The notes beneath the pieces were generated by a model, which did no database searches, was not told where the DNA came from, and saw only the letters and a list, made by a program, of their open reading frames with translations. From contig NZ_QBDT01000001.1 in the NCBI RefSeq assembly GCF_004124325.1, positions 1,302,001 to 1,366,000 on the forward strand: a stretch of 64,000 bases of DNA. The letters are read 5' to 3'. Origin of the DNA: Streptomyces sp. L2 (lineage in GTDB: Bacteria > Actinomycetota > Actinomycetes > Streptomycetales > Streptomycetaceae). Positions 1 to 64,000 of the stretch are shown piece after piece. Each line of letters starts with the position of its first letter. Position 1 is the stretch's first letter. The position numbers were made by a program, and so were the translations under genes.

Positions 1-630
1 GCGATGCTGCGGGACATGTTCGACTACGTCCGGCAGCTGGCCGTATACAAACGACAGAATCCCGCCGACGACATCCTGACGACACTCGCCCACGACCCGG
101 AACTCGCCGAGGCCGAGCTGGAGATGTTCTTCTTCCTGCTCACCGTCGCGGGCAACGACACCGTGCGCAGCGCCGCCCCCGGCGGACTGCTGGCCCTCGC
201 CGAGCATCCGGAGGCCTACGCGTCGCTCCGCGCGGGGAAGGCGGGCCTGCCGTCGGCGGTCGACGAACTGCTGCGCTGGCACCCGCCCGTGCTGACGTTC
301 CGCCGGACCGCCGCGCGGGACACCGAGCTGGCGGGACGGCGGATCCGGGCCGGGGACAAGGTCGTCGTCTTCCACGCCTCCGCCAACCGGGACGAACGCG
401 CCTTCGCCGAGCCCGGCCGGCTCGGCCTGGACCGCTCCCCCAATCCACACGTGTCCTTCGGTGACGGCCCGCACGTGTGCCTGGGCGCGCACTTCGCCCG
501 GCTCCAACTGCGCCTGCTGTACGAGGAGACACTCACCGCGCTGCCGGAGCTGCGGCCGGCCAGACCTCCCGGGCGGCTGGTGTCGAACTTCATCAACGGC
601 ATCAAGTCGCTGCCGATGCGGGTCCTCTGA
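1..630 (+). CDS. Cytochrome P450, C-terminal half (5' end outside window)
   Basis: Haem-thiolate monooxygenase; the reading frame is already open at base 1, so only the last ~209 residues of a ~400-residue protein are present. Visible are the I-helix motif AGNDT (oxygen activation), the ExxR motif as ELLR, and the haem-binding loop FGDGPHVCLG whose Cys ligates the iron. The end (VSNFINGIKSLP) resembles the CYP124/125/142 type that oxidises terpenoid or sterol chains, but this is a weak resemblance from memory and the substrate is unknown. It converges on the regulator next door with one base between the stop codons, so any shared terminator would have to lie inside the genes. Confidence 0.9.
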   Translation, partial: AMLRDMFDYVRQLAVYKRQNPADDILTTLAHDPELAEAELEMFFFLLTVAGNDTVRSAAPGGLLALAEHPEAYASLRAGKAGLPSAVDELLRWHPPVLTFRRTAARDTELAGRRIRAGDKVVVFHASANRDERAFAEPGRLGLDRSPNPHVSFGDGPHVCLGAHFARLQLRLLYEETLTALPELRPARPPGRLVSNFINGIKSLPMRVL

Positions 631-631
631 G

Positions 632-1279
632 TCAGACGGTTCTGATCTCCCGTTCCAGCTGCGAGGCGAGGGTGAGATAGCGGGGGCGGCGGTGCACCGG
701 GACCAGGCCGCGGATCATCAGGTGCCACATCTCGGCCACCCTGCGCGGCAGCCGCCCGACGGGTTCGAGGGAGCGGCCGGCGACCCGGGTGCCGATGAAG
801 AAGCAGACCAGGGAGTGGGCGACGACGCCGACGTCGAGGTCGCTGTGCACGTCGGACTCGCGGACGGCGGCGGTGAACTTGCGGGTGGCGAACTCCAGCC
901 ACTCGGTGAAGGGGTGGCGCAGCGGGGGCCGCATCGCGATGTCCGCGGTGGCGAGCCGGAGTCCGGCGCGCGGGACGGGGTCCGCGACGGCCAGCCGGAC
1001 GATCCCGAACGTGGTCCGGATCAGCGCCTCCAGGGCGGAGCAGCCGCGGCTCTCGACGTCGGTGACCATCTTGCGGGCGGCCTCGGCCTGGAGTTCCAGG
1101 ATGGCGTGGGCCAGGTCCTCCTTGGCGGCGAAGTGGAAGTACAGCGCGCCCTTGGTGACCTTCGCGTGTTCGACGATGTCGCTCAGACTGGTGGACTCGT
1201 AGCCGCGCCGGTCGAACAGGTCGGCGGCGGCCCTGATGATCGTTGCGCGGGTCTGCTCGGCACGTAACTGCCTCGCCAT
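632..1279 (-). CDS. cprB: TetR-family gamma-butyrolactone receptor, CprB/ArpA/ScbR type
   Basis: DNA-binding repressor of the gamma-butyrolactone receptor family, 215 residues, the usual family length. The N-terminal helix-turn-helix (MARQLRAEQTRATII, then VTKGALYFHFAAKEDLAHAIL) is close to CprB and ScbR as I remember them, and the ligand-pocket Trp is kept in FTEWLEF. The start is set at the ATG of MARQLRAEQ, where family homology begins; upstream in-frame ATGs would add 22 unmatched residues. In S. coelicolor CprB affects antibiotic production and sporulation. A CprB-type operator half-site lies 27 bases upstream, which suggests autoregulation. The symbol rests on sequence resemblance, the operator and gene order; ScbR-like paralogues cannot be excluded. 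Confidence 0.8.
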   Translation of the reverse strand: MARQLRAEQTRATIIRAAADLFDRRGYESTSLSDIVEHAKVTKGALYFHFAAKEDLAHAILELQAEAARKMVTDVESRGCSALEALIRTTFGIVRLAVADPVPRAGLRLATADIAMRPPLRHPFTEWLEFATRKFTAAVRESDVHSDLDVGVVAHSLVCFFIGTRVAGRSLEPVGRLPRRVAEMWHLMIRGLVPVHRRPRYLTLASQLEREIRTV

Positions 1280-1662
1280 CGAAAAGACCCCTTCTCGCGA
1301 CATGAACATACGGGACATCAGGTGCGTTTCACTCGCCCCGCACAACGATAACTCACGTGTGGATCACGAAAGTCGGGGGTACGACCCACCGCTCGGACCA
1401 CGTCGGCCGGTCCGGCCCGCGGCGGCCACCGGCCGCACGGGGCACGGAGTGCCGCCGCGCCGGTGATCACCACCCTACGAGCCTCGTGGACCGTCCTCAA
1501 CGGCGCCTCCGCCGACCCCGCGGGGGAGGGTGCCACCTCGGCCAACCGGGCCGGAACCGCGCCCGGTCCGGCCGGAGCCCGCTCCTGGTGAACACGGGCG
1601 GCGTGGGCGCCGTACTGGAAGCGGCAGACCCCGTTCCCGTGCCCGCCGAGGAGATGTCCCGG
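1280..1662. other. Intergenic region between divergent cprB-like gene and LPMO gene
   Basis: 383 bases without a supported gene, holding the promoters of the receptor (leftward) and the LPMO (rightward). The receptor-proximal end carries the operator-like sequence described separately. Open frames cross it on both strands but have no ribosome-binding site and match no family; I see no further repeats or hairpins of note. Confidence 0.5.
1306..1328. promoter_or_regulatory. Candidate CprB/gamma-butyrolactone receptor operator
   Basis: The first 11 bases, ACATACGGGAC, equal the first half of the CprB binding consensus as I remember it from in vitro selection work. The opposite half here is degenerate (AGGTGCGTTTC, reverse complement GAAACGCACCT), giving an imperfect inverted repeat. 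It lies 27 bases before the receptor start codon, where an autoregulatory site would be expected. Confidence 0.55.
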
Positions 1663-2589
1663 ATGACTCGGACGACCGCCCGCCTGAGCGTCACGGTGGC
1701 CGCAGCCGCGGCTCCGCTCCTGCTCCTGCCGTGGGCGGCGGGGTCCGCCCAGGCCCACGGCGCCCCCACGGACCCGGTGAGCCGGGTGTACGCCTGCTCC
1801 CCCGAGGGCGACGCCGCCGCCCGCCGTTCGGCGGCCTGCCGCGCGGCGGTCGCGGCGAACGGGGCTCCGTTCACCGCCTGGGACAACCTGCGCGTGGCGG
1901 GCGTGAACGGCCGCGACCGGCAGGTGATCCCGGACGGCAGGCTGTGCAGCGGGAACCTGCCGGCCTACCGGGGGCTCGATCTGGCCCGTACGGACTGGCC
2001 GGCGACCCGGCTGACCCCGGGCGCCCGGCTGACGATGACGTACGCCTCGACGATCGCCCACTCCGGTACGTTCCGCCTCTACCTCACCCGGCCCGGCTAC
2101 GACCCGGCGAAGCCGCTGAGGTGGTCCGACCTGCCCGCGCGGCCGCTCGCGACGGTCACGGACCCGCCGCTGACGAACGGGGCGTACCACATCACGGCCA
2201 CCCTGCCGAAGGACCGGACGGGGCGTCAGATGCTGTATACGGTATGGCAGAACAGTAGTACACCGGACACCTACTACTCGTGTTGCGACGTGGTGTTCCC
2301 CAAGGCGGGCGAGGGGGCGACGGCGGCGGGCACCCCGGCGGCCCGGTCCACGACCCCGGCGGCCCCGTCGGCCGGGCGTGCTACGGCGGCGGCCGGGAAG
2401 CCCGTGTCGGGCGCCGCGGCCCCGCCTTCCGCGAAGGGGGCCGCGCATTCCCCCGCCGGCAGCACGCCGGTCGCCGGGGCCACCCGCTCCGGATCGGGGC
2501 CGGCGGCGCCGGCGATCGCGGGCGGCGCCGCCGCGGTGCTGGTGCTCGCCGGGGGCGCCGCCCTCGCTCTGCGCCTGCGTCGACGCTGA
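1663..2589 (+). CDS. Secreted AA10 lytic polysaccharide monooxygenase with C-terminal membrane anchor
   Basis: Copper enzyme that oxidatively cleaves chitin or cellulose outside the cell; 308 residues. A signal peptide ends AQA before the mature N-terminal HGAPTDP; this His is the first histidine-brace ligand. The second His is in TIAHSGTF, aligned with the CBP21 brace His, and the axial position falls on Tyr in PDTYYSC where CBP21 has Phe. The catalytic domain is followed by a Ser/Ala/Pro-rich linker and a hydrophobic helix ending RLRRR, so the enzyme is probably membrane-tethered. Of two close ATGs the second is chosen because GAGGAG sits 9 bases before it. It diverges from the receptor gene, whose operator could influence it. 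Confidence 0.85.
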   Translation: MTRTTARLSVTVAAAAAPLLLLPWAAGSAQAHGAPTDPVSRVYACSPEGDAAARRSAACRAAVAANGAPFTAWDNLRVAGVNGRDRQVIPDGRLCSGNLPAYRGLDLARTDWPATRLTPGARLTMTYASTIAHSGTFRLYLTRPGYDPAKPLRWSDLPARPLATVTDPPLTNGAYHITATLPKDRTGRQMLYTVWQNSSTPDTYYSCCDVVFPKAGEGATAAGTPAARSTTPAAPSAGRATAAAGKPVSGAAAPPSAKGAAHSPAGSTPVAGATRSGSGPAAPAIAGGAAAVLVLAGGAALALRLRRR

Positions 2590-2607
2590 ACGCTGTTGCC
2601 CTGTACG

Positions 2608-4530
<1,923 letters not shown>

Positions 4531-4534
4531 TCCG

Positions 4535-4954
4535 ATGCCGGACCGTCCACGACAGGGACCAAGGCCCGCCTTCCGCGGATGGCGGGCCCGCCGGCCGTTC
4601 TGGGGCGGGCTGCTGCTCGCCCTGGGCGGGGGCGAGATCCTGCTGACCGAGAAGGCGTCACTGAAGGTCGTCCTGCACATCGGCATGCAGGGCCTGGCCG
4701 GCTATCTGCTGCCGGGGCTGATGATGCTGCTGGGGCTGCTGATCCTGTTCAACCCGGCCCAGCGGCTCTTCTACTCCATCACCGGCGTCCTGCTCTCCCT
4801 GGGCACCTGGCTCACCTCCAACCTGGGCGGCTTCCTCGTCGGCCTGCTCCTCGGCGTCATCGGCAGCTGCCTCGCCTTCGGCTGGCTCCCGGACCAGGAA
4901 CCCCGGGTGAGCCGCCGCAAACGCCGTAAGGAGGCACGGGCGGCGGGCGTCTGA
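4535..4954 (+). CDS. DUF6114 family integral membrane protein
   Basis: 139 residues with about four hydrophobic helices (from FWGGLLLALGGGEILL through LLGVIGSCLAFGWL) and a basic C-terminal tail (RRKRRKEAR) that should face the cytoplasm. It begins 4 bases after the DUF6230 stop codon, so the two are almost certainly co-translated. DUF6114/DUF6230 pairs are of unknown function; the arrangement suggests a small membrane complex with an exported partner domain. Confidence 0.75.
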   Translation: MPDRPRQGPRPAFRGWRARRPFWGGLLLALGGGEILLTEKASLKVVLHIGMQGLAGYLLPGLMMLLGLLILFNPAQRLFYSITGVLLSLGTWLTSNLGGFLVGLLLGVIGSCLAFGWLPDQEPRVSRRKRRKEARAAGV

Positions 4955-5131
4955 CCCACGCCGCCGGGGCTTGTAACCCACCCCGTCGGGCGCGTCAAGT
5001 CCCGAGCTGTCGGAACGTGACCCTGTCGCGGGCCGCGGGCCTACTTGAAGTGCGGGCTTCACCGGAGACACCGGAACGAACGAAGCCCGGACGGCACGGC
5101 ACAGTGCCGCACACTTCAGGAGGAGCACATC

Positions 5132-6238
5132 ATGATCAAGCAGACCCGTAACACCGAGGGCACCGTTTCCAAGCGCCGGCTGGGCATCGGAGCGGCCGTG
5201 GCAGGGGCCTTCGCCGTCGCCGGAGGCGTCATCCTGCCGGCCGTCTCGGCCACCGCCGCCCCGATGCCCCAGGCTCCGCCGCCCAGCCTGGCCCAGGGCC
5301 ACCACCACAAGGACGACCACCACAAGAAGCACTGCGAGAAGAAGCCCGGCAAGGGCAAGAAGGGCCACAAGTACGTCTGCTGGTCCAACGGCCACAAGTA
5401 CTACTGGGACGAGCACTACGACTGCTACTACTACGTCGTAGACCACCACAAGTACTACTGGGACAACTACCGCGACTGCTACTTCGTGGTCACGAACCAC
5501 CACAAGTACTACTGGGACGACCACTACGACTGCTACTACGTGATCGTCAAGCACGACAAGTACTACTACTGGGACAGCAAGGACCACTACCACTACTGGG
5601 AGCACCACAAGAACGACCACCACTGGAACCCCAAGGACAAGGACCACTGGAAGGACGAGGACCAGGCCAAGAAGGACTCCGACCACTCGGACTCCGACAA
5701 GTCCGACAAGAAGGGCTCCGACGACCAGGGCGCCGAGAACAAGGGTCCCGGCGACGACGGCTCCAAGGACAAGGGCTCCCAGGACAAGGGTTCCGACGAC
5801 AGCACGTCCAAGGACAAGGGCTCGAAGGACTCCAAGGACTCCTCGGACTCCAAGGACAGCGACTCGAAGGACAAGGGCACCGACGACAGCGGGTCCAAGG
5901 ACAAGGGCAAGGACGACAGCGGGTCCAAGGACAAGGGCACCGAGGACAAGGGCTCCGACACCGGCACCCAGGACAAGGGCACGGACAAGGGCAACTCCGA
6001 GGACAAGGGCACCGACACCGGCTCGGACACCGGGACCCAGGACAAGGGGACCGACACGGGCACCACCCAGGACGCCCCGAAGACCGACCAGGGCACGGGC
6101 CAGGACACGAACCCGGACACCAAGCCGAACCCGAACCCGAACCCGAACCCGAACCCCAACCCGGACACCAACACGAACCCGGACACGGCCACCAACACCA
6201 ACCCGGACACCACCACCACGGACGGCGGTGACCTGTAA
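5132..6238 (+). CDS. Secreted low-complexity protein with His/Tyr/Lys tandem repeats
   Basis: 368 residues, no family recognised. A signal peptide (to about ATAAPMPQ) is followed by a His/Lys-rich stretch, then four 18-residue repeats of pattern HKYYWDxxYDCYYVVxxH encoded by an exact 54-base period, each of the first three with one Cys. A charged region of SKDKG(S/T) repeats and an NPNPNP tail follow; no sortase signal or anchor is seen. A perfect AGGAGGAG lies 6 bases before the ATG, and a strong terminator follows, so it is a single-gene unit. The composition suggests an extracellular matrix, coat or metal-binding polymer-like protein, but this is inference. Confidence 0.8.
   Translation: MIKQTRNTEGTVSKRRLGIGAAVAGAFAVAGGVILPAVSATAAPMPQAPPPSLAQGHHHKDDHHKKHCEKKPGKGKKGHKYVCWSNGHKYYWDEHYDCYYYVVDHHKYYWDNYRDCYFVVTNHHKYYWDDHYDCYYVIVKHDKYYYWDSKDHYHYWEHHKNDHHWNPKDKDHWKDEDQAKKDSDHSDSDKSDKKGSDDQGAENKGPGDDGSKDKGSQDKGSDDSTSKDKGSKDSKDSSDSKDSDSKDKGTDDSGSKDKGKDDSGSKDKGTEDKGSDTGTQDKGTDKGNSEDKGTDTGSDTGTQDKGTDTGTTQDAPKTDQGTGQDTNPDTKPNPNPNPNPNPNPDTNTNPDTATNTNPDTTTTDGGDL
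5390..5605 (+). repeat. 54-bp in-frame tandem repeat, four copies
   Basis: Repeat units begin with the His-Lys (or Asp-Lys) codons at 5393, 5447, 5501 and 5555, an exact 54-base spacing with no indels. Each encodes KYYWD (KYYYWD in the last copy), and the first three also encode DCYY or DCYF; the fourth copy is the most diverged. Confidence 0.85.
6128..6163 (+). repeat. AACCCG hexanucleotide tract
   Basis: Six consecutive hexamers (AACCCG, the fifth AACCCC) encode Asn-Pro dipeptides near the end of the secreted repeat protein. Slippage would change the length of the tail without shifting frame. Confidence 0.8.
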
Positions 6239-6256
6239 CACCACCACACACGCCGC

Positions 6257-6294
6257 GAGGCGGGGTGAAGGCTCAAGGGCCTTCACCCCGCCTC
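6257..6294 (+). terminator. Strong hairpin terminator of the repeat-protein gene
   Basis: A perfect 16-bp stem (GAGGCGGGGTGAAGGC and its complement) encloses a 6-base loop, 18 bases after the stop codon. There is no U-tract, as is usual in Streptomyces. Confidence 0.85.
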
Positions 6295-6347
6295 TTCACG
6301 CGCGCCCCCACATCCCCGCAGACCGGGACATCTCCTCCACCGCTGGA

Positions 6348-6353
6348 TAGACT
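6348..6353 (+). promoter_or_regulatory. Probable leaderless -10 box (TAGACT)
   Basis: TAGACT ends 6 bases before the ATG of the protein kinase, and no ribosome-binding site precedes that ATG, so transcription probably starts at the start codon. Confidence 0.5.
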
Positions 6354-6359
6354 CTCCCC

Positions 6360-7379
6360 ATGCGGGAGAGCGGGTCGTTCGATCTGGTCGGAACGCGGAT
6401 CGCCGGCTACGAGGTGCAGCGCGAGCTGGGCCGGGGCGGCATGGCGGTCGTCTACCGCGCCCGTGACCTGCGACTGGAGCGGACCGTGGCGCTGAAGCTG
6501 CTGGCCCCGGAGATGGCCCGCAACGACACGTTCCGCCGGCGCTTCACCCACGAGTCCCGGGTCGCCGCCGCGATCGACCACCCGCACATCGTGCCGATCT
6601 TCGAGGCCGGGGAGACGGACGGTGTGCTGTACATCGCGATGCGTTATGTGTCGGGCCTCGACCTGCGCGCCCTGCTCGACCGGGAAGGCGCGCTGCCGGT
6701 GGACACCGCGCTCAGGATCGCAGGCCAGGTCGCCTCGGCGCTCGACGCGGCGCACCAGCACGATCTGGTGCACCGGGACGTCAAGCCGGGCAACATCCTG
6801 GTCGCGGAGGGCACCGACAGCGCCCATCCCGAGCACATCTACCTGACGGATTTCGGGCTGACGAAGAAGTCCCTGTCGCTGACGGGGTTCACGACGGTCG
6901 GCGAGTTCGTCGGCACGCTGGACTACGTGGCTCCGGAGCAGATCTCCGGCCGCCCCGTCGACGGCCGATGCGATCTGTACAGCCTGGCCTGTGTGGTCTT
7001 CGAGGTCCTCACCGGCGGGCCGCCGTTCGTCCGCGACGAGGACATCGCGCTGCTGTGGGCGCACCAGTACGACAGTCCGCCCGCGGTCAGCGAGGTACGG
7101 CCGGGGCTGCCGCCGGCGCTGGACGACGTCCTCGCGAGGGCGCTGGCCAAGGTGCCCGAGGACCGGTTCGACTCGTGTCTGGAGTTCGTGGGGGCGCTGC
7201 GGTCCGCCCTGGCGGGCGGTGCGGCGGGCGGCGGCGTGGACGGCCGGGCGGGCGGCGCGGGGATGGCCGTATCTCCAGCGGCCCCGGACCCGCCGTCCGA
7301 GCCGGCGCCGGGGCCGCCCGCCTGGGCCCAGCCGGTCTTCGGGCCGGTCGTCGGCGGGCCGGCTAGCCGGTCGCGGTGA
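6360..7379 (+). CDS. PknB-type serine/threonine protein kinase, soluble
   Basis: 339 residues. All catalytic motifs are present: Gly-rich loop GRGGMAVVY, Lys in VALKLL, catalytic loop HRDVKPGN, metal-binding DFG and the APEQ that ends the activation segment. The kinase domain fills roughly residues 15-275; the rest is an Ala/Gly/Pro-rich tail with no transmembrane helix, PASTA or sensor domain, so unlike PknB it should be cytosolic. Its last 17 bases overlap, tail to tail, the gene of a SpoIIE-type phosphatase on the other strand. Targets cannot be read from the sequence. Confidence 0.93.
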   Translation: MRESGSFDLVGTRIAGYEVQRELGRGGMAVVYRARDLRLERTVALKLLAPEMARNDTFRRRFTHESRVAAAIDHPHIVPIFEAGETDGVLYIAMRYVSGLDLRALLDREGALPVDTALRIAGQVASALDAAHQHDLVHRDVKPGNILVAEGTDSAHPEHIYLTDFGLTKKSLSLTGFTTVGEFVGTLDYVAPEQISGRPVDGRCDLYSLACVVFEVLTGGPPFVRDEDIALLWAHQYDSPPAVSEVRPGLPPALDDVLARALAKVPEDRFDSCLEFVGALRSALAGGAAGGGVDGRAGGAGMAVSPAAPDPPSEPAPGPPAWAQPVFGPVVGGPASRSR

Positions 7380-10158
7380 GGAACTGTTCCGCCCAGACGG
7401 TCTTGCCCGTGGTGGTGTGCCGGGTCCCCCAGCGCTGGGAGAGCTGGCCGACCAGGAGGAGTCCGCGGCCGCCCTCGTCGAACGTCCGCGCGCGGCGCAT
7501 GTGCGGCGCGGTGTTGCTGGAGTCGAAGACCTCGCAGGTCAGGGTGCGGTCGTCGTGGATGAGGCGGAGCCGGGCTGGCGGGCGGCCGTAGCGGATGGCG
7601 TTGGTGACGAGTTCGCTGACGACGAGTTCCGTGACGAAGGCCGCCTCGTCCAGCTGCCACGCGGCGAGCTGGTCGGTGGCCCGCTGCCGGGCCTCGGAGA
7701 CGACCGCCGTGTCGAAGGGCAGGTCCCAGCTGGCGACGCGGTCGGCGTGCAGGGCGTGGGTGCGGGCGACGAGGAGGGCGATGTCGTCCTCGGGACGCCG
7801 GCTGAGCATGGAGGTCAGGACGCGGTCGCAGACGGTGTCCAGGCTCTGGGCGGGGCGGCCCAGCGCGGCGAACATCCGGTCCAGGGCCTCGTCGATGTCG
7901 TGGTCGCGGCCTTCGAGCAGGCCGTCCGTGTAGAGGGCGAGGAGGCTGCCCTCGGGCAGTTCCGTCTCGAAGGCCTCGAAGGGCAGTCCGCCCAGGCCCA
8001 GCGGGGGCCCGGCCGGGACGTCGAGGAGGCGGACGTCGCCGTCGGGGGTGACGACGGCGGGCGGGGGGTGGCCGGCCCGGGCGAGGGCGCACTGGCGGGA
8101 GACGGGGTCGTAGACGGCGTACAGGCAGGTCGTGCCGACCCCGCCGGCGGCCTCGGCGTCGGCGTCGGCCTCCACGGCGGACAGGTGGATGACGAGGTCG
8201 TCGAGGTGGCTGAGGAGTTCGTCGGGCGGCAGGTCGACGTCGGCGAGGGTGCGGACCGCCGTGCGTACCCGGCCCATGGTGGCGGAGGCGCGGATGCCGT
8301 GGCCGACGACGTCGCCGACGACGAGTGCGACGCGGGTGCCGGACAGCGGGATGACGTCGAACCAGTCCCCGCCGACGCCGGCCTGGCCGACGGCGGGCAG
8401 ATAGCGGGTGGCGAGGTCCACCGCCCCCTGTTCGGGCAGCGTCTGCGGCAGCAGGCTGCGCTGGAGGGTCATCGTGGTGGTGTGCGAGCGCGGGGCGCGG
8501 TCGGTCTCGCGGACGCTCGTCGCCGCCTTGGCCGCGAGTTCGCCGGCCAGCCACAGGTCGTCCGCGTCGAAGGGTTCCGGGCGTTCGTGCCGGGCGAACA
8601 CGGCCGTTCCCAGCGTGGTGCCGGCCGCCCGGACCGGCACGACCAGCAGGGAGTGGGTGCCGCCGTCCCGGATCCAGGTGGCCTGCGGGTCCTCCCGGGC
8701 CCACCGGACGAGGGCCTCCTCGCCGCCTTCGTACAGCGCGCCCTCTCCCATCGCCAGACACCGGGCGGGCGGTGACCAGGCGGCACAGTGCAGGGTCTCG
8801 CCGGCCGGACGCGGCGGGTGGGAGGCGTCGTGCCCCGTCCCCGCGGCGGCCCGCCTGAGCGTGACACCGGCGGTCGACCAGGCGCCCGGGGCCTCGCCGT
8901 GCCGGGGAGTGTCCAGCAGATCCACCACACACGTGTCCGCGAACTCGGGCACGGCAACGTCGACCAGCTCCTGCGCAGTCCGCCGAACGTCAGAGGTCGT
9001 CCCGACCCCGGTCCCCGCCCGACTCAACAACCGCATCCGCCGCCGCACCAAGGAGGCGGGGAGGAGGACATCGCGGGGCGCGGCGCCGGGGGCAGGGGCG
9101 CCGGGAGCCGGGAACGCGGTGGCGGTGGGGACGTCGGCCGAGAGCCCAGCGACCGGCGATGGCCCGCCGGTCTGCGGGGCGGCCGCTGGGGTCCCGGTGG
9201 GCGGGGAGCCAGGGCCCGTGGAAGCGGCAGCTGGGAAGTCCGGAGCCGAGGCCCCGCCGGCCTGGGACGGCCCGCCGACCTGCGCAGCGGGCGCCGGGAC
9301 GTCGGTGGACAGGGAATCGGTGACCATGTCAGCGGGAACTGAGGACCCCGGAGCCGACGTGTCGCTGTGCGGGGACTCGGCGGCCTGGAACCCCGTGGCC
9401 GTGGCGCCGGGGCTCGCGGGCTCCTGACTCTCGGGGGCCGTCGGGTGGGCGATCAGGCATACCGCGTGGACGCGGCCGTCGGTGTCCTCCAGGGGGATCA
9501 GTTCGGCCGGCAGGCGCCGTGCGTCGTCGGTGTCCAGACACAGGGGTACGTCCGCGCGCTCGCCGTCCTGGAGCACCCGGCGCATCCGTGTCTCCGCGTC
9601 GTCGCTGGCCGGGTGGGGCGCGAGGTCCGGCAGGCGCAGGCCGTACATCGCCTCGCGGGGGACGGAGAGGGCCCGCTCCAGGCCGGCGCTGGCCCGCACC
9701 AGCCGCAGGTCCCGGTCGAAGACGGCCAGCGCGCACGGGGAGCGGTCGAAGGCCCGCTCCCCCAGCTCCCGGCCGCCGTCGACGCGGCGCGGGCCCGTCA
9801 CGGCGGACACGATCAGCCAATCGCCGCCGGTGCCGTCATGGGCGGGGCGGCGGTGGGCCAGGACGTGGCGATCGACGAGCCGGTGACCGTCCCGGTGGCG
9901 GAGCGCCAGGCTGCCTCCCCAGCGCTCCCGCGCGGCGGCCTCCGGCCATGCCCGCGAGGGGGTGCCGGGGTCGGCGAGGAGCTGGGCGGCCGGCCGGCCG
10001 ATGATCTCCGCCGGCGGGTAGCCCAGCAGCAGCCGGGCCCCGTCGCTCCAGCCCGTGACGACGCCCCGTTCGTCGACGGTGGCCGTGGCGGTGAAGGCGC
10101 CCGGGGGCACGGCGTGGGTCTGCGCCCGACCGCTGGGAGGGGTGGGGAGTCGCTCCAT
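7363..10158 (-). CDS. PAS-PAS-GAF-SpoIIE (PP2C) phosphatase with C-terminal anti-sigma ATPase
   Basis: 931-residue multidomain regulator of the RsbU/OsaC type. Approximate order: two PAS-like sensor domains (20-235), a low-complexity Pro/Ala/Ser linker (240-365), a GAF domain (395-555), a PP2C-type SpoIIE phosphatase (575-790; GDWFDV, GDVVGHG, YTDGLLE, DDIALLV) and an HATPase domain like RsbW (800-930; ELVTNAIRYG, GRGLLLV). Such proteins dephosphorylate anti-sigma antagonists and may bind sigma or antagonist through the ATPase module, linking a signal to alternative sigma factors. No cognate sigma or antagonist gene is nearby. It overlaps the kinase gene by 17 bases in convergent orientation. 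Confidence 0.92.
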   Translation of the reverse strand: MERLPTPPSGRAQTHAVPPGAFTATATVDERGVVTGWSDGARLLLGYPPAEIIGRPAAQLLADPGTPSRAWPEAAARERWGGSLALRHRDGHRLVDRHVLAHRRPAHDGTGGDWLIVSAVTGPRRVDGGRELGERAFDRSPCALAVFDRDLRLVRASAGLERALSVPREAMYGLRLPDLAPHPASDDAETRMRRVLQDGERADVPLCLDTDDARRLPAELIPLEDTDGRVHAVCLIAHPTAPESQEPASPGATATGFQAAESPHSDTSAPGSSVPADMVTDSLSTDVPAPAAQVGGPSQAGGASAPDFPAAASTGPGSPPTGTPAAAPQTGGPSPVAGLSADVPTATAFPAPGAPAPGAAPRDVLLPASLVRRRMRLLSRAGTGVGTTSDVRRTAQELVDVAVPEFADTCVVDLLDTPRHGEAPGAWSTAGVTLRRAAAGTGHDASHPPRPAGETLHCAAWSPPARCLAMGEGALYEGGEEALVRWAREDPQATWIRDGGTHSLLVVPVRAAGTTLGTAVFARHERPEPFDADDLWLAGELAAKAATSVRETDRAPRSHTTTMTLQRSLLPQTLPEQGAVDLATRYLPAVGQAGVGGDWFDVIPLSGTRVALVVGDVVGHGIRASATMGRVRTAVRTLADVDLPPDELLSHLDDLVIHLSAVEADADAEAAGGVGTTCLYAVYDPVSRQCALARAGHPPPAVVTPDGDVRLLDVPAGPPLGLGGLPFEAFETELPEGSLLALYTDGLLEGRDHDIDEALDRMFAALGRPAQSLDTVCDRVLTSMLSRRPEDDIALLVARTHALHADRVASWDLPFDTAVVSEARQRATDQLAAWQLDEAAFVTELVVSELVTNAIRYGRPPARLRLIHDDRTLTCEVFDSSNTAPHMRRARTFDEGGRGLLLVGQLSQRWGTRHTTTGKTVWAEQFLTATG

Positions 10159-10476
10159 CGCCGCTCAACCTCCGACGAACCCGCCCTCCGACGAACCTGC
10201 ACGGGCCGGTCCTCCCCCCAGCATGATCCTGGGGCCCACGGAGCACCAATCCGCCAAGCGGTCGCCCCGGGCTACCAGGTGGAGGGCCTGTGACGCGCCT
10301 GTGACGTTCGGCGGACGTGGCGATGACGTCGGCCGGTCACGGTATTGAAAGCGGACAAACTTCAGCTTTCGGACACGCCTCCCCTGGCGACCCGAGCGAA
10401 GCCGACCGAGCCGACCCCGTCGTCGAACCACCGAAGCCGACGAAGCCGACCCAGCCGATCTGCCAGAGGAACCCCC
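10159..10476. other. Divergent intergenic region before the LuxR-type gene
   Basis: 318 bases with promoters for the leftward phosphatase gene and the rightward regulator. It holds an inverted repeat GAAAGC (10347-10352)/GCTTTC (10365-10370), and from about 10392 to 10460 a degenerate GCCGAC-rich stretch. No gene is supported here. Confidence 0.45.
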
Positions 10477-10707
10477 ATGAGCCTCACCGTCACCACGCCG
10501 CACAGCGAAGCCGCCGCCCCCGCGCTGGCCCCGCGTGAGCGCGAGACCCTGAAGCACATCGCGGCCGGCTGCACCTACCTCCAGGCGGCCCGGAACATGG
10601 GACTGTCCCGGCACACGGTCGACGCCTACCTGCGCCGCATCCGCGCCAAGCTCGACATCAACACCACGGCCGAGCTGACCCGGCTGGCGATCTCCCTGGG
10701 CCTGTGA
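10477..10707 (+). CDS. Single-domain LuxR/GerE-type HTH regulator
   Basis: 76 residues made up almost entirely of a GerE helix-turn-helix (LAPRERETLKHIAAGCTYLQAAR, then SRHTVDAYLRRIRAKL). There is no receiver or ligand domain, as in small GerE-like or BldM-like orphan regulators. The ATG at 10477 is chosen because AGAGGA lies 6 bases before it; the open frame extends 44 codons further upstream through a repetitive Pro/Ser/Arg stretch that looks non-coding. It probably binds DNA as a dimer; its targets are unknown. Confidence 0.75.
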   Translation: MSLTVTTPHSEAAAPALAPRERETLKHIAAGCTYLQAARNMGLSRHTVDAYLRRIRAKLDINTTAELTRLAISLGL

Positions 10708-10831
10708 CGCCCCGCCCGGCCGGCACAGCCGTACGGGCCGGACAACGGGCTCCGCGTCCAGGGAACTTGTACGCGGGCCCGGTAGTTCCCCTGATGCCGT
10801 CAGCAGTCGTTTGTGGAGACGAGGAGTTCGC

Positions 10832-11287
10832 ATGGCCCTGTGGGACCGCGTCAAGGAGTCGGCATCGCAGATGCAGACCCAGTTGGTCGCGAAGAAGAAC
10901 GACCTGAAGAGCGGTGCCTTCCGCGACGCCAGCATGGCGATGTGCGCCCTGGTGGCCGCCGCCGACGGCACGATCGACCCGGCGGAGCGCCAGCGGGTGG
11001 CTCAGCTCATCGCCACGAACGAGGTGCTGCAGAACTTCCCCGCGGACGACCTCAGGCGCCGCTTCGAGGAGAACCTGAACAAGCTGACCACCGACTTCGC
11101 CTTCGGCAAGGTCAGCGTCCTCCAGGAGGTCGCCAAGGCGAAGAAGAAGCCCGCCGAGGCACGGGCCGTCGTCCAGATCGGCATCGTCATCGGCGGCGCG
11201 GACGGCGACTTCGACAAGACCGAACAGGCCGTAGTCCGCGAGGCCTGCTACACCCTCGACCTCCCACCCCACGAGTTCGACCTCTGA
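10832..11287 (+). CDS. TerB-family tellurite-resistance-like protein
   Basis: 151 residues, all-helical TerB fold. Conserved acidic motifs AAADGTIDPAER and GGADGDFDKTEQ form the typical metal-binding pairs. GAGGAG lies 5 bases before the ATG. In actinomycetes TerB-like proteins occur alone or with TerD-type proteins and are linked to membrane stress and metal sensing, not only tellurite; no terD, terC or other ter gene is adjacent. Its stop codon overlaps the ribosome site of the next gene. Confidence 0.85.
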   Translation: MALWDRVKESASQMQTQLVAKKNDLKSGAFRDASMAMCALVAAADGTIDPAERQRVAQLIATNEVLQNFPADDLRRRFEENLNKLTTDFAFGKVSVLQEVAKAKKKPAEARAVVQIGIVIGGADGDFDKTEQAVVREACYTLDLPPHEFDL

Positions 11288-11296
11288 GGTGACGTC

Positions 11297-12358
11297 CTGA
11301 CCCGCCGTGACGGGGGCTCGCTCGACCCGCTCGACCGGGCCCTCGTCCACGCCCTCCACCTGGACGGCCGGGCGCCGTTCAGCACCATCGCCTCCGTGCT
11401 CGGGGTCTCGGCGCAGACGGTCGCCCGCCGCTACCGGCGGCTCCGTACCGAGGCGGGACTGCGCGTGGTGGGCCTGGCCGATCCGCAGCGGACCGGCGGC
11501 ACCCAGTGGCTGGTCCGGCTGACCGCGGCGGCCCGCTCCGCCCAGGACATCGCCGCCGCACTGGTCCGGCGTCCCGACACCTCCTGGGTGAAACTCACCT
11601 CCGGGGGGACGGAGATCACCGCGGTGATCCACGCCCCGGCCGAGGACTCCTCGGCCCCGGCCCTGCTCCTACGGGACATCCCGCGCACCACCGGCATCAC
11701 AGCGGTGTCCGCGCACTGCCTGCTGCACACCTATCTCGGCGGCCCGGCGAACTGGCGGCGCAGCGCCGAGGCCCTGGACGAGGAGCAGCGGGCGGCGCTG
11801 GCCCACGGCGAGACCGCGCAGAGCGAGGGGCTACGGCCGCTCGCGCCGGACGGCGGCGAGAGGCTACGGCCGCTCGGGCCGGACGACGGCGCGCTGCTGG
11901 CCGCGCTGGAGCGGGACGGACGGGCCGGGCAGACCGAACTGGCGCGGGCCACCGGCTGGTCGCCCAGCACGGTGGCCCGGCGGCTGGCCGAACTCCGGGC
12001 GGCAGGCACCCTGTTCTTCGACGTGGAGGTCGACGCCGGCCTCTTCGGTGTCCGCACCCGCGCCCTGCTGTGGCTCTCGGTGCGCCCGGCGGATCTCGAA
12101 GAGGTCGGCTCGGCGCTGGCCGGCCATGACGAACTGGCCTTCGTCGCGGCCACCACCGGCCGCACGAACCTGGTCGCCCAGGCACTGTGCCGCGACCCGG
12201 CCGACCTGCACCGCTATCTGACCCGTCGGCTCGGCTCGCTCCGGGCGATCGACGCCCTGGAGACGAGCCCGGTCCTGAGCACCCTGAAGGCGGCGAGCCC
12301 GGCAGTCACGGACCTGGCGCGGCCACGACGACCGACGGCGTCCGGCGTCAGTCGCTGA
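11297..12358 (+). CDS. Tandem Lrp/AsnC-family regulator, probable CTG start
   Basis: 353 residues with two Lrp/AsnC units in one chain: HTH 1 (LDRALVHALHLDGRAPF, then SAQTVARRYRRL), a ligand-type domain, HTH 2 (LLAALERDGRAGQTELA, then SPSTVARRLAEL) and a second ligand-type domain. No ATG, GTG or TTG lies in frame between the previous in-frame stop (11285-11287) and this HTH; a CTG at 11297 has GAGGTG 5 bases before it. Starting at the GTG at 11396 would cut off most of the first HTH. It follows terB with a 9-base gap, so translation is probably coupled, and overlaps the MFS gene by 11 bases tail to tail. Confidence 0.72.
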   Translation: MTRRDGGSLDPLDRALVHALHLDGRAPFSTIASVLGVSAQTVARRYRRLRTEAGLRVVGLADPQRTGGTQWLVRLTAAARSAQDIAAALVRRPDTSWVKLTSGGTEITAVIHAPAEDSSAPALLLRDIPRTTGITAVSAHCLLHTYLGGPANWRRSAEALDEEQRAALAHGETAQSEGLRPLAPDGGERLRPLGPDDGALLAALERDGRAGQTELARATGWSPSTVARRLAELRAAGTLFFDVEVDAGLFGVRTRALLWLSVRPADLEEVGSALAGHDELAFVAATTGRTNLVAQALCRDPADLHRYLTRRLGSLRAIDALETSPVLSTLKAASPAVTDLARPRRPTASGVSR

Positions 12359-13777
12359 CCTCCGTCTCCGCGGGGGTGTCGGTTCCCATCCGGCCGCTCG
12401 CGGCCAGGGTCACGCCCACCAGGCCGACCGCCACCCAGCACACGGTCTGCGCCGCCCTCAAGGACGCCGCCGCGTCCCCGGTGTCCGCACCGGACAGATA
12501 CACGCTGCCGAGGACGGCCACCCCCACCGTGGCTCCCAGTTGCTGGACCGCGTTGAGCAGCCCTGCCGCCGAACCGACCTCCTGAGGGCGCAGGGGTGCG
12601 AGGGCCAGCGTGAAGAACGCGGGCGTGAACAAACCGGCCCCGACGCCGATGAGCGCCAGCGCGGGCAGCAGTGCGACCGGGTAGGCGCCTGGCGCGGTGC
12701 CGCGGTAGGCGGCGACGGCGGCCGGCAGCCCGGCCAGCAGCACTCCGAGCCCGTACGGCATCATCCGGCGCCCGTACCGGCGTACCAGCCGGGCGCCCGC
12801 CAGCCAGGACGCCGCCGCGAGACCCGCCGACCAGGGCGACAGGCTCAGCCCGGACTCCAGCACACCGCGGTGGGCGCCGAGTTGGAGCTGCAGGACGACC
12901 ACCGTCAGCAGTCCGTTGGTCAGCGCGAAGAAGGCGGTCGAGGCGGCGAGAGCCGCCGTGAAGCCCCGGTGGGTGAAGAGGCCGGGCTCCAGCAGCGGGC
13001 ACGCCGAGCGGCGCTGCTGCCGGACGAAGACGACCAGGACGAGCAGCCCGGCCGCGAGCAACAGGCCGCTGCCGGAGCGGAGTTCCGCGAGCCCGGTGCC
13101 GATCAGCGGATACACGACGAGTCCGGTCCCGGTCGCCACCAGTGCCGTGCCGGGCCAGTCGAGGGCGGGCCGGGCGGGGGCGCGGTTCTCCGGCAGTTTC
13201 CGGGAGAGGACCAGGACCACGGCGGCGACGGGGACGTTCACCAGGAACGCCGCCCGCCAGGACGAGCCGAACAGGTCGGCGTGGGTCAGCACGCCGCCGA
13301 GGACGGGTCCGCAGACGGCGGCGAGGCCCATCACCGGGCCGATGCTGCCCAGTGCCTTCGCCGTCTCCGCCCCGGAGAACATCGCCTTGATCAGCCCGAT
13401 GGTCTGCGGAACGATCACGGCGGCCGCGGCTCCCTGTACGGCGCGGAAGGCGATCAGCAGGAGGGCGCCGGGTGCGGCGCGCAGGCCACGGAGGCCGCCG
13501 TGAACACCGCGACGCCGAGCACGAACATGCGGCGCCGTCCGGCAATGTCACCGAGCCGCCCTCCGGTGATGAGCAGCACGGCGAACGGCAGGGTGTACGC
13601 GGCGCCGAACCACTGGACGTCGGACACCGGTCCGCCCAGGTCGGCATGGACGGTGGGCGCGGCCACCTGGACGAGGGTCGCGTCGAGCAGGTTCATCGCC
13701 TCGCCCAGCAGCAGCGCCGTCAGGGCGGGCCATCGCCAGGGGTACGGGGTGCGGGTGCGCGGGTGTGTGATGGTCAT
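12348..13777 (-). pseudogene. DHA2-type MFS drug exporter, frameshifted
   Basis: Two consecutive open frames together encode a 14-helix EmrB/QacA-type proton antiporter. The first ~100 residues (from MTITHPRTRTPYPWRW, with GGRLGDIAGRRRMF between helices 2 and 3) stay in one frame to SVACA. The remainder (LLIAFRAVQGAAAAVIVPQTIG onward) is in another frame. The switch lies at about 13468-13484, and adding one base would restore a ~476-residue protein of normal length. No homopolymer is present at the site, so a true mutation is as likely as a sequencing error. The neighbouring Lrp-type regulator may once have controlled it. Confidence 0.8.
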
Positions 13778-13823
13778 GGGAGCCAGCGTCGGCGGGGGGT
13801 GCCAGCGGCTCCAGCCGCGCGGG

Positions 13824-13855
13824 GCCGGCTGCGGGATTGTTCCGTCGCAGCCGGC
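13824..13855 (-). terminator. Hairpin terminator of the osmoprotectant ABC operon
   Basis: A perfect 10-bp stem (GCCGGCTGCG/CGCAGCCGGC) with a 12-base loop, 26 bases downstream of the binding-protein stop codon on the minus strand. Confidence 0.7.
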
Positions 13856-13881
13856 GTCCGTGCGGGAAAATCACACCGGGG

Positions 13882-14841
13882 TCAGTCCAGGCCCGCGGAC
13901 TTCAGCCATGCCTTGGCGACGTCCAGGGGGTCCTTCTTCTGGGTCTGGACCTGGGTGTCGAGGTCGAGCAGGGTGGCGGTGTCGAGCTTGGCCGAGACCG
14001 CGTCGAGGGCGGCGGCACCCTTCTGGGGCAGCGCCTTCTTGTTGACGAGGGGCTGGACGTTCTCGAAGCCGAAGAGGTTCTTCGGGTCCCGCAGGACGAC
14101 GAAGTTCTCCTTGGCGATGGTGGGGTCCGTGGTGAAGAGGTCCGCCACCTGGACCGCGTTCTGCTTCAGCGCCTCCTGGGTGAGCTTGCCGCCCGCGTCC
14201 AGCGCCTTGAAGGACTTGAAGTCCAAGCCGTACACGGACTTCAGGCCGACGAGGCCCTGGTGCCGGGTCTGGAACTCGGGAGAGCCGCCGAGCACCAGGT
14301 CCCCCGCGACGCCCTTCAGGTCCGCGATGGAGGACTTCGCGGTGAGGTGGTACTTCTTCGCGGTGGCCGCGTTGACCGTGACCGAGTCCTTGTTCTCGGC
14401 GGAGGAGGGCTTCAGCAGGCCCAGCTTGGCGTCCAGTTTGGCCTCGATGGCCGTCGTGGTCGCCTCGACCGTCTTCGGGGCCGCCTTGGGGTCGAGGTAG
14501 GCCAGCAGGGCGCCGTTGTACTCGGGGAGGACGGAGACCGCGCCGTTCTGGAGCAGGCCGTAGGTGGTCTCGCGGCTGCCGATGTTCGGCTTGTACGTGA
14601 CCTTGATGCCCTTGGCCTTCAGGGCCTCGCCGTAGATGTCGGCGAGCAGGATGCTCTCGGCGAAGTTGTTGGAACCGACGACGACGCCGCCGCCGCTCGC
14701 CTTGCCGACCGTCAGGGGGTTGTCTGCCGTGTCGTCGGAGGAACCGCAGCCCGCCAGCAGGGCCGTGGCCGCCGCGAGGGCGACCACCGCCGCGCCTCGG
14801 TTCCTCCGGATGGTCCTGCTGGTGCGCTTGTTTGAAGTCAC
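13882..14841 (-). CDS. Glycine betaine/choline-type ABC transporter substrate-binding lipoprotein
   Basis: 319 residues, OpuAC/ProX family. The signal peptide ends in lipobox LAGC, so the protein is a lipoprotein on the outer face of the membrane. SNNFAESILLADIYGEALKAKG and GSRETTYGLLQNG are typical of the OpuCC subgroup that binds betaine, choline or carnitine. The GTG at 14841 gives a normal-length signal peptide; an upstream ATG would add 26 unlikely residues. It is the last gene of the operon with both permeases and the ATPase; 74 bases separate it from the preceding permease, enough for separate tuning. Confidence 0.9.
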   Translation of the reverse strand: MTSNKRTSRTIRRNRGAAVVALAAATALLAGCGSSDDTADNPLTVGKASGGGVVVGSNNFAESILLADIYGEALKAKGIKVTYKPNIGSRETTYGLLQNGAVSVLPEYNGALLAYLDPKAAPKTVEATTTAIEAKLDAKLGLLKPSSAENKDSVTVNAATAKKYHLTAKSSIADLKGVAGDLVLGGSPEFQTRHQGLVGLKSVYGLDFKSFKALDAGGKLTQEALKQNAVQVADLFTTDPTIAKENFVVLRDPKNLFGFENVQPLVNKKALPQKGAAALDAVSAKLDTATLLDLDTQVQTQKKDPLDVAKAWLKSAGLD

Positions 14842-14915
14842 CTGTTGATCCAATCCAGCTGGTTCTCCGCCAGTCAAGTGAGCGTCCTCTTCGCAATGGA
14901 TTCTTGATACGACGG

Positions 14916-15584
14916 TCAACTGCCGCGCCGTACGCCGGGCGAGACCGCGGCGCGGGCCGCCGCCCAGAACACCGCGAGCGTGGCCAGGGCGAGTGCGGCG
15001 ACCAGGGTGGCGCCGCCCACGACCTTCTCGTAGTCCTTCTGGTAGAGGCCGTCGATGATGTACCGGCCGAGCCCGCCGAAGCTGACGTACGCGGCGATGG
15101 TGGCCGTGGAGACGATCTGGATCGCCGCCGTGCGCAGGCCGCTCAGCACCAGGGGCAGCGCGACCGGCAGTTCGACCTGGAGCAGCACCCGGGGCTCGGA
15201 CATGCCCATGCCGCGGGCGGCGTCCACCGGGGAGGGGTCGACGGAGCGGACGGCCTCGTAGGTGGGCACCAGGATCGGCGGCACGGCGAGCGCGACCAGG
15301 GGGACCATCACCGGCGTCAGCCCGAATCCGAACCAGGTGACCATGAGCAGCAGCAGGCCGAAGGTGGGCAGGGCGCGGGCGGCGGTGGCGATGAGGGCGA
15401 GGGCGTTGCCGCCGCGGCCGTAGTGTCCGGTGACGAGTCCTACGGGCAGCCCGATGCCGGCCGCGACCGCCAGGGCCTCCAGGGAGTACAGGATGTGCTC
15501 GGTGACGCGGGCGGGGATGCCGTCCTCGCCGTGCCAGTGCGCGCCGTCGCTGAAGAACGCCTGGACGAAGTGGAGTACGTTCAC
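14916..15584 (-). CDS. Osmoprotectant ABC transporter permease (OpuCB/OpuCD type)
   Basis: 222 residues, six hydrophobic segments, with the binding-protein-dependent permease loop (GMGMSEPRVLLQVELPVALPLVLSG, the EAA motif region) that contacts the ATPase. Its GTG start overlaps the stop of the upstream permease as GTGA, a sign of translational coupling. It pairs with that permease to form the membrane channel. Confidence 0.9.
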   Translation of the reverse strand: MNVLHFVQAFFSDGAHWHGEDGIPARVTEHILYSLEALAVAAGIGLPVGLVTGHYGRGGNALALIATAARALPTFGLLLLMVTWFGFGLTPVMVPLVALAVPPILVPTYEAVRSVDPSPVDAARGMGMSEPRVLLQVELPVALPLVLSGLRTAAIQIVSTATIAAYVSFGGLGRYIIDGLYQKDYEKVVGGATLVAALALATLAVFWAAARAAVSPGVRRGS

Positions 15585-16234
15585 CGGGTCGCCCCCTTCC
15601 GCGGCATCCAGGGGGTCAGCAGCAGCCGCAGCAGCACGAGCAGGGCGTCGACGGCGATCGCCAGGACCGCGGTGGTCAGCACGGAGTTCACGGCGAGTTC
15701 GGGCCGGTGGTACTTCTGCGCGTCGTCGAGCAGGTTGCCGAGCGCGCCCTGGTTGCCGATCAGCATGCCGACGCTGACGAGCGAGATGCTGGAGACGGCC
15801 GCCACCCTGAGGCCCGCGACGATCGCGGGGACGGCGATGGGCAACTGCACCTGGAGATAGCGGCGTACGGGTCCGAGGCCCATGGCGGTGGCGGCGGCGA
15901 GGGTCTCCTGCGGGACCGAGCGGACGCCGTCCACGATCGCGGGGACCAGCACCACCAGGCTGTACACCGCCAACGGGATCATCACCGTCGTCTCGGTCAG
16001 GCCGGTGTAGTCGATGAGGACGACGAAGAAGGCCAGGGACGGGATGGCGTAGAGCACGGTGGTCACGCCGAACACGGGCGCGTACAGCCAGCGGAACCGC
16101 ACGCACAGCTGGCCCACGGGCAGCGCCACCAGCAGTCCGGCCAGCACGGGCAGCAGGGCCTCGCGCAGATGCAGGCCGATGAGACCGGCGTAGCTGTGCT
16201 GAAGGTCGCTCGGGATGTCGAAGAAGCCGTTCAC
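15581..16234 (-). CDS. Osmoprotectant ABC transporter permease (first permease)
   Basis: 217 residues with multiple transmembrane helices and an EAA-type loop (AMGLGPVRRYLQVQLPIAVPAIVAG). The GTG start overlaps the ATPase stop codon as GTGA. Two small permeases in one operon are typical of OpuB/OpuC systems and distinguish them from ProU-type systems with a single large permease. Confidence 0.9.
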   Translation of the reverse strand: MNGFFDIPSDLQHSYAGLIGLHLREALLPVLAGLLVALPVGQLCVRFRWLYAPVFGVTTVLYAIPSLAFFVVLIDYTGLTETTVMIPLAVYSLVVLVPAIVDGVRSVPQETLAAATAMGLGPVRRYLQVQLPIAVPAIVAGLRVAAVSSISLVSVGMLIGNQGALGNLLDDAQKYHRPELAVNSVLTTAVLAIAVDALLVLLRLLLTPWMPRKGATR

Positions 16235-17433
16235 CGGGCCGCCTCGGCCGTCTCCGGGTCACCGTCAGCTGTCTCCGGACCCCCTTCGGCCGTATCGGCG
16301 TCCGCCACGGCCGTATCGGCGTCCCTCCCGGCCCCCGCCTCGGCGCTGTGGGCGGCCCGGATCGCCTCGCCGATCGTCTGCTGTGACACGACCCCGAGGG
16401 CCCGTCCCTCGGCGTTCACGGCGACGGCCCAGCCGGTCGGGGAGAGCACGGCCCCGTCGAGCGCGGTGCGCAGCGAGTCGGTGCCGGGCACGAAGGGGCG
16501 GCCGTACGGCAGGAGCCGGCCGGGGTCGAGGGTGTCCGCGGCGAGGTCGTCCGGTGTGCCCCAGCCGAGCGGCCGGCCGTCGGCGTCGGTCGCCAGGAGG
16601 TAGGGGGTGTCCCCGGCCGTGCTCCGGCCACCGCCCGCTCCGGTGCCGGCCAGCGGCTCGGTCCGCAGTTCCAGCCCGCCGGACGGGAAGAACGACAGCC
16701 GCCGGATGCCCCGGTCCGCGCCGAGGAAGTCCTCGACGAAGAAATCGGCGGGCGCGCTGAGGAGTTCGGCGGGCGGCGCGAACTGGGCGAGCCGGCCGCC
16801 GGTGCGCAGCACGGCGACCATGGTGCCGAGCTTGATGGCCTCGTCGATGTCGTGGGTGACGAAGACGATGGTCTTGCCGAGTTCGCCCTGGAGGCGCAGG
16901 AGTTCGTCCTGCAGCCCCTTGCGGACCACCGGGTCGACGGCCGAGAACGGCTCGTCCATCAGCAGCACCGGCGGGTCGGCGGCGAGCGCCCGCGCCACGC
17001 CGACGCGCTGCTGCTGGCCGCCCGAGAGCTGGTAGGGGTAGCGCTTGGCGAGCGCGGTGTCGAGTCCGACGCGCTCCATCAGTTCGGCGGCCCGCGCCCG
17101 CGCCTTCTGCCGGCTCCAGCCGAGCAGGCGGGGCACGGTGGCGATGTTGTCGACGATGGTGCGGTGCTGGAAGAGGCCGGCGTTCTGGATGACGTAACCC
17201 ATGGACCGGCGCAGGGTGTTGACGGGCTGCTGCCGGATGTCGGCGCCGTCGAGGAGGATGCTGCCCTCGGTCGGCTCGACCATGCGGTTGATCATGCGCA
17301 GGGTCGTCGTCTTGCCGCAGCCGGAGGGACCGACGAGCACGGTGATCGAGCGGTCCGGGATGTCCAGCGAGAGCCGGTCGACCGCCACCGTGCCGTCCGG
17401 GTACCGCTTCGTGACTGACTCTATCCGTATCAA
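16231..17433 (-). CDS. Osmoprotectant ABC transporter ATPase (OpuCA/ProV type), likely TTG start
   Basis: 400 residues. Walker A GPSGCGKTT, signature LSGGQQQR, Walker B VLLMDEPF and the switch His in VTHD are all intact. The C-terminal 150 residues hold a CBS-like regulatory region (about 270-375) that senses ionic strength in this family, then an Asp/Ala-rich tail. OpuCA proteins normally begin MIRFxxVTKRY; the matching start here is the TTG before IRIESVTKRYPDG. An ATG 48 bases upstream is open but would add an unusual leader. First gene of a four-gene operon joined by GTGA overlaps. Confidence 0.88.
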   Translation of the reverse strand: MIRIESVTKRYPDGTVAVDRLSLDIPDRSITVLVGPSGCGKTTTLRMINRMVEPTEGSILLDGADIRQQPVNTLRRSMGYVIQNAGLFQHRTIVDNIATVPRLLGWSRQKARARAAELMERVGLDTALAKRYPYQLSGGQQQRVGVARALAADPPVLLMDEPFSAVDPVVRKGLQDELLRLQGELGKTIVFVTHDIDEAIKLGTMVAVLRTGGRLAQFAPPAELLSAPADFFVEDFLGADRGIRRLSFFPSGGLELRTEPLAGTGAGGGRSTAGDTPYLLATDADGRPLGWGTPDDLAADTLDPGRLLPYGRPFVPGTDSLRTALDGAVLSPTGWAVAVNAEGRALGVVSQQTIGEAIRAAHSAEAGAGRDADTAVADADTAEGGPETADGDPETAEAAR

Positions 17434-17558
17434 AACGCCGAATGCCCTTCGGTTTGGCAGGTTTCTGCCCGCTTCGGCCACGGTGTGCGGTGGCCCGGCC
17501 GTTGCGGGAAGAGTCTAGACGGCGCCTGTTTCAGCAGCTCCGCGCCATTGCCGCCGTG

Positions 17559-20500
17559 CTACGGCAGGTCGTCCGTCCGCAGCACCAGCAGCTCCTGGTG
17601 GCCGGGCCGCTCCACGTCCGCGAGCCGCACCGCCATCCGCTCCACCATCCCCTCGAACAGGGTGCGCGCGTCCCGCCCGTTGGCGGGTTCCGAGGCGTCG
17701 GCCCGCGCCCGGAACCGGGCGAGGAGCAGTTCGTCGACACCGGCGTCCAGCTCGAATCCGTGCCGGCGCACCAGGTGCCGTACGATCCGCACCAGTTCGT
17801 CCGGGGTGTACGGCCGGAAGGACACGGTCCGGGAGAACCGGGACGCCAGCCCCGGGTTGGCGGCGAGGAACTCGTCCATCTCCGCCGGATAGCCGGCCGC
17901 GATCACCACGACGTCGTCCCGGTGGTCCTCCATCAGCTTGGTCAGCTCGTCGATGGCCTCCTGCCCGAGGTCGTGGTTCACGCCGAAGCGCCGGGCGAGG
18001 CTGTAGGCCTCGTCGATGAAGAGGACCCCGCCGCGGGCGCTGTCGAAGACGGCGCGGGTCTTCAGCGCGGTCGCGCCCAGGTACTGGCCGACCAGGTCGC
18101 TGCGGTGCGCCTCGACGAGCCTGCCGTCCGCCAGCAGGCCCAGATCGGCGAGGATGCGGCCGTAGAGGCGGCCCACGGTGGTCTTCCCGGTGCCGGGCGG
18201 ACCGGAGAACACCAGGTGGCGGCTGCCGGGCGGCGCGGGCAGCCCGGCGTCGCGGCGCAGGCCGGTCAGCCGGAGCAGGTCCACCTGCGTGCGGACCTGG
18301 TGCTTGGCCTCGTCCAGCCCGATCAGCGCGTCGAGTTCGGCGCGCGGGTCCGCGGATCCGTCGTCCTCCGGGGGCGGCGACGGGTCGGTGGTGACGGCGG
18401 TACGGCGCAGGGTGCCCTCGCCGGTGACCGGCGCGCCGTGGCTGCCGGTGATCCGGCTGTCGGTGATACGGCCGCGGGTGGTGGCGTCGGTGTGCAGTCC
18501 GTCGCGTTCGCTGTCGGTGAGGGCGCTGTCGCGGACGTCGAACTGGCTGTTGTCCTCGGCGAGGAGGCCGTGTCCGCCGGACCCGGTCACGGTCAGCTCC
18601 TCGGCGGTGAGGGAGGCGCTGTCCAGGAGGTGGACGCCGTGCCGCCCGGCCCGTTCCACGGTGCACCGGCGGGCGGTGAGGGAGGCGGTGTCACGGACGA
18701 AAAGACCGTCGGCGACGGTGTCGGTGACCTGGACGTCCCGGGCGGTGAGCCGGGCGGACCCGGTCAGTACGAGTCCGCAGTCGCCCAGGTCCCGCAGCCG
18801 CGCGCCGGTGAGGTCGCCGGCCGAGCCGCTGTCGGAGCCGTACACCCCGTATTTGCACCGCTCGGCGCGCAGTCCGTTGACCTCGACGGTGCCGTTCTTG
18901 CACAGCCGGACCGCCGACTCGGTCAGGGCGCGGGCGTCCAGTCCGGTGACGACGGCGTGCCCGTTCTCCACGAGCACTCCGGTGCGGGCGCCGTCGATCC
19001 GGCAGCCGTCGGCGCGCAGGCTGCCCCGCTGGTCGGCGTGGAGGGCGGTGTTGGACAGGTGGGTGAAGGAGCAGTCGGTCACCCGGCCGACGGCGTCCTC
19101 GGTGACGTGGACGGCGGTGTTGCGGCAGCTGTCGAAGACGCAGTCCGAGAAGGCCGGGTCGGCGCCGCCGGAGATGAGCGCGCCCGCGTTCGCGCCGGTC
19201 ACGCGGGCGCGCGTGACGGTTCCGTGGCCCTGCTCGCGGAAGACGAGGGCGGTGCCGGCGAGGTCCTGGAACCGGCAGTCGCGCACCTCGGCGGCGGCGT
19301 GCTCCGTGACGAGGACGCCCTGGCCGCCGGTGCCGGTGAACACGCAGTCGGTGACGCGGGCGTGGCTGCCGGCGCCGGTGACGTGGACGGCGGCGGCCCG
19401 GGTGCCGGTGAAGGAGCATCCGATCGCCTCGGCGCGGCCGCCTTCGGTGACGCGGAGGGCGTCCTCGGCGGCCTCCGAGAACCGGGTGCCGACGAAGGCC
19501 GCACGGCCTCCACCGCTCAACGTGACCGCTCCCACGGCGAGTTCGCCGCCGGTCACGGTGACCTCGGCGTCCTTTCCGGCGGTCAGCGCGGCGGCCCCGG
19601 GCCGTCCTTCGAGCCGGCAGTCGCGCAGGGCGAGCCGTCCGGCACCGGCGCCGACGGCCGCCTTGCCGCCCGCGATGACGGTCAGACCGGTCAGCACGGC
19701 GCTGCCGGTGGCGGTGACGGTGGTCTCCCCGGACCGCTCGACCACCACCGTGCCCGGCCCGTGGACCGCGCGGATCTCCACATCGCCCTTGAGGACGAGG
19801 GGATCGCGGTACCGGCCGGGCTCGACCAGCACGCACACGGGTCCCTCGCCGCCGTGCGCGCGCAGCGCCGCCGCGATCGTGCGGTGCCCCCGGGTCGCGG
19901 AGCGGCCGACCCGCAGTACCCGCACCTCCCCGGCGGCGGCCGTACGGGACGCGGGTGGCGGGGCCGGCGGGTCCGGGGGCGGTGGTACGGCGCCGGGGGC
20001 GGGGGCGGCCCAGCGGCGCACGCCCTCGCTGCCCCGGGCCGGGCCGGTGACACGGGCGCCGTACGCGGCGAGGGTGTAGGCGAGTTGCTCGGGGTGCACC
20101 GACAGGCCGTGCGGTTCGCCGACGGGGCCCGCCAGCACGGGCACGACCTCCAGCGGCCCGCCGGGGACCGCCCGGAAGCAGCCCCGCAGCGGTTCCACGA
20201 CCGGCGGCGGGTACGGCGGCGCCGTCGGCACGCGCTGGACGGTGCCGTCGGCCGCCGCCTGGAAGCCGGAGGCCGGCGCGGCGTCCGGCCGGTGGACGAG
20301 CAGGGTCCAGCGGGGCCTCAGCTCCCCCGCCGGGCCGGGCGGCGAACCGATCTCCAGGGAGGCCGCCTCGGCCCAGGTCAGCGCGCGTTCGTCGGCGCCA
20401 ATACGCAGCCGCAGGCCCTCGTCGTCCAGGTACAGCGCGCAGCGGCGGCCGAGCAGCCGGTCGAGTGCGGTGAGCGCCGGCAGGACGACGGCGGGGGCGG

Positions 20501-21365
20501 CGAGCGCGCTGCCGACGTACACCCAGTGCAGGCCGGCGCCCGGCCGGACGCCGCTGTGCCACAGGTAGCCCCAGCAGCACAGCAGCCAGACGGCGACGGA
20601 CAGCCCCCGGGCGCGGCGGGCGGCCCGGGCCGCGAACGGGGACCGCAGCCGGCCCGGGACCCGGTGGCCGGACTCCCCGTGCGGGGGCAGTCCGGTACGG
20701 CGCCAGCGGGGGCCGGCGTGGGTGCCGAGCGCGGTGTCCAGGGCGGCCGGGTCGGCGTCCAGCAGGCGCAGGTCGATGGTGAGGCCCTGCCAGTGCGGGT
20801 CCCAACGGGGCGTCAGCCGGAACGGGGACAGGGCGAGGGAGAGCGGGGCGTGCCGGGGCCGGCGCCGGCCGTCCGGGGCCACGGTGCGGACCAGCAACTG
20901 ATCCGGGAACCGGTGGTCCGTGCGCGACAGGCGCCGGCCGGCCACTGGGACCACGCAGATCACGTCGATCTCCGCCCAGTGCAGCGTGGTCCGGCGCAGC
21001 GGGCCGCGCCACTGGAGGCCGGACGCGTCGACGACGAGCGCGAACGGCAGCAGGGAGGTCAGCAGGAGCCGCAGGCCGGCCAGCGCCAGGACGGCCGCAC
21101 CGGCGACGCTCACGGCGAGCACGGGCCACGGCGAGTGCGCCGCGCGGGCGCCGTCGGCGGACAGGCAGCAGACCAGCGCGGCGACGCCGGAAGCGGACGC
21201 GGCCCACAGCCGGTTCTGCACGGTCTGCAGATCGCGGTGGAAGGTGGCGCGGGGCGTACGGGGACGTGGCGGCGCGCCCGCAGTACGTGCGGCGTCTGTC
21301 GTCCCTGCGGTGTCCGCCGTCCCTGCGGTGTCCGTCGGGTTCCCGGTGCCGAGCCGGACGTCCAC
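17559..21365 (-). CDS. Membrane-anchored beta-helix/AAA+ (CbbX/SpoVK-like) ATPase
   Basis: 1268 residues. The N-terminal ~430 residues contain two pairs of hydrophobic helices (about 55-110 and 260-310), each followed by a region resembling bacterial PH-like domains. A Pro-rich linker leads to a long right-handed parallel beta-helix (about 480-990) built of ~22-residue turns with patterns such as ALRVTEGGRAEAIGC. The C-terminus is an AAA+ module: Walker A GPPGTGKTT near 1055, Walker B VLFIDEA, Arg finger in ASRFSRT, closest to CbbX, SpoVK and EccA. It starts with GTG only 51 bases from the divergent gene block that ends in a CHAT protease. Function unknown; a remodelling ATPase on a surface scaffold is an inference. 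Confidence 0.85.
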   Translation of the reverse strand: MDVRLGTGNPTDTAGTADTAGTTDAARTAGAPPRPRTPRATFHRDLQTVQNRLWAASASGVAALVCCLSADGARAAHSPWPVLAVSVAGAAVLALAGLRLLLTSLLPFALVVDASGLQWRGPLRRTTLHWAEIDVICVVPVAGRRLSRTDHRFPDQLLVRTVAPDGRRRPRHAPLSLALSPFRLTPRWDPHWQGLTIDLRLLDADPAALDTALGTHAGPRWRRTGLPPHGESGHRVPGRLRSPFAARAARRARGLSVAVWLLCCWGYLWHSGVRPGAGLHWVYVGSALAAPAVVLPALTALDRLLGRRCALYLDDEGLRLRIGADERALTWAEAASLEIGSPPGPAGELRPRWTLLVHRPDAAPASGFQAAADGTVQRVPTAPPYPPPVVEPLRGCFRAVPGGPLEVVPVLAGPVGEPHGLSVHPEQLAYTLAAYGARVTGPARGSEGVRRWAAPAPGAVPPPPDPPAPPPASRTAAAGEVRVLRVGRSATRGHRTIAAALRAHGGEGPVCVLVEPGRYRDPLVLKGDVEIRAVHGPGTVVVERSGETTVTATGSAVLTGLTVIAGGKAAVGAGAGRLALRDCRLEGRPGAAALTAGKDAEVTVTGGELAVGAVTLSGGGRAAFVGTRFSEAAEDALRVTEGGRAEAIGCSFTGTRAAAVHVTGAGSHARVTDCVFTGTGGQGVLVTEHAAAEVRDCRFQDLAGTALVFREQGHGTVTRARVTGANAGALISGGADPAFSDCVFDSCRNTAVHVTEDAVGRVTDCSFTHLSNTALHADQRGSLRADGCRIDGARTGVLVENGHAVVTGLDARALTESAVRLCKNGTVEVNGLRAERCKYGVYGSDSGSAGDLTGARLRDLGDCGLVLTGSARLTARDVQVTDTVADGLFVRDTASLTARRCTVERAGRHGVHLLDSASLTAEELTVTGSGGHGLLAEDNSQFDVRDSALTDSERDGLHTDATTRGRITDSRITGSHGAPVTGEGTLRRTAVTTDPSPPPEDDGSADPRAELDALIGLDEAKHQVRTQVDLLRLTGLRRDAGLPAPPGSRHLVFSGPPGTGKTTVGRLYGRILADLGLLADGRLVEAHRSDLVGQYLGATALKTRAVFDSARGGVLFIDEAYSLARRFGVNHDLGQEAIDELTKLMEDHRDDVVVIAAGYPAEMDEFLAANPGLASRFSRTVSFRPYTPDELVRIVRHLVRRHGFELDAGVDELLLARFRARADASEPANGRDARTLFEGMVERMAVRLADVERPGHQELLVLRTDDLP

Positions 21366-21416
21366 GCGTACCCCCGTCCGCTGTTCCTGGGATCAAGCGT
21401 AGAGGATCCGACTACC
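21366..21416. promoter_or_regulatory. Divergent promoter of the beta-helix/AAA and CHAT gene blocks
   Basis: 51 bases separate two divergent start codons; AGAGGA at 21401-21406 serves the rightward gene. The short distance makes shared control of both blocks likely. Confidence 0.5.
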
Positions 21417-21836
21417 ATGGGTGATGTGTCGTCATCCGAGGTCCGAGATACACAACTTGCCTTGCTCTGTGCCCAGTTGCCCCGACTGCGGCAGATCAGC
21501 CGGGGGCCGGTGGGGGCGGCGAGACGCCCGCTGATCGACCGTGCGCTGCGTGCCGCGCGGGCGGGTGAGCCGGTCGAGGAGTATCTGGCCGAACTGGGCC
21601 TGCTGAACCGGCCTCCCGTTCCGGAGCCGGAGCTGGACGGGAGGTGGATCCCGGCCGGCGGACTGCCCCGGACGACCCTGCCGACGGCTGTCGCGGACGA
21701 CGGTCCGCACGCGGTGTCCGGTGAGCACGTCTGCCCGCGCGGGGCGTGCTCCCGGCGGGAGCGGCGGGGGGCTGGCGAACAGCTGCCGGTGTGCGAGGTG
21801 TTCGACGTGGCGCTGCGCTTCGAAGCCGAGAGCTGA
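21417..21836 (+). CDS. Small Cys-containing protein of a CHAT locus, unknown function
   Basis: 139 residues, no named family recognised. The N-terminal half is helical (LALLCAQLPRLRQISRG, LIDRALRAARAGEPVEEYLAEL). The C-terminal half has a basic Cys/His cluster, EHVCPRGACSRRERR, then LPVCEVFDVALRFE, suggesting a small zinc ribbon or treble-clef-like fold. It is followed after 10 bases by a membrane protein and then the TPR/CHAT protease, and starts 51 bases from the divergent beta-helix/AAA gene. An adaptor or substrate of the protease is possible, but only context supports this. Confidence 0.6.
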   Translation: MGDVSSSEVRDTQLALLCAQLPRLRQISRGPVGAARRPLIDRALRAARAGEPVEEYLAELGLLNRPPVPEPELDGRWIPAGGLPRTTLPTAVADDGPHAVSGEHVCPRGACSRRERRGAGEQLPVCEVFDVALRFEAES

Positions 21837-21846
21837 GCGGGTCGGC

Positions 21847-22725
21847 ATGCTGACGGGGCTCGCCACGGACGTCGGCCGGAAGCTGGCCGAGCGCTGGGCG
21901 GCGGCCGTGGTGCTGCCGGGCCTGGTGTTCACCGCGCTGGCGGCGGCCGGTATGACGCTGGGCCAGCGGCACTGGTCGGACCTGGATTTGCTGCGGCACC
22001 GGCTGCGGGCGCTGACCGCCGACGGCTCCGGGTCCACGCGTACGGCGGTGCTGCTGCTCGGGGTACTGGCCGCGTCCTTCGCCGCGGGCCTGCTGGCGGA
22101 CGCGCTGACCGGGCCGTACGAGCGGGCCCTGATGGGGAGCTGGCCCGGGCCGCTGGGCCGTGTGGCGGGCGCGCTCACCGAGCGGCGGCGCCGGTTGTGG
22201 GACGCCCGTGACCGCGCCTGCCGCGAGGCGCGGGAGGCCCGTGAGCTGGGGCCGTTGGAGGCCGCGCGCAACGATGTCGCGCTGGTCCGTCCGCAGTGCC
22301 CGACCTGGGCCGGGGACCGGCTGCGCGCCCCGGCCGCGCGGATCCGGCTGGAGTACCGGCTGGAACTGGCCGACGCGTGGCCGCGTTTGTGGCTGCTGCT
22401 GCCCGACTCCACGCGGCAGCCGCTGATCGAGTCACGGCAGCGGCTGGACGAGGCGATGCGGCTGGGTGGGTGGGCGGTGCTGTATCTGCTGCTGGGCGCG
22501 GTGTGGTGGCCGGGCGCGGTCGCCGGGGCGGGCGCTGCGCTGGTCGCCTGGCGGCGGGGGCGGGAACGGGCGGAGGAGTACGCGGAGTTGGTGGAGTCCG
22601 CGGTGGATGTCCACTTGCCGGAGCTGTACGAGCGCTTCGACGGGGAGAGCCGGCCGGTGCGGGCCGGGCTCGGGCCCGCCGTCACCGAGCGCTTTCGGAA
22701 GGGGGCGGGGGCGCGGCGCGGATGA
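21847..22725 (+). CDS. Integral membrane protein of the CHAT locus
   Basis: 292 residues. Two N-terminal transmembrane helices (AAAVVLPGLVFTALAAAGM and TAVLLLGVLAASFAAGLLA) are followed by a ~130-residue Arg/Ala/Glu-rich cytosolic segment, then two more helices (WAVLYLLLGAVWWPGAVAG region) and a charged tail (PELYERFDGES). No family is recognised. The ATG lies 10 bases after the preceding stop codon, so both genes belong to one transcript. Its topology would fit a membrane anchor or receptor for the locus; the mechanism is unknown. Confidence 0.65.
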   Translation: MLTGLATDVGRKLAERWAAAVVLPGLVFTALAAAGMTLGQRHWSDLDLLRHRLRALTADGSGSTRTAVLLLGVLAASFAAGLLADALTGPYERALMGSWPGPLGRVAGALTERRRRLWDARDRACREAREARELGPLEAARNDVALVRPQCPTWAGDRLRAPAARIRLEYRLELADAWPRLWLLLPDSTRQPLIESRQRLDEAMRLGGWAVLYLLLGAVWWPGAVAGAGAALVAWRRGRERAEEYAELVESAVDVHLPELYERFDGESRPVRAGLGPAVTERFRKGAGARRG

Positions 22726-22727
22726 GG

Positions 22728-22797
22728 GGTGGCTGACTGCCGGTTCACTGGTGCTGGTGCGTGGTGGCTGACCGCCGGTTCACTGGTGCGGGTACGC
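22728..22797 (+). repeat. 35-bp tandem direct repeat, two copies plus partial third
   Basis: Units starting GGTGGCTGAC at 22728 and 22763, with a third partial unit at 22798, repeat every 35 bases and contain CCGGTTCACTGGTGC. The array lies between the membrane-protein stop codon and the CHAT gene, just before two class A hairpin repeats. Confidence 0.8.
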
Positions 22798-22808
22798 GGT
22801 GGCTGGGC

Positions 22809-22901
22809 GCGCAGTTCCCCGCGCCCCTGGGGAGTTGTGGTGCGGCTGGTTTTCTGGGTGAGCGGAGTTGGGCTCGGGCGATGCGCAGTTCCCCGCGCCC
22901 C
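22809..22901. repeat. Two class A intergenic repeats
   Basis: The 19-mer GCGCAGTTCCCCGCGCCCC occurs at 22809-22827 and again at 22883-22901, each followed by a partly palindromic G-rich arm. The same element recurs at 26661, 38550, 53844, 53947 and (one mismatch) 54051. Confidence 0.85.
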
Positions 22902-22932
22902 TTGCGGAGTTGCTGTGCGGGGAGTTTGAGAG

Positions 22933-25900
22933 GTGAGCGGGGTGGCTGGGGAAGGTGGTGTGGGGTGGATGGGTGAGCGGGAGCGGTTGTTGGGGGTTGT
23001 GCGGGGGCGGGTGGACGGGGTGGGGGGTGGGGACGGGGCCGCGGCGCTGCATACCGAGGAGGCTCGGGGGGAGATCGAGGCTCTGGTGGGTTACTTGGTG
23101 GGACGGGCGCCGGACGGGGCCTACGGTGTCGATCAGGAGGTGGCGTACACGCTCGGTGTGGCGTGGCTGCTGCGGGCCGACGACCGGCGCGAGGCGCCGA
23201 CGGCCGAACAGGAGGCCCGGCAGGGGCTGTTGCTGCTCGCGCCGTTCCACTGCCACCTGCCCGGTACGCCGGACGTGCTGCCGCCGCCGCTGCGGGCCGC
23301 GCTCGACGCCTGGCTGGGCCCCGGCGGGGGACGGCCCGACGATCCGGCGGCGATCGTCCAGGAACACGCGGCGTCCCTGGTCAACGTGTCGCTGCTCCTG
23401 CTGGAGCTGGGCGCCGGGCGGGGCCGCCCCGAGCCGCTGGAGGCCGCGGCCACGCTGACCCGCCAGGCGATGCCGTACCTGTCGCCCGAGGGGCACGACC
23501 GGGCGCTGGCCCTGTGCAACCTGGGGTACGCGCTGCTCCTGGGCAGCGTGCACGTGCCGGACGGGGAGCCGCGGCTCTCCGAGGCCGTCGACGTGCTGCG
23601 CACCGCCCTCGACGGCACTCCCCCGGACCACCCCAACCGCGCGCGCTGCGCCCACGGGCTCGGCGTGGCGCTGCTCGCGTGGGCCGGCGCGCGTGAGGAC
23701 CGTACGCCGCTGCCCGAGGCGATCGACCTGCTGCGTGCGGCGGCCCGGGGCGGGGATCCGGCCGACGACAACGTGGCCCAGACGTACTCCGACCTCGGGC
23801 AGGCGCTCACCGCGTACGCCGTCACCGCCGACGACGGCGAGGAGGTCGGCCCCGAGGTGCGCGAGGAGGCGGTCACGGCGCTGCGCCGCTCCCTGGATCT
23901 CACCGGGGACGGGGACACCGAGGCGCTGCGCGAGCGCCTGGACCGGCTGGCGGGCGCCGCGCTGATCGGCGTGCACGACGTCGACCGGACCCCGGCCGCC
24001 GAGCGGGCCCGGGAGGCCGTCGAGGCGTTGCGGCGGCTGCTCGGCCTCACCCCCGTGGGCGATCCGGCACGCGTGGACGTCCTGCTGCGGCTGGCGGCGA
24101 GTCTGATCACCGCCCAGGAGCCGCAGGAGGCCATCGACCTGCTGGCGGACGCCGGCCCGGTCTTCGCCGGGGACGCCGAGCGGACCGCGCGGGCGGAGGC
24201 GCTGCTGAGCCGCGCGGCCGTCCTGAAGGGGGAGCTGGCGTCCCGTTCGGACCTCACACCCGGGCAGCGGGAGGACTGGGAGGCGATCGACGCGTTCCTG
24301 CGGCCCGTGCTCACCGGTGAAGGCGGCGGCGACCACCCCATCGCCGCCGTGATGGCCCTGCTCGGCATGGGCCCGCAGGAGGGCGGCAGCCGCAGTCACG
24401 AGCTGATGGAGTTCGGCAGCCTCGTCCTCGGCTATCCCGAACAGGTCTCCCTGGAGGAGGTGTACGGCAAGGGCCTGGAGATGCTGGCGCGGCGCATCGG
24501 CCGGCTGCCCGAGGAGAAACGCGGGAACGCTCTCGCCAGGCTCCTGCAAGGCGGCGACGAGCCGGCCGACCCGGTGCCGCAGGGACCGGCCGACCTCACC
24601 GGCGTCGAGGAACTCCTCGGCGTGCACGAGCGGTTGATGGCCGGCCTCGCACCGGACACCCGTGAGTACCGGCTCCTGAAGAGCGGCCGGTCCATGCTGA
24701 CCATGCTGATGGTCATGCACGAGTCGATGGACGAGACGCAGGACCAGCGGGTCCGTCTCGGCAGGATGCGCGAGTCGCTGCCGCTGCTGCGTGAGATGTT
24801 CGAGGAACTCCCCAACAGCATGGAGGAGTTGGGCATCAGCCCGGAACTGTTCGCCGGGCACACCGCGCTGATCTTCGCCCAGGAGTCGCCGTTCGACCAG
24901 TTGCAGGCGCTGGAGGAGGGCGTCCGCGCGGCCCGGCGCACCCTGGACCGGCTCCAGCCGGGTTCACCGGAGTACGACGGTTCCCGCACGGCCCTGGCCA
25001 TCTCCCTGTTCAGCCGGCACCAACTGTGGTCCGAGGAGGCGGACTTCACCGAGGCCGAGGCCATCGCCCGCGAGCTGACCGCGGCCGGGGAGCCCGATCT
25101 GCGCACGGTCATGCTGCTGGCGCGCTGGACGTCGGCCGTGCAGCACCGGGTCCAGCGCGGCCGGCTCCTCGGCGGCGGGCCGGCCGGCGCCGGCCGGTCC
25201 CCCAGCCTGGTCACCCGGCTGGCCTCCGAGGGTGCCGCGAAGGCGCTCGACGAGGACGACCCGGTGGAGGCCCTGGAAACCCTGGAGGACGGCCGGGCGC
25301 ACCTGCTCTCCGCCGCGCTGAACGCCCGCCGCGAGCTGGGCGAACTGCACGGCGCCGACGCCGCTCTGCACGCCCGGCTGCGCTCGGCGCTGGACCGGAT
25401 CCGGGAGCTGCGCCGGGGTGCGGAGCCGGGCCACTGGCCCACCCCGGAGGAGATGGCGGAGCAGCGCGCGGTCACCGAGGACGCGGCCCGGCTGATCACC
25501 GAACTCCAGCGGCGGCCGGGGTTCCAGCGGTTCCTGACCCCGCTGCCGCTCGGCCTGGACGACCTGCGGCCGGCCGCCGCGGAGGGGCCGGTGGTCAGCG
25601 TCAACATGCACCCCCGCCGCTGCGACGCGCTGGTCCTGGACGGGAGCGGGCGGCTGCGGACGGTACGGCTGCCCCGGCTGTACGCCTCGGACCTGGTGGC
25701 GCAGGCCGAGTCGTTCCGGCTGGCGGTTCAGGTGCTGACGGCGGGGCCGTACGACCCGCTGTTCGAGGAGGCGCGAGAGATCTTCACGGGCACCCTGGGC
25801 TGGCTGTGGGACGTGCTGGCCGAACCGGTCCTGGACGCCCTGGAGTTGACCGGCCCGCCGGAGCCCGGGGCGCCCTGGCCGCGGCTGTGGTGGTCGCCGT

Positions 25901-26646
25901 CCGGGGTGCTCAACGCCTTCCCGCTGCACGCGGCCGGTCATCACGGCACCGGGACCGGCACGGCCGTACTGGACCGGGTGGCGTCGTCCTACACGCCGAC
26001 GCTGCGTGCCCTGCTGTTCAGCCGGGCGCGGCGGCGCGCGGAGCCCGGCCGGCGCGGGGTGCTGGCGGTGGCCATGCCCGAGACGCCGGGGCAGGCTCCG
26101 CTGGCCCGGACCGTGGCCGAGGCCACCGGGGCGGTCGCGGCGGGCGGCGGTGTGCCGCTGATCGGCGCGGCGGCCACGCGCGAGGCGGTGCGTACGGCGG
26201 TGCTGGACGCGGCGGTCGTGCACTTCGCCTGCCACGCCGGCGGTGACCCGGAGGACGCGGCGGACGGGCGGCTGCTGCTCGCCGACGGGGACCTGCGGAT
26301 CGCCGACATCGCCGACCTGCGCCTGGAGGCGGCCGAGCTGGCCTACCTGTCCGCCTGCGGCACGGCCCGGGGCAGCGCGGCCCCGGCCCTGGCCGACGAG
26401 GTCATCCACCTCGCGTCCGCGTTCCAGCTGGCCGGGTACACCCAGTCGGTGGCCACCCTGTGGGAGGTCGGCGACGCGTTCGCCGCGGACGCGGCCGCCG
26501 CCTTCCACCACACCCTGGCCCCGTCCCTCCCGGACCCGGCCCCCCTCCCCGCGGCCCTGGCCCTCCACGAAACGGTCCGCGCCCTGCGCGCGGCGGACCC
26601 GGACCGCCCATGGACCTGGTCAGCCCTGGTCCACGCAGGCGCATGA
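22933..26646 (+). CDS. TPR-like/CHAT-domain cysteine protease
   Basis: 1237 residues. The first ~850 are helical with scattered TPR-like units (for example DRALALCNLGYALLLG, DDNVAQTYSDLGQALTAYA). The C-terminal ~350 form a CHAT (caspase HetF associated with TPRs) domain; the catalytic dyad appears as His1101 in HFACHAGGD and Cys1142 in YLSACGTARG, so the enzyme should be active. CHAT proteases act in bacterial immunity, programmed death and regulated cleavage. The GTG at 22933 is used; an ATG at 22969 (MGERERLLG) is a fair alternative. It is last in a three-gene block divergent from the beta-helix/AAA gene; its substrate is unknown. Confidence 0.88.
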   Translation: MSGVAGEGGVGWMGERERLLGVVRGRVDGVGGGDGAAALHTEEARGEIEALVGYLVGRAPDGAYGVDQEVAYTLGVAWLLRADDRREAPTAEQEARQGLLLLAPFHCHLPGTPDVLPPPLRAALDAWLGPGGGRPDDPAAIVQEHAASLVNVSLLLLELGAGRGRPEPLEAAATLTRQAMPYLSPEGHDRALALCNLGYALLLGSVHVPDGEPRLSEAVDVLRTALDGTPPDHPNRARCAHGLGVALLAWAGAREDRTPLPEAIDLLRAAARGGDPADDNVAQTYSDLGQALTAYAVTADDGEEVGPEVREEAVTALRRSLDLTGDGDTEALRERLDRLAGAALIGVHDVDRTPAAERAREAVEALRRLLGLTPVGDPARVDVLLRLAASLITAQEPQEAIDLLADAGPVFAGDAERTARAEALLSRAAVLKGELASRSDLTPGQREDWEAIDAFLRPVLTGEGGGDHPIAAVMALLGMGPQEGGSRSHELMEFGSLVLGYPEQVSLEEVYGKGLEMLARRIGRLPEEKRGNALARLLQGGDEPADPVPQGPADLTGVEELLGVHERLMAGLAPDTREYRLLKSGRSMLTMLMVMHESMDETQDQRVRLGRMRESLPLLREMFEELPNSMEELGISPELFAGHTALIFAQESPFDQLQALEEGVRAARRTLDRLQPGSPEYDGSRTALAISLFSRHQLWSEEADFTEAEAIARELTAAGEPDLRTVMLLARWTSAVQHRVQRGRLLGGGPAGAGRSPSLVTRLASEGAAKALDEDDPVEALETLEDGRAHLLSAALNARRELGELHGADAALHARLRSALDRIRELRRGAEPGHWPTPEEMAEQRAVTEDAARLITELQRRPGFQRFLTPLPLGLDDLRPAAAEGPVVSVNMHPRRCDALVLDGSGRLRTVRLPRLYASDLVAQAESFRLAVQVLTAGPYDPLFEEAREIFTGTLGWLWDVLAEPVLDALELTGPPEPGAPWPRLWWSPSGVLNAFPLHAAGHHGTGTGTAVLDRVASSYTPTLRALLFSRARRRAEPGRRGVLAVAMPETPGQAPLARTVAEATGAVAAGGGVPLIGAAATREAVRTAVLDAAVVHFACHAGGDPEDAADGRLLLADGDLRIADIADLRLEAAELAYLSACGTARGSAAPALADEVIHLASAFQLAGYTQSVATLWEVGDAFAADAAAAFHHTLAPSLPDPAPLPAALALHETVRALRAADPDRPWTWSALVHAGA

Positions 26647-26648
26647 GA

Positions 26649-26679
26649 CGCCCCCTCAAAGGGGCGCGGGGAACTGCGC
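26649..26679 (+). terminator. Class A repeat forming the hairpin after the CHAT gene
   Basis: CGCCCC-CTCAAA-GGGGCG (26649-26666) forms a stem just after the CHAT stop codon and runs into the class A 19-mer on the reverse strand (26661-26679). It lies between convergent genes and probably acts as a terminator. Confidence 0.6.
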
Positions 26680-26762
26680 GAAGGGGGGCAAGGGGGCGCA
26701 GCCCCCAGGAACGGGAAGGGAAGGGGCGGCGGGGGCGAAAGAACCCGGCGAGAAGCCCGCCC

Positions 26763-27170
26763 TCAGCCCTCGTCCGCCGCCAGCCGCAGCGAGATGCTGT
26801 TGATGCAGTACCGCTGGTCCGTCGGCGTCGGATACCCCTCACCCTCGAACACATGCCCGAGATGCGACCCGCACCGCGCACACCGCACCTCGGTCCGCAC
26901 CATCCCGTGCGACCGGTCCTCGATCAGCTCGACCGCGTCGGTGTCCTTCGGGTCGTAGAACGACGGCCAGCCGCAGTGCGAGGCGAACTTCGTGTCCGAG
27001 GTGAACAGTTCGGCGCCGCAGGCACGGCACGAGTAGACGCCCTTGGTCCTGGTGTCCGTGTACTCCCCGACGAAGGCCGGCTCGGTACCGGCCTCGCGCA
27101 GGACGGCGTACTCGGCCGGGGTCAGCTCCGCGCGCCACTGCTCGTCCGGCTTCTCGACGTCGTACGCCAT
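26763..27170 (-). CDS. msrB: Peptide-methionine (R)-S-oxide reductase
   Basis: Repairs methionine-R-sulfoxide in oxidised proteins. 135 residues, normal MsrB length. Two zinc-binding CxxC pairs (CRAC, CARC), the substrate motif GWPSF, HLGHVF, and the catalytic Cys in RYCINS are all present. It follows murC after 13 bases on the same strand, so the two are co-transcribed. Confidence 0.95.
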   Translation of the reverse strand: MAYDVEKPDEQWRAELTPAEYAVLREAGTEPAFVGEYTDTRTKGVYSCRACGAELFTSDTKFASHCGWPSFYDPKDTDAVELIEDRSHGMVRTEVRCARCGSHLGHVFEGEGYPTPTDQRYCINSISLRLAADEG

Positions 27171-27183
27171 GTGTCTCAGCCCC

Positions 27184-28575
27184 TCAGCTCTGCGTCAGGC
27201 GGTCCAGGATCTTCGGACCGAGGTCGGTCACGTCGCCCGCACCCATGGTGAGAACGAGATCACCGGCCTTCGCCATTCCCGCGATCAGGCCGGGGACGGC
27301 CGCCTTGTCGTGCACGGGGGTGACGTCGGCGCCGGCGGCGCGCGCGGCGTCGACGATCAGCTCGCTGGTGACGCCCGGGATCGGGTCCTCACGGGCCGGG
27401 TAGATGTCGAGGACCGCGGAGGCGTCGGCGAGTGCCAGGGACTGCCCCATCTCGGTGCCCAGCTCCTGGGTGCGGGAGAACAGGTGGGGCTGGAAGACGA
27501 CCAGGATGCGGGCGTCGCCGGCGGCGGCCCGCATGGCCTCCAGGTCGGCGGTCATCTCCGTGGGGTGGTGGGCGTAGGAGTCGACGACCTGGACGCCGGC
27601 CGCCTCGCCCTTGAGCTGGAGGCGCCGCTTGACGCCGGTGTAGGCGGCGAGGGCCGGCGCCAGCTCGGCGGCCGGGATGCCGAGGGCCGCGCCGGCGGTG
27701 AGCGCGGCGACGGCGTTGAGGGCGTAGTGCCGGCCGGGGACGGAGACGCCGAAGGTCAGCTCCTGCCCGTCGAGAACCACGGTGACCCGGCTGCGCAGTC
27801 CCTCCGGGACGATCGCCAGGACCCGTACGTCGGCGTCCTCGGCCTCGCCGTACGTCACCGTCCGCACCGTGCCGGACAGGCGCCGGGTCAGCTCGCGGGC
27901 GCCCTCGTGGTCGGCGGAGATCACCAGGGTGCCGCCGGGCACGATCTTCCCGGCGAAGGTCTCGAAGGACTCGTAGATCTCGTCCATCGAGGCGTAGTTG
28001 GCGTGGTGGTCCAGCTCGACGTTGAGGACGATGGCGACCTCGGGGTCGTACGTGTGGAAGCTGCGGTCCGATTCGTCGGCCTCGGCGACGAAGATGTCGC
28101 CCGCGCCGTGCAGCGCGTTGGAGCCGGGGGCGTCCAGGTCGCCGCCGATGGCGTACGACGGCTCGCGGCCCAGTTCGGTGAGGGAGACCGCCAGCATGGA
28201 GGTGGTGGTGGTCTTGCCGTGGGTGCCGGCCACGGCGATCGGGCGCAGGCCGGTCATCAGGGCGGCCAGCGCGTCCGCACGGTGCACCACGGGGATGCCC
28301 AGCTCGGCGGCGCGGACCAGTTCGGGGTTGTCCGCGCGGATCGCCGACGACACGACGACACAGCTCGCGTCGTCGGCGAGGTGCCCGGCGGCGTGCCCGA
28401 TGTGGACGGTCACGCCGAGGGTGCGCAGGGCCTCGGCGGTCGCCGAGTCCTTGGCGTCACTGCCCGCGACCTTGGCCCCGCGCTGCGCGAGGATCTTGGC
28501 GATGCCCGACATCCCGGCGCCGCCGATGCCGATGAAGTGCGGTCGGTCCATGGCGGCAGAAAGGCCGGATGCCAT
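27184..28575 (-). CDS. murC: UDP-N-acetylmuramate-L-alanine ligase
   Basis: Cytoplasmic ATP-dependent Mur ligase that adds L-Ala to UDP-MurNAc, the first peptide-forming step of peptidoglycan synthesis; 463 residues. The N-terminal nucleotide-sugar domain has GIGGAGMSGIA, the central ATP site GTHGKTTTT, followed by EADESDRSF and the C-terminal ligase motif YAHHPTEM. It lies outside the usual dcw cluster, as in Streptomyces. GGGAGAG precedes the ATG; MDRPHFIG eight codons later is a possible alternative start. First gene of the pair with msrB. Confidence 0.96.
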   Translation of the reverse strand: MASGLSAAMDRPHFIGIGGAGMSGIAKILAQRGAKVAGSDAKDSATAEALRTLGVTVHIGHAAGHLADDASCVVVSSAIRADNPELVRAAELGIPVVHRADALAALMTGLRPIAVAGTHGKTTTTSMLAVSLTELGREPSYAIGGDLDAPGSNALHGAGDIFVAEADESDRSFHTYDPEVAIVLNVELDHHANYASMDEIYESFETFAGKIVPGGTLVISADHEGARELTRRLSGTVRTVTYGEAEDADVRVLAIVPEGLRSRVTVVLDGQELTFGVSVPGRHYALNAVAALTAGAALGIPAAELAPALAAYTGVKRRLQLKGEAAGVQVVDSYAHHPTEMTADLEAMRAAAGDARILVVFQPHLFSRTQELGTEMGQSLALADASAVLDIYPAREDPIPGVTSELIVDAARAAGADVTPVHDKAAVPGLIAGMAKAGDLVLTMGAGDVTDLGPKILDRLTQS

Positions 28576-28674
28576 GCGTCTCTCCCAGAGTCACGAAAAC
28601 GAGCTGAAGCAGGGCCCAGCCTATGCGCCCGCGCACCGGTTGCCGGGCAAGGGGCGGGGCGGAGACCAACCCAA

Positions 28675-28726
28675 GGGGCGCGGGGCTGTGTCCATGTGCG
28701 GCTCCGCCGCGTGGGCGCGACAAGCC
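28675..28726. repeat. Class B intergenic repeat, copy 1
   Basis: A 52-base element beginning GGGGCGCGGGGCTGTG and ending GGGCGCGACAAGCC, with an internal hairpin GCGGCTCCGCCGC. It differs at only three positions from the copy at 47092-47143 and lies upstream of murC. Confidence 0.85.
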
Positions 28727-28789
28727 ACAACGCACCCGCACCGCACAACGCACCGCACCCCGAACGGCCCCCCGGCGAAGCCGGCGCGG

Positions 28790-29263
28790 CTACACCTTGC
28801 TGTGCGAGAAGAGCTTCAGCACCGGCACCCCCACTCTGTGCCGCGCACGCGAGGCCCAGTCACGGTGGAAGAACTCCTCCACATAGTGCGGGTCGGTCAG
28901 AACGATCACCTCGTCCGCGCCGACCTCCGCGACCAGCGCCTTCAGCGCGTCCAGCGGGTGGTCCTCCACGAGCCGTCCGTCGGCGCGGCCGCCGGCGCTC
29001 CGCAGGGCCTGGACGGACACCTCCAGGGCCCGTTGCCCGACGCCCTTGGCCTCCTCGCCCTCGGGTGTCTCGCCCTCGCGAACGGCGTCGTCGAGTTCGC
29101 CGAGCGCGATGTCGTCGATGGCGCGCAGCAGGCGGTCCGCCTGGTCGCCGCGCGGCTGGAGGAGCACATGGAAGGAGACCGGCTCCTCGCCGTGCAAGGT
29201 GCTGACGAACTCCACGTCGGCGGACGTCAGGGCCTTCTCGATCATCAGAACGCTTGTGAACAC
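28790..29263 (-). CDS. Conserved hypothetical protein (alpha/beta fold)
   Basis: 157 residues. Alternating strands and helices (VEFVSTLHGEEPVSFHVLLQ and EVIVLTDPHYVEEFFHRDW, ending VPVLKLFSH) resemble a small nucleotide-binding-like or universal-stress-like fold. Streptomyces orthologues are often labelled indole-3-glycerol phosphate synthase, but no TrpC barrel motif is visible and the protein is too short, so that label should not be copied. GTG at 29263 is chosen; GAGG lies 6 bases upstream. Function unknown. Confidence 0.7.
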   Translation of the reverse strand: MFTSVLMIEKALTSADVEFVSTLHGEEPVSFHVLLQPRGDQADRLLRAIDDIALGELDDAVREGETPEGEEAKGVGQRALEVSVQALRSAGGRADGRLVEDHPLDALKALVAEVGADEVIVLTDPHYVEEFFHRDWASRARHRVGVPVLKLFSHSKV

Positions 29264-29418
29264 CAGCCGCCTCTTCTCCTGCGAGGACCGGTCGGGCCCT
29301 CTGTACCTCCGGGGGCCGGGCAGGCCCTGCGGAAACCATCCTTCCCCGTGATCGCACGGGTAGTGCCGGTCTCATTTTGCCCAGCGGAAGCCAAACGGAA
29401 CTGCCTATTCCGCTTATT

Positions 29419-30318
29419 TCAGGGCCGACGGTACCGACCGAACAGAAATCCGTCCTCCTCCAGCAGGGACAGCAGTTCGAAGCGGCGGGGGACGGTGACG
29501 GACGGCCCGCCGGCGATGCGCTGCGCGTCCCCGGCGGTGAGCATCGGCGCCGTGGTCAGGCACAGCTCGTCGAGCACCTCTGCGGCGACCAGCTGGCCGA
29601 GCAGCCGCGGGCCGCCCTCGGTGAGCAGCCGGGTGTGGCCCCGTTCGGCGAGGGCCCGCACGGCGCGGGCGGGCTCGACGCCCATGCCCTCACCGGCGAC
29701 GACGACCACGGCACCGGCGCGCTCGGCGGCGGCGACGCGGTCCGGGGCCGCGGCGGCGCCGGTCAGGATCAGGGTGGGCACCAGCGGCGAGGTGAACAGG
29801 GGCAGGGAGAAGTCCAGCTCCAGGCTCGCCGTGACGACGGCGACGGCCGGGGCCGGGCCCTGGCCGGCGGCCTTGCGGGCGCCCGCGAACTCGGCGCGCT
29901 CGCGGGCCGGGCGGTAGCCCTCCTGCCGTACCGTTTCCGCGCCTACGACGACGACGTCCGCGAGCGCCCGCAGCGTGCCGAAGATCCGCATGTCGGCCGC
30001 GCTGGAGATGGGGTGCGAGCGGCCCTCGTGCTGGGCGGCGCCGTCGAGCGTCGACACCATGTTGGCCCGCAGCCAGGCCCGCGGCTCCCCCGGCGCGGTC
30101 TCGGGGTAGGCGTAGGCGGCGGCCAGCTCGGCGAGCGTCCACTCCCGCGGCACGAGCGCGTCGCTTCCGAGTGGGCCGCCGACACTCGGCGCGCCACTCC
30201 CCGCGGGCCCGCCGACACGAGGCGCGCCGCCCCCCGCGGGCCCGCCGGCCCCGGGTGCCGCGCCCTCCTCGGGGGTCTCGGTCGGTGTCTGGTCGGTCAC
30301 AGGGAACAGGCGTCGCAT
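29419..30318 (-). CDS. RibD C-terminal-type pyrimidine reductase
   Basis: 299 residues. After an unusual N-terminal linker (about 20-60) with repeated Gly-Gly-Pro-Ala-Gly segments comes the RibD_C/dihydrofolate-reductase-like domain: WLRANMVSTLDGA, ADVVVVGAETVR and TEGGPRLLGQLVA for NADPH and substrate binding. No deaminase domain is present, so it is a stand-alone reductase like those used in riboflavin, deazaflavin or antibiotic pathways; the substrate is unknown. The start ATG lies 37 bases from the divergent zapE start, so their promoters overlap. Confidence 0.85.
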   Translation of the reverse strand: MRRLFPVTDQTPTETPEEGAAPGAGGPAGGGAPRVGGPAGSGAPSVGGPLGSDALVPREWTLAELAAAYAYPETAPGEPRAWLRANMVSTLDGAAQHEGRSHPISSAADMRIFGTLRALADVVVVGAETVRQEGYRPARERAEFAGARKAAGQGPAPAVAVVTASLELDFSLPLFTSPLVPTLILTGAAAAPDRVAAAERAGAVVVVAGEGMGVEPARAVRALAERGHTRLLTEGGPRLLGQLVAAEVLDELCLTTAPMLTAGDAQRIAGGPSVTVPRRFELLSLLEEDGFLFGRYRRP

Positions 30319-30355
30319 GTCGTGCAGTCTGACACGGCGCTTACCATGGATAACC
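30319..30355. promoter_or_regulatory. 37-bp divergent promoter between ribD-like gene and zapE
   Basis: Too short for two separate promoters with leaders. TACCAT at 30342-30347 ends 8 bases before the zapE GTG and fits a leaderless -10 box; neither gene has a visible ribosome-binding site. Confidence 0.45.
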
Positions 30356-31459
30356 GTGTCTTCCTCCCCCGCCGCCCCCGGAGCCGGCCCGCTGACCGAA
30401 GCGGGCCCGCTCTCCCTGTGCGCCCGTGAGCCGCACGTGCCCGCCGACCGGCTGGTCGCCGAGATGGTGCCGCCACCGCGTTTCGACTCGGTCCGGTTCG
30501 CCACGTACATCCCGGACCCGGACCAGCCGAGCCAGACGGAGGCCGTGCGGGTCCTGGAGGGCTTCGCGGCCGGGCTCGGCGGGGCGCACGCGTCCGGTGC
30601 CGGCAAGCGCGGGTTCCTCGGGTTCGGCCGGTCCAGGGCTCCGAAGACCCCTGCCGGGCCGCGCGGCGTGTACCTGGACGGCGGGTACGGCGTCGGCAAG
30701 ACCCACCTCCTCGCCTCCCTCTGGCACGCCACCCCCGCCGAGCCCGCCCGCAAGGCGTTCGGCACGTTCGTGGAACTGACCAACCTGGTCGGCGCCCTCG
30801 GCTTCCAGAAGACCGTGCAGACGCTGTCCGGCCACAGCCTGCTGTGCATCGACGAGTTCGAGCTGGACGACCCGGGCGACACCGTGCTCGTCTCCACCCT
30901 GCTCGGCAAGCTGGTCGACGCGGGTGTCGCGCTCGCCGCCACCTCCAACACGCTGCCGGGCAAGCTGGGCGAGGGCCGCTTCGCCGCCGCCGACTTCCTG
31001 CGCGAGATACAGGGCCTGTCCGCGCACTTCCGCCCGCTGCGCATCGACGGCGAGGACTACCGCCACCGCGGCCTGCCGGAGGCGCCGGCGCCGTTCGGCG
31101 ACGAGGAGGTGACCAAGGCGGCGTACGCGACCGACGGCGCCAGCCTGGACGACTTCCCGCACCTGCTGGACCACCTGGCCAAGGTGCACCCGAGCCGGTA
31201 CGGCGCCCTCACCGACGGGCTCACGGCGGTCTGCCTCACCGATGTGCGGCCGGTGCCGGACCAGTCGACGGCCCTGCGGCTCGTGGTCCTCGCGGACCGG
31301 CTCTACGACCGCGAGGTCCCGGTGCTGGCCTCGGGACTGCCGTTCGACCGGCTGTTCAGCGAGGAGATGCTGAACGGCGGCTACCGCAAGAAGTACTTCC
31401 GGGCGATATCCCGGCTCACCGCCCTCGCCCGGGACGCCAAGCCGCTCGTCGCCGCGTAG
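30356..31459 (+). CDS. zapE: Cell division ATPase ZapE (AFG1-like)
   Basis: 367-residue AAA+ ATPase of the AFG1/LACE1 family. Walker A GGYGVGKTHLL and Walker B LLCIDEFEL are clear, with the family segment AATSNTLPGKLGEGRF and C-terminal FDRLFSEEMLNGGYRKKYF region. In E. coli ZapE interacts with the FtsZ ring. GTG at 30356 (VSSSPAAPG) is chosen as the nearest start to the homologous region; the longer open frame would overlap the divergent gene. Confidence 0.9.
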   Translation: MSSSPAAPGAGPLTEAGPLSLCAREPHVPADRLVAEMVPPPRFDSVRFATYIPDPDQPSQTEAVRVLEGFAAGLGGAHASGAGKRGFLGFGRSRAPKTPAGPRGVYLDGGYGVGKTHLLASLWHATPAEPARKAFGTFVELTNLVGALGFQKTVQTLSGHSLLCIDEFELDDPGDTVLVSTLLGKLVDAGVALAATSNTLPGKLGEGRFAAADFLREIQGLSAHFRPLRIDGEDYRHRGLPEAPAPFGDEEVTKAAYATDGASLDDFPHLLDHLAKVHPSRYGALTDGLTAVCLTDVRPVPDQSTALRLVVLADRLYDREVPVLASGLPFDRLFSEEMLNGGYRKKYFRAISRLTALARDAKPLVAA

Positions 31460-31623
31460 CCCTCCTCACACTCCTCTCCGCACACCGCTCTCCGTACACC
31501 GCTCACCGCCGCCTTACCGCTGCCTTACGTCGCGCGCCCCCGTCGCCCGGTCCGTGGCTTCTACCGCAGGCCGGGCATATCGTTGCAGCAACAGACAAAG
31601 CGGGCCTCTTCGAGGAGGTCGTC

Positions 31624-32547
31624 ATGGTCCAGGAGCTGGTGGGAGCCATCGCGGCGGCCGGTTCGCTCGGCGTGGTCTACCTGGCGATGGCCGCACGGGT
31701 GGTCAAGCAGTACGAGCAGGGCGTGCTGTTCCGGCTGGGCCGCGTCGCGGGTGACGTACGGTCGCCGGGCCTCACGCTGGTGGTCCCGTTCGTCGACCGG
31801 CTGCACAAGGTGAACATGCAGATCGTGACGATGCCGATCCCCGCCCAGGAGGGCATCACCCGCGACAACGTGACCGTGCGGGTGGACGCGGTCGTCTACT
31901 TCCGGGTGATCGACGCGACGAACGCGCTGATCAAGGTCGAGGACTACAAGTTCGCGGTCTCGCAGATGGCACAGACCTCGCTGCGCTCCATCATCGGCAA
32001 GAGCGACCTGGACGACCTGCTGTCCAACCGGGAGCAGCTCAACCAGGGGCTGGAGCTGATGATCGACAGCCCGGCGGTCGGCTGGGGCGTCCAGGTCGAC
32101 CGGGTCGAGATCAAGGACGTGTCCCTGCCGGACACCATGAAGCGGTCCATGGCCCGCCAGGCGGAGGCCGACCGGGAGCGCCGGGCCCGGATCATCAACG
32201 CCGACGCCGAACTGCAGGCCTCCAAGAAGCTCGCCGAGGCCGCCCAGCAGATGTCCGACACACCGGCCGCGCTCCAGCTCCGCCTGCTGCAGACCGTGAT
32301 GGCCGTGTCCGCCGAGCGGAACTCCACCCTGGTGCTGCCCATCCCGGTGGAACTGCTGCGCTTCCTGGAGCGCGGCTCGCAGCCGGCGCCGGACACGCCG
32401 ACGGCCGGCGGGGACGTACGGCACCCCGTCCAGGCCGCGGACGACCTGCCGGCCGTGCCGAACGGGCCCACCGCGGCGAACGGGCCCGCCACCCCGAACG
32501 GGAACGGGCCGCGGCCCGCGCCGAACGGCGAACCGGGACGCCCGTGA
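31624..32547 (+). CDS. SPFH/band-7 (slipin-type) membrane protein
   Basis: 307 residues. One N-terminal transmembrane helix (LVGAIAAAGSLGVVYLAMAA) is followed by a band-7 domain (KQYEQGVLFRLGRV to about 200), a coiled-coil segment (RQAEADRERRARIINADAELQASKKLAEAA) and a Pro/Asn-rich tail with NGP repeats. Slipins and stomatins form membrane-bound oligomers that organise microdomains and bind proteases; no NfeD-type partner is adjacent. GAGGAGG lies 5 bases before the ATG. The stop overlaps the GTG of the PPK2 gene. Confidence 0.92.
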   Translation: MVQELVGAIAAAGSLGVVYLAMAARVVKQYEQGVLFRLGRVAGDVRSPGLTLVVPFVDRLHKVNMQIVTMPIPAQEGITRDNVTVRVDAVVYFRVIDATNALIKVEDYKFAVSQMAQTSLRSIIGKSDLDDLLSNREQLNQGLELMIDSPAVGWGVQVDRVEIKDVSLPDTMKRSMARQAEADRERRARIINADAELQASKKLAEAAQQMSDTPAALQLRLLQTVMAVSAERNSTLVLPIPVELLRFLERGSQPAPDTPTAGGDVRHPVQAADDLPAVPNGPTAANGPATPNGNGPRPAPNGEPGRP

Positions 32548-33422
32548 CGGGGAAAGGCACGAAGAAGGGCGCCCCGGACCCGCACCTGCGGACCGCGCTG
32601 CGCCTCCCGGCCGGTGAGCCGGTCGACCTGGCCGCGTACGACGCCCGGGCCACTCCCAGTGCCCCGCCCGGCGGCAAGAGGGCCGCGCGGGCGGCCGCCG
32701 CGCACACCGGCGAGCGCCTCGCCGAGCTGCAGGAGCGGCTGTGGGCGGCGGGCACCGCGGGCGACCGGCGCCGGGTGCTGCTTGTGTTGCAGGGCATGGA
32801 CACCAGCGGCAAGGGCGGCACGGTCAAGCACGTCATCGGGCGGCTCAACCCATCCGGCTGCCGCATCAAGGCCTTCACGGCACCCACCGAGGAGGAGAGG
32901 CGGCACGACTTCCTGCGCCGGGTGCGCCGCGCGCTCCCCCAGGCCGGTGAGATCGGCATCTTCGACCGTTCGCACTACGAGGACGTCCTCATCGCCCGCG
33001 TCCGCGCCCTCGCCCCGCCCGCCGAGATCGAGAGCCGCTACGGCCGTATCGACGACTTCGAGCGCTCCCTCGCCGAGGACGGCGTGACCCTGGTCAAGTG
33101 CTTCCTGCACCTGTCGTACGAGGAGCAGCGGCGACGCCTGCTGCGCCGGCTCGACCGTCCCGACAAGCACTGGAAGTTCAGCGCCGGCGACATCGACGAC
33201 CGCGCCCTGTGGCCCGCCTACCAGCAGGCCTACGAGACCGCGCTGGAGCGCTGCGCGGCCCCGCACGCGCCCTGGTACCTGGTGCCGGCCGACCGCAAGT
33301 GGTACCGCAACTGGGCAGTCGGCCGCCTGCTGCTGGAGCACCTGGAGGACCTCGACCCGCGCTACCCGAAGGCGTACTTCGACGTGGCCGCGTGCCGTGA
33401 GCGGCTGCTGGCGGAGGACTGA
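32544..33422 (+). CDS. Polyphosphate kinase 2 family protein
   Basis: 292 residues. PPK2 enzymes transfer phosphate between polyphosphate and nucleotides (making GTP/ATP or phosphorylating AMP/ADP). Walker A GMDTSGKGG, the lid-region Arg residues and Walker B FDRSHYEDVL are intact, and the C-terminal KWYRNWAVGRLLLEHL is typical. The GTG start overlaps the slipin stop codon as GTGA, so the two are translationally coupled; a functional link is not established. Substrate class cannot be read from sequence alone. Confidence 0.9.
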   Translation: MTGKGTKKGAPDPHLRTALRLPAGEPVDLAAYDARATPSAPPGGKRAARAAAAHTGERLAELQERLWAAGTAGDRRRVLLVLQGMDTSGKGGTVKHVIGRLNPSGCRIKAFTAPTEEERRHDFLRRVRRALPQAGEIGIFDRSHYEDVLIARVRALAPPAEIESRYGRIDDFERSLAEDGVTLVKCFLHLSYEEQRRRLLRRLDRPDKHWKFSAGDIDDRALWPAYQQAYETALERCAAPHAPWYLVPADRKWYRNWAVGRLLLEHLEDLDPRYPKAYFDVAACRERLLAED

Positions 33423-33499
33423 TCCGGCCGGCCCCTCCCACCCCGCCGCGCGGGTGAGCGCGACGCCGCGCCGTAGTTCATATCACCCCATAACCAGAC

Positions 33500-34384
33500 A
33501 TGCGGCCCTACGTTCGTACGGTGATCCCACTCGTACGCCGTATCACCGCCCGTATCACCGCCCTCTGCGCCCTCGGCGCGGCCCTCTCCGCCTGCGGAAC
33601 CACCGGTCCCGCGCACACCGTGCGGCCGGCCCCCGGCAAGACGGCCTCCGCCTCGCCGTCCCCAACCCGGCCCCCCGTCCTGGCTCCCGGTCCGGGCGGA
33701 CTGACACCCGTCTTCGAGCACGGCCCGCGCGACCTGGGCAAGGTCGTGGCGTTCACGTTCGACGCCGACATGACCGCCGACGAGGGTCCACGCGCCGCCG
33801 CCGGCGAGCACTTCGACAACCCGAAGCTGATCAGCACCCTGCGCACGCTGAAGGTCCCGGCGACGATCTTCATGACCGGCCGCTGGGCCGACGAGTACCC
33901 GGCCGAGGCCCGCTCCCTGGGCCACGACCCGCGGTTCGAGGTCGCCAACCACTCCTACAGCCACTACGCGTTCACCGCCGACTGCTACGGCCTGCCCACG
34001 GTCTCCGGGAACGGGATGAAGGCGGACGTCGAGCGCGCGTACACCTCGCTGCGCAAAGCGGGGGTGCCGAACCCGATGCCGTACTTCCGCTTCCCCGGCG
34101 GCTGTTACGACCAGAAGGCGCTGCGCGCGCTCAGCGGGCTCGGAGTCACCGCGATCCAGTGGGACGTGGTGAGCGGCGACGCCTTCGCGACGAACGCCGA
34201 CGCGGTCGCCCAGCAGGTGATGGACGGGGTGAAGCCGGGTTCGCTCGTCATCATGCACTGCACGCGCAGCGCCGCCCCGACCACCGAGCAGGTCGTCCGC
34301 ACAGTCGTGCCGAAGCTCCGCAAGGAGGGCTACCGGTTCGTGAAGGTCTCCGAGCTGATCCGCGAGACGAACTCCCGCCACTGA
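33500..34384 (+). CDS. Polysaccharide deacetylase (NodB/CE4) lipoprotein
   Basis: 294 residues with a lipobox (LSAC), so anchored outside the membrane. The NodB homology domain shows motif 1 as FTFDAD (Asp metal ligand), motif 2 NHSYSH (two His ligands), motif 3 RFPGG and motif 5-like VIMHC. It likely removes N-acetyl groups from peptidoglycan or chitin-like polymers. The usual TFDDG of motif 1 reads TFDAD here, so the catalytic base position should be checked. The N-terminus is Arg-rich before the hydrophobic core. Single gene with its own promoter region. Confidence 0.88.
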   Translation: MRPYVRTVIPLVRRITARITALCALGAALSACGTTGPAHTVRPAPGKTASASPSPTRPPVLAPGPGGLTPVFEHGPRDLGKVVAFTFDADMTADEGPRAAAGEHFDNPKLISTLRTLKVPATIFMTGRWADEYPAEARSLGHDPRFEVANHSYSHYAFTADCYGLPTVSGNGMKADVERAYTSLRKAGVPNPMPYFRFPGGCYDQKALRALSGLGVTAIQWDVVSGDAFATNADAVAQQVMDGVKPGSLVIMHCTRSAAPTTEQVVRTVVPKLRKEGYRFVKVSELIRETNSRH

Positions 34385-34401
34385 GCAGCCATTGACCGGC
34401 C

Positions 34402-34407
34402 TACGCT
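34402..34407 (+). promoter_or_regulatory. Probable leaderless -10 box (TACGCT)
   Basis: TACGCT ends exactly 6 bases before the ATG of the 63-residue Cys4 protein. Confidence 0.45.
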
Positions 34408-34413
34408 GGAGAC

Positions 34414-34605
34414 ATGACCGAGAAGGACGACGAGACGTACTGCATGATCGTCGATACCCCGAGGCCCCCGAAGGCCGACGGGCCGCCGTACGCGGAGTGC
34501 GTGCTGTGCCGGGAGCCGACGGAGTACCCGGAGTCGTACAAGGGCGTCACGCTGTGCCCGCCGTGCGAGTGGCAAGAGGCCCAGCGCACCGCCTGCTCGG
34601 GCTGA
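34414..34605 (+). CDS. Small Cys4 zinc-ribbon-like protein
   Basis: 63 residues, acidic N-terminus, with CVLC and CPPC pairs 18 residues apart, a likely zinc ribbon; two further Cys (ETYC, TAC) lie outside. It is short but has normal Streptomyces codon usage and a well-placed promoter. No family is recognised; it could be a small nucleic-acid- or protein-binding factor. It converges on the ABC membrane gene. Confidence 0.7.
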   Translation: MTEKDDETYCMIVDTPRPPKADGPPYAECVLCREPTEYPESYKGVTLCPPCEWQEAQRTACSG

Positions 34606-34620
34606 CCCGTTCCGCCGGCC

Positions 34621-35292
34621 TCACGGTGACCGGCGGGAGGTGAGCGCGCAGGCCGCGGCGAACGCCAGGGCGGCGGCCAGGGCCGCCGCCCCGAGGGGCC
34701 ACCACGACAGCGGGACCCGGCCCGACTCCGAGCCGGTGACCAGGCCGCTGACCGCCGCCTGCGCCGGGGAGCCCGCGACCACCAGCGACAGCAGCGCGGC
34801 CAGCAGCGTCGACGGCACCGCGCGCCCGGTGGAACGCAGCAGCGGCCGGTTGGTGAGCGCGCCGACGGCGGTGCCGAGCAGGGCGCAGGCGAGGGCCGCG
34901 GGCAGTCCGGCCGCACCGGCCCGCAGTGGTGCGACATGCACGCGGTGGCCGTTGCTCGCCGGATCGCTGACCAGCGTCACCAGCAGGGTCGCGACGACGC
35001 CGAGCGCCACGGCGGCGAGCAGCGCCGTCAGCAGACAGGCCAGGTGGGCCCGGGCGGGCCCGCGGGCCGCCGCGACACAGGCCCGGGCCGCGTCCGGCTC
35101 GCCCGTGACACAGATCCGCACCAGCCAGGCGGCTACCGGCAGCAGGGCGGCGGCGCTGTACCCGAGCGAGTCGAGCACGGGCTGACCGCTCTGCACCCCG
35201 ATCCCGAGGAACGCGGCGTAGAGGATCACCGGGGGCAGCCAGCGCTGGGAGCGCAGGAGCAGCTCGGCGTGGTAGCGGACGAGGGCGGTCAT
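34621..35292 (-). CDS. ABC exporter membrane subunit (ABC-2-like)
   Basis: 223 residues with about six hydrophobic helices (WLPPVILYAAFLGIGV, AALLPVAAWLVRICV, LTALLAAVALGVVATLLVTL and so on). No sequence family is certain; the partner ATPase immediately upstream overlaps it by ATGA, which identifies it as the membrane half of a two-gene exporter. Substrate unknown. Confidence 0.75.
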   Translation of the reverse strand: MTALVRYHAELLLRSQRWLPPVILYAAFLGIGVQSGQPVLDSLGYSAAALLPVAAWLVRICVTGEPDAARACVAAARGPARAHLACLLTALLAAVALGVVATLLVTLVSDPASNGHRVHVAPLRAGAAGLPAALACALLGTAVGALTNRPLLRSTGRAVPSTLLAALLSLVVAGSPAQAAVSGLVTGSESGRVPLSWWPLGAAALAAALAFAAACALTSRRSP

Positions 35293-36233
35293 GAGCGGCT
35301 TCCGGGGTCGAGGAGGGTGGCGGCGGGTTCGGTGGACCCGGCGGCCGCGTCGGGCCGGGCACACGCCGAGTCGGCGGGTCCCGCTGGTTCCACGCTCACC
35401 ACGTGCCAGGGCGGGGCGGCGGTCAGGAGGGCGCGCAGGACGGCGTCCATGTGGGTGGCCGGGACGGTGAGGCGGTGGGTACGGGGGGTGGTCTCCTCGG
35501 CGGAGGCGACCGACCGTGCCGCCTCCGGGGGCAGTGTCGCTCCGGGAGGCCCCTGCACGGTGATCCGGCCGAGCGGCCCGGACGGCGGCGGACTCCCGCC
35601 GTCGGTACGGCGTTCGAGGCCGGTGTCCACGACGGTGTAGGTGGCGTCGGCGGCCCCGGCGAGCCGGCGCGGGTCGTGGTCCACGAAGACGACGGCGCCG
35701 CCCGCGGCGGTCCGCTCGGCGACGGCTCGCTCCAGCTCGGCCCGCGCGGCCGTGTCCAGCCCGGTCCAGGCCTCGTCCAGCACCAGCAGTTCTGGCTCGG
35801 CGAGCAGCGCCTGCGCGACGGCGACCTTCTGGCTGCCGCCCTTGGACAGCCGGGACATCGGCGTACCGGCGTGGGCGGCCGCGCCGAACCGCTCCAGCCA
35901 GACGTCCGCGGCGCGCGCGGCGGCCGTACGGGACAGTCCGCCGATGGCGCCGAGGTGGGTCAGGTAGCCCGCGGCGGTGAACGGGAGGGCGGACGGGAAC
36001 CGTTCGGGGACGTAGGCCGTACGGGGCCGTCCGGTGATCCGGCCCTCGCTGGGCGCGTCGAGCCGGGCCAGCAGCCGCAGCAGGGTGGACTTCCCGGTGC
36101 CGTTGGCCCCCTCGACGCGGGTGAGCGTGCCGGGCGCGAGGGTGAGGTCGACGCCTCGGAGCACCCAGGGGCCGCGCACGCCGTAGCGGCGGCCGACGCC
36201 GGTCAGTCGTAGGTCGGGACGCATGAGAGCCAT
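35289..36233 (-). CDS. ABC transporter ATP-binding protein
   Basis: 314 residues. Walker A GANGTGKST, Walker B LLVLDEAW and H-loop FVDHD are present; the signature is LSKGGSQK in place of LSGGQ, common in ABC-2 exporters. Beyond residue ~210 there is an extra ~100-residue C-terminal extension rich in Thr, Pro and Ala, which is unusual for this class. The ATG at 36233 has GAGGAAG 9 bases upstream. Its stop overlaps the membrane-subunit start codon as ATGA. Confidence 0.87.
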   Translation of the reverse strand: MALMRPDLRLTGVGRRYGVRGPWVLRGVDLTLAPGTLTRVEGANGTGKSTLLRLLARLDAPSEGRITGRPRTAYVPERFPSALPFTAAGYLTHLGAIGGLSRTAAARAADVWLERFGAAAHAGTPMSRLSKGGSQKVAVAQALLAEPELLVLDEAWTGLDTAARAELERAVAERTAAGGAVVFVDHDPRRLAGAADATYTVVDTGLERRTDGGSPPPSGPLGRITVQGPPGATLPPEAARSVASAEETTPRTHRLTVPATHMDAVLRALLTAAPPWHVVSVEPAGPADSACARPDAAAGSTEPAATLLDPGSRS

Positions 36234-36268
36234 TGTGGTCGGCTTCCTCGCGCGCCGGGCGCCCCCCT

Positions 36269-36274
36269 TAAGGT
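36269..36274 (+). promoter_or_regulatory. Probable leaderless -10 box (TAAGGT)
   Basis: TAAGGT ends 8 bases before the GTG of the PTH2-like gene, which has no ribosome-binding site. Confidence 0.4.
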
Positions 36275-36282
36275 TGGCCCCT

Positions 36283-36999
36283 GTGAGTCACGTTCCCGCA
36301 TCCCCCGGCACCAGCCCCTTCCAGCCCACGTACAACTCCCGTGACGAGGCACCCCAGTTCGTGCTGCCGCTCGTCGTACGGATCGAGCGGAGCGCTCCGC
36401 CCGTCCGCACCGACGCGCTGGAGACCGCCGCGCGGGCCGTGCTGGTGCTGCTCGGGGACGAGCGGGCGGGCGGGGACGGCGAGTGGGCCGAGGCCGTGCG
36501 GAACTGGCAGGACGCGCGGATCCGCAAGGTCGTACGGCGGGCCCGGGGCGCGGAGTGGCGGCGGGCCGAGGCGCTGCCGGGGATCACGGTGAGCGGCGCG
36601 TCCGCCGAGGTACGGGTCTTCCCGCCGGTCCCGCTGGACGGCTGGCCCAAGGAGCTGGCCAAGCTCCAGGTGTCCGGGACGGAGCTGGACGACCCCGAGC
36701 CGCCGGCCGCGCCGGGCTCCGGTCAGCCCGTGCTGTGGCTGAACCCTGACCTGACGATGTCCGCCGGGAAGGCGATGGCGCAGGCCGGGCACGGCGCCCA
36801 ACTGGCCTGGTGGGCGCTGTCGGCCGAGGCCCGCGCCGCCTGGCGGGCGGCCGGCCACCCGCTGGCCGTGCGCACGGCCGCCCCCGCCGACTGGGACCGG
36901 CTGACCGGCAGCGGCCTGCCCGTGGTCCGCGACGCCGGGTTCACGGAGATCGCCCCGGGCTCCTGCACGGTCGTCGCGGACCACCCGGCGCTGCGGTAG
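36283..36999 (+). CDS. PTH2-like peptidyl-tRNA hydrolase family protein
   Basis: 238 residues. The C-terminal ~110 residues match peptidyl-tRNA hydrolase 2: [24 protein letters not shown] corresponds to the archaeal/eukaryal DLKMSKGKIAAQ-AH motif. The N-terminal ~120 residues are an additional domain of unknown role. PTH2-type proteins are unusual in bacteria, which rely on Pth1, so a role other than general peptidyl-tRNA recycling is likely. GTG at 36283 is the start that avoids overlap with the divergent ABC gene. Confidence 0.75.
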
Positions 37000-37109
37000 G
37001 GGTTCCGGGGGCGACCGGGAACCTCAAATGTTGCTCTGAACGCGGGTGCCGCGCGGTTCGGGGGCGGCGGCGCGGGCCATACCCCCCTCATTCGAGGAGG
37101 GGGCGGGTC

Positions 37110-38423
37110 ATGCGGCACTTGGGCACGGGGATCGGCTGGCGGCCGGAGATCGCGGACGTCGTGGAGCGGATGCCGGGCATCGACTGGGTGGAGGCCGTGG
37201 CGGAGAACGTCTGCCCCGGCCACCTCCCCGAGTCGCTGCTGCGGCTGCGCGAGCGCGGGGTGACCGTCGTCCCGCACGGCGTCTCCCTGGGCCTCGGCGG
37301 GGCTGACCGGCCGGACGAGGAGCGGCTCGGGGCGCTCGCCGAGCGGGCGGTCGCGCTCGGTTCGCCGCTGGTCACCGAGCACATCGCGTTCGTCCGGGCG
37401 GGCGGCCCGCTGACCGCCTCGCCCCGGCTGGAGGCGGGCCACCTGCTTCCGGTGCCGCGCACCCGGGACGCGCTGGACGTGCTGTGCGAGAACGTGCGCA
37501 TCGCGCAGGACGCGCTGCCCGTGCCGCTGGCCCTGGAGAACATCGCCGCCCTGTTCTCGTGGCCGGGCGAGGAGCTGACCGAGGGGCAGTTCCTGTACGA
37601 GCTGGCCGAACGGACCGGGGTGCGGCTGCTCATCGACGTCGCCAACCTGCACACCAACCACGTCAACCGGGGCGAGGACCCGGCGGCGGCGCTGGCCGCG
37701 CTGCCGCTGGAGGCCATCGCGTACGTCCATGTCGCCGGCGGGTTCGAACGGGACGGCGTGTGGCACGACAGCCACGCGCACCCCGTGCCGCGGCCCGTCC
37801 TGGACATCCTGACCGACCTCGCCTCCCGGGTGGCGCCGCCGGGGGTGCTGCTGGAACGCGACGAGGACTTTCCGGGGGCGGAGGAGCTGGAGGGGGAGCT
37901 GGAGGCGATCCGGGAGGCGGTGCGGGCCGGGCGGGCGGCGGCCCGGGAGAGGGCCGCCGCCGGGTCGACGGCGGGTGCGGGCAGCGGTTCCGGCGCGGGC
38001 GGTGGGCGGCAGCGGCTCGGGGTCGCGCAGGCCGCGGTGCTGTCCTCGCTGGTGGCGGGGACGCCGGTGCCGGAGGGTTTCGACCGGGTACGGATGCGGG
38101 TGCAGGCGCGGGCGCTGGCGGCGAAGCGGGCGGACGTGGTGGCGAAGGTGGGGCCCGAGCTGCCGGTGATCCTCGGGGAGGGGTACCGGGAGGCGTTCCT
38201 GGAGTACGCGCGGGAGCGGCCGATGTCCGGGGGGTACCGGCGGGACGCGCTGGACTTCGCGGGGTGGCTGCTGGGGGCGGGGCGACCGGCGGACGCGGGG
38301 GTGCGGCGGGCGCTGCGGCAGTGGTGGGCCGAGCGGGCGGGGCGGGCACCGGGGTCCGCCCGGCCGGCGGTGCGGGTCGCCCGCGCGGCGCGGCGGGTGC
38401 TGCTGCGGGCGCGCCCCGAGTAG
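37110..38423 (+). CDS. DUF692/MNIO family multinuclear iron oxidase with C-terminal extension
   Basis: 437 residues. Residues ~1-280 form a TIM-barrel DUF692 (MNIO) domain, the family of MbnB, TglH and ChrH that oxidatively modify Cys in ribosomal peptides. Candidate iron ligands are all present: His in VPHGVSL, Glu/His in TEHIAF, Glu in LENIA, Asp/Asn/His in [10 protein letters not shown], His in YVHVAGG, Asp/His in HDSHAH and Glu in LERDEDFP. After a Gly/Ala linker, residues ~300-420 resemble the small partner proteins (DUF2063/MbnC-like) usually encoded separately, so this looks like a fusion. GAGGAGG precedes the ATG. No precursor peptide is seen nearby. Confidence 0.85.
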
Positions 38424-38439
38424 AGCGGGTTTCACTTGC

Positions 38440-38590
38440 CCGCGCTCGCGGGGTGCCGCTGCGCCCACCCGTGCCGCCCTGGGGGTCCCCCAGGCCCTTA
38501 AGGCACTGGGGGAGGCACGCATGCCCGCAGCTACGTACGTGCCCCGCAAGGGGCGCGGGGAACTGCGCGACGAGCCACCGCGTGCCCGCA
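38440..38590. repeat. Composite intergenic repeat with class A element
   Basis: Contains the palindrome CTGGGGGTCCCCCAG (about 38479-38493), a GCCCC-GCAA-GGGGC hairpin (38541-38554) and the class A 19-mer on the reverse strand (38550-38568). It lies between the MNIO stop codon and the DUF4142 promoter. Confidence 0.65.
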
Positions 38591-38686
38591 CCCGGAGACG
38601 GTCGAGCCAGCCGCAGGCGGCCCCGCAGTAATATGCCGGGGCCGCACACTCGTACCGTTCGTGTGCGGTGCCGTACAGGAGGCACC

Positions 38687-39457
38687 ATGCGACCCCGACC
38701 CCCGGCCAAGGGACGAGGCATATTCAGCGGCACCGGACTCATCATCACCGGGCTCGCGGCGACGTTCGTGGCGCTGGTCGTGCCGCTCTGGTCGTACGCC
38801 GACCGCCCCGACCCGACGGGAGCCACCGTGCTGAGCGCGCGGACGGTGACGACGCCGTACGGCCCGCTCTCCGCACAGGACCGCGACTTCATCACCAAGG
38901 TCCGCCTCGCCGGCCTCTGGGAACTGCCCGCCGGTGAGCTCGCGGAGCAGAAGGGCACCACCGACGCCGTGCGGCAGGCCGGCCAGCACCTGGTCGACGG
39001 CCACACCGCGCTCGACACGCACGACCGCATCGTCGCCTCCCGCCTCGGCCTGCCCCTGCCGAACGAGCCGAACGCGCAGCAGGAGGAGTGGCTCGCCACC
39101 CTGCGCTCGGCCCGGGGCCAGGACTTCGACCGGCGGTTCGCCGGCCTGCTCCGCCTCGCCCACGGCCGGGTCTTCTCCCTGGTCGCCCAGGTCCGGGCCG
39201 GCACCCAGAACTCGCTCGTCCGTGACCTGGCCGACGACGCCAACAGCACGGTGCTGGACCACATCAAGGCCCTGGAGGCGACGGGCTACGTCGACTTCGG
39301 CGCGCTGGCCCGCGATCTGGCGGCCTCCCCCACTCCCGTCGCCTCCCCGCCGGTGGTCGATCCCGGTGCCGCGGTCCCGGTCGCTCCCTCGCCCTCCGCG
39401 TCGTACTCCCTGCCGCCCGCGACCGCCAGTCCGCCCCCGTCGGCGGACAGCCCCTGA
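38687..39457 (+). CDS. DUF4142 ferritin-like exported protein
   Basis: 256 residues: a short basic N-terminus, one transmembrane/signal-anchor helix (GTGLIITGLAATFVALVVPLW), then a four-helix DUF4142 domain (SAQDRDFITKVRLAGLWELPAGELAEQKG to about 205) with conserved His in QHLVDGHTALD, and a Pro/Ser-rich tail. DUF4142 proteins are extracytoplasmic and of unknown function. AGGAGG lies 4 bases before the ATG. Confidence 0.85.
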   Translation: MRPRPPAKGRGIFSGTGLIITGLAATFVALVVPLWSYADRPDPTGATVLSARTVTTPYGPLSAQDRDFITKVRLAGLWELPAGELAEQKGTTDAVRQAGQHLVDGHTALDTHDRIVASRLGLPLPNEPNAQQEEWLATLRSARGQDFDRRFAGLLRLAHGRVFSLVAQVRAGTQNSLVRDLADDANSTVLDHIKALEATGYVDFGALARDLAASPTPVASPPVVDPGAAVPVAPSPSASYSLPPATASPPPSADSP

Positions 39458-39563
39458 CCCGCACTGACCTGCACGGCAAACGGAATGTCACGCACCGGCG
39501 ACAGTCGGTCCGGATGGTGAAAAGGGCATGGCGTTTCCGGGGCCCCTGACATAGAAAAACGTC

Positions 39564-40367
39564 ATGTTCTGGGTCCTTCTCCTGCTCCTGGCCTGGGCCG
39601 TCGCCGGCGTCGCCTGCACCCGGCTGTGCCTGGCCGCCGTAGCGGCGGCCGCCGCCGAACCGCGCGACGGGTACGCCGACGTGGACGCGGGACCGGGGCA
39701 CGATCTGACGCTGTACGAGGCGGCCTTCCTGTCCGGTGGCCCCGGGCGCGTCGCCGACGTGACGATGATCTCGATGGCCCGGCAGCGCCGTCTGCTGCTC
39801 GCGCACACCGGCTGGGCCACGGTGGTGGACCCGCGGGGGCGCGACGAGATGGAGCGGTCCGTCATAGGGGCCATCGGCCCCGAGGGGCAGTCCCGCATCG
39901 CGCCGGTCCGCGCGGCCGCCGCCGGTGCCGACGCGGTGCGCCGGCTCGCGGACGGTCTGGTGCGGGCGGGTCTGGCCGTACCGGACGGCGGTGCCGGTAC
40001 GACGGTGGCGGCGGGCATGCGTCAGGTGCGGGCCGCCGCCGTGGCCGTGCTCGCGCTGGGCGTGGCCGCGCTGCTGCTGCCCGCCCGGACGGGGATGCCG
40101 GCCGGCCTGGTCGCCCTGTGGTTCGCGCTGCCGCTGACGCTCTGCCTGAGCTGTCTGGCCATCGCCCGGTTCGAGGCGCGGCCGTACTCCCGCTGGGCCT
40201 CCCCGGCCGGGCAGCGGCTGCTGGGTGCCCTGGCCCGGCGGCCGGCCGGTGAGGGCGACGAGCGGTCGTTCCTCACCTGCGTCGCCGTGCGCGGGGTCCG
40301 GGCGATCGGCGAGCCGGACCTGCGCGCGGCCTTCGCGCACCGCGACCAGCCCTGGCCCCCGCGGTGA
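39564..40367 (+). CDS. TIGR04222-type membrane protein
   Basis: 267 residues. An N-terminal helix (FWVLLLLLAWAVAGVACTRL) precedes a soluble part with LYEAAFLSGGPGRVADVTMISMARQRRL, characteristic of TIGR04222 as I remember it, then two more helices (AAVAVLALGVAALLLPA; LVALWFALPLTLCLSCLAIA). Some TIGR04222 proteins carry Gly/Cys-rich tails and, from memory, occur near DUF692 enzymes; this one has no such tail, ending with one Cys in FLTCVAVRG. It lies two genes downstream of an MNIO enzyme. Confidence 0.75.
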   Translation: MFWVLLLLLAWAVAGVACTRLCLAAVAAAAAEPRDGYADVDAGPGHDLTLYEAAFLSGGPGRVADVTMISMARQRRLLLAHTGWATVVDPRGRDEMERSVIGAIGPEGQSRIAPVRAAAAGADAVRRLADGLVRAGLAVPDGGAGTTVAAGMRQVRAAAVAVLALGVAALLLPARTGMPAGLVALWFALPLTLCLSCLAIARFEARPYSRWASPAGQRLLGALARRPAGEGDERSFLTCVAVRGVRAIGEPDLRAAFAHRDQPWPPR

Positions 40368-40540
40368 CGCTGGCCGCATAGCTCCTGGCAGGGGCGCCCG
40401 GGGGGGGGCGTACAGGCGCACTGGCGCGCGACACCGCCCGGTGGTGCTTGCCTTCGCCCACGGCCGTCCGAAACATCCCTTGTGGTGTCGCCGGGCCGTG
40501 GCAGCCGTGCCATCGCCGCCGCGCGCCGGAGGGATGTGCG

Positions 40541-42205
40541 ATGAGGGCCCTCGCCCTGTGCTCGGCCGCCGGGTCCTTGCTGCTGACCACGCTGTCGGGC
40601 GCCCCACCGGCCGCCTCCCGCACACCAGTCGTCTCCGGAGTGTCCGCCGAGGCACGCGGCACGATGATCGCCGCCGCGCGGGCCCGTGCGGCCGGCATCG
40701 GCTTCGGACCGTGTTCCGCCGAGACGGACACGCCGGACGCGCCGGACAGCCTGCGCTGCGGCACGGTGACCGTCCCCCTGGACTACGCGCACCCGGACGG
40801 CACGCGGATCAAACTGACCGTCAGCCGGATCAGGGCCACCGGGAAGGACCCGCACGACGGCGGGCACCCGATGGCCCGGCAGGGCGCCCTCGTCTACGAC
40901 CCGGGCGGGCCAGGCGCCTCCGGCGTGTCCTTTCCGCTGATCGGGGCGCTGCCCGCCTGGAAGCGGATCGCCGCGGCCTACGACCTCGTCGGCTACGCCC
41001 CGCGCGGGGTGGGCCGTTCCGCGCCCCTGTCCTGCACGGACCCGAAGCACTTCTTCCACGCGCCGAGCCAGGCGCCGGCGCGCCCCTCGGCGGCGTACAA
41101 GCGGGAGCGCGTCACCCGGGCGAAGGCGTACGCGCGCGGCTGCGCCCAGCAGTCCGGGAGCCGGCTGCGGTACTTCACCTCGCTGAACAACGCCCGCGAC
41201 CTGGACGTGCTGCGGGCCGCGCTGGGCGAGGACCGGCTGACGTTCATGGGGGCGTCGTACGGCACCTACTTCGGCGCGCTGTACGCGACGCTGTTCCCGT
41301 CGCACGTACGGCGGATGGTGCTGGACGCGCCGGTGAACCCGGACCCGGCGCGCATCTGGTACCGCGACAATCTCGACCAGTCGGCCGCGTTCGAGGGCCG
41401 CTGGGCGGACTTCCGCGCGTGGGTCGCCCGGCACGACGACGTGTACGGGCTCGGGAGGACGGCGGCGGCGGTGCTGCGCGGATACGACACCGCGCGCCGG
41501 CGGCTGGCGGAGAAGCCCGCGGGCGGGAAGGTCGGACCGGGACAGCTCCAGGACACGTTCCTGACCGCCGGGTACTACGACGACGCCTGGCCGAGCCGGG
41601 CCGCCGCGCTGTCGGCGTACCTGAAGGGCGACCCAAAGCCGCTGGTGCGGCTGGCCGCGCCGGACCCGGCCACGGCCGCCGAGGCGGAGAACGGCAACGC
41701 CGTCTATACGGCCGTGGAGTGCAACGACGCCCCGTGGCCGACGGACTGGGCGGTGTGGGACCGGGACAACACGCGGCTCGCGCGTACGGCGCCCTTCGAG
41801 ACGTGGGACAACGCGTGGATGAACCTGCCGTGCGCGTACTGGCCGGCGCCCCGGCAGCGGCCGCTCGATGTGCGGACGGCGCCAGGTGAGCTGCCGCCGG
41901 TGCTGCTCCTGGCGGCCGAGCGGGACGCGGCGGCGCCGTACGCGGGCGCGCTGGAGATGAACCGGCGGCTGTCCGGCTCGGTGCTGGTCACCGAGCGGGA
42001 CGCCGGCACGCACGGGATCGGCGGGGGCCCGAACCGGTGCGTCGACGCCTACCTGGACGCCTATCTGCTCCAGGGCCGCCTCCCGGCACGGAACGCGGCC
42101 TGCGCCCCGCACCCGCAGCCGGCCCCGGAACGCCCGGCCGCCGCCCGTGCCCGGCACCGCCCCGCCGGGGCGAAGGCCGGCCCGGGCCTCCGCGCGCGCC
42201 CCTGA
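40541..42205 (+). CDS. Secreted tripeptidyl-aminopeptidase-like alpha/beta hydrolase
   Basis: 554 residues with a signal peptide, a proline-iminopeptidase/SlpD-type alpha/beta hydrolase. Oxyanion region YDPGGPGASG, nucleophile Ser in GASYGTY, acid Asp in AAERDAAAP and His in AGTHGIGG are present, with six or more Cys for disulfides. Members remove N-terminal tripeptides from extracellular proteins. GGAGGG is 7 bases before the ATG. The Arg/Pro/Ala-rich C-terminal tail is a low-complexity extension. Confidence 0.88.
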   Translation: MRALALCSAAGSLLLTTLSGAPPAASRTPVVSGVSAEARGTMIAAARARAAGIGFGPCSAETDTPDAPDSLRCGTVTVPLDYAHPDGTRIKLTVSRIRATGKDPHDGGHPMARQGALVYDPGGPGASGVSFPLIGALPAWKRIAAAYDLVGYAPRGVGRSAPLSCTDPKHFFHAPSQAPARPSAAYKRERVTRAKAYARGCAQQSGSRLRYFTSLNNARDLDVLRAALGEDRLTFMGASYGTYFGALYATLFPSHVRRMVLDAPVNPDPARIWYRDNLDQSAAFEGRWADFRAWVARHDDVYGLGRTAAAVLRGYDTARRRLAEKPAGGKVGPGQLQDTFLTAGYYDDAWPSRAAALSAYLKGDPKPLVRLAAPDPATAAEAENGNAVYTAVECNDAPWPTDWAVWDRDNTRLARTAPFETWDNAWMNLPCAYWPAPRQRPLDVRTAPGELPPVLLLAAERDAAAPYAGALEMNRRLSGSVLVTERDAGTHGIGGGPNRCVDAYLDAYLLQGRLPARNAACAPHPQPAPERPAAARARHRPAGAKAGPGLRARP

Positions 42206-42211
42206 CCCGGG

Positions 42212-42943
42212 TCAGGCCAGGCCGGCCACCAGGTCGGCGACATCCTTGCGGCGGCCCGTGTAGAACGGGATCTCCTCGCGGACGTGCATACGGGCCTCGG
42301 AGGCCCGCAGGTGGCGCATGAGGTCGACGATGCGGTGCAGCTCGTCGGCCTCGAAGGCGAGGATCCACTCGTAGTCGCCGAGGGAGAACGAGGCGACCGT
42401 GTTGGCGCGCACGTCCGGGTAGCCGCGGGCCAGCTTGCCGTGGTCGGCGAGCATGCGGCGGCGGTCCTCATCGGGCAGCAGGTACCAGTCGTACGAGCGC
42501 ACGAAGGGGTAGACGCTCACGTAGTTGCGGGGCGTCTCGTCGGCAAGGAACGCCGGGATGTGCGAGCGGTTGAACTCGGCGGGGCGGTGCAGCGCCATGT
42601 TCGACCAGACAGGCTCCAGGGCGCGGCCGAGCCTCGTGCGGCGGAACAGGTTGTACGCCTCCTGCAGCTGGTCGCTGGACTCGGCGTGCCACCAGATCAT
42701 GAGGTCGGCGCCGGCGCGCAGGCCGGACAGGTCGTAGGTCCCGCGGATCGTCACGTCCTTCGCGGTGAGCTGGTCGAACAGCTCCTGGACCTCGTCGGCG
42801 TAGCCGGCGCGGTCCTCGGGGAGCACGTCCTTCAGCTTGAAGACGGACCACAGGGTGTAGCGGATGACCTCGTTGAGGTCCTTGGCCAGCTTGCCCTTGT
42901 TCGGGATCCTGCCGGTCTCGGTGGTGGGGGCATCGTCACTCAT
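42212..42943 (-). CDS. hemQ: Coproheme decarboxylase
   Basis: Chlorite-dismutase-fold enzyme that removes two propionate carboxyls from coproheme to give haem b in Gram-positive bacteria; 243 residues. [28 protein letters not shown] and [13 protein letters not shown] with [19 protein letters not shown] are typical of actinobacterial HemQ; the Tyr in YPFVRSYDW region is a candidate catalytic Tyr. The start at 42943 lies 5 bases after the hemG stop codon, so the two are co-translated. Confidence 0.95.
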
Positions 42944-42948
42944 GGTCC

Positions 42949-44436
42949 CTATTCTCCCGCTCCGCCGTGCAGGCTCTGCACCGGGTTGGCCGTCAGCTCC
43001 GCCACCCCGGCGAAGTCGCCTCCGAGCTGGTCCACCGCGGCGTACGCGCTCGCGATGCAGGCGGGGATGCCGACGCCGTCGTACTGCGCGCCGCACACGG
43101 CGAGGCCGGGCAGCTTGGCGACGTGCTCGCGGACGCGACCCACGCGCGCGTGGTGGCCGACCGGGTACTGCGGCAGCCCGTCGGTCCAGCGGGTGACACG
43201 GCTCCGCAGCGGTACGGCGGTCAGTCCGGTGGCCTCGCGCAGGTCGTGCCGGGAGACCTCGACGAGGTCGGCGTCGTCGCGCTGGAGCACCTCCGTCTCC
43301 CCGTGCCGGCCGACCGAGGTGCGCAGCACGACCACCTCGGGGTCGTCTGCGGCGATCCAGCCCCACTTCTGGGAGGCGAACGTGGACGCCTTGATGGTGC
43401 GGCCGTCGACGGGCGGCACCAGGAAGCCGCTGCCCTCGGGAAGGGTGAGGTCGGCGCGCCGGTAGGCGAGGGTGATCAGGGCCATGGAGGCGTACTCGAC
43501 GGCGCCGAGTTCGGCCGCGGCGGCGGGAGCCTCGGCGCGCAGCAGGTCGGCGGCGGCGCGCGCGGGGACGGCGACGACCACGGCGTCGGCGTCCAGCACG
43601 CGGTCACCGGCGACGACCCGCCAGGCCGGGCCGGCACCGGCTGCACCGGACCCGACACTCGCCGTCCCTACACGGCGCAGTTCCCGGACGGGGGTGCCGG
43701 TGAGGATCTCGCCGCCGCGGTCCCGCACCGACCGGGCGACGGCGAGCGGCAGGGTGCCGACGCCGCCCTCGATGCCCATGAACACCGGGCCGGCCTGCTG
43801 AGCGGCCGCGGCCCTGGCCTGGATCTCGCGGACGGCCTCGGTGAGCGAGTCGTGGGTGCGGACGGCCTGGAACAGCTGGGGCACCGCCGAGCGCATCGAG
43901 ATGCGGTAGGCGTCGCCCGCGTACACCCCCCCGAGCAGGGGTTCGACGAGGCGGTCGACGACCTCGCGGCCGAGCCGCGCCGCCACGTACTCCCCCACCG
44001 CCACGTCGTCCCCGACCTCTGTGCGGGGCAGGTCGGCGTCGCGTTCGATACGGGCCAGGCCCTCGTCGGACAGCACTCCGGCGAGGGCGGAGGCAGCGCC
44101 CGGCACGCCCATGACGTGGCCCTTGGGCATGGGCCGCAGGGTGCCCCGGGTCCAGATCGAGGCGCCCGCGGTGGCCGGCGGCTGGAGCCGGTCGGCGAGG
44201 CCGGTCTCCCGGGCGAGGGTCACGGCCTCGGGGCGGCGGGCCAGCATCGACTCGGCGCCCAGGTCGACCCGGACGCCGGCGATCTCACCGGGCAGCAGCT
44301 TGCCGCCGACCCGGCCGGACGCCTCGACAACGGTCACGCGCTGCCCGCGCGCCAGCAGCCGGTGGGCGGCGGCCAGCCCGGCGATCCCGGCTCCGATGAC
44401 GACGACATGCCCCGTGCCCGTACCCGTTGCGCTCAT
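42949..44436 (-). CDS. hemG: Coproporphyrinogen III oxidase/protoporphyrinogen oxidase
   Basis: FAD-dependent oxidase (HemY/CgoX family), 495 residues. The N-terminal Rossmann motif is [13 protein letters not shown] with [22 protein letters not shown] and [15 protein letters not shown] are family marks at the FAD and substrate sites. In bacteria with HemQ it acts on coproporphyrinogen III. First gene of the hemG-hemQ operon; hemE is encoded 4 kb away on the same strand. Symbols cgoX and hemY are also used. Confidence 0.93.
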
Positions 44437-44645
44437 GAACCCACTCTCTCAGACACCACCGACACTCCCACCGGGCCCGGGTGACGGCCCTGATACCGCG
44501 CGGGTGTCCGCCCCGAGTCCCGACCGTGACCGCATCGGGACCGCCGGAAGCCCAACGTCCCGGCGTGCCCGGGCGTCGAAGGGATGTCACGCGTCATGGC
44601 GCTTGTCATGGCGCTCGTCGTGCCGACCCTCGGGGGGTTTCGCCC

Positions 44646-45629
44646 ATGCGCGTACCACGTTCCGCGTCACCGGTCCGGATCATGGCCGGGCTCCTGCTCG
44701 CCGCGTCCCTGGCGCTCGCCGGGTGCAGCGCCGGCGACTCCTCCTCGAACGGCGGCGCCGCGAAGTCCGCGGCCCGCGGACAGGCCCGGCAGGACGGGGC
44801 CGGCGGCGGCTCGGCGGCCGACGCCGGATCCGCCCCCAAGTCCCCGAAGACGAAGACACCCCGGCTCCGGCCCGAGGCCCTCATCCGCACCGCCTCCCTG
44901 ACCGTGCGGGTGAAGGACGTCCCCAAGGCCCTCGACGCGGCCCGGCACACGGCCGAGGACGCCGGGGGCTACGTCGGTGACGAGAGCACCAGCCGGGACG
45001 CCGACGGCCACGAGCGCACCCGGCTGGTCCTGCGCGTGCCCGGCGACCACTACGACGAGGTCATGACCGGTCTGCAGGGCACCGGCAAGCTCGTCAGCCG
45101 CGTCTCGAAGGCCGAGGACGTCACCGACCAGGTCGTGGACATCGACAGCCGGGTCAAGTCCCAGCGGGCCAGCGTGGCCCGGATCCGCGCCCTGATGGAC
45201 CGCGCGACGCAGCTGAGCGACGTCGTCAGCCTTGAAGGGGAGTTGAGCAGCCGCGAGGCGGACCTGGAGTCCCTGCTCGCGCGGCAGGCGTCCCTGAAGG
45301 ACCGCACGACGATGGCCACCATCACCCTGTCGCTGTCCGGGACGCCGGTGAAGAAGGCCGCCGCGCACGACGACGGTCCCGGCTTCACGGACGCGCTGGC
45401 GGGCGGCTGGCACGTGTTCGTCACGCTGCTGGTGTGGATCGCGCTCGCGGTCGGCGCCGTCCTGCCGTTCGCCGCGCTCGCCGCCCTGCTCTACGTGGTG
45501 TGGCGGCGATTCGTACGCCGGCTGCTGCCGGCCCGCCCCGCCCCGGCGCCGACGACGGCGCTGGACCCGCTGCCGCAGGCCCGCCCGGTCACGGACGCCT
45601 CCCCGAAGGCCGGCGGCGACGGCGTATAG
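44646..45629 (+). CDS. DUF4349 lipoprotein
   Basis: 327 residues with a lipobox (LAGC), a Gly/Ala/Ser linker, a DUF4349 domain (ALIRTASLTVRVKDVPKALD to about 230) with a coiled-coil centre (RVKSQRASVARIRALMDRATQLSDVVSLEGELS), then one transmembrane helix (HVFVTLLVWIALAVGAVLPFAALAALLY) and a cytoplasmic tail. Having both a lipid anchor and a C-terminal helix, the domain should lie flat on the outer membrane face. Function unknown; related proteins sit in cell-envelope regions. Confidence 0.85.
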   Translation: MRVPRSASPVRIMAGLLLAASLALAGCSAGDSSSNGGAAKSAARGQARQDGAGGGSAADAGSAPKSPKTKTPRLRPEALIRTASLTVRVKDVPKALDAARHTAEDAGGYVGDESTSRDADGHERTRLVLRVPGDHYDEVMTGLQGTGKLVSRVSKAEDVTDQVVDIDSRVKSQRASVARIRALMDRATQLSDVVSLEGELSSREADLESLLARQASLKDRTTMATITLSLSGTPVKKAAAHDDGPGFTDALAGGWHVFVTLLVWIALAVGAVLPFAALAALLYVVWRRFVRRLLPARPAPAPTTALDPLPQARPVTDASPKAGGDGV

Positions 45630-45676
45630 CCCGGTTCGCACAGCCAGGTCCGGCGACGCGAAATGCCGTCGCCCCG

Positions 45677-45682
45677 TAGCGT
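45677..45682 (+). promoter_or_regulatory. Probable leaderless -10 box (TAGCGT)
   Basis: TAGCGT ends 6 bases before the ATG of the FAD oxidoreductase, without a ribosome-binding site. Confidence 0.45.
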
Positions 45683-45688
45683 GTTCAC

Positions 45689-47083
45689 ATGAGCATGAGT
45701 GGTGGGCGGGGCGGGAAGCGGCGGCTGGTCGTGATCGGCGGCGACGCCGCGGGGATGTCCGCGGCGTCGCAGGCACGCCGGCTGCGGGGACCGGACGAGC
45801 TGGAGATCGTGGCCTTCGAACGCGGCCACTTCACCTCCTACTCGGCGTGCGGCATCCCGTACTGGGTGGGCGGCGACGTCGCCGAACGCGACCGGCTGAT
45901 CGCCCGCACACCCGAGGAGCACCGCGCGCGCGGGATCGACGTACGCCTGCGCACCGAGGTCACGGAGATCGACGTGGCCGGGCAGCGGGTACGCGCGCGT
46001 GACGTCGATTCCGGCGCCGAGTCCTGGACGTCGTACGACCGCCTCGTCATCGCCACCGGCGCCCGGCCGGTCCGCCCCGACCTGCCCGGAGTGGACGCGC
46101 CCGGCGTGCACGGCGTGCAGACCCTGGACGACGGGCAGGCCCTGCTGGACTCGCTCGCACACGCGCGTGGTCGCCGGGCCGTGGTCGTGGGGGCGGGGTA
46201 CATCGGCGTCGAGATGGCGGAGGCCCTGATCCACCGCGGCTTCGAGGTGACGGTGGTCAACCGCGGCGCGGAGCCGATGGCGACCCTGGACCCGGACATG
46301 GGCCGCCTCGTCCGCCGGGCGATGGAGGGCCTCGGCATCACCATGGTCAGCGGCACCGAGGTCACCAAGCTGCCGACCGGCCCGGACGGCCGGGTCCGCG
46401 CCGTCGGCACCGACGACGCGGAGTACCCGGCGGACGTGGTCGTCCTGGGCATCGGCGTACGCCCGGAGACTTCCCTCGCCGAGGCCGCGGGCCTCCCGCT
46501 CGGCAGCCACGGGGGCCTCGTCACCGACGAGGCCATGCGGGTCGCCGGCCACGAGGACATCTGGGCCGGCGGCGACTGCGTCGAGGTGCTCAACCTGGTC
46601 TCCGGCCAGCGGCAGTACGTCCCGCTCGGCACCCACGCCAACAAGCACGGCCAGGTCATCGGCGCCAACGTGGGCGGCGGTTACGCCACCTTCCCTGGGG
46701 TCGTCGGCACGGCGGTCAGCAAGGTCTGCGACCTGGAGATCGCCCGCACCGGCCTCCGCGAGAAGGACGCCCTCCGCGCGGGCCTGCGCTTCGAGACGGT
46801 CACCATCGAGTCGACCAGCCGCGCCGGCTACTACCCCGGCGCCACCCCCATGACCGTCAAAATGCTCACCGAACACCGCACCGGCCGCCTCCTCGGCGTC
46901 CAGATCGTGGGCCGCGAGGGCGCCGCCAAACGAGTCGACATCGCAGCGGTCGCCCTCACCGCCCGCATGACAGCGGACCAAATGACAGCCCTGGACCTGG
47001 GCTACGCCCCACCCTTCTCCCCGGTCTGGGACCCCATCTTGGTGGCAGCAAGAAGGGCGACTTCGCAACAAGGTCCAAGGTGA
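45689..47083 (+). CDS. CoA-disulfide reductase/NADH oxidase-like FAD enzyme
   Basis: 464 residues, class III pyridine nucleotide-disulfide oxidoreductase. FAD motif VIGGDAAGMSAASQ, redox-active Cys in YSACGIPYWVGG, NAD(P)H motif VVGAGYIGVEMAEAL, FAD ribityl motif DIWAGGDCVE and C-terminal dimerisation domain are all present. The single active Cys is typical of CoA-disulfide reductase, NADH oxidase and persulfide reductase; the exact reaction cannot be told apart here. No rhodanese fusion is present. Confidence 0.9.
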   Translation: MSMSGGRGGKRRLVVIGGDAAGMSAASQARRLRGPDELEIVAFERGHFTSYSACGIPYWVGGDVAERDRLIARTPEEHRARGIDVRLRTEVTEIDVAGQRVRARDVDSGAESWTSYDRLVIATGARPVRPDLPGVDAPGVHGVQTLDDGQALLDSLAHARGRRAVVVGAGYIGVEMAEALIHRGFEVTVVNRGAEPMATLDPDMGRLVRRAMEGLGITMVSGTEVTKLPTGPDGRVRAVGTDDAEYPADVVVLGIGVRPETSLAEAAGLPLGSHGGLVTDEAMRVAGHEDIWAGGDCVEVLNLVSGQRQYVPLGTHANKHGQVIGANVGGGYATFPGVVGTAVSKVCDLEIARTGLREKDALRAGLRFETVTIESTSRAGYYPGATPMTVKMLTEHRTGRLLGVQIVGREGAAKRVDIAAVALTARMTADQMTALDLGYAPPFSPVWDPILVAARRATSQQGPR

Positions 47084-47091
47084 CCCCGCCA

Positions 47092-47143
47092 GGGGCGCGG
47101 GGCTGTGCCGATATGCGGCTCCGCCGCGTGGGCGCGACAAGCC
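47092..47143. repeat. Class B intergenic repeat, copy 2
   Basis: 52-base element 49/52 identical to the copy at 28675-28726, including the hairpin GCGGCTCCGCCGC, between convergent genes where it could end transcription. Confidence 0.85.
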
Positions 47144-47170
47144 CCCACCGGCCCGCACCCCGCAACGCCC

Positions 47171-47467
47171 CTAAGCCGTCCCACTGATCCGCGGCAACGA
47201 AGCCACCGACCCATTCGAACCCACGGCGGCAGCCGCCGGCTGCTCCCCCGCCGGCTTCGCGTGGGTGGCCACCCCCGGCCGACTCGACCGCAGTCGATAA
47301 CTCACCGCCTCGTCCAGCGTCACAGCCCGCTGCATCTGCGCGGCCAGCCGCCCCGCCTCCTGACCGAGCCGGGCGACGTCCTCCCAGGGGAGCCGTACGA
47401 CCAAGGACAACTCGGCCTCGCCGTCGGGCAGCGCCTGCATCATCGGGGAAGCCTGCGGAGCACTCAT
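47171..47467 (-). CDS. Small conserved hypothetical protein
   Basis: 98 residues. A helical core (VVRLPWEDVARLGQEAGRLAAQMQRAVTLDEAVSYRL) with flanking Ala/Pro-rich disordered ends and no signal peptide or membrane helix. GAGG lies about 9 bases before the ATG. The spacing of hydrophobic residues would fit a short coiled coil or ribbon-helix-helix-like dimer, but no family is recognised. Confidence 0.6.
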   Translation of the reverse strand: MSAPQASPMMQALPDGEAELSLVVRLPWEDVARLGQEAGRLAAQMQRAVTLDEAVSYRLRSSRPGVATHAKPAGEQPAAAAVGSNGSVASLPRISGTA

Positions 47468-47560
47468 CGCCTGATCCTCACGTCGGTTGAGAGGGGATAC
47501 GCAGACGCACCCGGCGGCGTTCACCGATTTCGCGCGCCGTTTCGCGGGCACTACTGAGGT

Positions 47561-48385
47561 GTGGTCATCCCCGTCCATGACGTGAACCCGGTACGCCGTA
47601 CCCCCTGGGTGACGTACGCCCTCATCGTCGCGAACGTCCTGGTGTTCCTGTCGACGCCCGGCATGGGCGACTCCGTGACCGGCAGCGGGAACCTCGCGCA
47701 GCTGTGCCATCTGCGGGCGTTCATGGACCACTGGGCGGCGGTCCCCCGGGAGCTGATCCACGGTCAGCTGCCCCGGGTGGTGCCGACGGGACAGGTGGGG
47801 GTCGGCGCGCACGGGCCCGGCTGTGTGGTGGCGCCGCCCTCGTACGACAAGTCGCCGGCACTGTCGGTGTTCACCGCGATGTTCCTGCACGGCAGCTGGC
47901 TGCACCTGCTGGGCAACATGCTCTTCCTGCTGATCTTCGGCGACAACGTCGAGGACCGGATGGGGCACGTCCGGTACTTCGTGTTCTACGTCGCCTGCGG
48001 CTACGCGGCCGGCTACGGCTTCGCGCTGCTGAACGACTCCTCCGGCGACCCGCTGATCGGCGCCTCCGGGGCGATCGCGGGGGTGCTGGGCGCCTATCTG
48101 GTGCTGTATCCGAGGGCCAGGGTGTGGGTGCTGGTGCCGTTCCTGGTCTTCCTGCCGCTGCGGCTGCCGGCCTGGCTGGTGCTGGGCTTCTGGTTCGTGC
48201 TCCAGGCGCTGTACTCCTCCGGCCTGGCCGTCACCGGCGCGGGGACGGTGGCGTACGCGGCGCACGTGGCCGGCTTCGTGGTGGGCGTGCTGCTGGCCTG
48301 GCCGCTGAAGCCGGGTACGCCGGCCCCGCCGGAGCCGCGCCGGCTGCTGTTCGGCAGGCAGGCGCGGCCGCGTCAGGTGTGGTGA
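47561..48385 (+). CDS. Rhomboid-family intramembrane serine protease
   Basis: 274 residues, about six to seven transmembrane helices. The catalytic Ser lies in GASGAIAGVLGAYL and the catalytic His in AAHVAGFVVG; the oxyanion Asn is in HGSWLHLLGNMLFLL, and the HGSW/HxxxN motif is complete. It cleaves single-pass membrane proteins within the bilayer. Between the first and second helices lies a longer extracytoplasmic loop with two Cys. GTG at 47561 is used although GAGG is only one base away; a near-leaderless start is possible. Confidence 0.9.
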   Translation: MVIPVHDVNPVRRTPWVTYALIVANVLVFLSTPGMGDSVTGSGNLAQLCHLRAFMDHWAAVPRELIHGQLPRVVPTGQVGVGAHGPGCVVAPPSYDKSPALSVFTAMFLHGSWLHLLGNMLFLLIFGDNVEDRMGHVRYFVFYVACGYAAGYGFALLNDSSGDPLIGASGAIAGVLGAYLVLYPRARVWVLVPFLVFLPLRLPAWLVLGFWFVLQALYSSGLAVTGAGTVAYAAHVAGFVVGVLLAWPLKPGTPAPPEPRRLLFGRQARPRQVW

Positions 48386-48416
48386 GCCCCGGCAGGTGGT
48401 GAGGGAGCGGGCGCGT

Positions 48417-49484
48417 TCAGCGGGCGGTGCTCGTGTGGACGTAGTCGACGAGGCGGGTGAGGGCGTCGGGGTCGGTGTGCGGCATGACGCCGTGGCCGAG
48501 GTTGAAGACGTGTCCCTCCAGGCCCGCGGCGGCGTCGAGCACCTCCTGGGCCTTGGCCTCGACGGTGTCCTTGTCCGTGAACAGGACGGTGGGGTCGAGG
48601 TTGCCCTGGAGGGCCTTGCCGGGGCCGACGCGGTGGACGGCCTCGTCCAGCGGGATGCGCCAGTCGACGCCGACGACGTCCGCGCCGGCCTCGCCCATGA
48701 GGTTCAGCAGTTCACCGGTGCCGACGCCGAAGTGGATGCGGGGGACGCCGTAGCCCGCGACGGCGTCGAAGACCTTCGCCGAGGCGGGCATGACCGAGCG
48801 CCGGTAGTCGGCGGGGGCCAGCGCGCCGACCCAGGAGTCGAACAGCTGGACGGCGGAGGCGCCGGCCTCGATCTGGACCTTGAGGAAGGCGGCGGTGATG
48901 TCGGCGAGGCGGTCCAGCAGGTCGGCCCAGAGTTCGGGGTCGCCGTACATCATCGCCTTGGCGTTCTCGTACGTGCGGGACGGGCCGCCCTCGACGAGGT
49001 AGCTCGCGAGGGTGAACGGCGCGCCGGCGAACCCGATCAGCGGGGTGGCGCCCAGTTCGCTCGTGAGCAGGCCGATCGCCTCGGTGACGTAGGACACGTC
49101 GTCGGGGGTGAGGTCGCGCAGCCGGGCCAGGTCGGCGCGGGTGCGGATCGGCTCCGCGACGACCGGGCCGACGCCGGGCTTGATGTCGAGGTCGAGGCCA
49201 ATGGCCTTGAGCGGGACGACGATGTCGCTGAAGTAGATCGCCGCGTCCACGTGGTGCCGGCGCACCGGCTGCAGCGTGATCTCGGTGACCAGTTCCGGCC
49301 GCATGCAGGACTCCAGCATGGGGACGCCCTCGCGCACCTTGCGGTACTCGGGCAGCGAGCGGCCGGCCTGGCGCATGAACCACACGGGGGTGTGCGGCAC
49401 GGGTTCCCGCCTGCACGCCTTGAGGAAGGCGCTGTCGTACGTCTGGGTCGGCTGCTGGCCCGCGGGGCTTGCGTATCCACTCAC
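48417..49484 (-). CDS. hemE: Uroporphyrinogen decarboxylase
   Basis: Decarboxylates the four acetate side chains of uroporphyrinogen III to coproporphyrinogen III; 355 residues. Signature [16 protein letters not shown] at the N-terminus, substrate residues in [11 protein letters not shown] and [17 protein letters not shown], and [14 protein letters not shown] near the end are all intact. GTG start. It diverges from the DUF3000 gene over 96 bases, and feeds the HemG/HemQ steps encoded 4-6 kb away. Confidence 0.96.
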
Positions 49485-49567
49485 GCCGGAAAGTCTCGCA
49501 CGGCGCCGCCGGGAGAAGTGCGGCCGCCCTCAAGGGTGTCCTACCTGCGCCGGGGCCCTGTTCCCTT

Positions 49568-49573
49568 TACTCT
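49568..49573 (+). promoter_or_regulatory. Probable leaderless -10 box (TACTCT)
   Basis: TACTCT ends 7 bases before the DUF3000 ATG, with no ribosome-binding site. Confidence 0.45.
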
Positions 49574-49580
49574 TCCCCGC

Positions 49581-50258
49581 ATGGCTGCGGCTCAGGGACG
49601 ACTGTCGGACGGCGCTGACGGTATGGACGGCGCGAAGGACACCGCGGAGGCGGATCGGCACGCGGGCGCGGCGGCGCCGCCGGCGTTCCGTGCCGCCGTG
49701 GAGGCGCTGCGGTCGGCGCGGCTGCGGCCGCAGGTCGAGGTGGAGCCGACGCCGGCCCCGCGGCGGCTGGCCCCGTTCGCGCACGCGCTGGAGGCCGTCG
49801 TGGTGGACGGCGAGCAGGAACTGGCCGACGGGCGGCTGGTGCTGCTGCACGACCCGGCCGGGCACGACGCCTGGCGGGGCACGTTCCGGCTGGTGACGCT
49901 GGTGCGGGCGGAGCTGGAGCCGGAGATGGCGGCCGATCCGCTGCTGCCGGAGGTGTGCTGGTCGTGGCTGACCGGCGCGCTGCAGCTGCGCGGGCTGACG
50001 TACGGGGAGCCGAGCGGCACGGTCACGCGCGCGAGCTCGCACTACTTCGGGGGGCTGGGGGAGCGTCCGCCGGCCTCGCAGATCGAGATCCGGGCATCCT
50101 GGACGCCGCGGGAGGGCATGGGCGGGGTCCCGGACACCGCCGCGCACCTGGCCTCGTGGTGCGATCTACTGGCGCAGGTCGCCGGTCTGCCGCCGGCCAA
50201 TCCGGGTGACGCCTCGGTGGTGACCCTGCCGCAGCGCAGGGACCCGCAGGCCCGCTGA
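49581..50258 (+). CDS. DUF3000 family protein
   Basis: 225 residues. Apart from an acidic N-terminus it is one domain (PAFRAAVEALRSARLRPQVEVEPTPAPRRLAP to GDASVVTLP), with WSWLTGALQLRGL and GTVTRASSHYFGGL as conserved marks. DUF3000 is restricted to Actinobacteria and is nearly always next to hemE and an RNase D gene; it has no known function. The gene order here is the same. No signal peptide or membrane helix. Confidence 0.85.
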   Translation: MAAAQGRLSDGADGMDGAKDTAEADRHAGAAAPPAFRAAVEALRSARLRPQVEVEPTPAPRRLAPFAHALEAVVVDGEQELADGRLVLLHDPAGHDAWRGTFRLVTLVRAELEPEMAADPLLPEVCWSWLTGALQLRGLTYGEPSGTVTRASSHYFGGLGERPPASQIEIRASWTPREGMGGVPDTAAHLASWCDLLAQVAGLPPANPGDASVVTLPQRRDPQAR

Positions 50259-50587
50259 CACCTTTCCGCGGACTCGTTCCCGGTTTCTGCCGACTCACTT
50301 CCGGCCCGGCGGTCAACGTCGGGCCGTTGTCATGCCCGGCGACCGCCTCGTTGACCATCTCTTTGTCGATACGGCCACTTTCCGCCCTCGAATCGACTCG
50401 GCGCGAACCGACTCGATCTTCGGATGATCGATCGCGTGTCCGAATTGCACAGATTGTTACTCACTAGATCGTGATCATTCTCTAAAGGCGGCCGAGTTTG
50501 CTGCCGAAGACGACTGTGACCTTGAAAGCACGGTTCGTCCCGGCTTCATCCCCACAAGCCGGCCCCGTCCCCCACCCAGGAGGCCTG
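50259..50587. other. Intergenic region before the atypical response regulator
   Basis: 329 bases. A terminator-like hairpin (50302-50326) ends the DUF3000 gene. The following ~150 bases (50370-50500) are clearly less GC-rich than the surroundings, with GATCGATCG and CACTAGATCGTGATCATTC, and probably hold the promoter and regulator sites of the next gene. No gene is supported. Confidence 0.5.
50302..50326 (+). terminator. Terminator after DUF3000 gene
   Basis: CGGCCCGGCG-GTCAA-CGTCGGGCCG forms a 10-bp stem with one mismatch and a 5-base loop, followed by TTGT. Confidence 0.6.
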
Positions 50588-51250
50588 GTGTCCGTTCTCC
50601 TCGAGCAACCCGCAAGCCTGGTCGCCTACCGCCCGAACAAGCCGACCGCCATGGTGGTCGTGGCCGACCCGCGCGTGCGTTCCACCGTCACCCGCCACCT
50701 GTGGGCGCTCGGTGTGCGCGACGTCATCGAGGCCTCGTCCGTCGCGGAGGCTCGTCCCCGCATCGGCAACCCCCGCGACATCTGCGTCGCCGACGTCCAC
50801 CTGCCCGACGGCTCCGGCCTGACCCTCCTGTCCGAGACCCGCGCCGCCGGCTGGCCCAACGGCCTGGCGCTGTCCGCCGCCGACGACATCGGCGCCGTCC
50901 GCAACGCCCTGGCCGGGGGCGTCAAGGGCTACGTCGTCACCGGCACCCGCACCAACATCGGGCTCCCCACCCGACCCGGCGCGGCCCCCATCGGGTCCGC
51001 CGCCGCCCGCATGCACCGCCGTCCCCCGGGTGCCCCGAGCCACCCGGGTGGCTACCGCGAGCTGTCCGGACGCGAGGTCGAGGTGCTGCGACTGGTCGCG
51101 GAGGGCCAGTCGAACAAGGCGATCGGCGTCTCGATGGGCCTGTCCGCCCTGACCGTCAAGAGCCACCTCGCCCGCATCGCCCGCAAGCTGGGCACGGGCG
51201 ACCGCGCCGGCATGGTGGCGGTGGCCCTGCGGACCGGGATCATCCACTGA
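50588..51250 (+). CDS. Atypical NarL/LuxR-type response regulator (orphan)
   Basis: 220 residues: receiver-like domain (about 22-130), linker, and C-terminal GerE HTH (ELSGREVEVLRLVAEGQSNKAIG, then TVKSHLARIARKLG). The phosphoacceptor region reads VADVHLPDGSG and the switch Lys lies in VKGYVVTG, but the first acidic pocket reads VVVADP in place of VVDDxP, so one metal-binding Asp is missing. Such receivers are often controlled without normal phosphorylation. No sensor kinase gene is adjacent. GTG at 50588 is chosen because AGGAGG is 4 bases before it. Confidence 0.85.
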   Translation: MSVLLEQPASLVAYRPNKPTAMVVVADPRVRSTVTRHLWALGVRDVIEASSVAEARPRIGNPRDICVADVHLPDGSGLTLLSETRAAGWPNGLALSAADDIGAVRNALAGGVKGYVVTGTRTNIGLPTRPGAAPIGSAAARMHRRPPGAPSHPGGYRELSGREVEVLRLVAEGQSNKAIGVSMGLSALTVKSHLARIARKLGTGDRAGMVAVALRTGIIH

Positions 51251-51335
51251 GCCGTCCGAGGGCATGCGCGGGAGGCATCCGCTGTCACCCGTGTGAACCC
51301 GTGGTTTCACCGGACTGACCGGTCTACGACCTCCG

Positions 51336-51369
51336 GCGCCCGTCGACGGAACGTTCCGTCGACGGGCGC
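51336..51369. terminator. Perfect 34-bp palindrome, probable bidirectional terminator
   Basis: The sequence from GCGCCCGTCGACGGAA to its exact complement is a 34-base palindrome with no spacer. It lies 85 bases after the response regulator stop codon and before the decayed integrase, where it could end transcription from both sides. Confidence 0.6.
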
Positions 51370-51444
51370 GGTCCGCACACCGATACTCTTGAACTGTGTG
51401 ATCATCGCTCTGACCTTGCCTTTCAGCGGGTCGAGGGGCTGGTG

Positions 51445-51877
51445 GACCTCCAGAGCGAACAGCTCACTCTGACGGAGCCGGGAAGCAGCGGCCAGGCAAG
51501 TCAGGCTCGTTCCCTGGGTGGGGCCGCTGTGTCGATCAGTATGCGAACGGCGGCATCGCTGGGCGGCACGATCTCCGTGCGGGAACGCTTTGGCATCTTC
51601 ACCCCCGCACACGGTGAAGCCTTGATGATCCCGTCCTCGACGCCACCGACATAACCGTCTTGATCACGCCGTACGTGTTCTTCGGGCCCACCCATGCCAA
51701 GACCTCGGAACGGTCCTCCACCCGTGCCCGGATCTCGGACGGCTTGATGGCACCGATGGGCCGACCGCCCAGCGCCGGACAGACGTGCGTCTCCAGCCGC
51801 TGCTGGACGCTGTCTCCCGTGGTCGCCCGGTGTATGGCGTTCCCCCGCCACCGTTCCGCGACACCCTTGCAGGACAA
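51445..51877 (-). pseudogene. Tyrosine recombinase (integrase) remnant
   Basis: Pieces of an actinomycete integrase appear in three frames in the right order: CKGVAERWRGNAIHRATT and PALGGRPIGAIKPSEIRA (core-binding domain, about 51877-51650), GIIKASPCAGVKMPKRS (about 51640-51540), and LRQSELFALEV with the first catalytic Arg (about 51520-51445). The N-terminal arm-binding domain and the catalytic HxxR and Tyr are missing. At least two frameshifts and both end truncations make it non-functional. It marks an old integrative element, of AICE or prophage type, inserted into otherwise conserved gene order. Confidence 0.65.
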
Positions 51878-52106
51878 CTGCGTTGAAGCAGCCCCCAACC
51901 AGACGAACGCATACGTCCGCGATACCAAGGACCGTGACCGGGGCATCCTGGCCGTGTGTCCCGAAGCATGGTCGCCCGCTCGGAGTGTCCCAGAAGGGTC
52001 AGCGCTTCCCTCTTCGTTATGGTGTTGCTGCCCGCGAGGGGTTGACCCCCGGTGGATCGCCGATCGCCGGGGGCTCCTCCCCTCTCTCTGGGGGAGGGGC
52101 TCATGA

Positions 52107-52352
52107 TCAGGCCACGACCACCAAGGACGTGACCACGTTCCGACGGGGCAGGGCAGGGGGCTCACGGGCATCCATGCGCGCGTGCACGCGGTTCAGCAGG
52201 CGGTCGTACTGCCGGCGTTCCCGGCGGCCTGTCGCCATGAGGCGGAAGGCTCCGACGACGTCCGCGACGGCCTCAAGTTCTTCGGCGTCGACCGCGACGC
52301 GAGTGGAGCGGCGGAGTGCGGTGATCAGGTCGTTGGGGAGGGTCCTGGCCAT
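52107..52352 (-). CDS. Small helical protein of the inserted segment
   Basis: 81 residues, predicted helical and basic (LPNDLITALRRSTRVAVDAEELEAVADVVGAF, TGRRERRQYDRLLNRVHARM). It has a weak GAAGAAGAGA ribosome site before the ATG. It sits upstream of the integrase remnant on the same strand and belongs to the same insert. No family recognised; it may be a leftover mobile-element gene. Stretches on either side (51878-52106, 52353-52506) contain no other supported gene. Confidence 0.4.
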   Translation of the reverse strand: MARTLPNDLITALRRSTRVAVDAEELEAVADVVGAFRLMATGRRERRQYDRLLNRVHARMDAREPPALPRRNVVTSLVVVA

Positions 52353-52494
52353 GATGATCTCTTCTTCCGGGGGGCACTCTGAGGGCACATCGGTGGGGGA
52401 AACGCCGAGATTCACTAAGCCTGGATGTGACCCGTTTTCGCTGGTCACGGAATCAATTGCGCGAACCCGCAGGTCAGGCATCCGGCTGGGCGGA

Positions 52495-52500
52495 TACTCT
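52495..52500 (+). promoter_or_regulatory. Probable leaderless -10 box (TACTCT)
   Basis: TACTCT ends exactly 6 bases before the RNase D GTG. An inverted repeat GTGACC (52427-52432)/GGTCAC (52443-52448) lies 50 bases upstream and could be an operator. Confidence 0.45.
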
Positions 52501-52506
52501 TGACAG

Positions 52507-53793
52507 GTGACCGACGCCCAAGACACCGCAGCAGACAGTGCCCTGCGTACCGCCGGGGACACCCCTCCGGACGACGCCGGATCTTCTGTGACGGGGGCGC
52601 CGACACCGCTGCTGGAACCCCGCGAGGGCATTCCCCCCGTGATCGCCGACGACGCCGCGCTCGCCAAAGCGGTCGCCGCCTTCGCCGCTGGCTCGGGCCC
52701 CGTCGCGGTCGACGCCGAGCGGGCCTCCGGCTACCGCTACGGCCAGCGCGCGTACCTGGTGCAGCTGCGCCGGGAGGGTGCCGGTACGGCACTGATCGAC
52801 CCGGTCGCCTGTCCCGACCTGTCCGGGCTCGGCGAGGCGCTGACCGGTGTGGAGTGGGTGCTGCACGCGGCCACCCAGGACCTGCCCTGCCTGCGCGACA
52901 TAGGCATGGTGCCGACCCGCCTGTTCGACACCGAGCTGGCGGGGCGGCTCGCCGGGTTCCCCCGGGTCGGCCTCGGGGCGATGGTCGAGAACGTGCTGGG
53001 CTTCGTCCTGGAGAAGGGCCACTCCGCCGTCGACTGGTCCACCCGCCCGCTGCCCGACCCCTGGCTGCGTTACGCCGCGCTCGACGTGGAGCTGCTGGTC
53101 GACCTGCGCGACGCCCTGGAGAAGGAGCTGGACCGGCAGGGCAAGCTGGACTGGGCGCTGCAGGAGTTCGCCGCGATCGCGGCCGCGCCGCCGGCCGAGC
53201 CGAGGAAGGACCCCTGGCGCCGTACGTCCGGGATGCACAAGGTGCGGCGGCGCCGGCAGCTGGCGGTCGTACGGGAGCTGTGGCAGACCCGGGACCGCAT
53301 CGCGCAGCGCCGTGACGTGTCGCCGGGCAAGGTGCTGAGCGACGCCGCGATCGTGGAGGCGGCGCTCGCGCTGCCGTCCACGGTGCACGCGCTGGCCGCG
53401 CTGAACGGGTTCGGGCACCGGATGGGGCGGCGCCAGCAGGAGCAGTGGCAGGCGGCCGTCGACCGGGCGAAGGCCCTGCCGGACGCGGCGCTGCCGCAGC
53501 CGGGGCAGCCGGTGACCGGTCCGCCGCCGCCTCGCGCGTGGGCCGACAAGGACCCCGACGCCGCGGCCCGGCTGTCCGCGGCCCGCGCCGGGGTCTCGGC
53601 GCTGGCCGAGCAGCTCGGGATGCCGCAGGAGAACCTGGTGTCCCCGGACACGGTACGGCGCCTCTGCTGGGAGCCTCCGGCGGTGGACGCCGAGTCCGTG
53701 TCCGCGGCCCTGGCGGGGTACGGGGCGCGGGCGTGGCAGGTGGAACAGGTGACTCCGGTCCTGATCACCGCGCTGAGCGCTGGCCGCGCGTAG
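52507..53793 (+). CDS. rnd: Ribonuclease D-like 3'-5' exonuclease with HRDC domain
   Basis: 428 residues. The DEDDy exonuclease motifs are present: VAVDAERASG (Asp, Glu), HAATQDLPCL (Asp) and RYAALDVELLVDL (Tyr and Asp). One or two HRDC domains follow (about 215-300: RRRQLAVVRELWQTRDRIA, VLSDAAIVEAALALP) and a further helical C-terminus. It processes RNA 3' ends such as tRNA precursors. Part of the conserved hemE-DUF3000-response regulator-RNase D order, interrupted here by the integrase insert. Confidence 0.92.
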   Translation: MTDAQDTAADSALRTAGDTPPDDAGSSVTGAPTPLLEPREGIPPVIADDAALAKAVAAFAAGSGPVAVDAERASGYRYGQRAYLVQLRREGAGTALIDPVACPDLSGLGEALTGVEWVLHAATQDLPCLRDIGMVPTRLFDTELAGRLAGFPRVGLGAMVENVLGFVLEKGHSAVDWSTRPLPDPWLRYAALDVELLVDLRDALEKELDRQGKLDWALQEFAAIAAAPPAEPRKDPWRRTSGMHKVRRRRQLAVVRELWQTRDRIAQRRDVSPGKVLSDAAIVEAALALPSTVHALAALNGFGHRMGRRQQEQWQAAVDRAKALPDAALPQPGQPVTGPPPPRAWADKDPDAAARLSAARAGVSALAEQLGMPQENLVSPDTVRRLCWEPPAVDAESVSAALAGYGARAWQVEQVTPVLITALSAGRA

Positions 53794-53833
53794 CGCCGTA
53801 CGGCGTCTCCTGTGCCGCGGCTGACGGTCGTCG

Positions 53834-54085
53834 GTGGCCGATCGCGCAGTTCCCCGCGCCCCCTTCGGGGCGCAGCGGCGGCGCGGGCCGCGCGTCACGC
53901 CGTGGCATTCTCGACTGCGGCGGCCCCGGGTCGTGAGTGGCCGATCGCGCAGTTCCCCGCGCCCCTGCCGGGGCGCTGCGGTGGCGCGGGCCGCGCGTCG
54001 CGCCGTGGCACTTCTCGATTGCGGCGGCCGCGGGTCGTGAGTGGCTGATCACGCAGTTCCCCGCGCCCCTGCCGGGGCGCTGCGG
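53834..54085 (+). repeat. 103/104-bp intergenic tandem repeat, two copies and a partial third
   Basis: Units begin GTGGCCGATCGCGCAG at 53834 and 53937, and GTGGCTGATCACGCAG at 54041. Each opens with the class A element and a perfect hairpin GCGCCCC/GGGGCGC with a 4-base loop, then a GCGGGCCGCGCGTC-GCGCCGTGGCA stretch in the full copies. The copies are over 90% alike, so they arose by local duplication. Confidence 0.85.
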
Positions 54086-54408
54086 CGGGCGGAGACGGCG
54101 AGATCACGCCAAGATCCGGGCTCGGCTCAGCCCTCGCACCCGGCACGCGCCCCAGCCCCCTCCTCACGCGTCAGCCCCGCAGAAGGCCGTCCGTCGCCGC
54201 CCACGCCCCCGCCCTGCCCACGCGCACCCGCCCTCCCGCCGCCGTGGGCAGGCGTTCCGCAGGGCGGAACGGGTGGGCACGGCCAGGAGCGCCGGGTGCC
54301 GGTTCAGGGGCGCCCACTGGTGTGATGTCCGCTGCCCCGGGACCTGTCACGTGCCGCCCCGCTGGTGTGATGTTCGCCGCTCCCCCGGGTAGGACTGTGC
54401 AGCAACGT

Positions 54409-54420
54409 TACTCGTAAGTA
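54409..54420. promoter_or_regulatory. Candidate operator of the fadA-fadB operon
   Basis: TACT-CGTA-AGTA, a short inverted repeat within GTTACTCGTAAGTAG, 51 bases before the thiolase start. A TetR- or FadR-type fatty-acid regulator site is plausible by position and shape; which regulator is not known. Confidence 0.4.
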
Positions 54421-54471
54421 GCATGGTCGTAAGCAAGCGCTCAGCGTCCCGCACTCTGGAGGAGAGCCATC

Positions 54472-55692
54472 GTGCCTCGTACCCTCAGGGACGTCGTCTT
54501 CGTCGACGGCGTCCGCACCCCGTTCGGCAAGGCGGGCCCGAAGGGCATCTACCATGAGACCCGCGCCGACGACCTCGTCGTCAAGGCGATCCGGGAGCTG
54601 CTGCGCCGCAACCCCGGCCTGGACCCGAAGAAGATCGACGAGGTCGCCATCGCCGCGACCACGCAGATCGGCGACCAGGGGCTGACCCTCGGCCGCACGG
54701 CCGGCATCCTCGCGGGCCTGCCGCAGTCCGTGCCGGGCTACTCCATCGACCGCATGTGCGCCGGTGCGCTGACGGCAGTCACCACCACCGCCGGTTCGAT
54801 CGCCTTCGGCGCCTACGACGCCGTCATCGCCGGTGGCGTCGAGCACATGGGCCGCCACCCGATGGGCGAGGGCGTGGACCCCAACCCCCGCTTCGTGAGC
54901 GAGAAGCTGGTCGACGAGTCCGCCCTGTTCATGGGCATGACCGCGGAGAACCTGCATGACCGCTACCCGCAGATCACCAAGCTGCGCGCCGACGAGTACG
55001 CGGTGCGCTCGCAGGAGAAGGCCGCGAAGGCGTACGCCAACGGCAAGATCCAGCAGGACCTGGTCCCGATCTCGGTGCGCCGCACCAGCCCCGAGGCCAG
55101 CGAGACCGGCTGGGGTCTGGTCACCGCCGACGAGCCGATGCGCCCCAGCACCACCCTGGAGAACCTCTCCGGCCTGAAGACGCCGTTCCGCGTGCACGGC
55201 CGGGTCACCGCGGGCAACGCGGCCGGCCTGAACGACGGCGCCACCGCGTCGATCATCGCGAGCGAGGACTTCGCCCGCGAGAACGGCCTGCCGGTCAAGA
55301 TGCGCCTGGTGTCGTACGCCTTCGCGGGCGTCGAGCCGGAGGTCATGGGCTACGGCCCGATCCCGGCCACGGAGAAGGCCCTCGCCAAGGCGGGCCTGAG
55401 CATCTCCGACATCGGCCTGTTCGAGATCAACGAGGCCTTCGCCGTCCAGGTCCTATCGCTGCTCGACCACTACGGCATCGCGGACGACGACGCGCGCGTG
55501 AACCAGTACGGCGGCGCCATCGCCTTCGGTCACCCGCTGGCCTCCTCCGGTGTCCGCCTGATGACCCAGCTCGCCCGCCAGTTCGAGGAGCAGCCCGAGG
55601 TCCGCTACGGCATCACCACCATGTGCGTCGGCTTCGGCATGGGCGCGACCGTCATCTGGGAGAACCCGCACTTCGCCGGAGGCAACAAGTGA
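54472..55692 (+). CDS. fadA: Acetyl-CoA acyltransferase (thiolase)
   Basis: 406 residues. Cleaves 3-ketoacyl-CoA to acetyl-CoA and a shortened acyl-CoA. Catalytic Cys in DRMCAGALTAV, His in FGHPLASSGVR and second Cys in MCVGFGMGATV are present, as is GGVEHMGRHPMG. GGAGGAG precedes the GTG. Translation runs into fadB through a GTGA overlap, so both subunits of the beta-oxidation complex are made together. Confidence 0.95.
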   Translation: MPRTLRDVVFVDGVRTPFGKAGPKGIYHETRADDLVVKAIRELLRRNPGLDPKKIDEVAIAATTQIGDQGLTLGRTAGILAGLPQSVPGYSIDRMCAGALTAVTTTAGSIAFGAYDAVIAGGVEHMGRHPMGEGVDPNPRFVSEKLVDESALFMGMTAENLHDRYPQITKLRADEYAVRSQEKAAKAYANGKIQQDLVPISVRRTSPEASETGWGLVTADEPMRPSTTLENLSGLKTPFRVHGRVTAGNAAGLNDGATASIIASEDFARENGLPVKMRLVSYAFAGVEPEVMGYGPIPATEKALAKAGLSISDIGLFEINEAFAVQVLSLLDHYGIADDDARVNQYGGAIAFGHPLASSGVRLMTQLARQFEEQPEVRYGITTMCVGFGMGATVIWENPHFAGGNK

Positions 55693-57815
55693 GCACCGCT
55701 GAACTCCTGAAGGGCGCGGCCGAGCTGTTCGCGGACGAGGTCGTCACCGCGGCGCAGGTACGCCACTTCGATTTGCCGTTCGGCGCCGGGCGCTTCGCGC
55801 TCATCACGCTGGACAACGGCTTCGACCACACCAAGCCGACCACCTTCGGACCGCAGTCGCTCGCGAACCTCAACACCGCGATCGACCAGGTGGAGAAGGA
55901 GGCCGCGGACGGTTCGATCGTCGGCGTCGGCATCACCGGCAAGCCGTTCATCTTCGCGGTCGGCGCCGACCTCAAGGGCGTCGAGCTGCTGAAGAAGCAC
56001 GAGGACGCGCTGGCCATCGGCAAGGGCGGCCACGAGGTCTTCAAGCGCCTGTCCGCCCTGGCGGTCCCGAGCTTCGCCTACTACAACGGCGCGGCGATGG
56101 GCGGCGGCGTCGAGGTCGGCCTGCACTGCTCCTACCGGACCGTCTCCAAGGCGATCCCGGCGTTCTCGCTGCCCGAGGTCTTCCTCGGCCTGGTGCCCGG
56201 CTGGGGCGGCTGCGCGCTGCTGCCCAACCTGATCGGCGCCGAGAAGGCCGTCTCGGTCATCATCGAGAACTCGCTGAACCAGAACAAGCAGCTGGGGGGC
56301 AAGCAGGTCTTCGAACTCGGCATCGCCGACGCGCTGTTCGAAGGCGCCGACTTCCTGGAGCAGTCGCTGCTGTGGACCGCGCAGGTCCTCAAGGGCGACG
56401 TCAAGGTGGAGCGCCCGGCGATCGACCGCGGCGAGGGCTGGGACCAGGCCGTCGCCAAGGGCCGGTTCATCGCGGACTCCAAGGTGCACGGCGCGGCCCC
56501 GGCCGCCTACCGCGCCCTGGACATCATCGCCGCCGCCAAGAACGGCGACCTGCAGCAGGGCTTCGACGCCGAGGACCAGGCGCTCGCCGACCTCATCATG
56601 GGCGGCGAACTGCGGGCCGGCATCTACTCGTTCAACCTCGTCCAGAAGCGCGGCAAGCGTCCCGCCGGCGCCCCGGACAAGAACCTGGCCCGCCCGGTCA
56701 CCAAGGTCGGCGTGGTCGGCGCGGGCCTGATGGCCTCGCAGCTCGCCCTGCTCTTCCTGCGCCGCCTGGAGGTTCCGGTCGTCCTCACGGACATCGACCA
56801 GGAGCGCGTCGACAAGGGTGTGGGCTACGTCCACGCCGAGATCGACAAGCTGCTCGGCAAGGGCCGTGTCAACCAGGACAAGGCCAACCGCCTCAAGGCG
56901 CTGGTGACCGGCGTCCTGGACAAGGCCGAGGGCTTCTCGGACGCCGACTTCGTCATCGAGGCGGTGTTCGAGGAGATCGGTGTCAAGCAGCAGGTGTTCG
57001 CGGAGGTCGAGGCGGTCGCCCCGGCGCACGCGATCCTCGCCACCAACACCTCCTCGCTCTCGGTGTCGGAGATGGCGTCGAAGCTGAAGCACCCCGAGCG
57101 GGTCGTCGGCTTCCACTTCTTCAACCCGGTCGCGATCCTGCCGCTGCTGGAGATCGTCCGCGGCGAGCAGACCGACGACGCCTCGCTGGCCACCGCGTTC
57201 GCCGTGGCCAAGAAGCTGAAGAAGACCGCGGTCCTGGTGAAGGACGCCCCGGCGTTCGTCGTGAACCGTATCCTGACCCGCTTCATGGGCGAGATCCAGA
57301 ACGTCATCGACGAGGGCACGACGGTCGAGGTCGCGGAGAAGGCGATCGAGCCGCTCGGCCTGCCGATGTCCCCGCTGGTCCTGCTGGAGCTGGTCGGCCC
57401 CGCGATCGGTCTGCACGTCTCGGAGACCCTCAACCGGGCCTTCCCGGACCGCTTCACGGTCTCCCCCAACCTGGCGGCCGTCGTCAAGGCCGGCAAGCGC
57501 GGCTTCTACGTCTACGACAGCGGCAAGCCCGAGCTGGACCCGGAGGTCGCCGCACTGCTGCAGCAGGGCGACTCCGTCCTCACCGAGGAGCAGGTCCGGA
57601 CCCGGGTCCTGGACGCGGTGGCGCAGGAGATCGGTCTGATGCTCGACGAGGGCGTCGTCGCCGAGGCCCAGGACATCGACCTGTGCCTGATCACCGGCGC
57701 CGGCTGGCCCTTCCACCTGGGCGGCATCACCCCGTACCTGGACCGCGAGGGCGTCTCGGAACGCGTCAACGGCAAGAAGTTCCTCCAGCCGGGCGTGGCG
57801 TCGGTTCCGGCGTAA
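55689..57815 (+). CDS. fadB: Fatty oxidation complex alpha subunit (enoyl-CoA hydratase/3-hydroxyacyl-CoA dehydrogenase)
   Basis: 708 residues, two-enzyme fusion. The N-terminal crotonase domain (about 1-300) has GKPFIFAVGADLKG for the oxyanion hole and PEVFLGLVPGWGG with the active Glu. The dehydrogenase part has VGVVGAGLMASQLALLFL for NAD+, NTSSLSVSEMA and HFFNPV with the catalytic His. Together with fadA it carries out three steps of beta-oxidation. The Rossmann motif reads GAGLMASQ in place of the usual GAGxMGxG. Ends at a strong terminator. Confidence 0.95.
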   Translation: MSTAELLKGAAELFADEVVTAAQVRHFDLPFGAGRFALITLDNGFDHTKPTTFGPQSLANLNTAIDQVEKEAADGSIVGVGITGKPFIFAVGADLKGVELLKKHEDALAIGKGGHEVFKRLSALAVPSFAYYNGAAMGGGVEVGLHCSYRTVSKAIPAFSLPEVFLGLVPGWGGCALLPNLIGAEKAVSVIIENSLNQNKQLGGKQVFELGIADALFEGADFLEQSLLWTAQVLKGDVKVERPAIDRGEGWDQAVAKGRFIADSKVHGAAPAAYRALDIIAAAKNGDLQQGFDAEDQALADLIMGGELRAGIYSFNLVQKRGKRPAGAPDKNLARPVTKVGVVGAGLMASQLALLFLRRLEVPVVLTDIDQERVDKGVGYVHAEIDKLLGKGRVNQDKANRLKALVTGVLDKAEGFSDADFVIEAVFEEIGVKQQVFAEVEAVAPAHAILATNTSSLSVSEMASKLKHPERVVGFHFFNPVAILPLLEIVRGEQTDDASLATAFAVAKKLKKTAVLVKDAPAFVVNRILTRFMGEIQNVIDEGTTVEVAEKAIEPLGLPMSPLVLLELVGPAIGLHVSETLNRAFPDRFTVSPNLAAVVKAGKRGFYVYDSGKPELDPEVAALLQQGDSVLTEEQVRTRVLDAVAQEIGLMLDEGVVAEAQDIDLCLITGAGWPFHLGGITPYLDREGVSERVNGKKFLQPGVASVPA

Positions 57816-57830
57816 TGCGCGCACGCGCGT

Positions 57831-57864
57831 GAAAGGGGGCCTCGCGGCAGCGGGGCCCCCTTTC
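57831..57864 (+). terminator. Terminator of the fadA-fadB operon
   Basis: Perfect 11-bp stem GAAAGGGGGCC/GGCCCCCTTTC with a 12-base loop, 16 bases after the fadB stop codon; the 3' arm ends in a short T-run. It may also serve the converging gene. Confidence 0.85.
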
Positions 57865-57885
57865 CGACTGCCGGTGGCGTGCGTC

Positions 57886-58647
57886 TCAGCCGGCGAGCAC
57901 GCCGGGCGCGGCGTACAGATCGCCGATGTAGACGGTGACCTGTCCCCTGGTCAGGCGGCCGTCCCCGTCGTCGAGGGTGTAGGCGAAGCGGTCGTATCCG
58001 CCCTGGCCGGGGGACGGGGTGTAGACGACGGCGCCGTCGGGCTCGACGGCGGTGACGCCGCGCAGCGCCGGCCCCACTCCGACGAGGCGGACCCGTTCCC
58101 CCAGGCCCTCGGTGAGTCCGTGGAGCACTCCGCGGTGGCCGGGCGCCACCTTCAGTACACGGCCCTGCCGGGGCAGCGGGGCGACCCGGTAGCCGTACTG
58201 CTTCACCGAGTGCGTGCTGCTGGTCAGGCTCGACCCGCCATGGGCGATGATGCCCGCCCGCACCTGCGGGATGAGGACGGCGCCGGACGGCACGTCGTGG
58301 TGGACCGTGGCCGTGAACCGCGCGACGCGGAAGCCGCCCGCCTCCACGGAGGTGGCGTACCGGTCTCCGGCGGGCAGCAGACTGATCCCGGCCAGCCGGC
58401 CGACGCCCACCGCACGTTCGAAGGGCTGGCTCATCACATAGCCGTAGTAGCGGTGGCCCGGTCCCTCGGGGTGCAGGGCGAGGGCGAAGCGGACCTCCTG
58501 CCCGGGCGTCAGCGGCAGCTGGGGATCGGCGCTCGCCGTCAGCTCGACCGTCAGCCGGATCTGTGGGGCGTCCTGCTGGACCGCGTGCACGCGGGCGAGG
58601 AGGAACGGCTCGGTCTGCTGCTCGGTCAGCACGGTTCCCGGTGTCAC
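57886..58647 (-). CDS. Hypothetical protein with C-terminal Ig/cadherin-like domain
   Basis: 253 residues, no signal peptide or membrane helix recognised. The N-terminal ~150 residues are beta-rich (FLLARVHAVQQDAPQIRLTVEL, RFTATVHHDVPSGAVLIPQV). The C-terminal ~85 residues (GVTAVEPDGAVVYTPSPGQ, YDRFAYTLDDGDGRLTRGQV) are typical of Ig-like/cadherin-like repeats found in surface proteins. GTG start overlaps the SGNH gene stop codon as GTGA. Context suggests a role with the surface polymer made by the upstream enzymes. Confidence 0.7.
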   Translation of the reverse strand: MTPGTVLTEQQTEPFLLARVHAVQQDAPQIRLTVELTASADPQLPLTPGQEVRFALALHPEGPGHRYYGYVMSQPFERAVGVGRLAGISLLPAGDRYATSVEAGGFRVARFTATVHHDVPSGAVLIPQVRAGIIAHGGSSLTSSTHSVKQYGYRVAPLPRQGRVLKVAPGHRGVLHGLTEGLGERVRLVGVGPALRGVTAVEPDGAVVYTPSPGQGGYDRFAYTLDDGDGRLTRGQVTVYIGDLYAAPGVLAG

Positions 58648-59438
58648 AGTGTGTCTCCTTGTCCGTTTGACCGTGCTCTGACCATGGCCGCGTGCTCGGC
58701 GTCGTCCATCCATCCGAGTGCCTGTGGCGGGAACGCCGGCACATCGAGTGCGGTCACCCAGTGCGGCGGGACGATCTGCCGGGACGCCAGCTGGTGGGCG
58801 ACGAACCGCGCGCAGGCCACGGCACCTTCGGGCCGCAGATGCGTACTGTCCTCGATGCCCTCGGGGTAGTTCGGGTGCTGCCCGGGGGCCAGGTACATGA
58901 ACAGGTCGCACGTGCCTTGGGGTCCGAGCTGCGCCCACCATTCGAGGCTCTGGGCGTACAGGTCGACGTAGGGGGTCGCTGTCTCCGCGGCCAGCTCGCG
59001 CTTGGCCATCGGGTACTCCCCGAACACCTGCCGCAGGTTGCCGTGTTCGTCCCAGGTACAGCGCTCGTGCGAGCTGACCAGTACCGGGTGCGCACCTCGG
59101 TCGCGGGCCCCGTCGACGAAGGCGCGCAGATGGCGCTGGTAGTCGTGGAACGCCTCGGTGCGCCATTCCTTCTCCGGCTTGTGGTCGATCAGGCCGAAGG
59201 AGGTGACGAGGTAGTCGTCGGGCCTGAGCCGCTCCAGGATCCAGGCGAGCCGGCCGCGCTCGGCGAAGGTGCGCGAACTGGCTCCGGCCCGGGCGCAGTT
59301 GACGATCTCGGCCGCGCCGGTGAAGAACAGCGGGAGCATCTGGCCCCATCCGGCCATGGGGGCCCTGCTGATCTCGCGCGTGCACACGCTCGAGTCACCG
59401 GCGAGAAAGATGCGGTAGGGGCTTCCGTCAGGCCGCAT
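58644..59438 (-). CDS. SGNH/GDSL-family hydrolase (rhamnogalacturonan acetylesterase-like)
   Basis: 264 residues. Block I FLAGDSSVC carries the nucleophile Ser, block II Gly lies in RAGASSRTF, block III SFGLIDH has an unusual residue where Asn is expected, and block V DSTHLRPEGA gives Asp and His. It probably removes acetyl groups from a carbohydrate polymer. No signal peptide, so it acts inside the cell or on a precursor. The ATG at 59438 has GAGGTGGG upstream and overlaps the end of the large polymerase gene by 11 bases, indicating one operon. Confidence 0.85.
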   Translation of the reverse strand: MRPDGSPYRIFLAGDSSVCTREISRAPMAGWGQMLPLFFTGAAEIVNCARAGASSRTFAERGRLAWILERLRPDDYLVTSFGLIDHKPEKEWRTEAFHDYQRHLRAFVDGARDRGAHPVLVSSHERCTWDEHGNLRQVFGEYPMAKRELAAETATPYVDLYAQSLEWWAQLGPQGTCDLFMYLAPGQHPNYPEGIEDSTHLRPEGAVACARFVAHQLASRQIVPPHWVTALDVPAFPPQALGWMDDAEHAAMVRARSNGQGDTL

Positions 59439-62400
59439 CGACCCACCTCGTCGACGCGGTGACGCCACTCGGCTCCAGCGCGCCCAGGGGGCCGTCCGGA
59501 GCGAGCTCCGCCGCGGGTGCCGTACCGAGGGCCTCGATCGCGTCGTAGACCCGCTGGCAGTTGCCGCCGCCGCGGTGCATGAAGAAGCTCTCGACCCGCG
59601 CCTGGTGGAGCGGCTCCACGGTGAAGCCCCGCTGCATCACGGCGATGATCTGGTCCACGGCCGCCTCGACGGTCCGGCACACCGGGCCGAAGCCGTCCTC
59701 GGAGAGGTCGAAGTAGCCGCGCTTGTAGTGGCGTCCGTAGAAGTCCTCCTCGTCGAAGGGGACGTGGACCAGCGGGATGCCCATGTAGGCCACGTCGAAG
59801 AAGACCGATGAGTAGTCGGTCACCATCAGCGAGCACTCCTTCATCGCCTGCTGCACGTTGCGCGTGCTCGGGTCGGCGACGTGGATGGACGAGGAGGACA
59901 GCTGGAAGGTGTGCAGGTACGGCCTGATCTCGTAGTGGGGGAAGAACTCCAGATCGACCCCGAAGTGCTCCAGTGCTTCGCCGAGGCGCGGGTTCGCCAG
60001 CAGCGACCGGTAGAAGCGGTAGTACTCGGACTGCGTGAAGCTGGTCTTCGCGGGACCGGCGGCCTTCTTGTACGAGGCGGTGACGATCCACTGGCGCCAG
60101 GTCGGCATCAGCAGGATCCGGGGGCGTTCCAGGGGCTCCTGCCGCAGCGCGTCGAACCGCGGGAGCCCCGCGAGGACCGCCCGGTCGCCGTAACCCGCCT
60201 CCAGCGCGAGGAACTCTCGCTCCTGGTGGCCGGTGGTGACGATCATGTCGTAGCTGGTGATCCGCTGGTCGACACCCGTGGTGACGTCGTTGTAGATGAT
60301 GCCGTGCTGCAGGAACACCCGCTGGTACTTGAGGAGTTCGCCGAACCGGTGCAGGAACAACACCTTCCGGTAGCCCTTGGGCAGCAGGTAGGACTCCGAG
60401 TCGTAGGAGCCGATCAGCTTGGTCGCGTGCAGCAGGTACACACGGTGCTTGAAGGAGTCGAGCTTGATCACCTGCCCGTAGGGGGCGACCTTCGCGTAGT
60501 CGGCGGAGTCCCCGTCGATGACGTAGTAGATCTTGTGGCGCTTCCGGTTGGTCCGCATCCACGTGAAGAAGTGGTACGAGTTGTCCTGGGCCGTGTCGGA
60601 GCGTTCGCCGATGAGCCAGATCTCGCGGCGGTTGAGCAACGGGAACGTGAGCCAGTACATCAGCCGCATGCGCCAGCCGGGGTTGCGCATCCTGAGGATG
60701 CGGATCTCGCGCTTGGCACGCCACAGTGTGTGCTTGAGGCGTGCACCCGGGCCACGATCGACGAGGCGCAGGTTCAGGGCGTCACGGGCGGCGATGGTCA
60801 GCATGTAGCGGTAGGCGCCGACCCGCCCCTGGCCCTTGAGCCGGTGCAGTGGCAGGCGGGCCTTCATCACGACGTTGCGCTGCCGGCTGTCGTCGACGCG
60901 GTGCACCCTGAGGCGGAAGTCACCGATGCCGAAGCCGCCCTCGGCCAGCACCTCGGCGGGTATCTCGGCATACCAGCCGGCGTAGAGGTCGCGCTGGTTG
61001 CGGGCGTTCCACAGGTCCCGGCGATAGACCTGCCGCAGGGGCACGGCCACCTTGTGCTCCCGCGTCTGGTACACGAACTCCAGGCGGTTGAGCAGCGGTC
61101 CGGTGATATCCATACCGGGGAAGGCCATGCAGCCCTCGACGACGAGTACGTCGTCCCGGCTGCGTACGGACTCGACGACCACGTTGGGATCGGCGATCCG
61201 CGCGGTGCTGGTGGCGAGGGATCCGCCGGGGAAGGTCCGGTAGAAGCCCTCGTCGTCGATCTCCACCGCGAGCGGCGCGGCTTCCAGGGCGGGAGCCGGG
61301 TCGCAGAACAGTTCGAAGTTGCCGCTCTTGGCCGCGTAGTGGTCGATCTGCTGGGCGGCGTTGGTGGCGAACTCGAGGATGACGTCGTCGGGGATCTGCG
61401 CGTAGTGGCGGTGGATGTCACGGAACATCTCGGCCAGCTGCGAGCGGTTCATGACGTTGCGCGCGTTGCACAGGAAGCCCTTGTACGTGCGGGCCACATA
61501 CCGGTGGAACATGTGCCGGATCGCGTCGCGTTCCTCGGCGGTGTAGTTCAGCAGGAAGTGGTTGAGGCGCAGGTGGTCCCGGTAGTTCGCGGGCTTGCTC
61601 CACAGCGAGTCCATGATGGACGAGCCGTCGGGCCGGCCGCGGTAGTAGTACACCGGGGCGTCGACCAGGCTGATGCCCCGGGAGCGCAGCATGGCCGGCA
61701 GCGTCAGCCACGAGTCCTCGAAGTGCACACCCTCGCCGAACCGGAGGCCCAGCCGGCGCAGCAGATCGGTGCTGAACAGCTTGTTGCACGCCGAGCCGCT
61801 GAAGATCAGGTCGGGGGTGTCCGCGAGGTCGTTGACGACCTGGTCGCCGTCGCCGAAGTACTTCTTCCAGGGGCCGTAGGGACGATCGGGGAAGTTCACG
61901 AGGTCGCCGACGGCGATCTCGGTGTGGTCGCGGCGGACGGCCTGGAGCATCAGGTACAGGGCATCCGGGCCGAGGATGTCGTCGGAGTCGAGGAACGTGA
62001 CGTACGGTGCCGTGACATGGGCGAGGCCGTTGTTGCGGGCGTTGCCCAGTCCGCCGTTCTGCTGGTGGACGACGGTGACGTTGGCGTAGTACTGGGCGAA
62101 GTGGTCGAGGATCCGCGGCGTCTCGTCGGTGGCGCCGTCGTCGACCAGGATGACCTGGGTGGCTGCGAAGCCGCGTTGCGCGGCGATCGAGCCCAGGCAG
62201 TCGTCCAGGTACTTGGCGACGTTGTAGCACGGCACGACGACGGCCAGTTCGAAGCGGTGGGTCAGCGAGGGGATCGGGGAGTGGATCCGGTCGCGCCACC
62301 ACATCCACGGGGCGTTCGGATCGTTCTGTTCCGACTCGAAGGTGCGGCTGCCGACCCGCGCGGAGCGGAAGGCGAGGTTGTCGCTGACCGTGCGGTAGCC

Positions 62401-63940
62401 CTCGAACTCCTCGCCGTCGCGCTCGAAGCGCAGCCCGTCCAGGTCGATGTCGCGCACGTTGAGCGCGGACCGGGACCGGCTGCGGTTCCACTCCACGACG
62501 ACCGAGACGTTCCACACCGTGTCGTCGGCGAGGTCGTCGCCGAGCAGGCGGGCGAGGTCGGCGGTGCCCGAGAAGCGGACGTGGCGGTCGTCGACGGAGA
62601 CCTTCGGGACCGGGACCAGGACGTCCTGCTTGGTGTGCCGGTTGCGCACCGCCAGGGACAGGGAGAGGGAGTCGCCGGCGGAGATCCGGCCGAAGCGGTT
62701 GACGAGCTCGCCGGTGTAGGACGCTTCCGTGCCGTCGACCCGCCAGTTCGTCAGCTGGGCGAAGAGCGGCACCTGGGAGACGGGCGCCGCGGCGAGGCCC
62801 AGTTCGGTGACGTCCAGCATGCGGCGCGCGCCGGGGAGGTGCAGGTGGTCGGCGGACCAGTAGACCCGCCCGTCCTCCTCCACCAGGTGGGAGGAGAACA
62901 CGCTCTTGCGCCGGGTGTAGTCGAGCGTGGTGAGGGCGGCCTCGATCTCCTCGTACCGCAGCAGGTAGGCGCGTACCCGGTCGACGGGGCCGCACAGCTC
63001 GAACGCCTCATCGTCGATGGAGAAGAGGTAGGAACTGACGATGCCGGCGAAGCGCTGCTGGAACTCCGCGTCGCCCTCGGACAGGGCCCGCATGTACAGG
63101 CGCAGGTCGTGCGAGAGGAACTTCGAGTCCTTGCGGACCTTCAGCGCCCACAGGCCCCGTTCCAGCAGGAACCGGTCGGTGGCCCGGTGCACGGCGATCC
63201 GGTCGGTGATGCTGCGCAGTTCACGGGTGCGCCCGGTGATGGAGGAGCCGTCCGGTTCCCACAGCCACCGGTAGACGGGTTCGGTGATGAGGGTGATGCC
63301 CCGGGCGAGACAGCCCGCGACGGTGGAGAAGTACGTGTCCTCGTAGAAGACGCCCTCGGGGAACCACACGCCGGCCGAGCGCAGGAACTCCACGTTGTAG
63401 AGCTTGGCGGCGGCGATGGGGTCGGACAGCAGCGGGGGGAAGTCCTCCAGGTTCGCCACCGTGCGGCTCATCGCGTAGACCTCGGGCGCCCAGGGCTCGG
63501 ACTCGCCGGTGGCCCGGTTGACCCGCAGTGCCTTGCCCGCCGTGATGTCGCTGCCGGTCTCCAGCGCGCTCTCGACCAGCCGCTCGCAGGCGCGGGGCGG
63601 CAGTTCGTCGTCGGCGTCCAGGAACATCACCCAGCGCCCCTCCGCCTGGGCTATGCCCCAGTTGCGGGGGGCGCCGACGCCGCCGCTGTTCTCCCGGCGG
63701 CGCAGTACGCGCACCCGGGGGGTTGTGCCCGGCGAAGTTGGCCACCACTTCCAGGGTGCCGTCGGTCGACGCGTCGTCGACGACGATCACCTCGACCGAT
63801 TCGTAGGTCTGGTTGACGGCCGACTGAAGGGCCTTGCCGATGGTGGTGGCCGCGTTGTACGCGGGGATGACCACCGTGACCCAGTAGTTCTCGCCGTCCT
63901 GTGTCTGTCTCATGGGGACTCGTCCTGCAGATGGGGTCAT
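59428..63940 (-). CDS. Two-glycosyltransferase/TagF-like polymerase, interrupted by a one-base frameshift
   Basis: Corrected length ~1503 residues. An N-terminal GT-A family 2 domain ([35 protein letters not shown]), a middle region, a second GT2 domain ([33 protein letters not shown]) and a C-terminal CDP-glycerol glycerophosphotransferase (TagF) domain with [10 protein letters not shown] and [12 protein letters not shown]. It should build a wall-teichoic- or capsule-like polymer. The frame breaks at six G (63717-63722): dropping one base joins both parts as [13 protein letters not shown]. The ATG at 63940 overlaps an upstream stop codon as ATGA. A sequencing error is the simplest explanation. 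Confidence 0.8.
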
Positions 63941-64000
63941 CGCGAGTTCTCCCGGGCCCCGGTGCTGCCGTACGCGTCGCCGGGTGCCGCCTGCTGGAAC
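63937..64000 (-). CDS. C-terminal end of an upstream gene, cut by window edge
   Basis: On the minus strand a frame open from the window edge reads [20 protein letters not shown] and ends at a TGA that overlaps the polymerase ATG. The overlap type is the same as in the other operons here, so it is probably the last 20 residues of the preceding gene of this cluster. Too short to identify. Confidence 0.35.

Follow-up and report, generated by a model that had tools for sequence, protein, structure and literature searches.

The window, a 64,000-nucleotide stretch of the Streptomyces sp. L2 genome, contains three neighboring genes, for a small cysteine protein, a membrane protein and a TPR-CHAT protein, which form a cassette conserved in Actinomycetes. 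With a confidence a little short of even, we read this cassette as a conflict (self-sacrifice) switch that is triggered by a protease and acts on the membrane, and an adjoining ATPase gene as its optional neighbor. In 70 of 104 loci across Actinomycetes, the cassette ties two protein families (about 130 residues for the small protein and about 300 for the membrane protein), neither of which is convincingly matched by any Pfam, NCBIfam or PADLOC model, to an apparently active caspase-like protease. The three genes likely make up a self-sacrifice or defense switch, apparently an undescribed one.

Linkage and sites of the three genes

The genes for the small protein (21417-21836, 139 aa), the membrane protein (21847-22725, 292 aa) and the TPR-CHAT protein (22933-26646, 1237 aa) lie on the plus strand and cover about 5.2 kb, and the ATPase gene (17559-21365, 1268 aa) lies on the minus strand. 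The start of the TPR-CHAT gene is ambiguous, being GTG at 22933 or, by a codon-usage caller, ATG at 22969. A sequence-only reading of this DNA had placed these four open reading frames in two tightly spaced blocks with 51 bp between the divergent starts of the ATPase and small protein genes; the frames and the 51-bp interval are as it described. The small and membrane protein genes are 10 bp apart, and the TPR-CHAT gene follows after a gap of 207 bp; a single unit of all four genes was not borne out.

Relatives of the membrane protein were found in 56 of 199 Streptomyces genomes and in 38 of 345 genomes across the class Actinomycetes. Some genomes hold several membrane protein loci. Among 104 such loci (one genome was counted twice), a CHAT gene was located within 8 kb in 84, a small protein gene was adjacent on the same strand in 78, and all three genes were present in 70. 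These three genes do look like an undescribed unit, as had been suggested from the sequence. The background is 130 CHAT matches in 61 Streptomyces genomes, or about two per genome, from which arithmetic gives a chance expectation of about 0.4% per locus for a nearby CHAT gene; the linkage is far above chance. The gene order is shuffled between loci: among 63 gene-called loci, the CHAT gene is divergent upstream in 36, downstream on the same strand in 9, upstream on the same strand in 4 and opposite downstream in 1 (the CHAT gene was uncalled in 10 and the membrane protein gene in 3). The membrane protein and CHAT sequences also co-diverge. The Mantel correlation of their divergences over 75 loci was 0.60, the largest of 2000 permutations being 0.14, and the nearest relative of a membrane protein was among the three nearest CHAT relatives in 56 of the 75 loci, where permutations gave 3.0 on average and 15 at most. 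For loci that lack a close relative, the figure was 20 of 36.

The chromosomal site of the cassette, between opuA and msrB, was found in three states. It is empty (191 bp) in locus L176, holds the cassette only in L008, and holds the cassette together with the ATPase gene in Streptomyces sp. L2 and in L007 from S. bungoensis. Plasmid-borne copies were also found (14 records), and each of the four inspected has a gene annotated as CHAT no more than 2 kb away. No defense-island signal was found around the cassette loci.

The three proteins and their possible roles

The TPR-CHAT protein consists of a variable TPR-like part (residues 1-940), whose similarity in Pfam is weak (TPR_19, E 0.016), and a CHAT protease domain (approximately residues 954-1236) with a strong match to PF12770 (E 6.2e-50). 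His1101 and Cys1142 are invariant in all 53 aligned CHAT domains, which agrees with the apparently active dyad noticed earlier. In each of the 27 pairs computed, the TPR part had a higher dN than the CHAT part, and in three pairs with Streptomyces sp. L2 the dN/dS values were 0.52-0.67 for the TPR halves versus 0.17-0.22 for CHAT. Because the TPR half evolves fastest, sensing is suggested to reside there.

The small protein has a helical N-terminal domain, a low-confidence linker and a C-terminal cysteine tail, CPxxxC ... PxC, which is zinc-ribbon-like (mean pLDDT of the AF2 model, 71). In an alignment of 49 members, C106, P107 and C126 are invariant, C111 is kept in 47, and C18 is kept in 39, six of the remainder being gaps. 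We predict that this protein is an adaptor.

The membrane protein has, in order, two N-terminal hydrophobic helices, a conserved domain (PTWxGDR ... WPRLWLLLP) that is probably cytosolic, a hydrophobic hairpin with a WWP turn, and a C-terminal helix. Hydropathy peaks in the A2 alignment are at 20-38, 66-84, 200-218 and 214-232, W17 and W178 are invariant across 55 aligned sequences, and the AF2 model is entirely helical (pLDDT 89, pTM 0.81). All named sources of the 109 homologues are actinobacteria, many of them mycelial organisms.

We propose that the membrane protein is a membrane-acting effector. The TPR part would recognize a trigger, and the small protein may bridge the TPR-CHAT and membrane proteins, its conserved cysteines serving to bind a metal or to sense the redox state. 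The CHAT protease, once released, would cut a partner. The simplest candidate is the membrane protein, which could then disturb the membrane so that the cell stops. A bolder form of this proposal, which we regard as rather doubtful, is that the cassette is a new class of prokaryotic caspase-type death switch, in which an executioner that is membrane-embedded, not soluble, is gated by the TPR-CHAT protein through a small four-cysteine adaptor; it would be a transmembrane counterpart of the protease-activated gasdermins, sharing its stock of proteases with CATRA and spread in Actinomycetes partly by plasmids.

Another explanation, unlikely but the strongest of the competing ones, is that the membrane protein is a sensor or anchor, which feels membrane disturbance and frees the CHAT protease to kill or signal through cytosolic targets. 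With a dN/dS of 0.26-0.28, the membrane protein shows rather strong conservation, resembling a structural partner, and its non-membrane part, which includes a conserved basic domain, is mostly predicted to be cytosolic; furthermore, the authors who described the EACC1-caspase pairs read those pairs in this way (PMC7159879). However, the rapid evolution of the TPR half points to sensing in that half. Less probable still is housekeeping or developmental membrane proteolysis in mycelial actinobacteria, with no tie to conflict. The missing defense-island signal and the restriction of the named sources to actinobacteria would suit such a role, but presence in only 56 of 199 Streptomyces genomes is patchy, and together with the plasmid copies, the several loci in some genomes, the empty site in L176 and the fast evolution of the TPR part, this is unlike housekeeping genes. 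If the membrane-acting switch that we favor is real, it offers a compact unit whose function suits testing in laboratory Streptomyces.

The ATPase gene as an optional neighbor

The fusion architecture attributed earlier to the ATPase was confirmed: a hydrophobic N-terminal region, in which residues 82-100 and 282-300 are strongly hydrophobic, a right-handed beta-helix (PF13229, E 4.6e-33) and a CbbX/SpoVK-like AAA+ module (AAA, E 1.1e-16, and AAA_lid_6). The nearest NCBIfam models are SpoVK, EccA and CbbX, every one below its cut-off. For EccA (TIGR03922) the score was 227 bits against a cut-off of 466.65, and a role in secretion is thus unsupported. The ATPase was also considered as IetA of the IetAS anti-phage system and rejected (33.2 of 510 bits for NF042959; 33.3 for the best PADLOC IetA model).

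The sequence-only reading had joined all four genes in one device, with the beta-helix AAA+ ATPase acting on a target and the CHAT protein as executioner. The close divergent starts fit this idea, as does L007, where an ATPase 72% identical to that of Streptomyces sp. L2 stands beside the same cassette at the same site. However, besides Streptomyces sp. L2, L007 is the only one of 104 related loci in which the ATPase adjoins the cassette, so that homologues of the ATPase and of the CHAT protein are nearly always apart. The N-terminal 460 residues of the ATPase were found in 1 of 199 Streptomyces genomes, that of Streptomyces sp. L2, and at the same site L008 carries the cassette but no ATPase gene. 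Wider beta-helix/AAA relatives are present in all of 61 Streptomyces genomes, and CHAT in 48 of the 61. These locus counts refute the four-part device as a general system, and we consider it very improbable; the ATPase is an accessory neighbor and no conserved part of the cassette. Surveillance by a membrane-linked protease may still take place, with a different division of labor.

Comparison with known systems

The cassette shares its TPR-CHAT architecture with Csx29 of Craspase (type III-E CRISPR), and the dyad motifs of its CHAT domain align with those of solved Csx29, but at E 0.73; in a scan of the four locus proteins, the Csx29 model NF041237, whose cut-off is 300 bits, gave 31.5, and identity with Csx29 was rejected.

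Bacterial gasdermin operons place a protease gene beside the gene for a membrane-acting protein, the same pair logic as we propose for the cassette. The gasdermin fold is beta-rich, whereas the membrane protein of the cassette is modeled as all helical with hydrophobic segments.

Kaur et al. 2020 (PMC7159879) describe EACC1 and caspase as two-gene membrane systems, in which EACC1, encoded 5' of its partner, has one membrane helix, and the partner frequently has a caspase at its N-terminus and effectors that vary at its C-terminus. As in the cassette, an actinobacterial membrane component is paired with a caspase-superfamily peptidase. Judged by architecture, however, the cassette is not a member of these systems: its membrane protein has at least three hydrophobic segments, and in its protease the TPR-like repeats come first and the CHAT domain stands at the C-terminus.

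Of the known kinds, CATRA (TPR-CHAT, CATASP, and CATRA-N with an effector) comes closest; in it an actinobacterial TPR-CHAT protein likewise stands beside a small protein (approximately 100 aa) and a third protein. The TPR and caspase/CHAT protein that CATRA requires is present in the cassette, with the strong CHAT and weak TPR matches given above; the CATRA locus L123 (CATRA-N plus GT4, CATASP, TPR-CHAT) is laid out in parallel; and in a tree the CHAT domains of the cassette are not cleanly separated from CATRA-type ones, forming no clade apart. The cassette differs in that its third protein is a membrane protein, which would take the slot of the CATRA-N-linked effector, and in that conserved cysteines mark the tail of its small protein. 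That the cassette is a divergent member of CATRA itself is the least probable explanation of all: despite the similar layout and CHAT domains, and although CATASP ranked top among 14 L123 proteins for the small-protein profile with just 8.5 bits (E 0.0018), none of 49 small proteins matched CATASP (PF20271) at E up to 1, nor did anything in the Streptomyces sp. L2 genome, the profile comparison (hhalign) of small protein and CATASP gave 3.6% probability (E 0.012, single comparison), CATRA-N (PF20269; positive control in L123, 2.9e-22) matched none of 55 membrane proteins and none of the four proteins of the Streptomyces sp. L2 locus, and no membrane protein relative occurred among genes called in 19 CATASP loci. 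Thus, at least two kinds of small partner, with no detectable mutual relation, are found repeatedly beside TPR-CHAT genes, so that the small-partner slot is worth seeking elsewhere. If our reading of the cassette is true, the CHAT/caspase conflict systems gain a branch with a membrane effector.

Gene content of the window and the optional ATPase

The source genome of the window is 8.07 Mb, and its close named relatives are Streptomyces. All four genes named in the sequence-only reading were found at the positions it gave: an ATPase (17559-21365, minus strand) and, divergent from it on the plus strand, a small Cys protein (21417-21836), a membrane protein (21847-22725) and a TPR-CHAT protein (22933-26646). 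In the ATPase (1268 aa), two strongly hydrophobic segments mark the N-terminal region; the protein also contains a right-handed beta-helix and an AAA+ domain like that of CbbX and SpoVK. Neither the small protein (139 aa) nor the membrane protein (292 aa) was matched in Pfam, NCBIfam or PADLOC at E <=0.1, and the 1237-aa protein carries a CHAT domain (E 6.2e-50) C-terminal to weakly recognisable TPR repeats.

A 19-base element, which is a REP-like repeat, has seven copies in the window with at most one mismatch (22809 and 22883, plus; 26661 and 38550, minus; 53844, 53947 and 54051, plus), three of them flanking the CHAT gene. Such recurrence was seen in none of 100 shuffles, and exact copies among 173 loci scanned were confined to four pieces of the source genome and one other locus (L119).

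The sequence-only reading had placed the ATPase in a four-part device with the other three genes. That part did not hold: among 104 loci the ATPase adjoins the cassette only in L007 (S. bungoensis), and other AAA domains lie near the cassette locus L087. Of 199 Streptomyces genomes, the source genome alone gave a match to its N-terminal 460 residues; matches to the beta-helix/AAA part occur in all 61 Streptomyces genomes searched, many with several copies, mostly over the AAA end. The site between an opuA-like ABC transporter gene and msrB was found in three forms. In L176, the only one of 16 msrB neighbourhoods compared in which opuA directly adjoins msrB, it is empty and the gap measures 191 bp; in L008 it holds the cassette, no ATPase and one more gene before msrB; in the window and L007 it holds both. 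Therefore, the ATPase and the cassette are separable, and the ATPase is optional to the cassette.

Linkage and co-divergence of the three genes

The conserved unit is the three genes for the small protein, the membrane protein and TPR-CHAT. With the membrane protein as query, relatives were found in 56 of 199 Streptomyces genomes, and a profile search of the class Actinomycetes alone found them in 38 of 345 genomes and 16 of 126 genera. Close relatives in the species-genome scan were four loci, all Streptomyces, and a protein search returned 109 proteins with named sources in Streptomyces, Nonomuraea, Amycolatopsis, Gandjariella, Micromonospora and Actinomadura. From three sets of searches, 104 neighbourhoods (4, 60 and 40; L008 and L114 are from one genome) were selected solely by a membrane-protein match. 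A CHAT domain lies within 8 kb of the membrane gene in 84 of them, a small gene adjoins it on the same strand in 78, and all three genes are together in 70. The 61 Streptomyces genomes hold 130 CHAT matches, with at least one in 48 genomes and exactly one in the source genome; thus, by our own arithmetic, a random 17-kb stretch would hold a CHAT domain about 0.4% of the time. Among the 20 loci without CHAT, five are at contig ends (L006, L026, L053, L055 and L103) and in others it seems truly absent. Many of the 26 loci without a small-protein match are distant members, whose small gene the profile may miss.

In 63 gene-called loci, the CHAT gene most often lies upstream in divergent orientation (36 loci). 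On the same strand it is downstream in 9, which is the order of the window, and upstream in 4; in 1 it is downstream on the opposite strand. It was uncalled in 10, and the membrane gene in 3. Linkage that persists despite this reordering argues for a working relation among the cassette genes. Membrane-protein and CHAT-domain distances are correlated over 75 loci (Mantel r 0.60; largest of 2000 permutations 0.14), and the nearest membrane relative is within the three nearest CHAT relatives in 56 of the 75 (permutation mean 3.0) and in 20 of the 36 loci without a close relative; these tests cannot tell co-evolution from joint inheritance.

Protein features, rates and possible role

Three residues, C106, P107 and C126, never vary in an alignment of 49 small proteins. 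C111 is conserved in 47, and C18, which lies in the helical part, in 39, with gaps in 6. A structure model of the small protein (pLDDT 71) shows helices in the N-terminal domain, then a linker of low confidence and a short beta tail. The membrane-protein model is confident and all helical (pLDDT 89, pTM 0.81); in the family alignment hydropathy marks segments 20-38, 66-84, 200-218 and 214-232, and stretch 91-198 is probably cytosolic because it is basic. Conservation is highest from PTWxGDR to WPRLWLLLP, N-terminal to the second hydrophobic hairpin. Some relatives have long low-complexity inserts C-terminal to the second helix; in P0076, P0080 and P0086 these are Ala/Pro/Thr-rich and precede the conserved cytosolic domain. 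P0077 (Streptomyces sp. NPDC047082) is an in-frame fusion of the membrane protein's first half with the end of the CHAT domain, and is apparently what a deletion left of the cassette. The CHAT dyad (His1101 and Cys1142) is invariant in 53 of 53 domains, and its motifs align with those of the solved Csx29, the TPR-CHAT of type III-E CRISPR, but at E 0.73. Directly behind the CHAT gene in L027, L036, L052, L071 and L074 is a protein of 353-500 aa from one sequence cluster, which may be among the TPR matches seen in 8 of 133 flanking genes.

In all 27 locus pairs computed (of 57 candidates; the pairs share loci and are non-independent), the TPR part evolves faster than the CHAT part. Between the window and three close relatives, the TPR halves have a dN/dS of 0.52-0.67 and CHAT one of 0.17-0.22; the small protein lies at 0.30-0.61 and the membrane protein at 0.26-0.28, and the ATPase gave 0.51 against L007 alone. 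Neighbour genes range from 0.12 to 0.47, and therefore the TPR part alone, joined at times by the small protein, is set apart from them.

We favour a reading in which the TPR-CHAT protein would be the switch, sensing a trigger and bearing the protease; the small protein would serve as adaptor and the membrane protein as effector. These roles are inferred, as are cleavage, damage to the membrane and the direction in which the signal runs. A serious alternative is that the membrane protein is the sensor or anchor. Besides the fast change of the TPR part, signs of conflict are the patchy presence, the several membrane-protein loci of some genomes, and carriage by plasmids. The membrane protein is on 14 plasmid records, one from Rhodococcus opacus; four were inspected, and all of them have a gene annotated as CHAT within 2 kb, which in three adjoins directly and in the fourth is preceded by a 472-aa gene. 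Their small and membrane genes bear the annotation hypothetical, and in one record the annotation does not cover the whole membrane gene. Counted against a defence role are the few PADLOC matches among 133 flanking genes, the lack of a phage copy, and a search of viral contigs that likewise found none.

Comparison with CATRA

No description of the cassette was recognised in the literature searched, CATRA's original paper being outside that search. CATRA, the closest known kind of system, is a ternary conflict system of TPR-CHAT, CATASP (PF20271) and CATRA-N (PF20269) with an effector. PF20271 matched in 1 of 61 Streptomyces genomes and in 23 of 296 genomes of the class (18 over the cut-off), and of the 15 loci in which a profile called a CATASP gene, 11 have CHAT as one of the nearest genes. 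The cassette is like CATRA in outline but does not qualify as a member: no cassette protein matches the CATRA models, none of the genes called in 19 CATASP loci encodes a relative of the membrane protein, and profile comparison of the small protein with CATASP (3.6%) gave no reliable relation; a separate search with the small-protein profile gave a weak hint of 8.5 bits.

The likeness is one of layout, as seen in locus L123 (genome G056), where CATASP and TPR-CHAT accompany a fusion of CATRA-N and a GT4 glycosyltransferase. At 210-5098, L123 has a TPR-CHAT gene, then CATASP, then a 238-aa protein that has a single hydrophobic stretch and is unmatched in Pfam; these share 20 kb with another CATASP and CHAT pair, which has CATRA-N. 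When CHAT domains are sorted by kind (from cassettes, from CATASP loci, or free), each kind clusters more than under shuffled labels yet falls in several patches, which suggests that the CHAT protease has been exchanged between systems.
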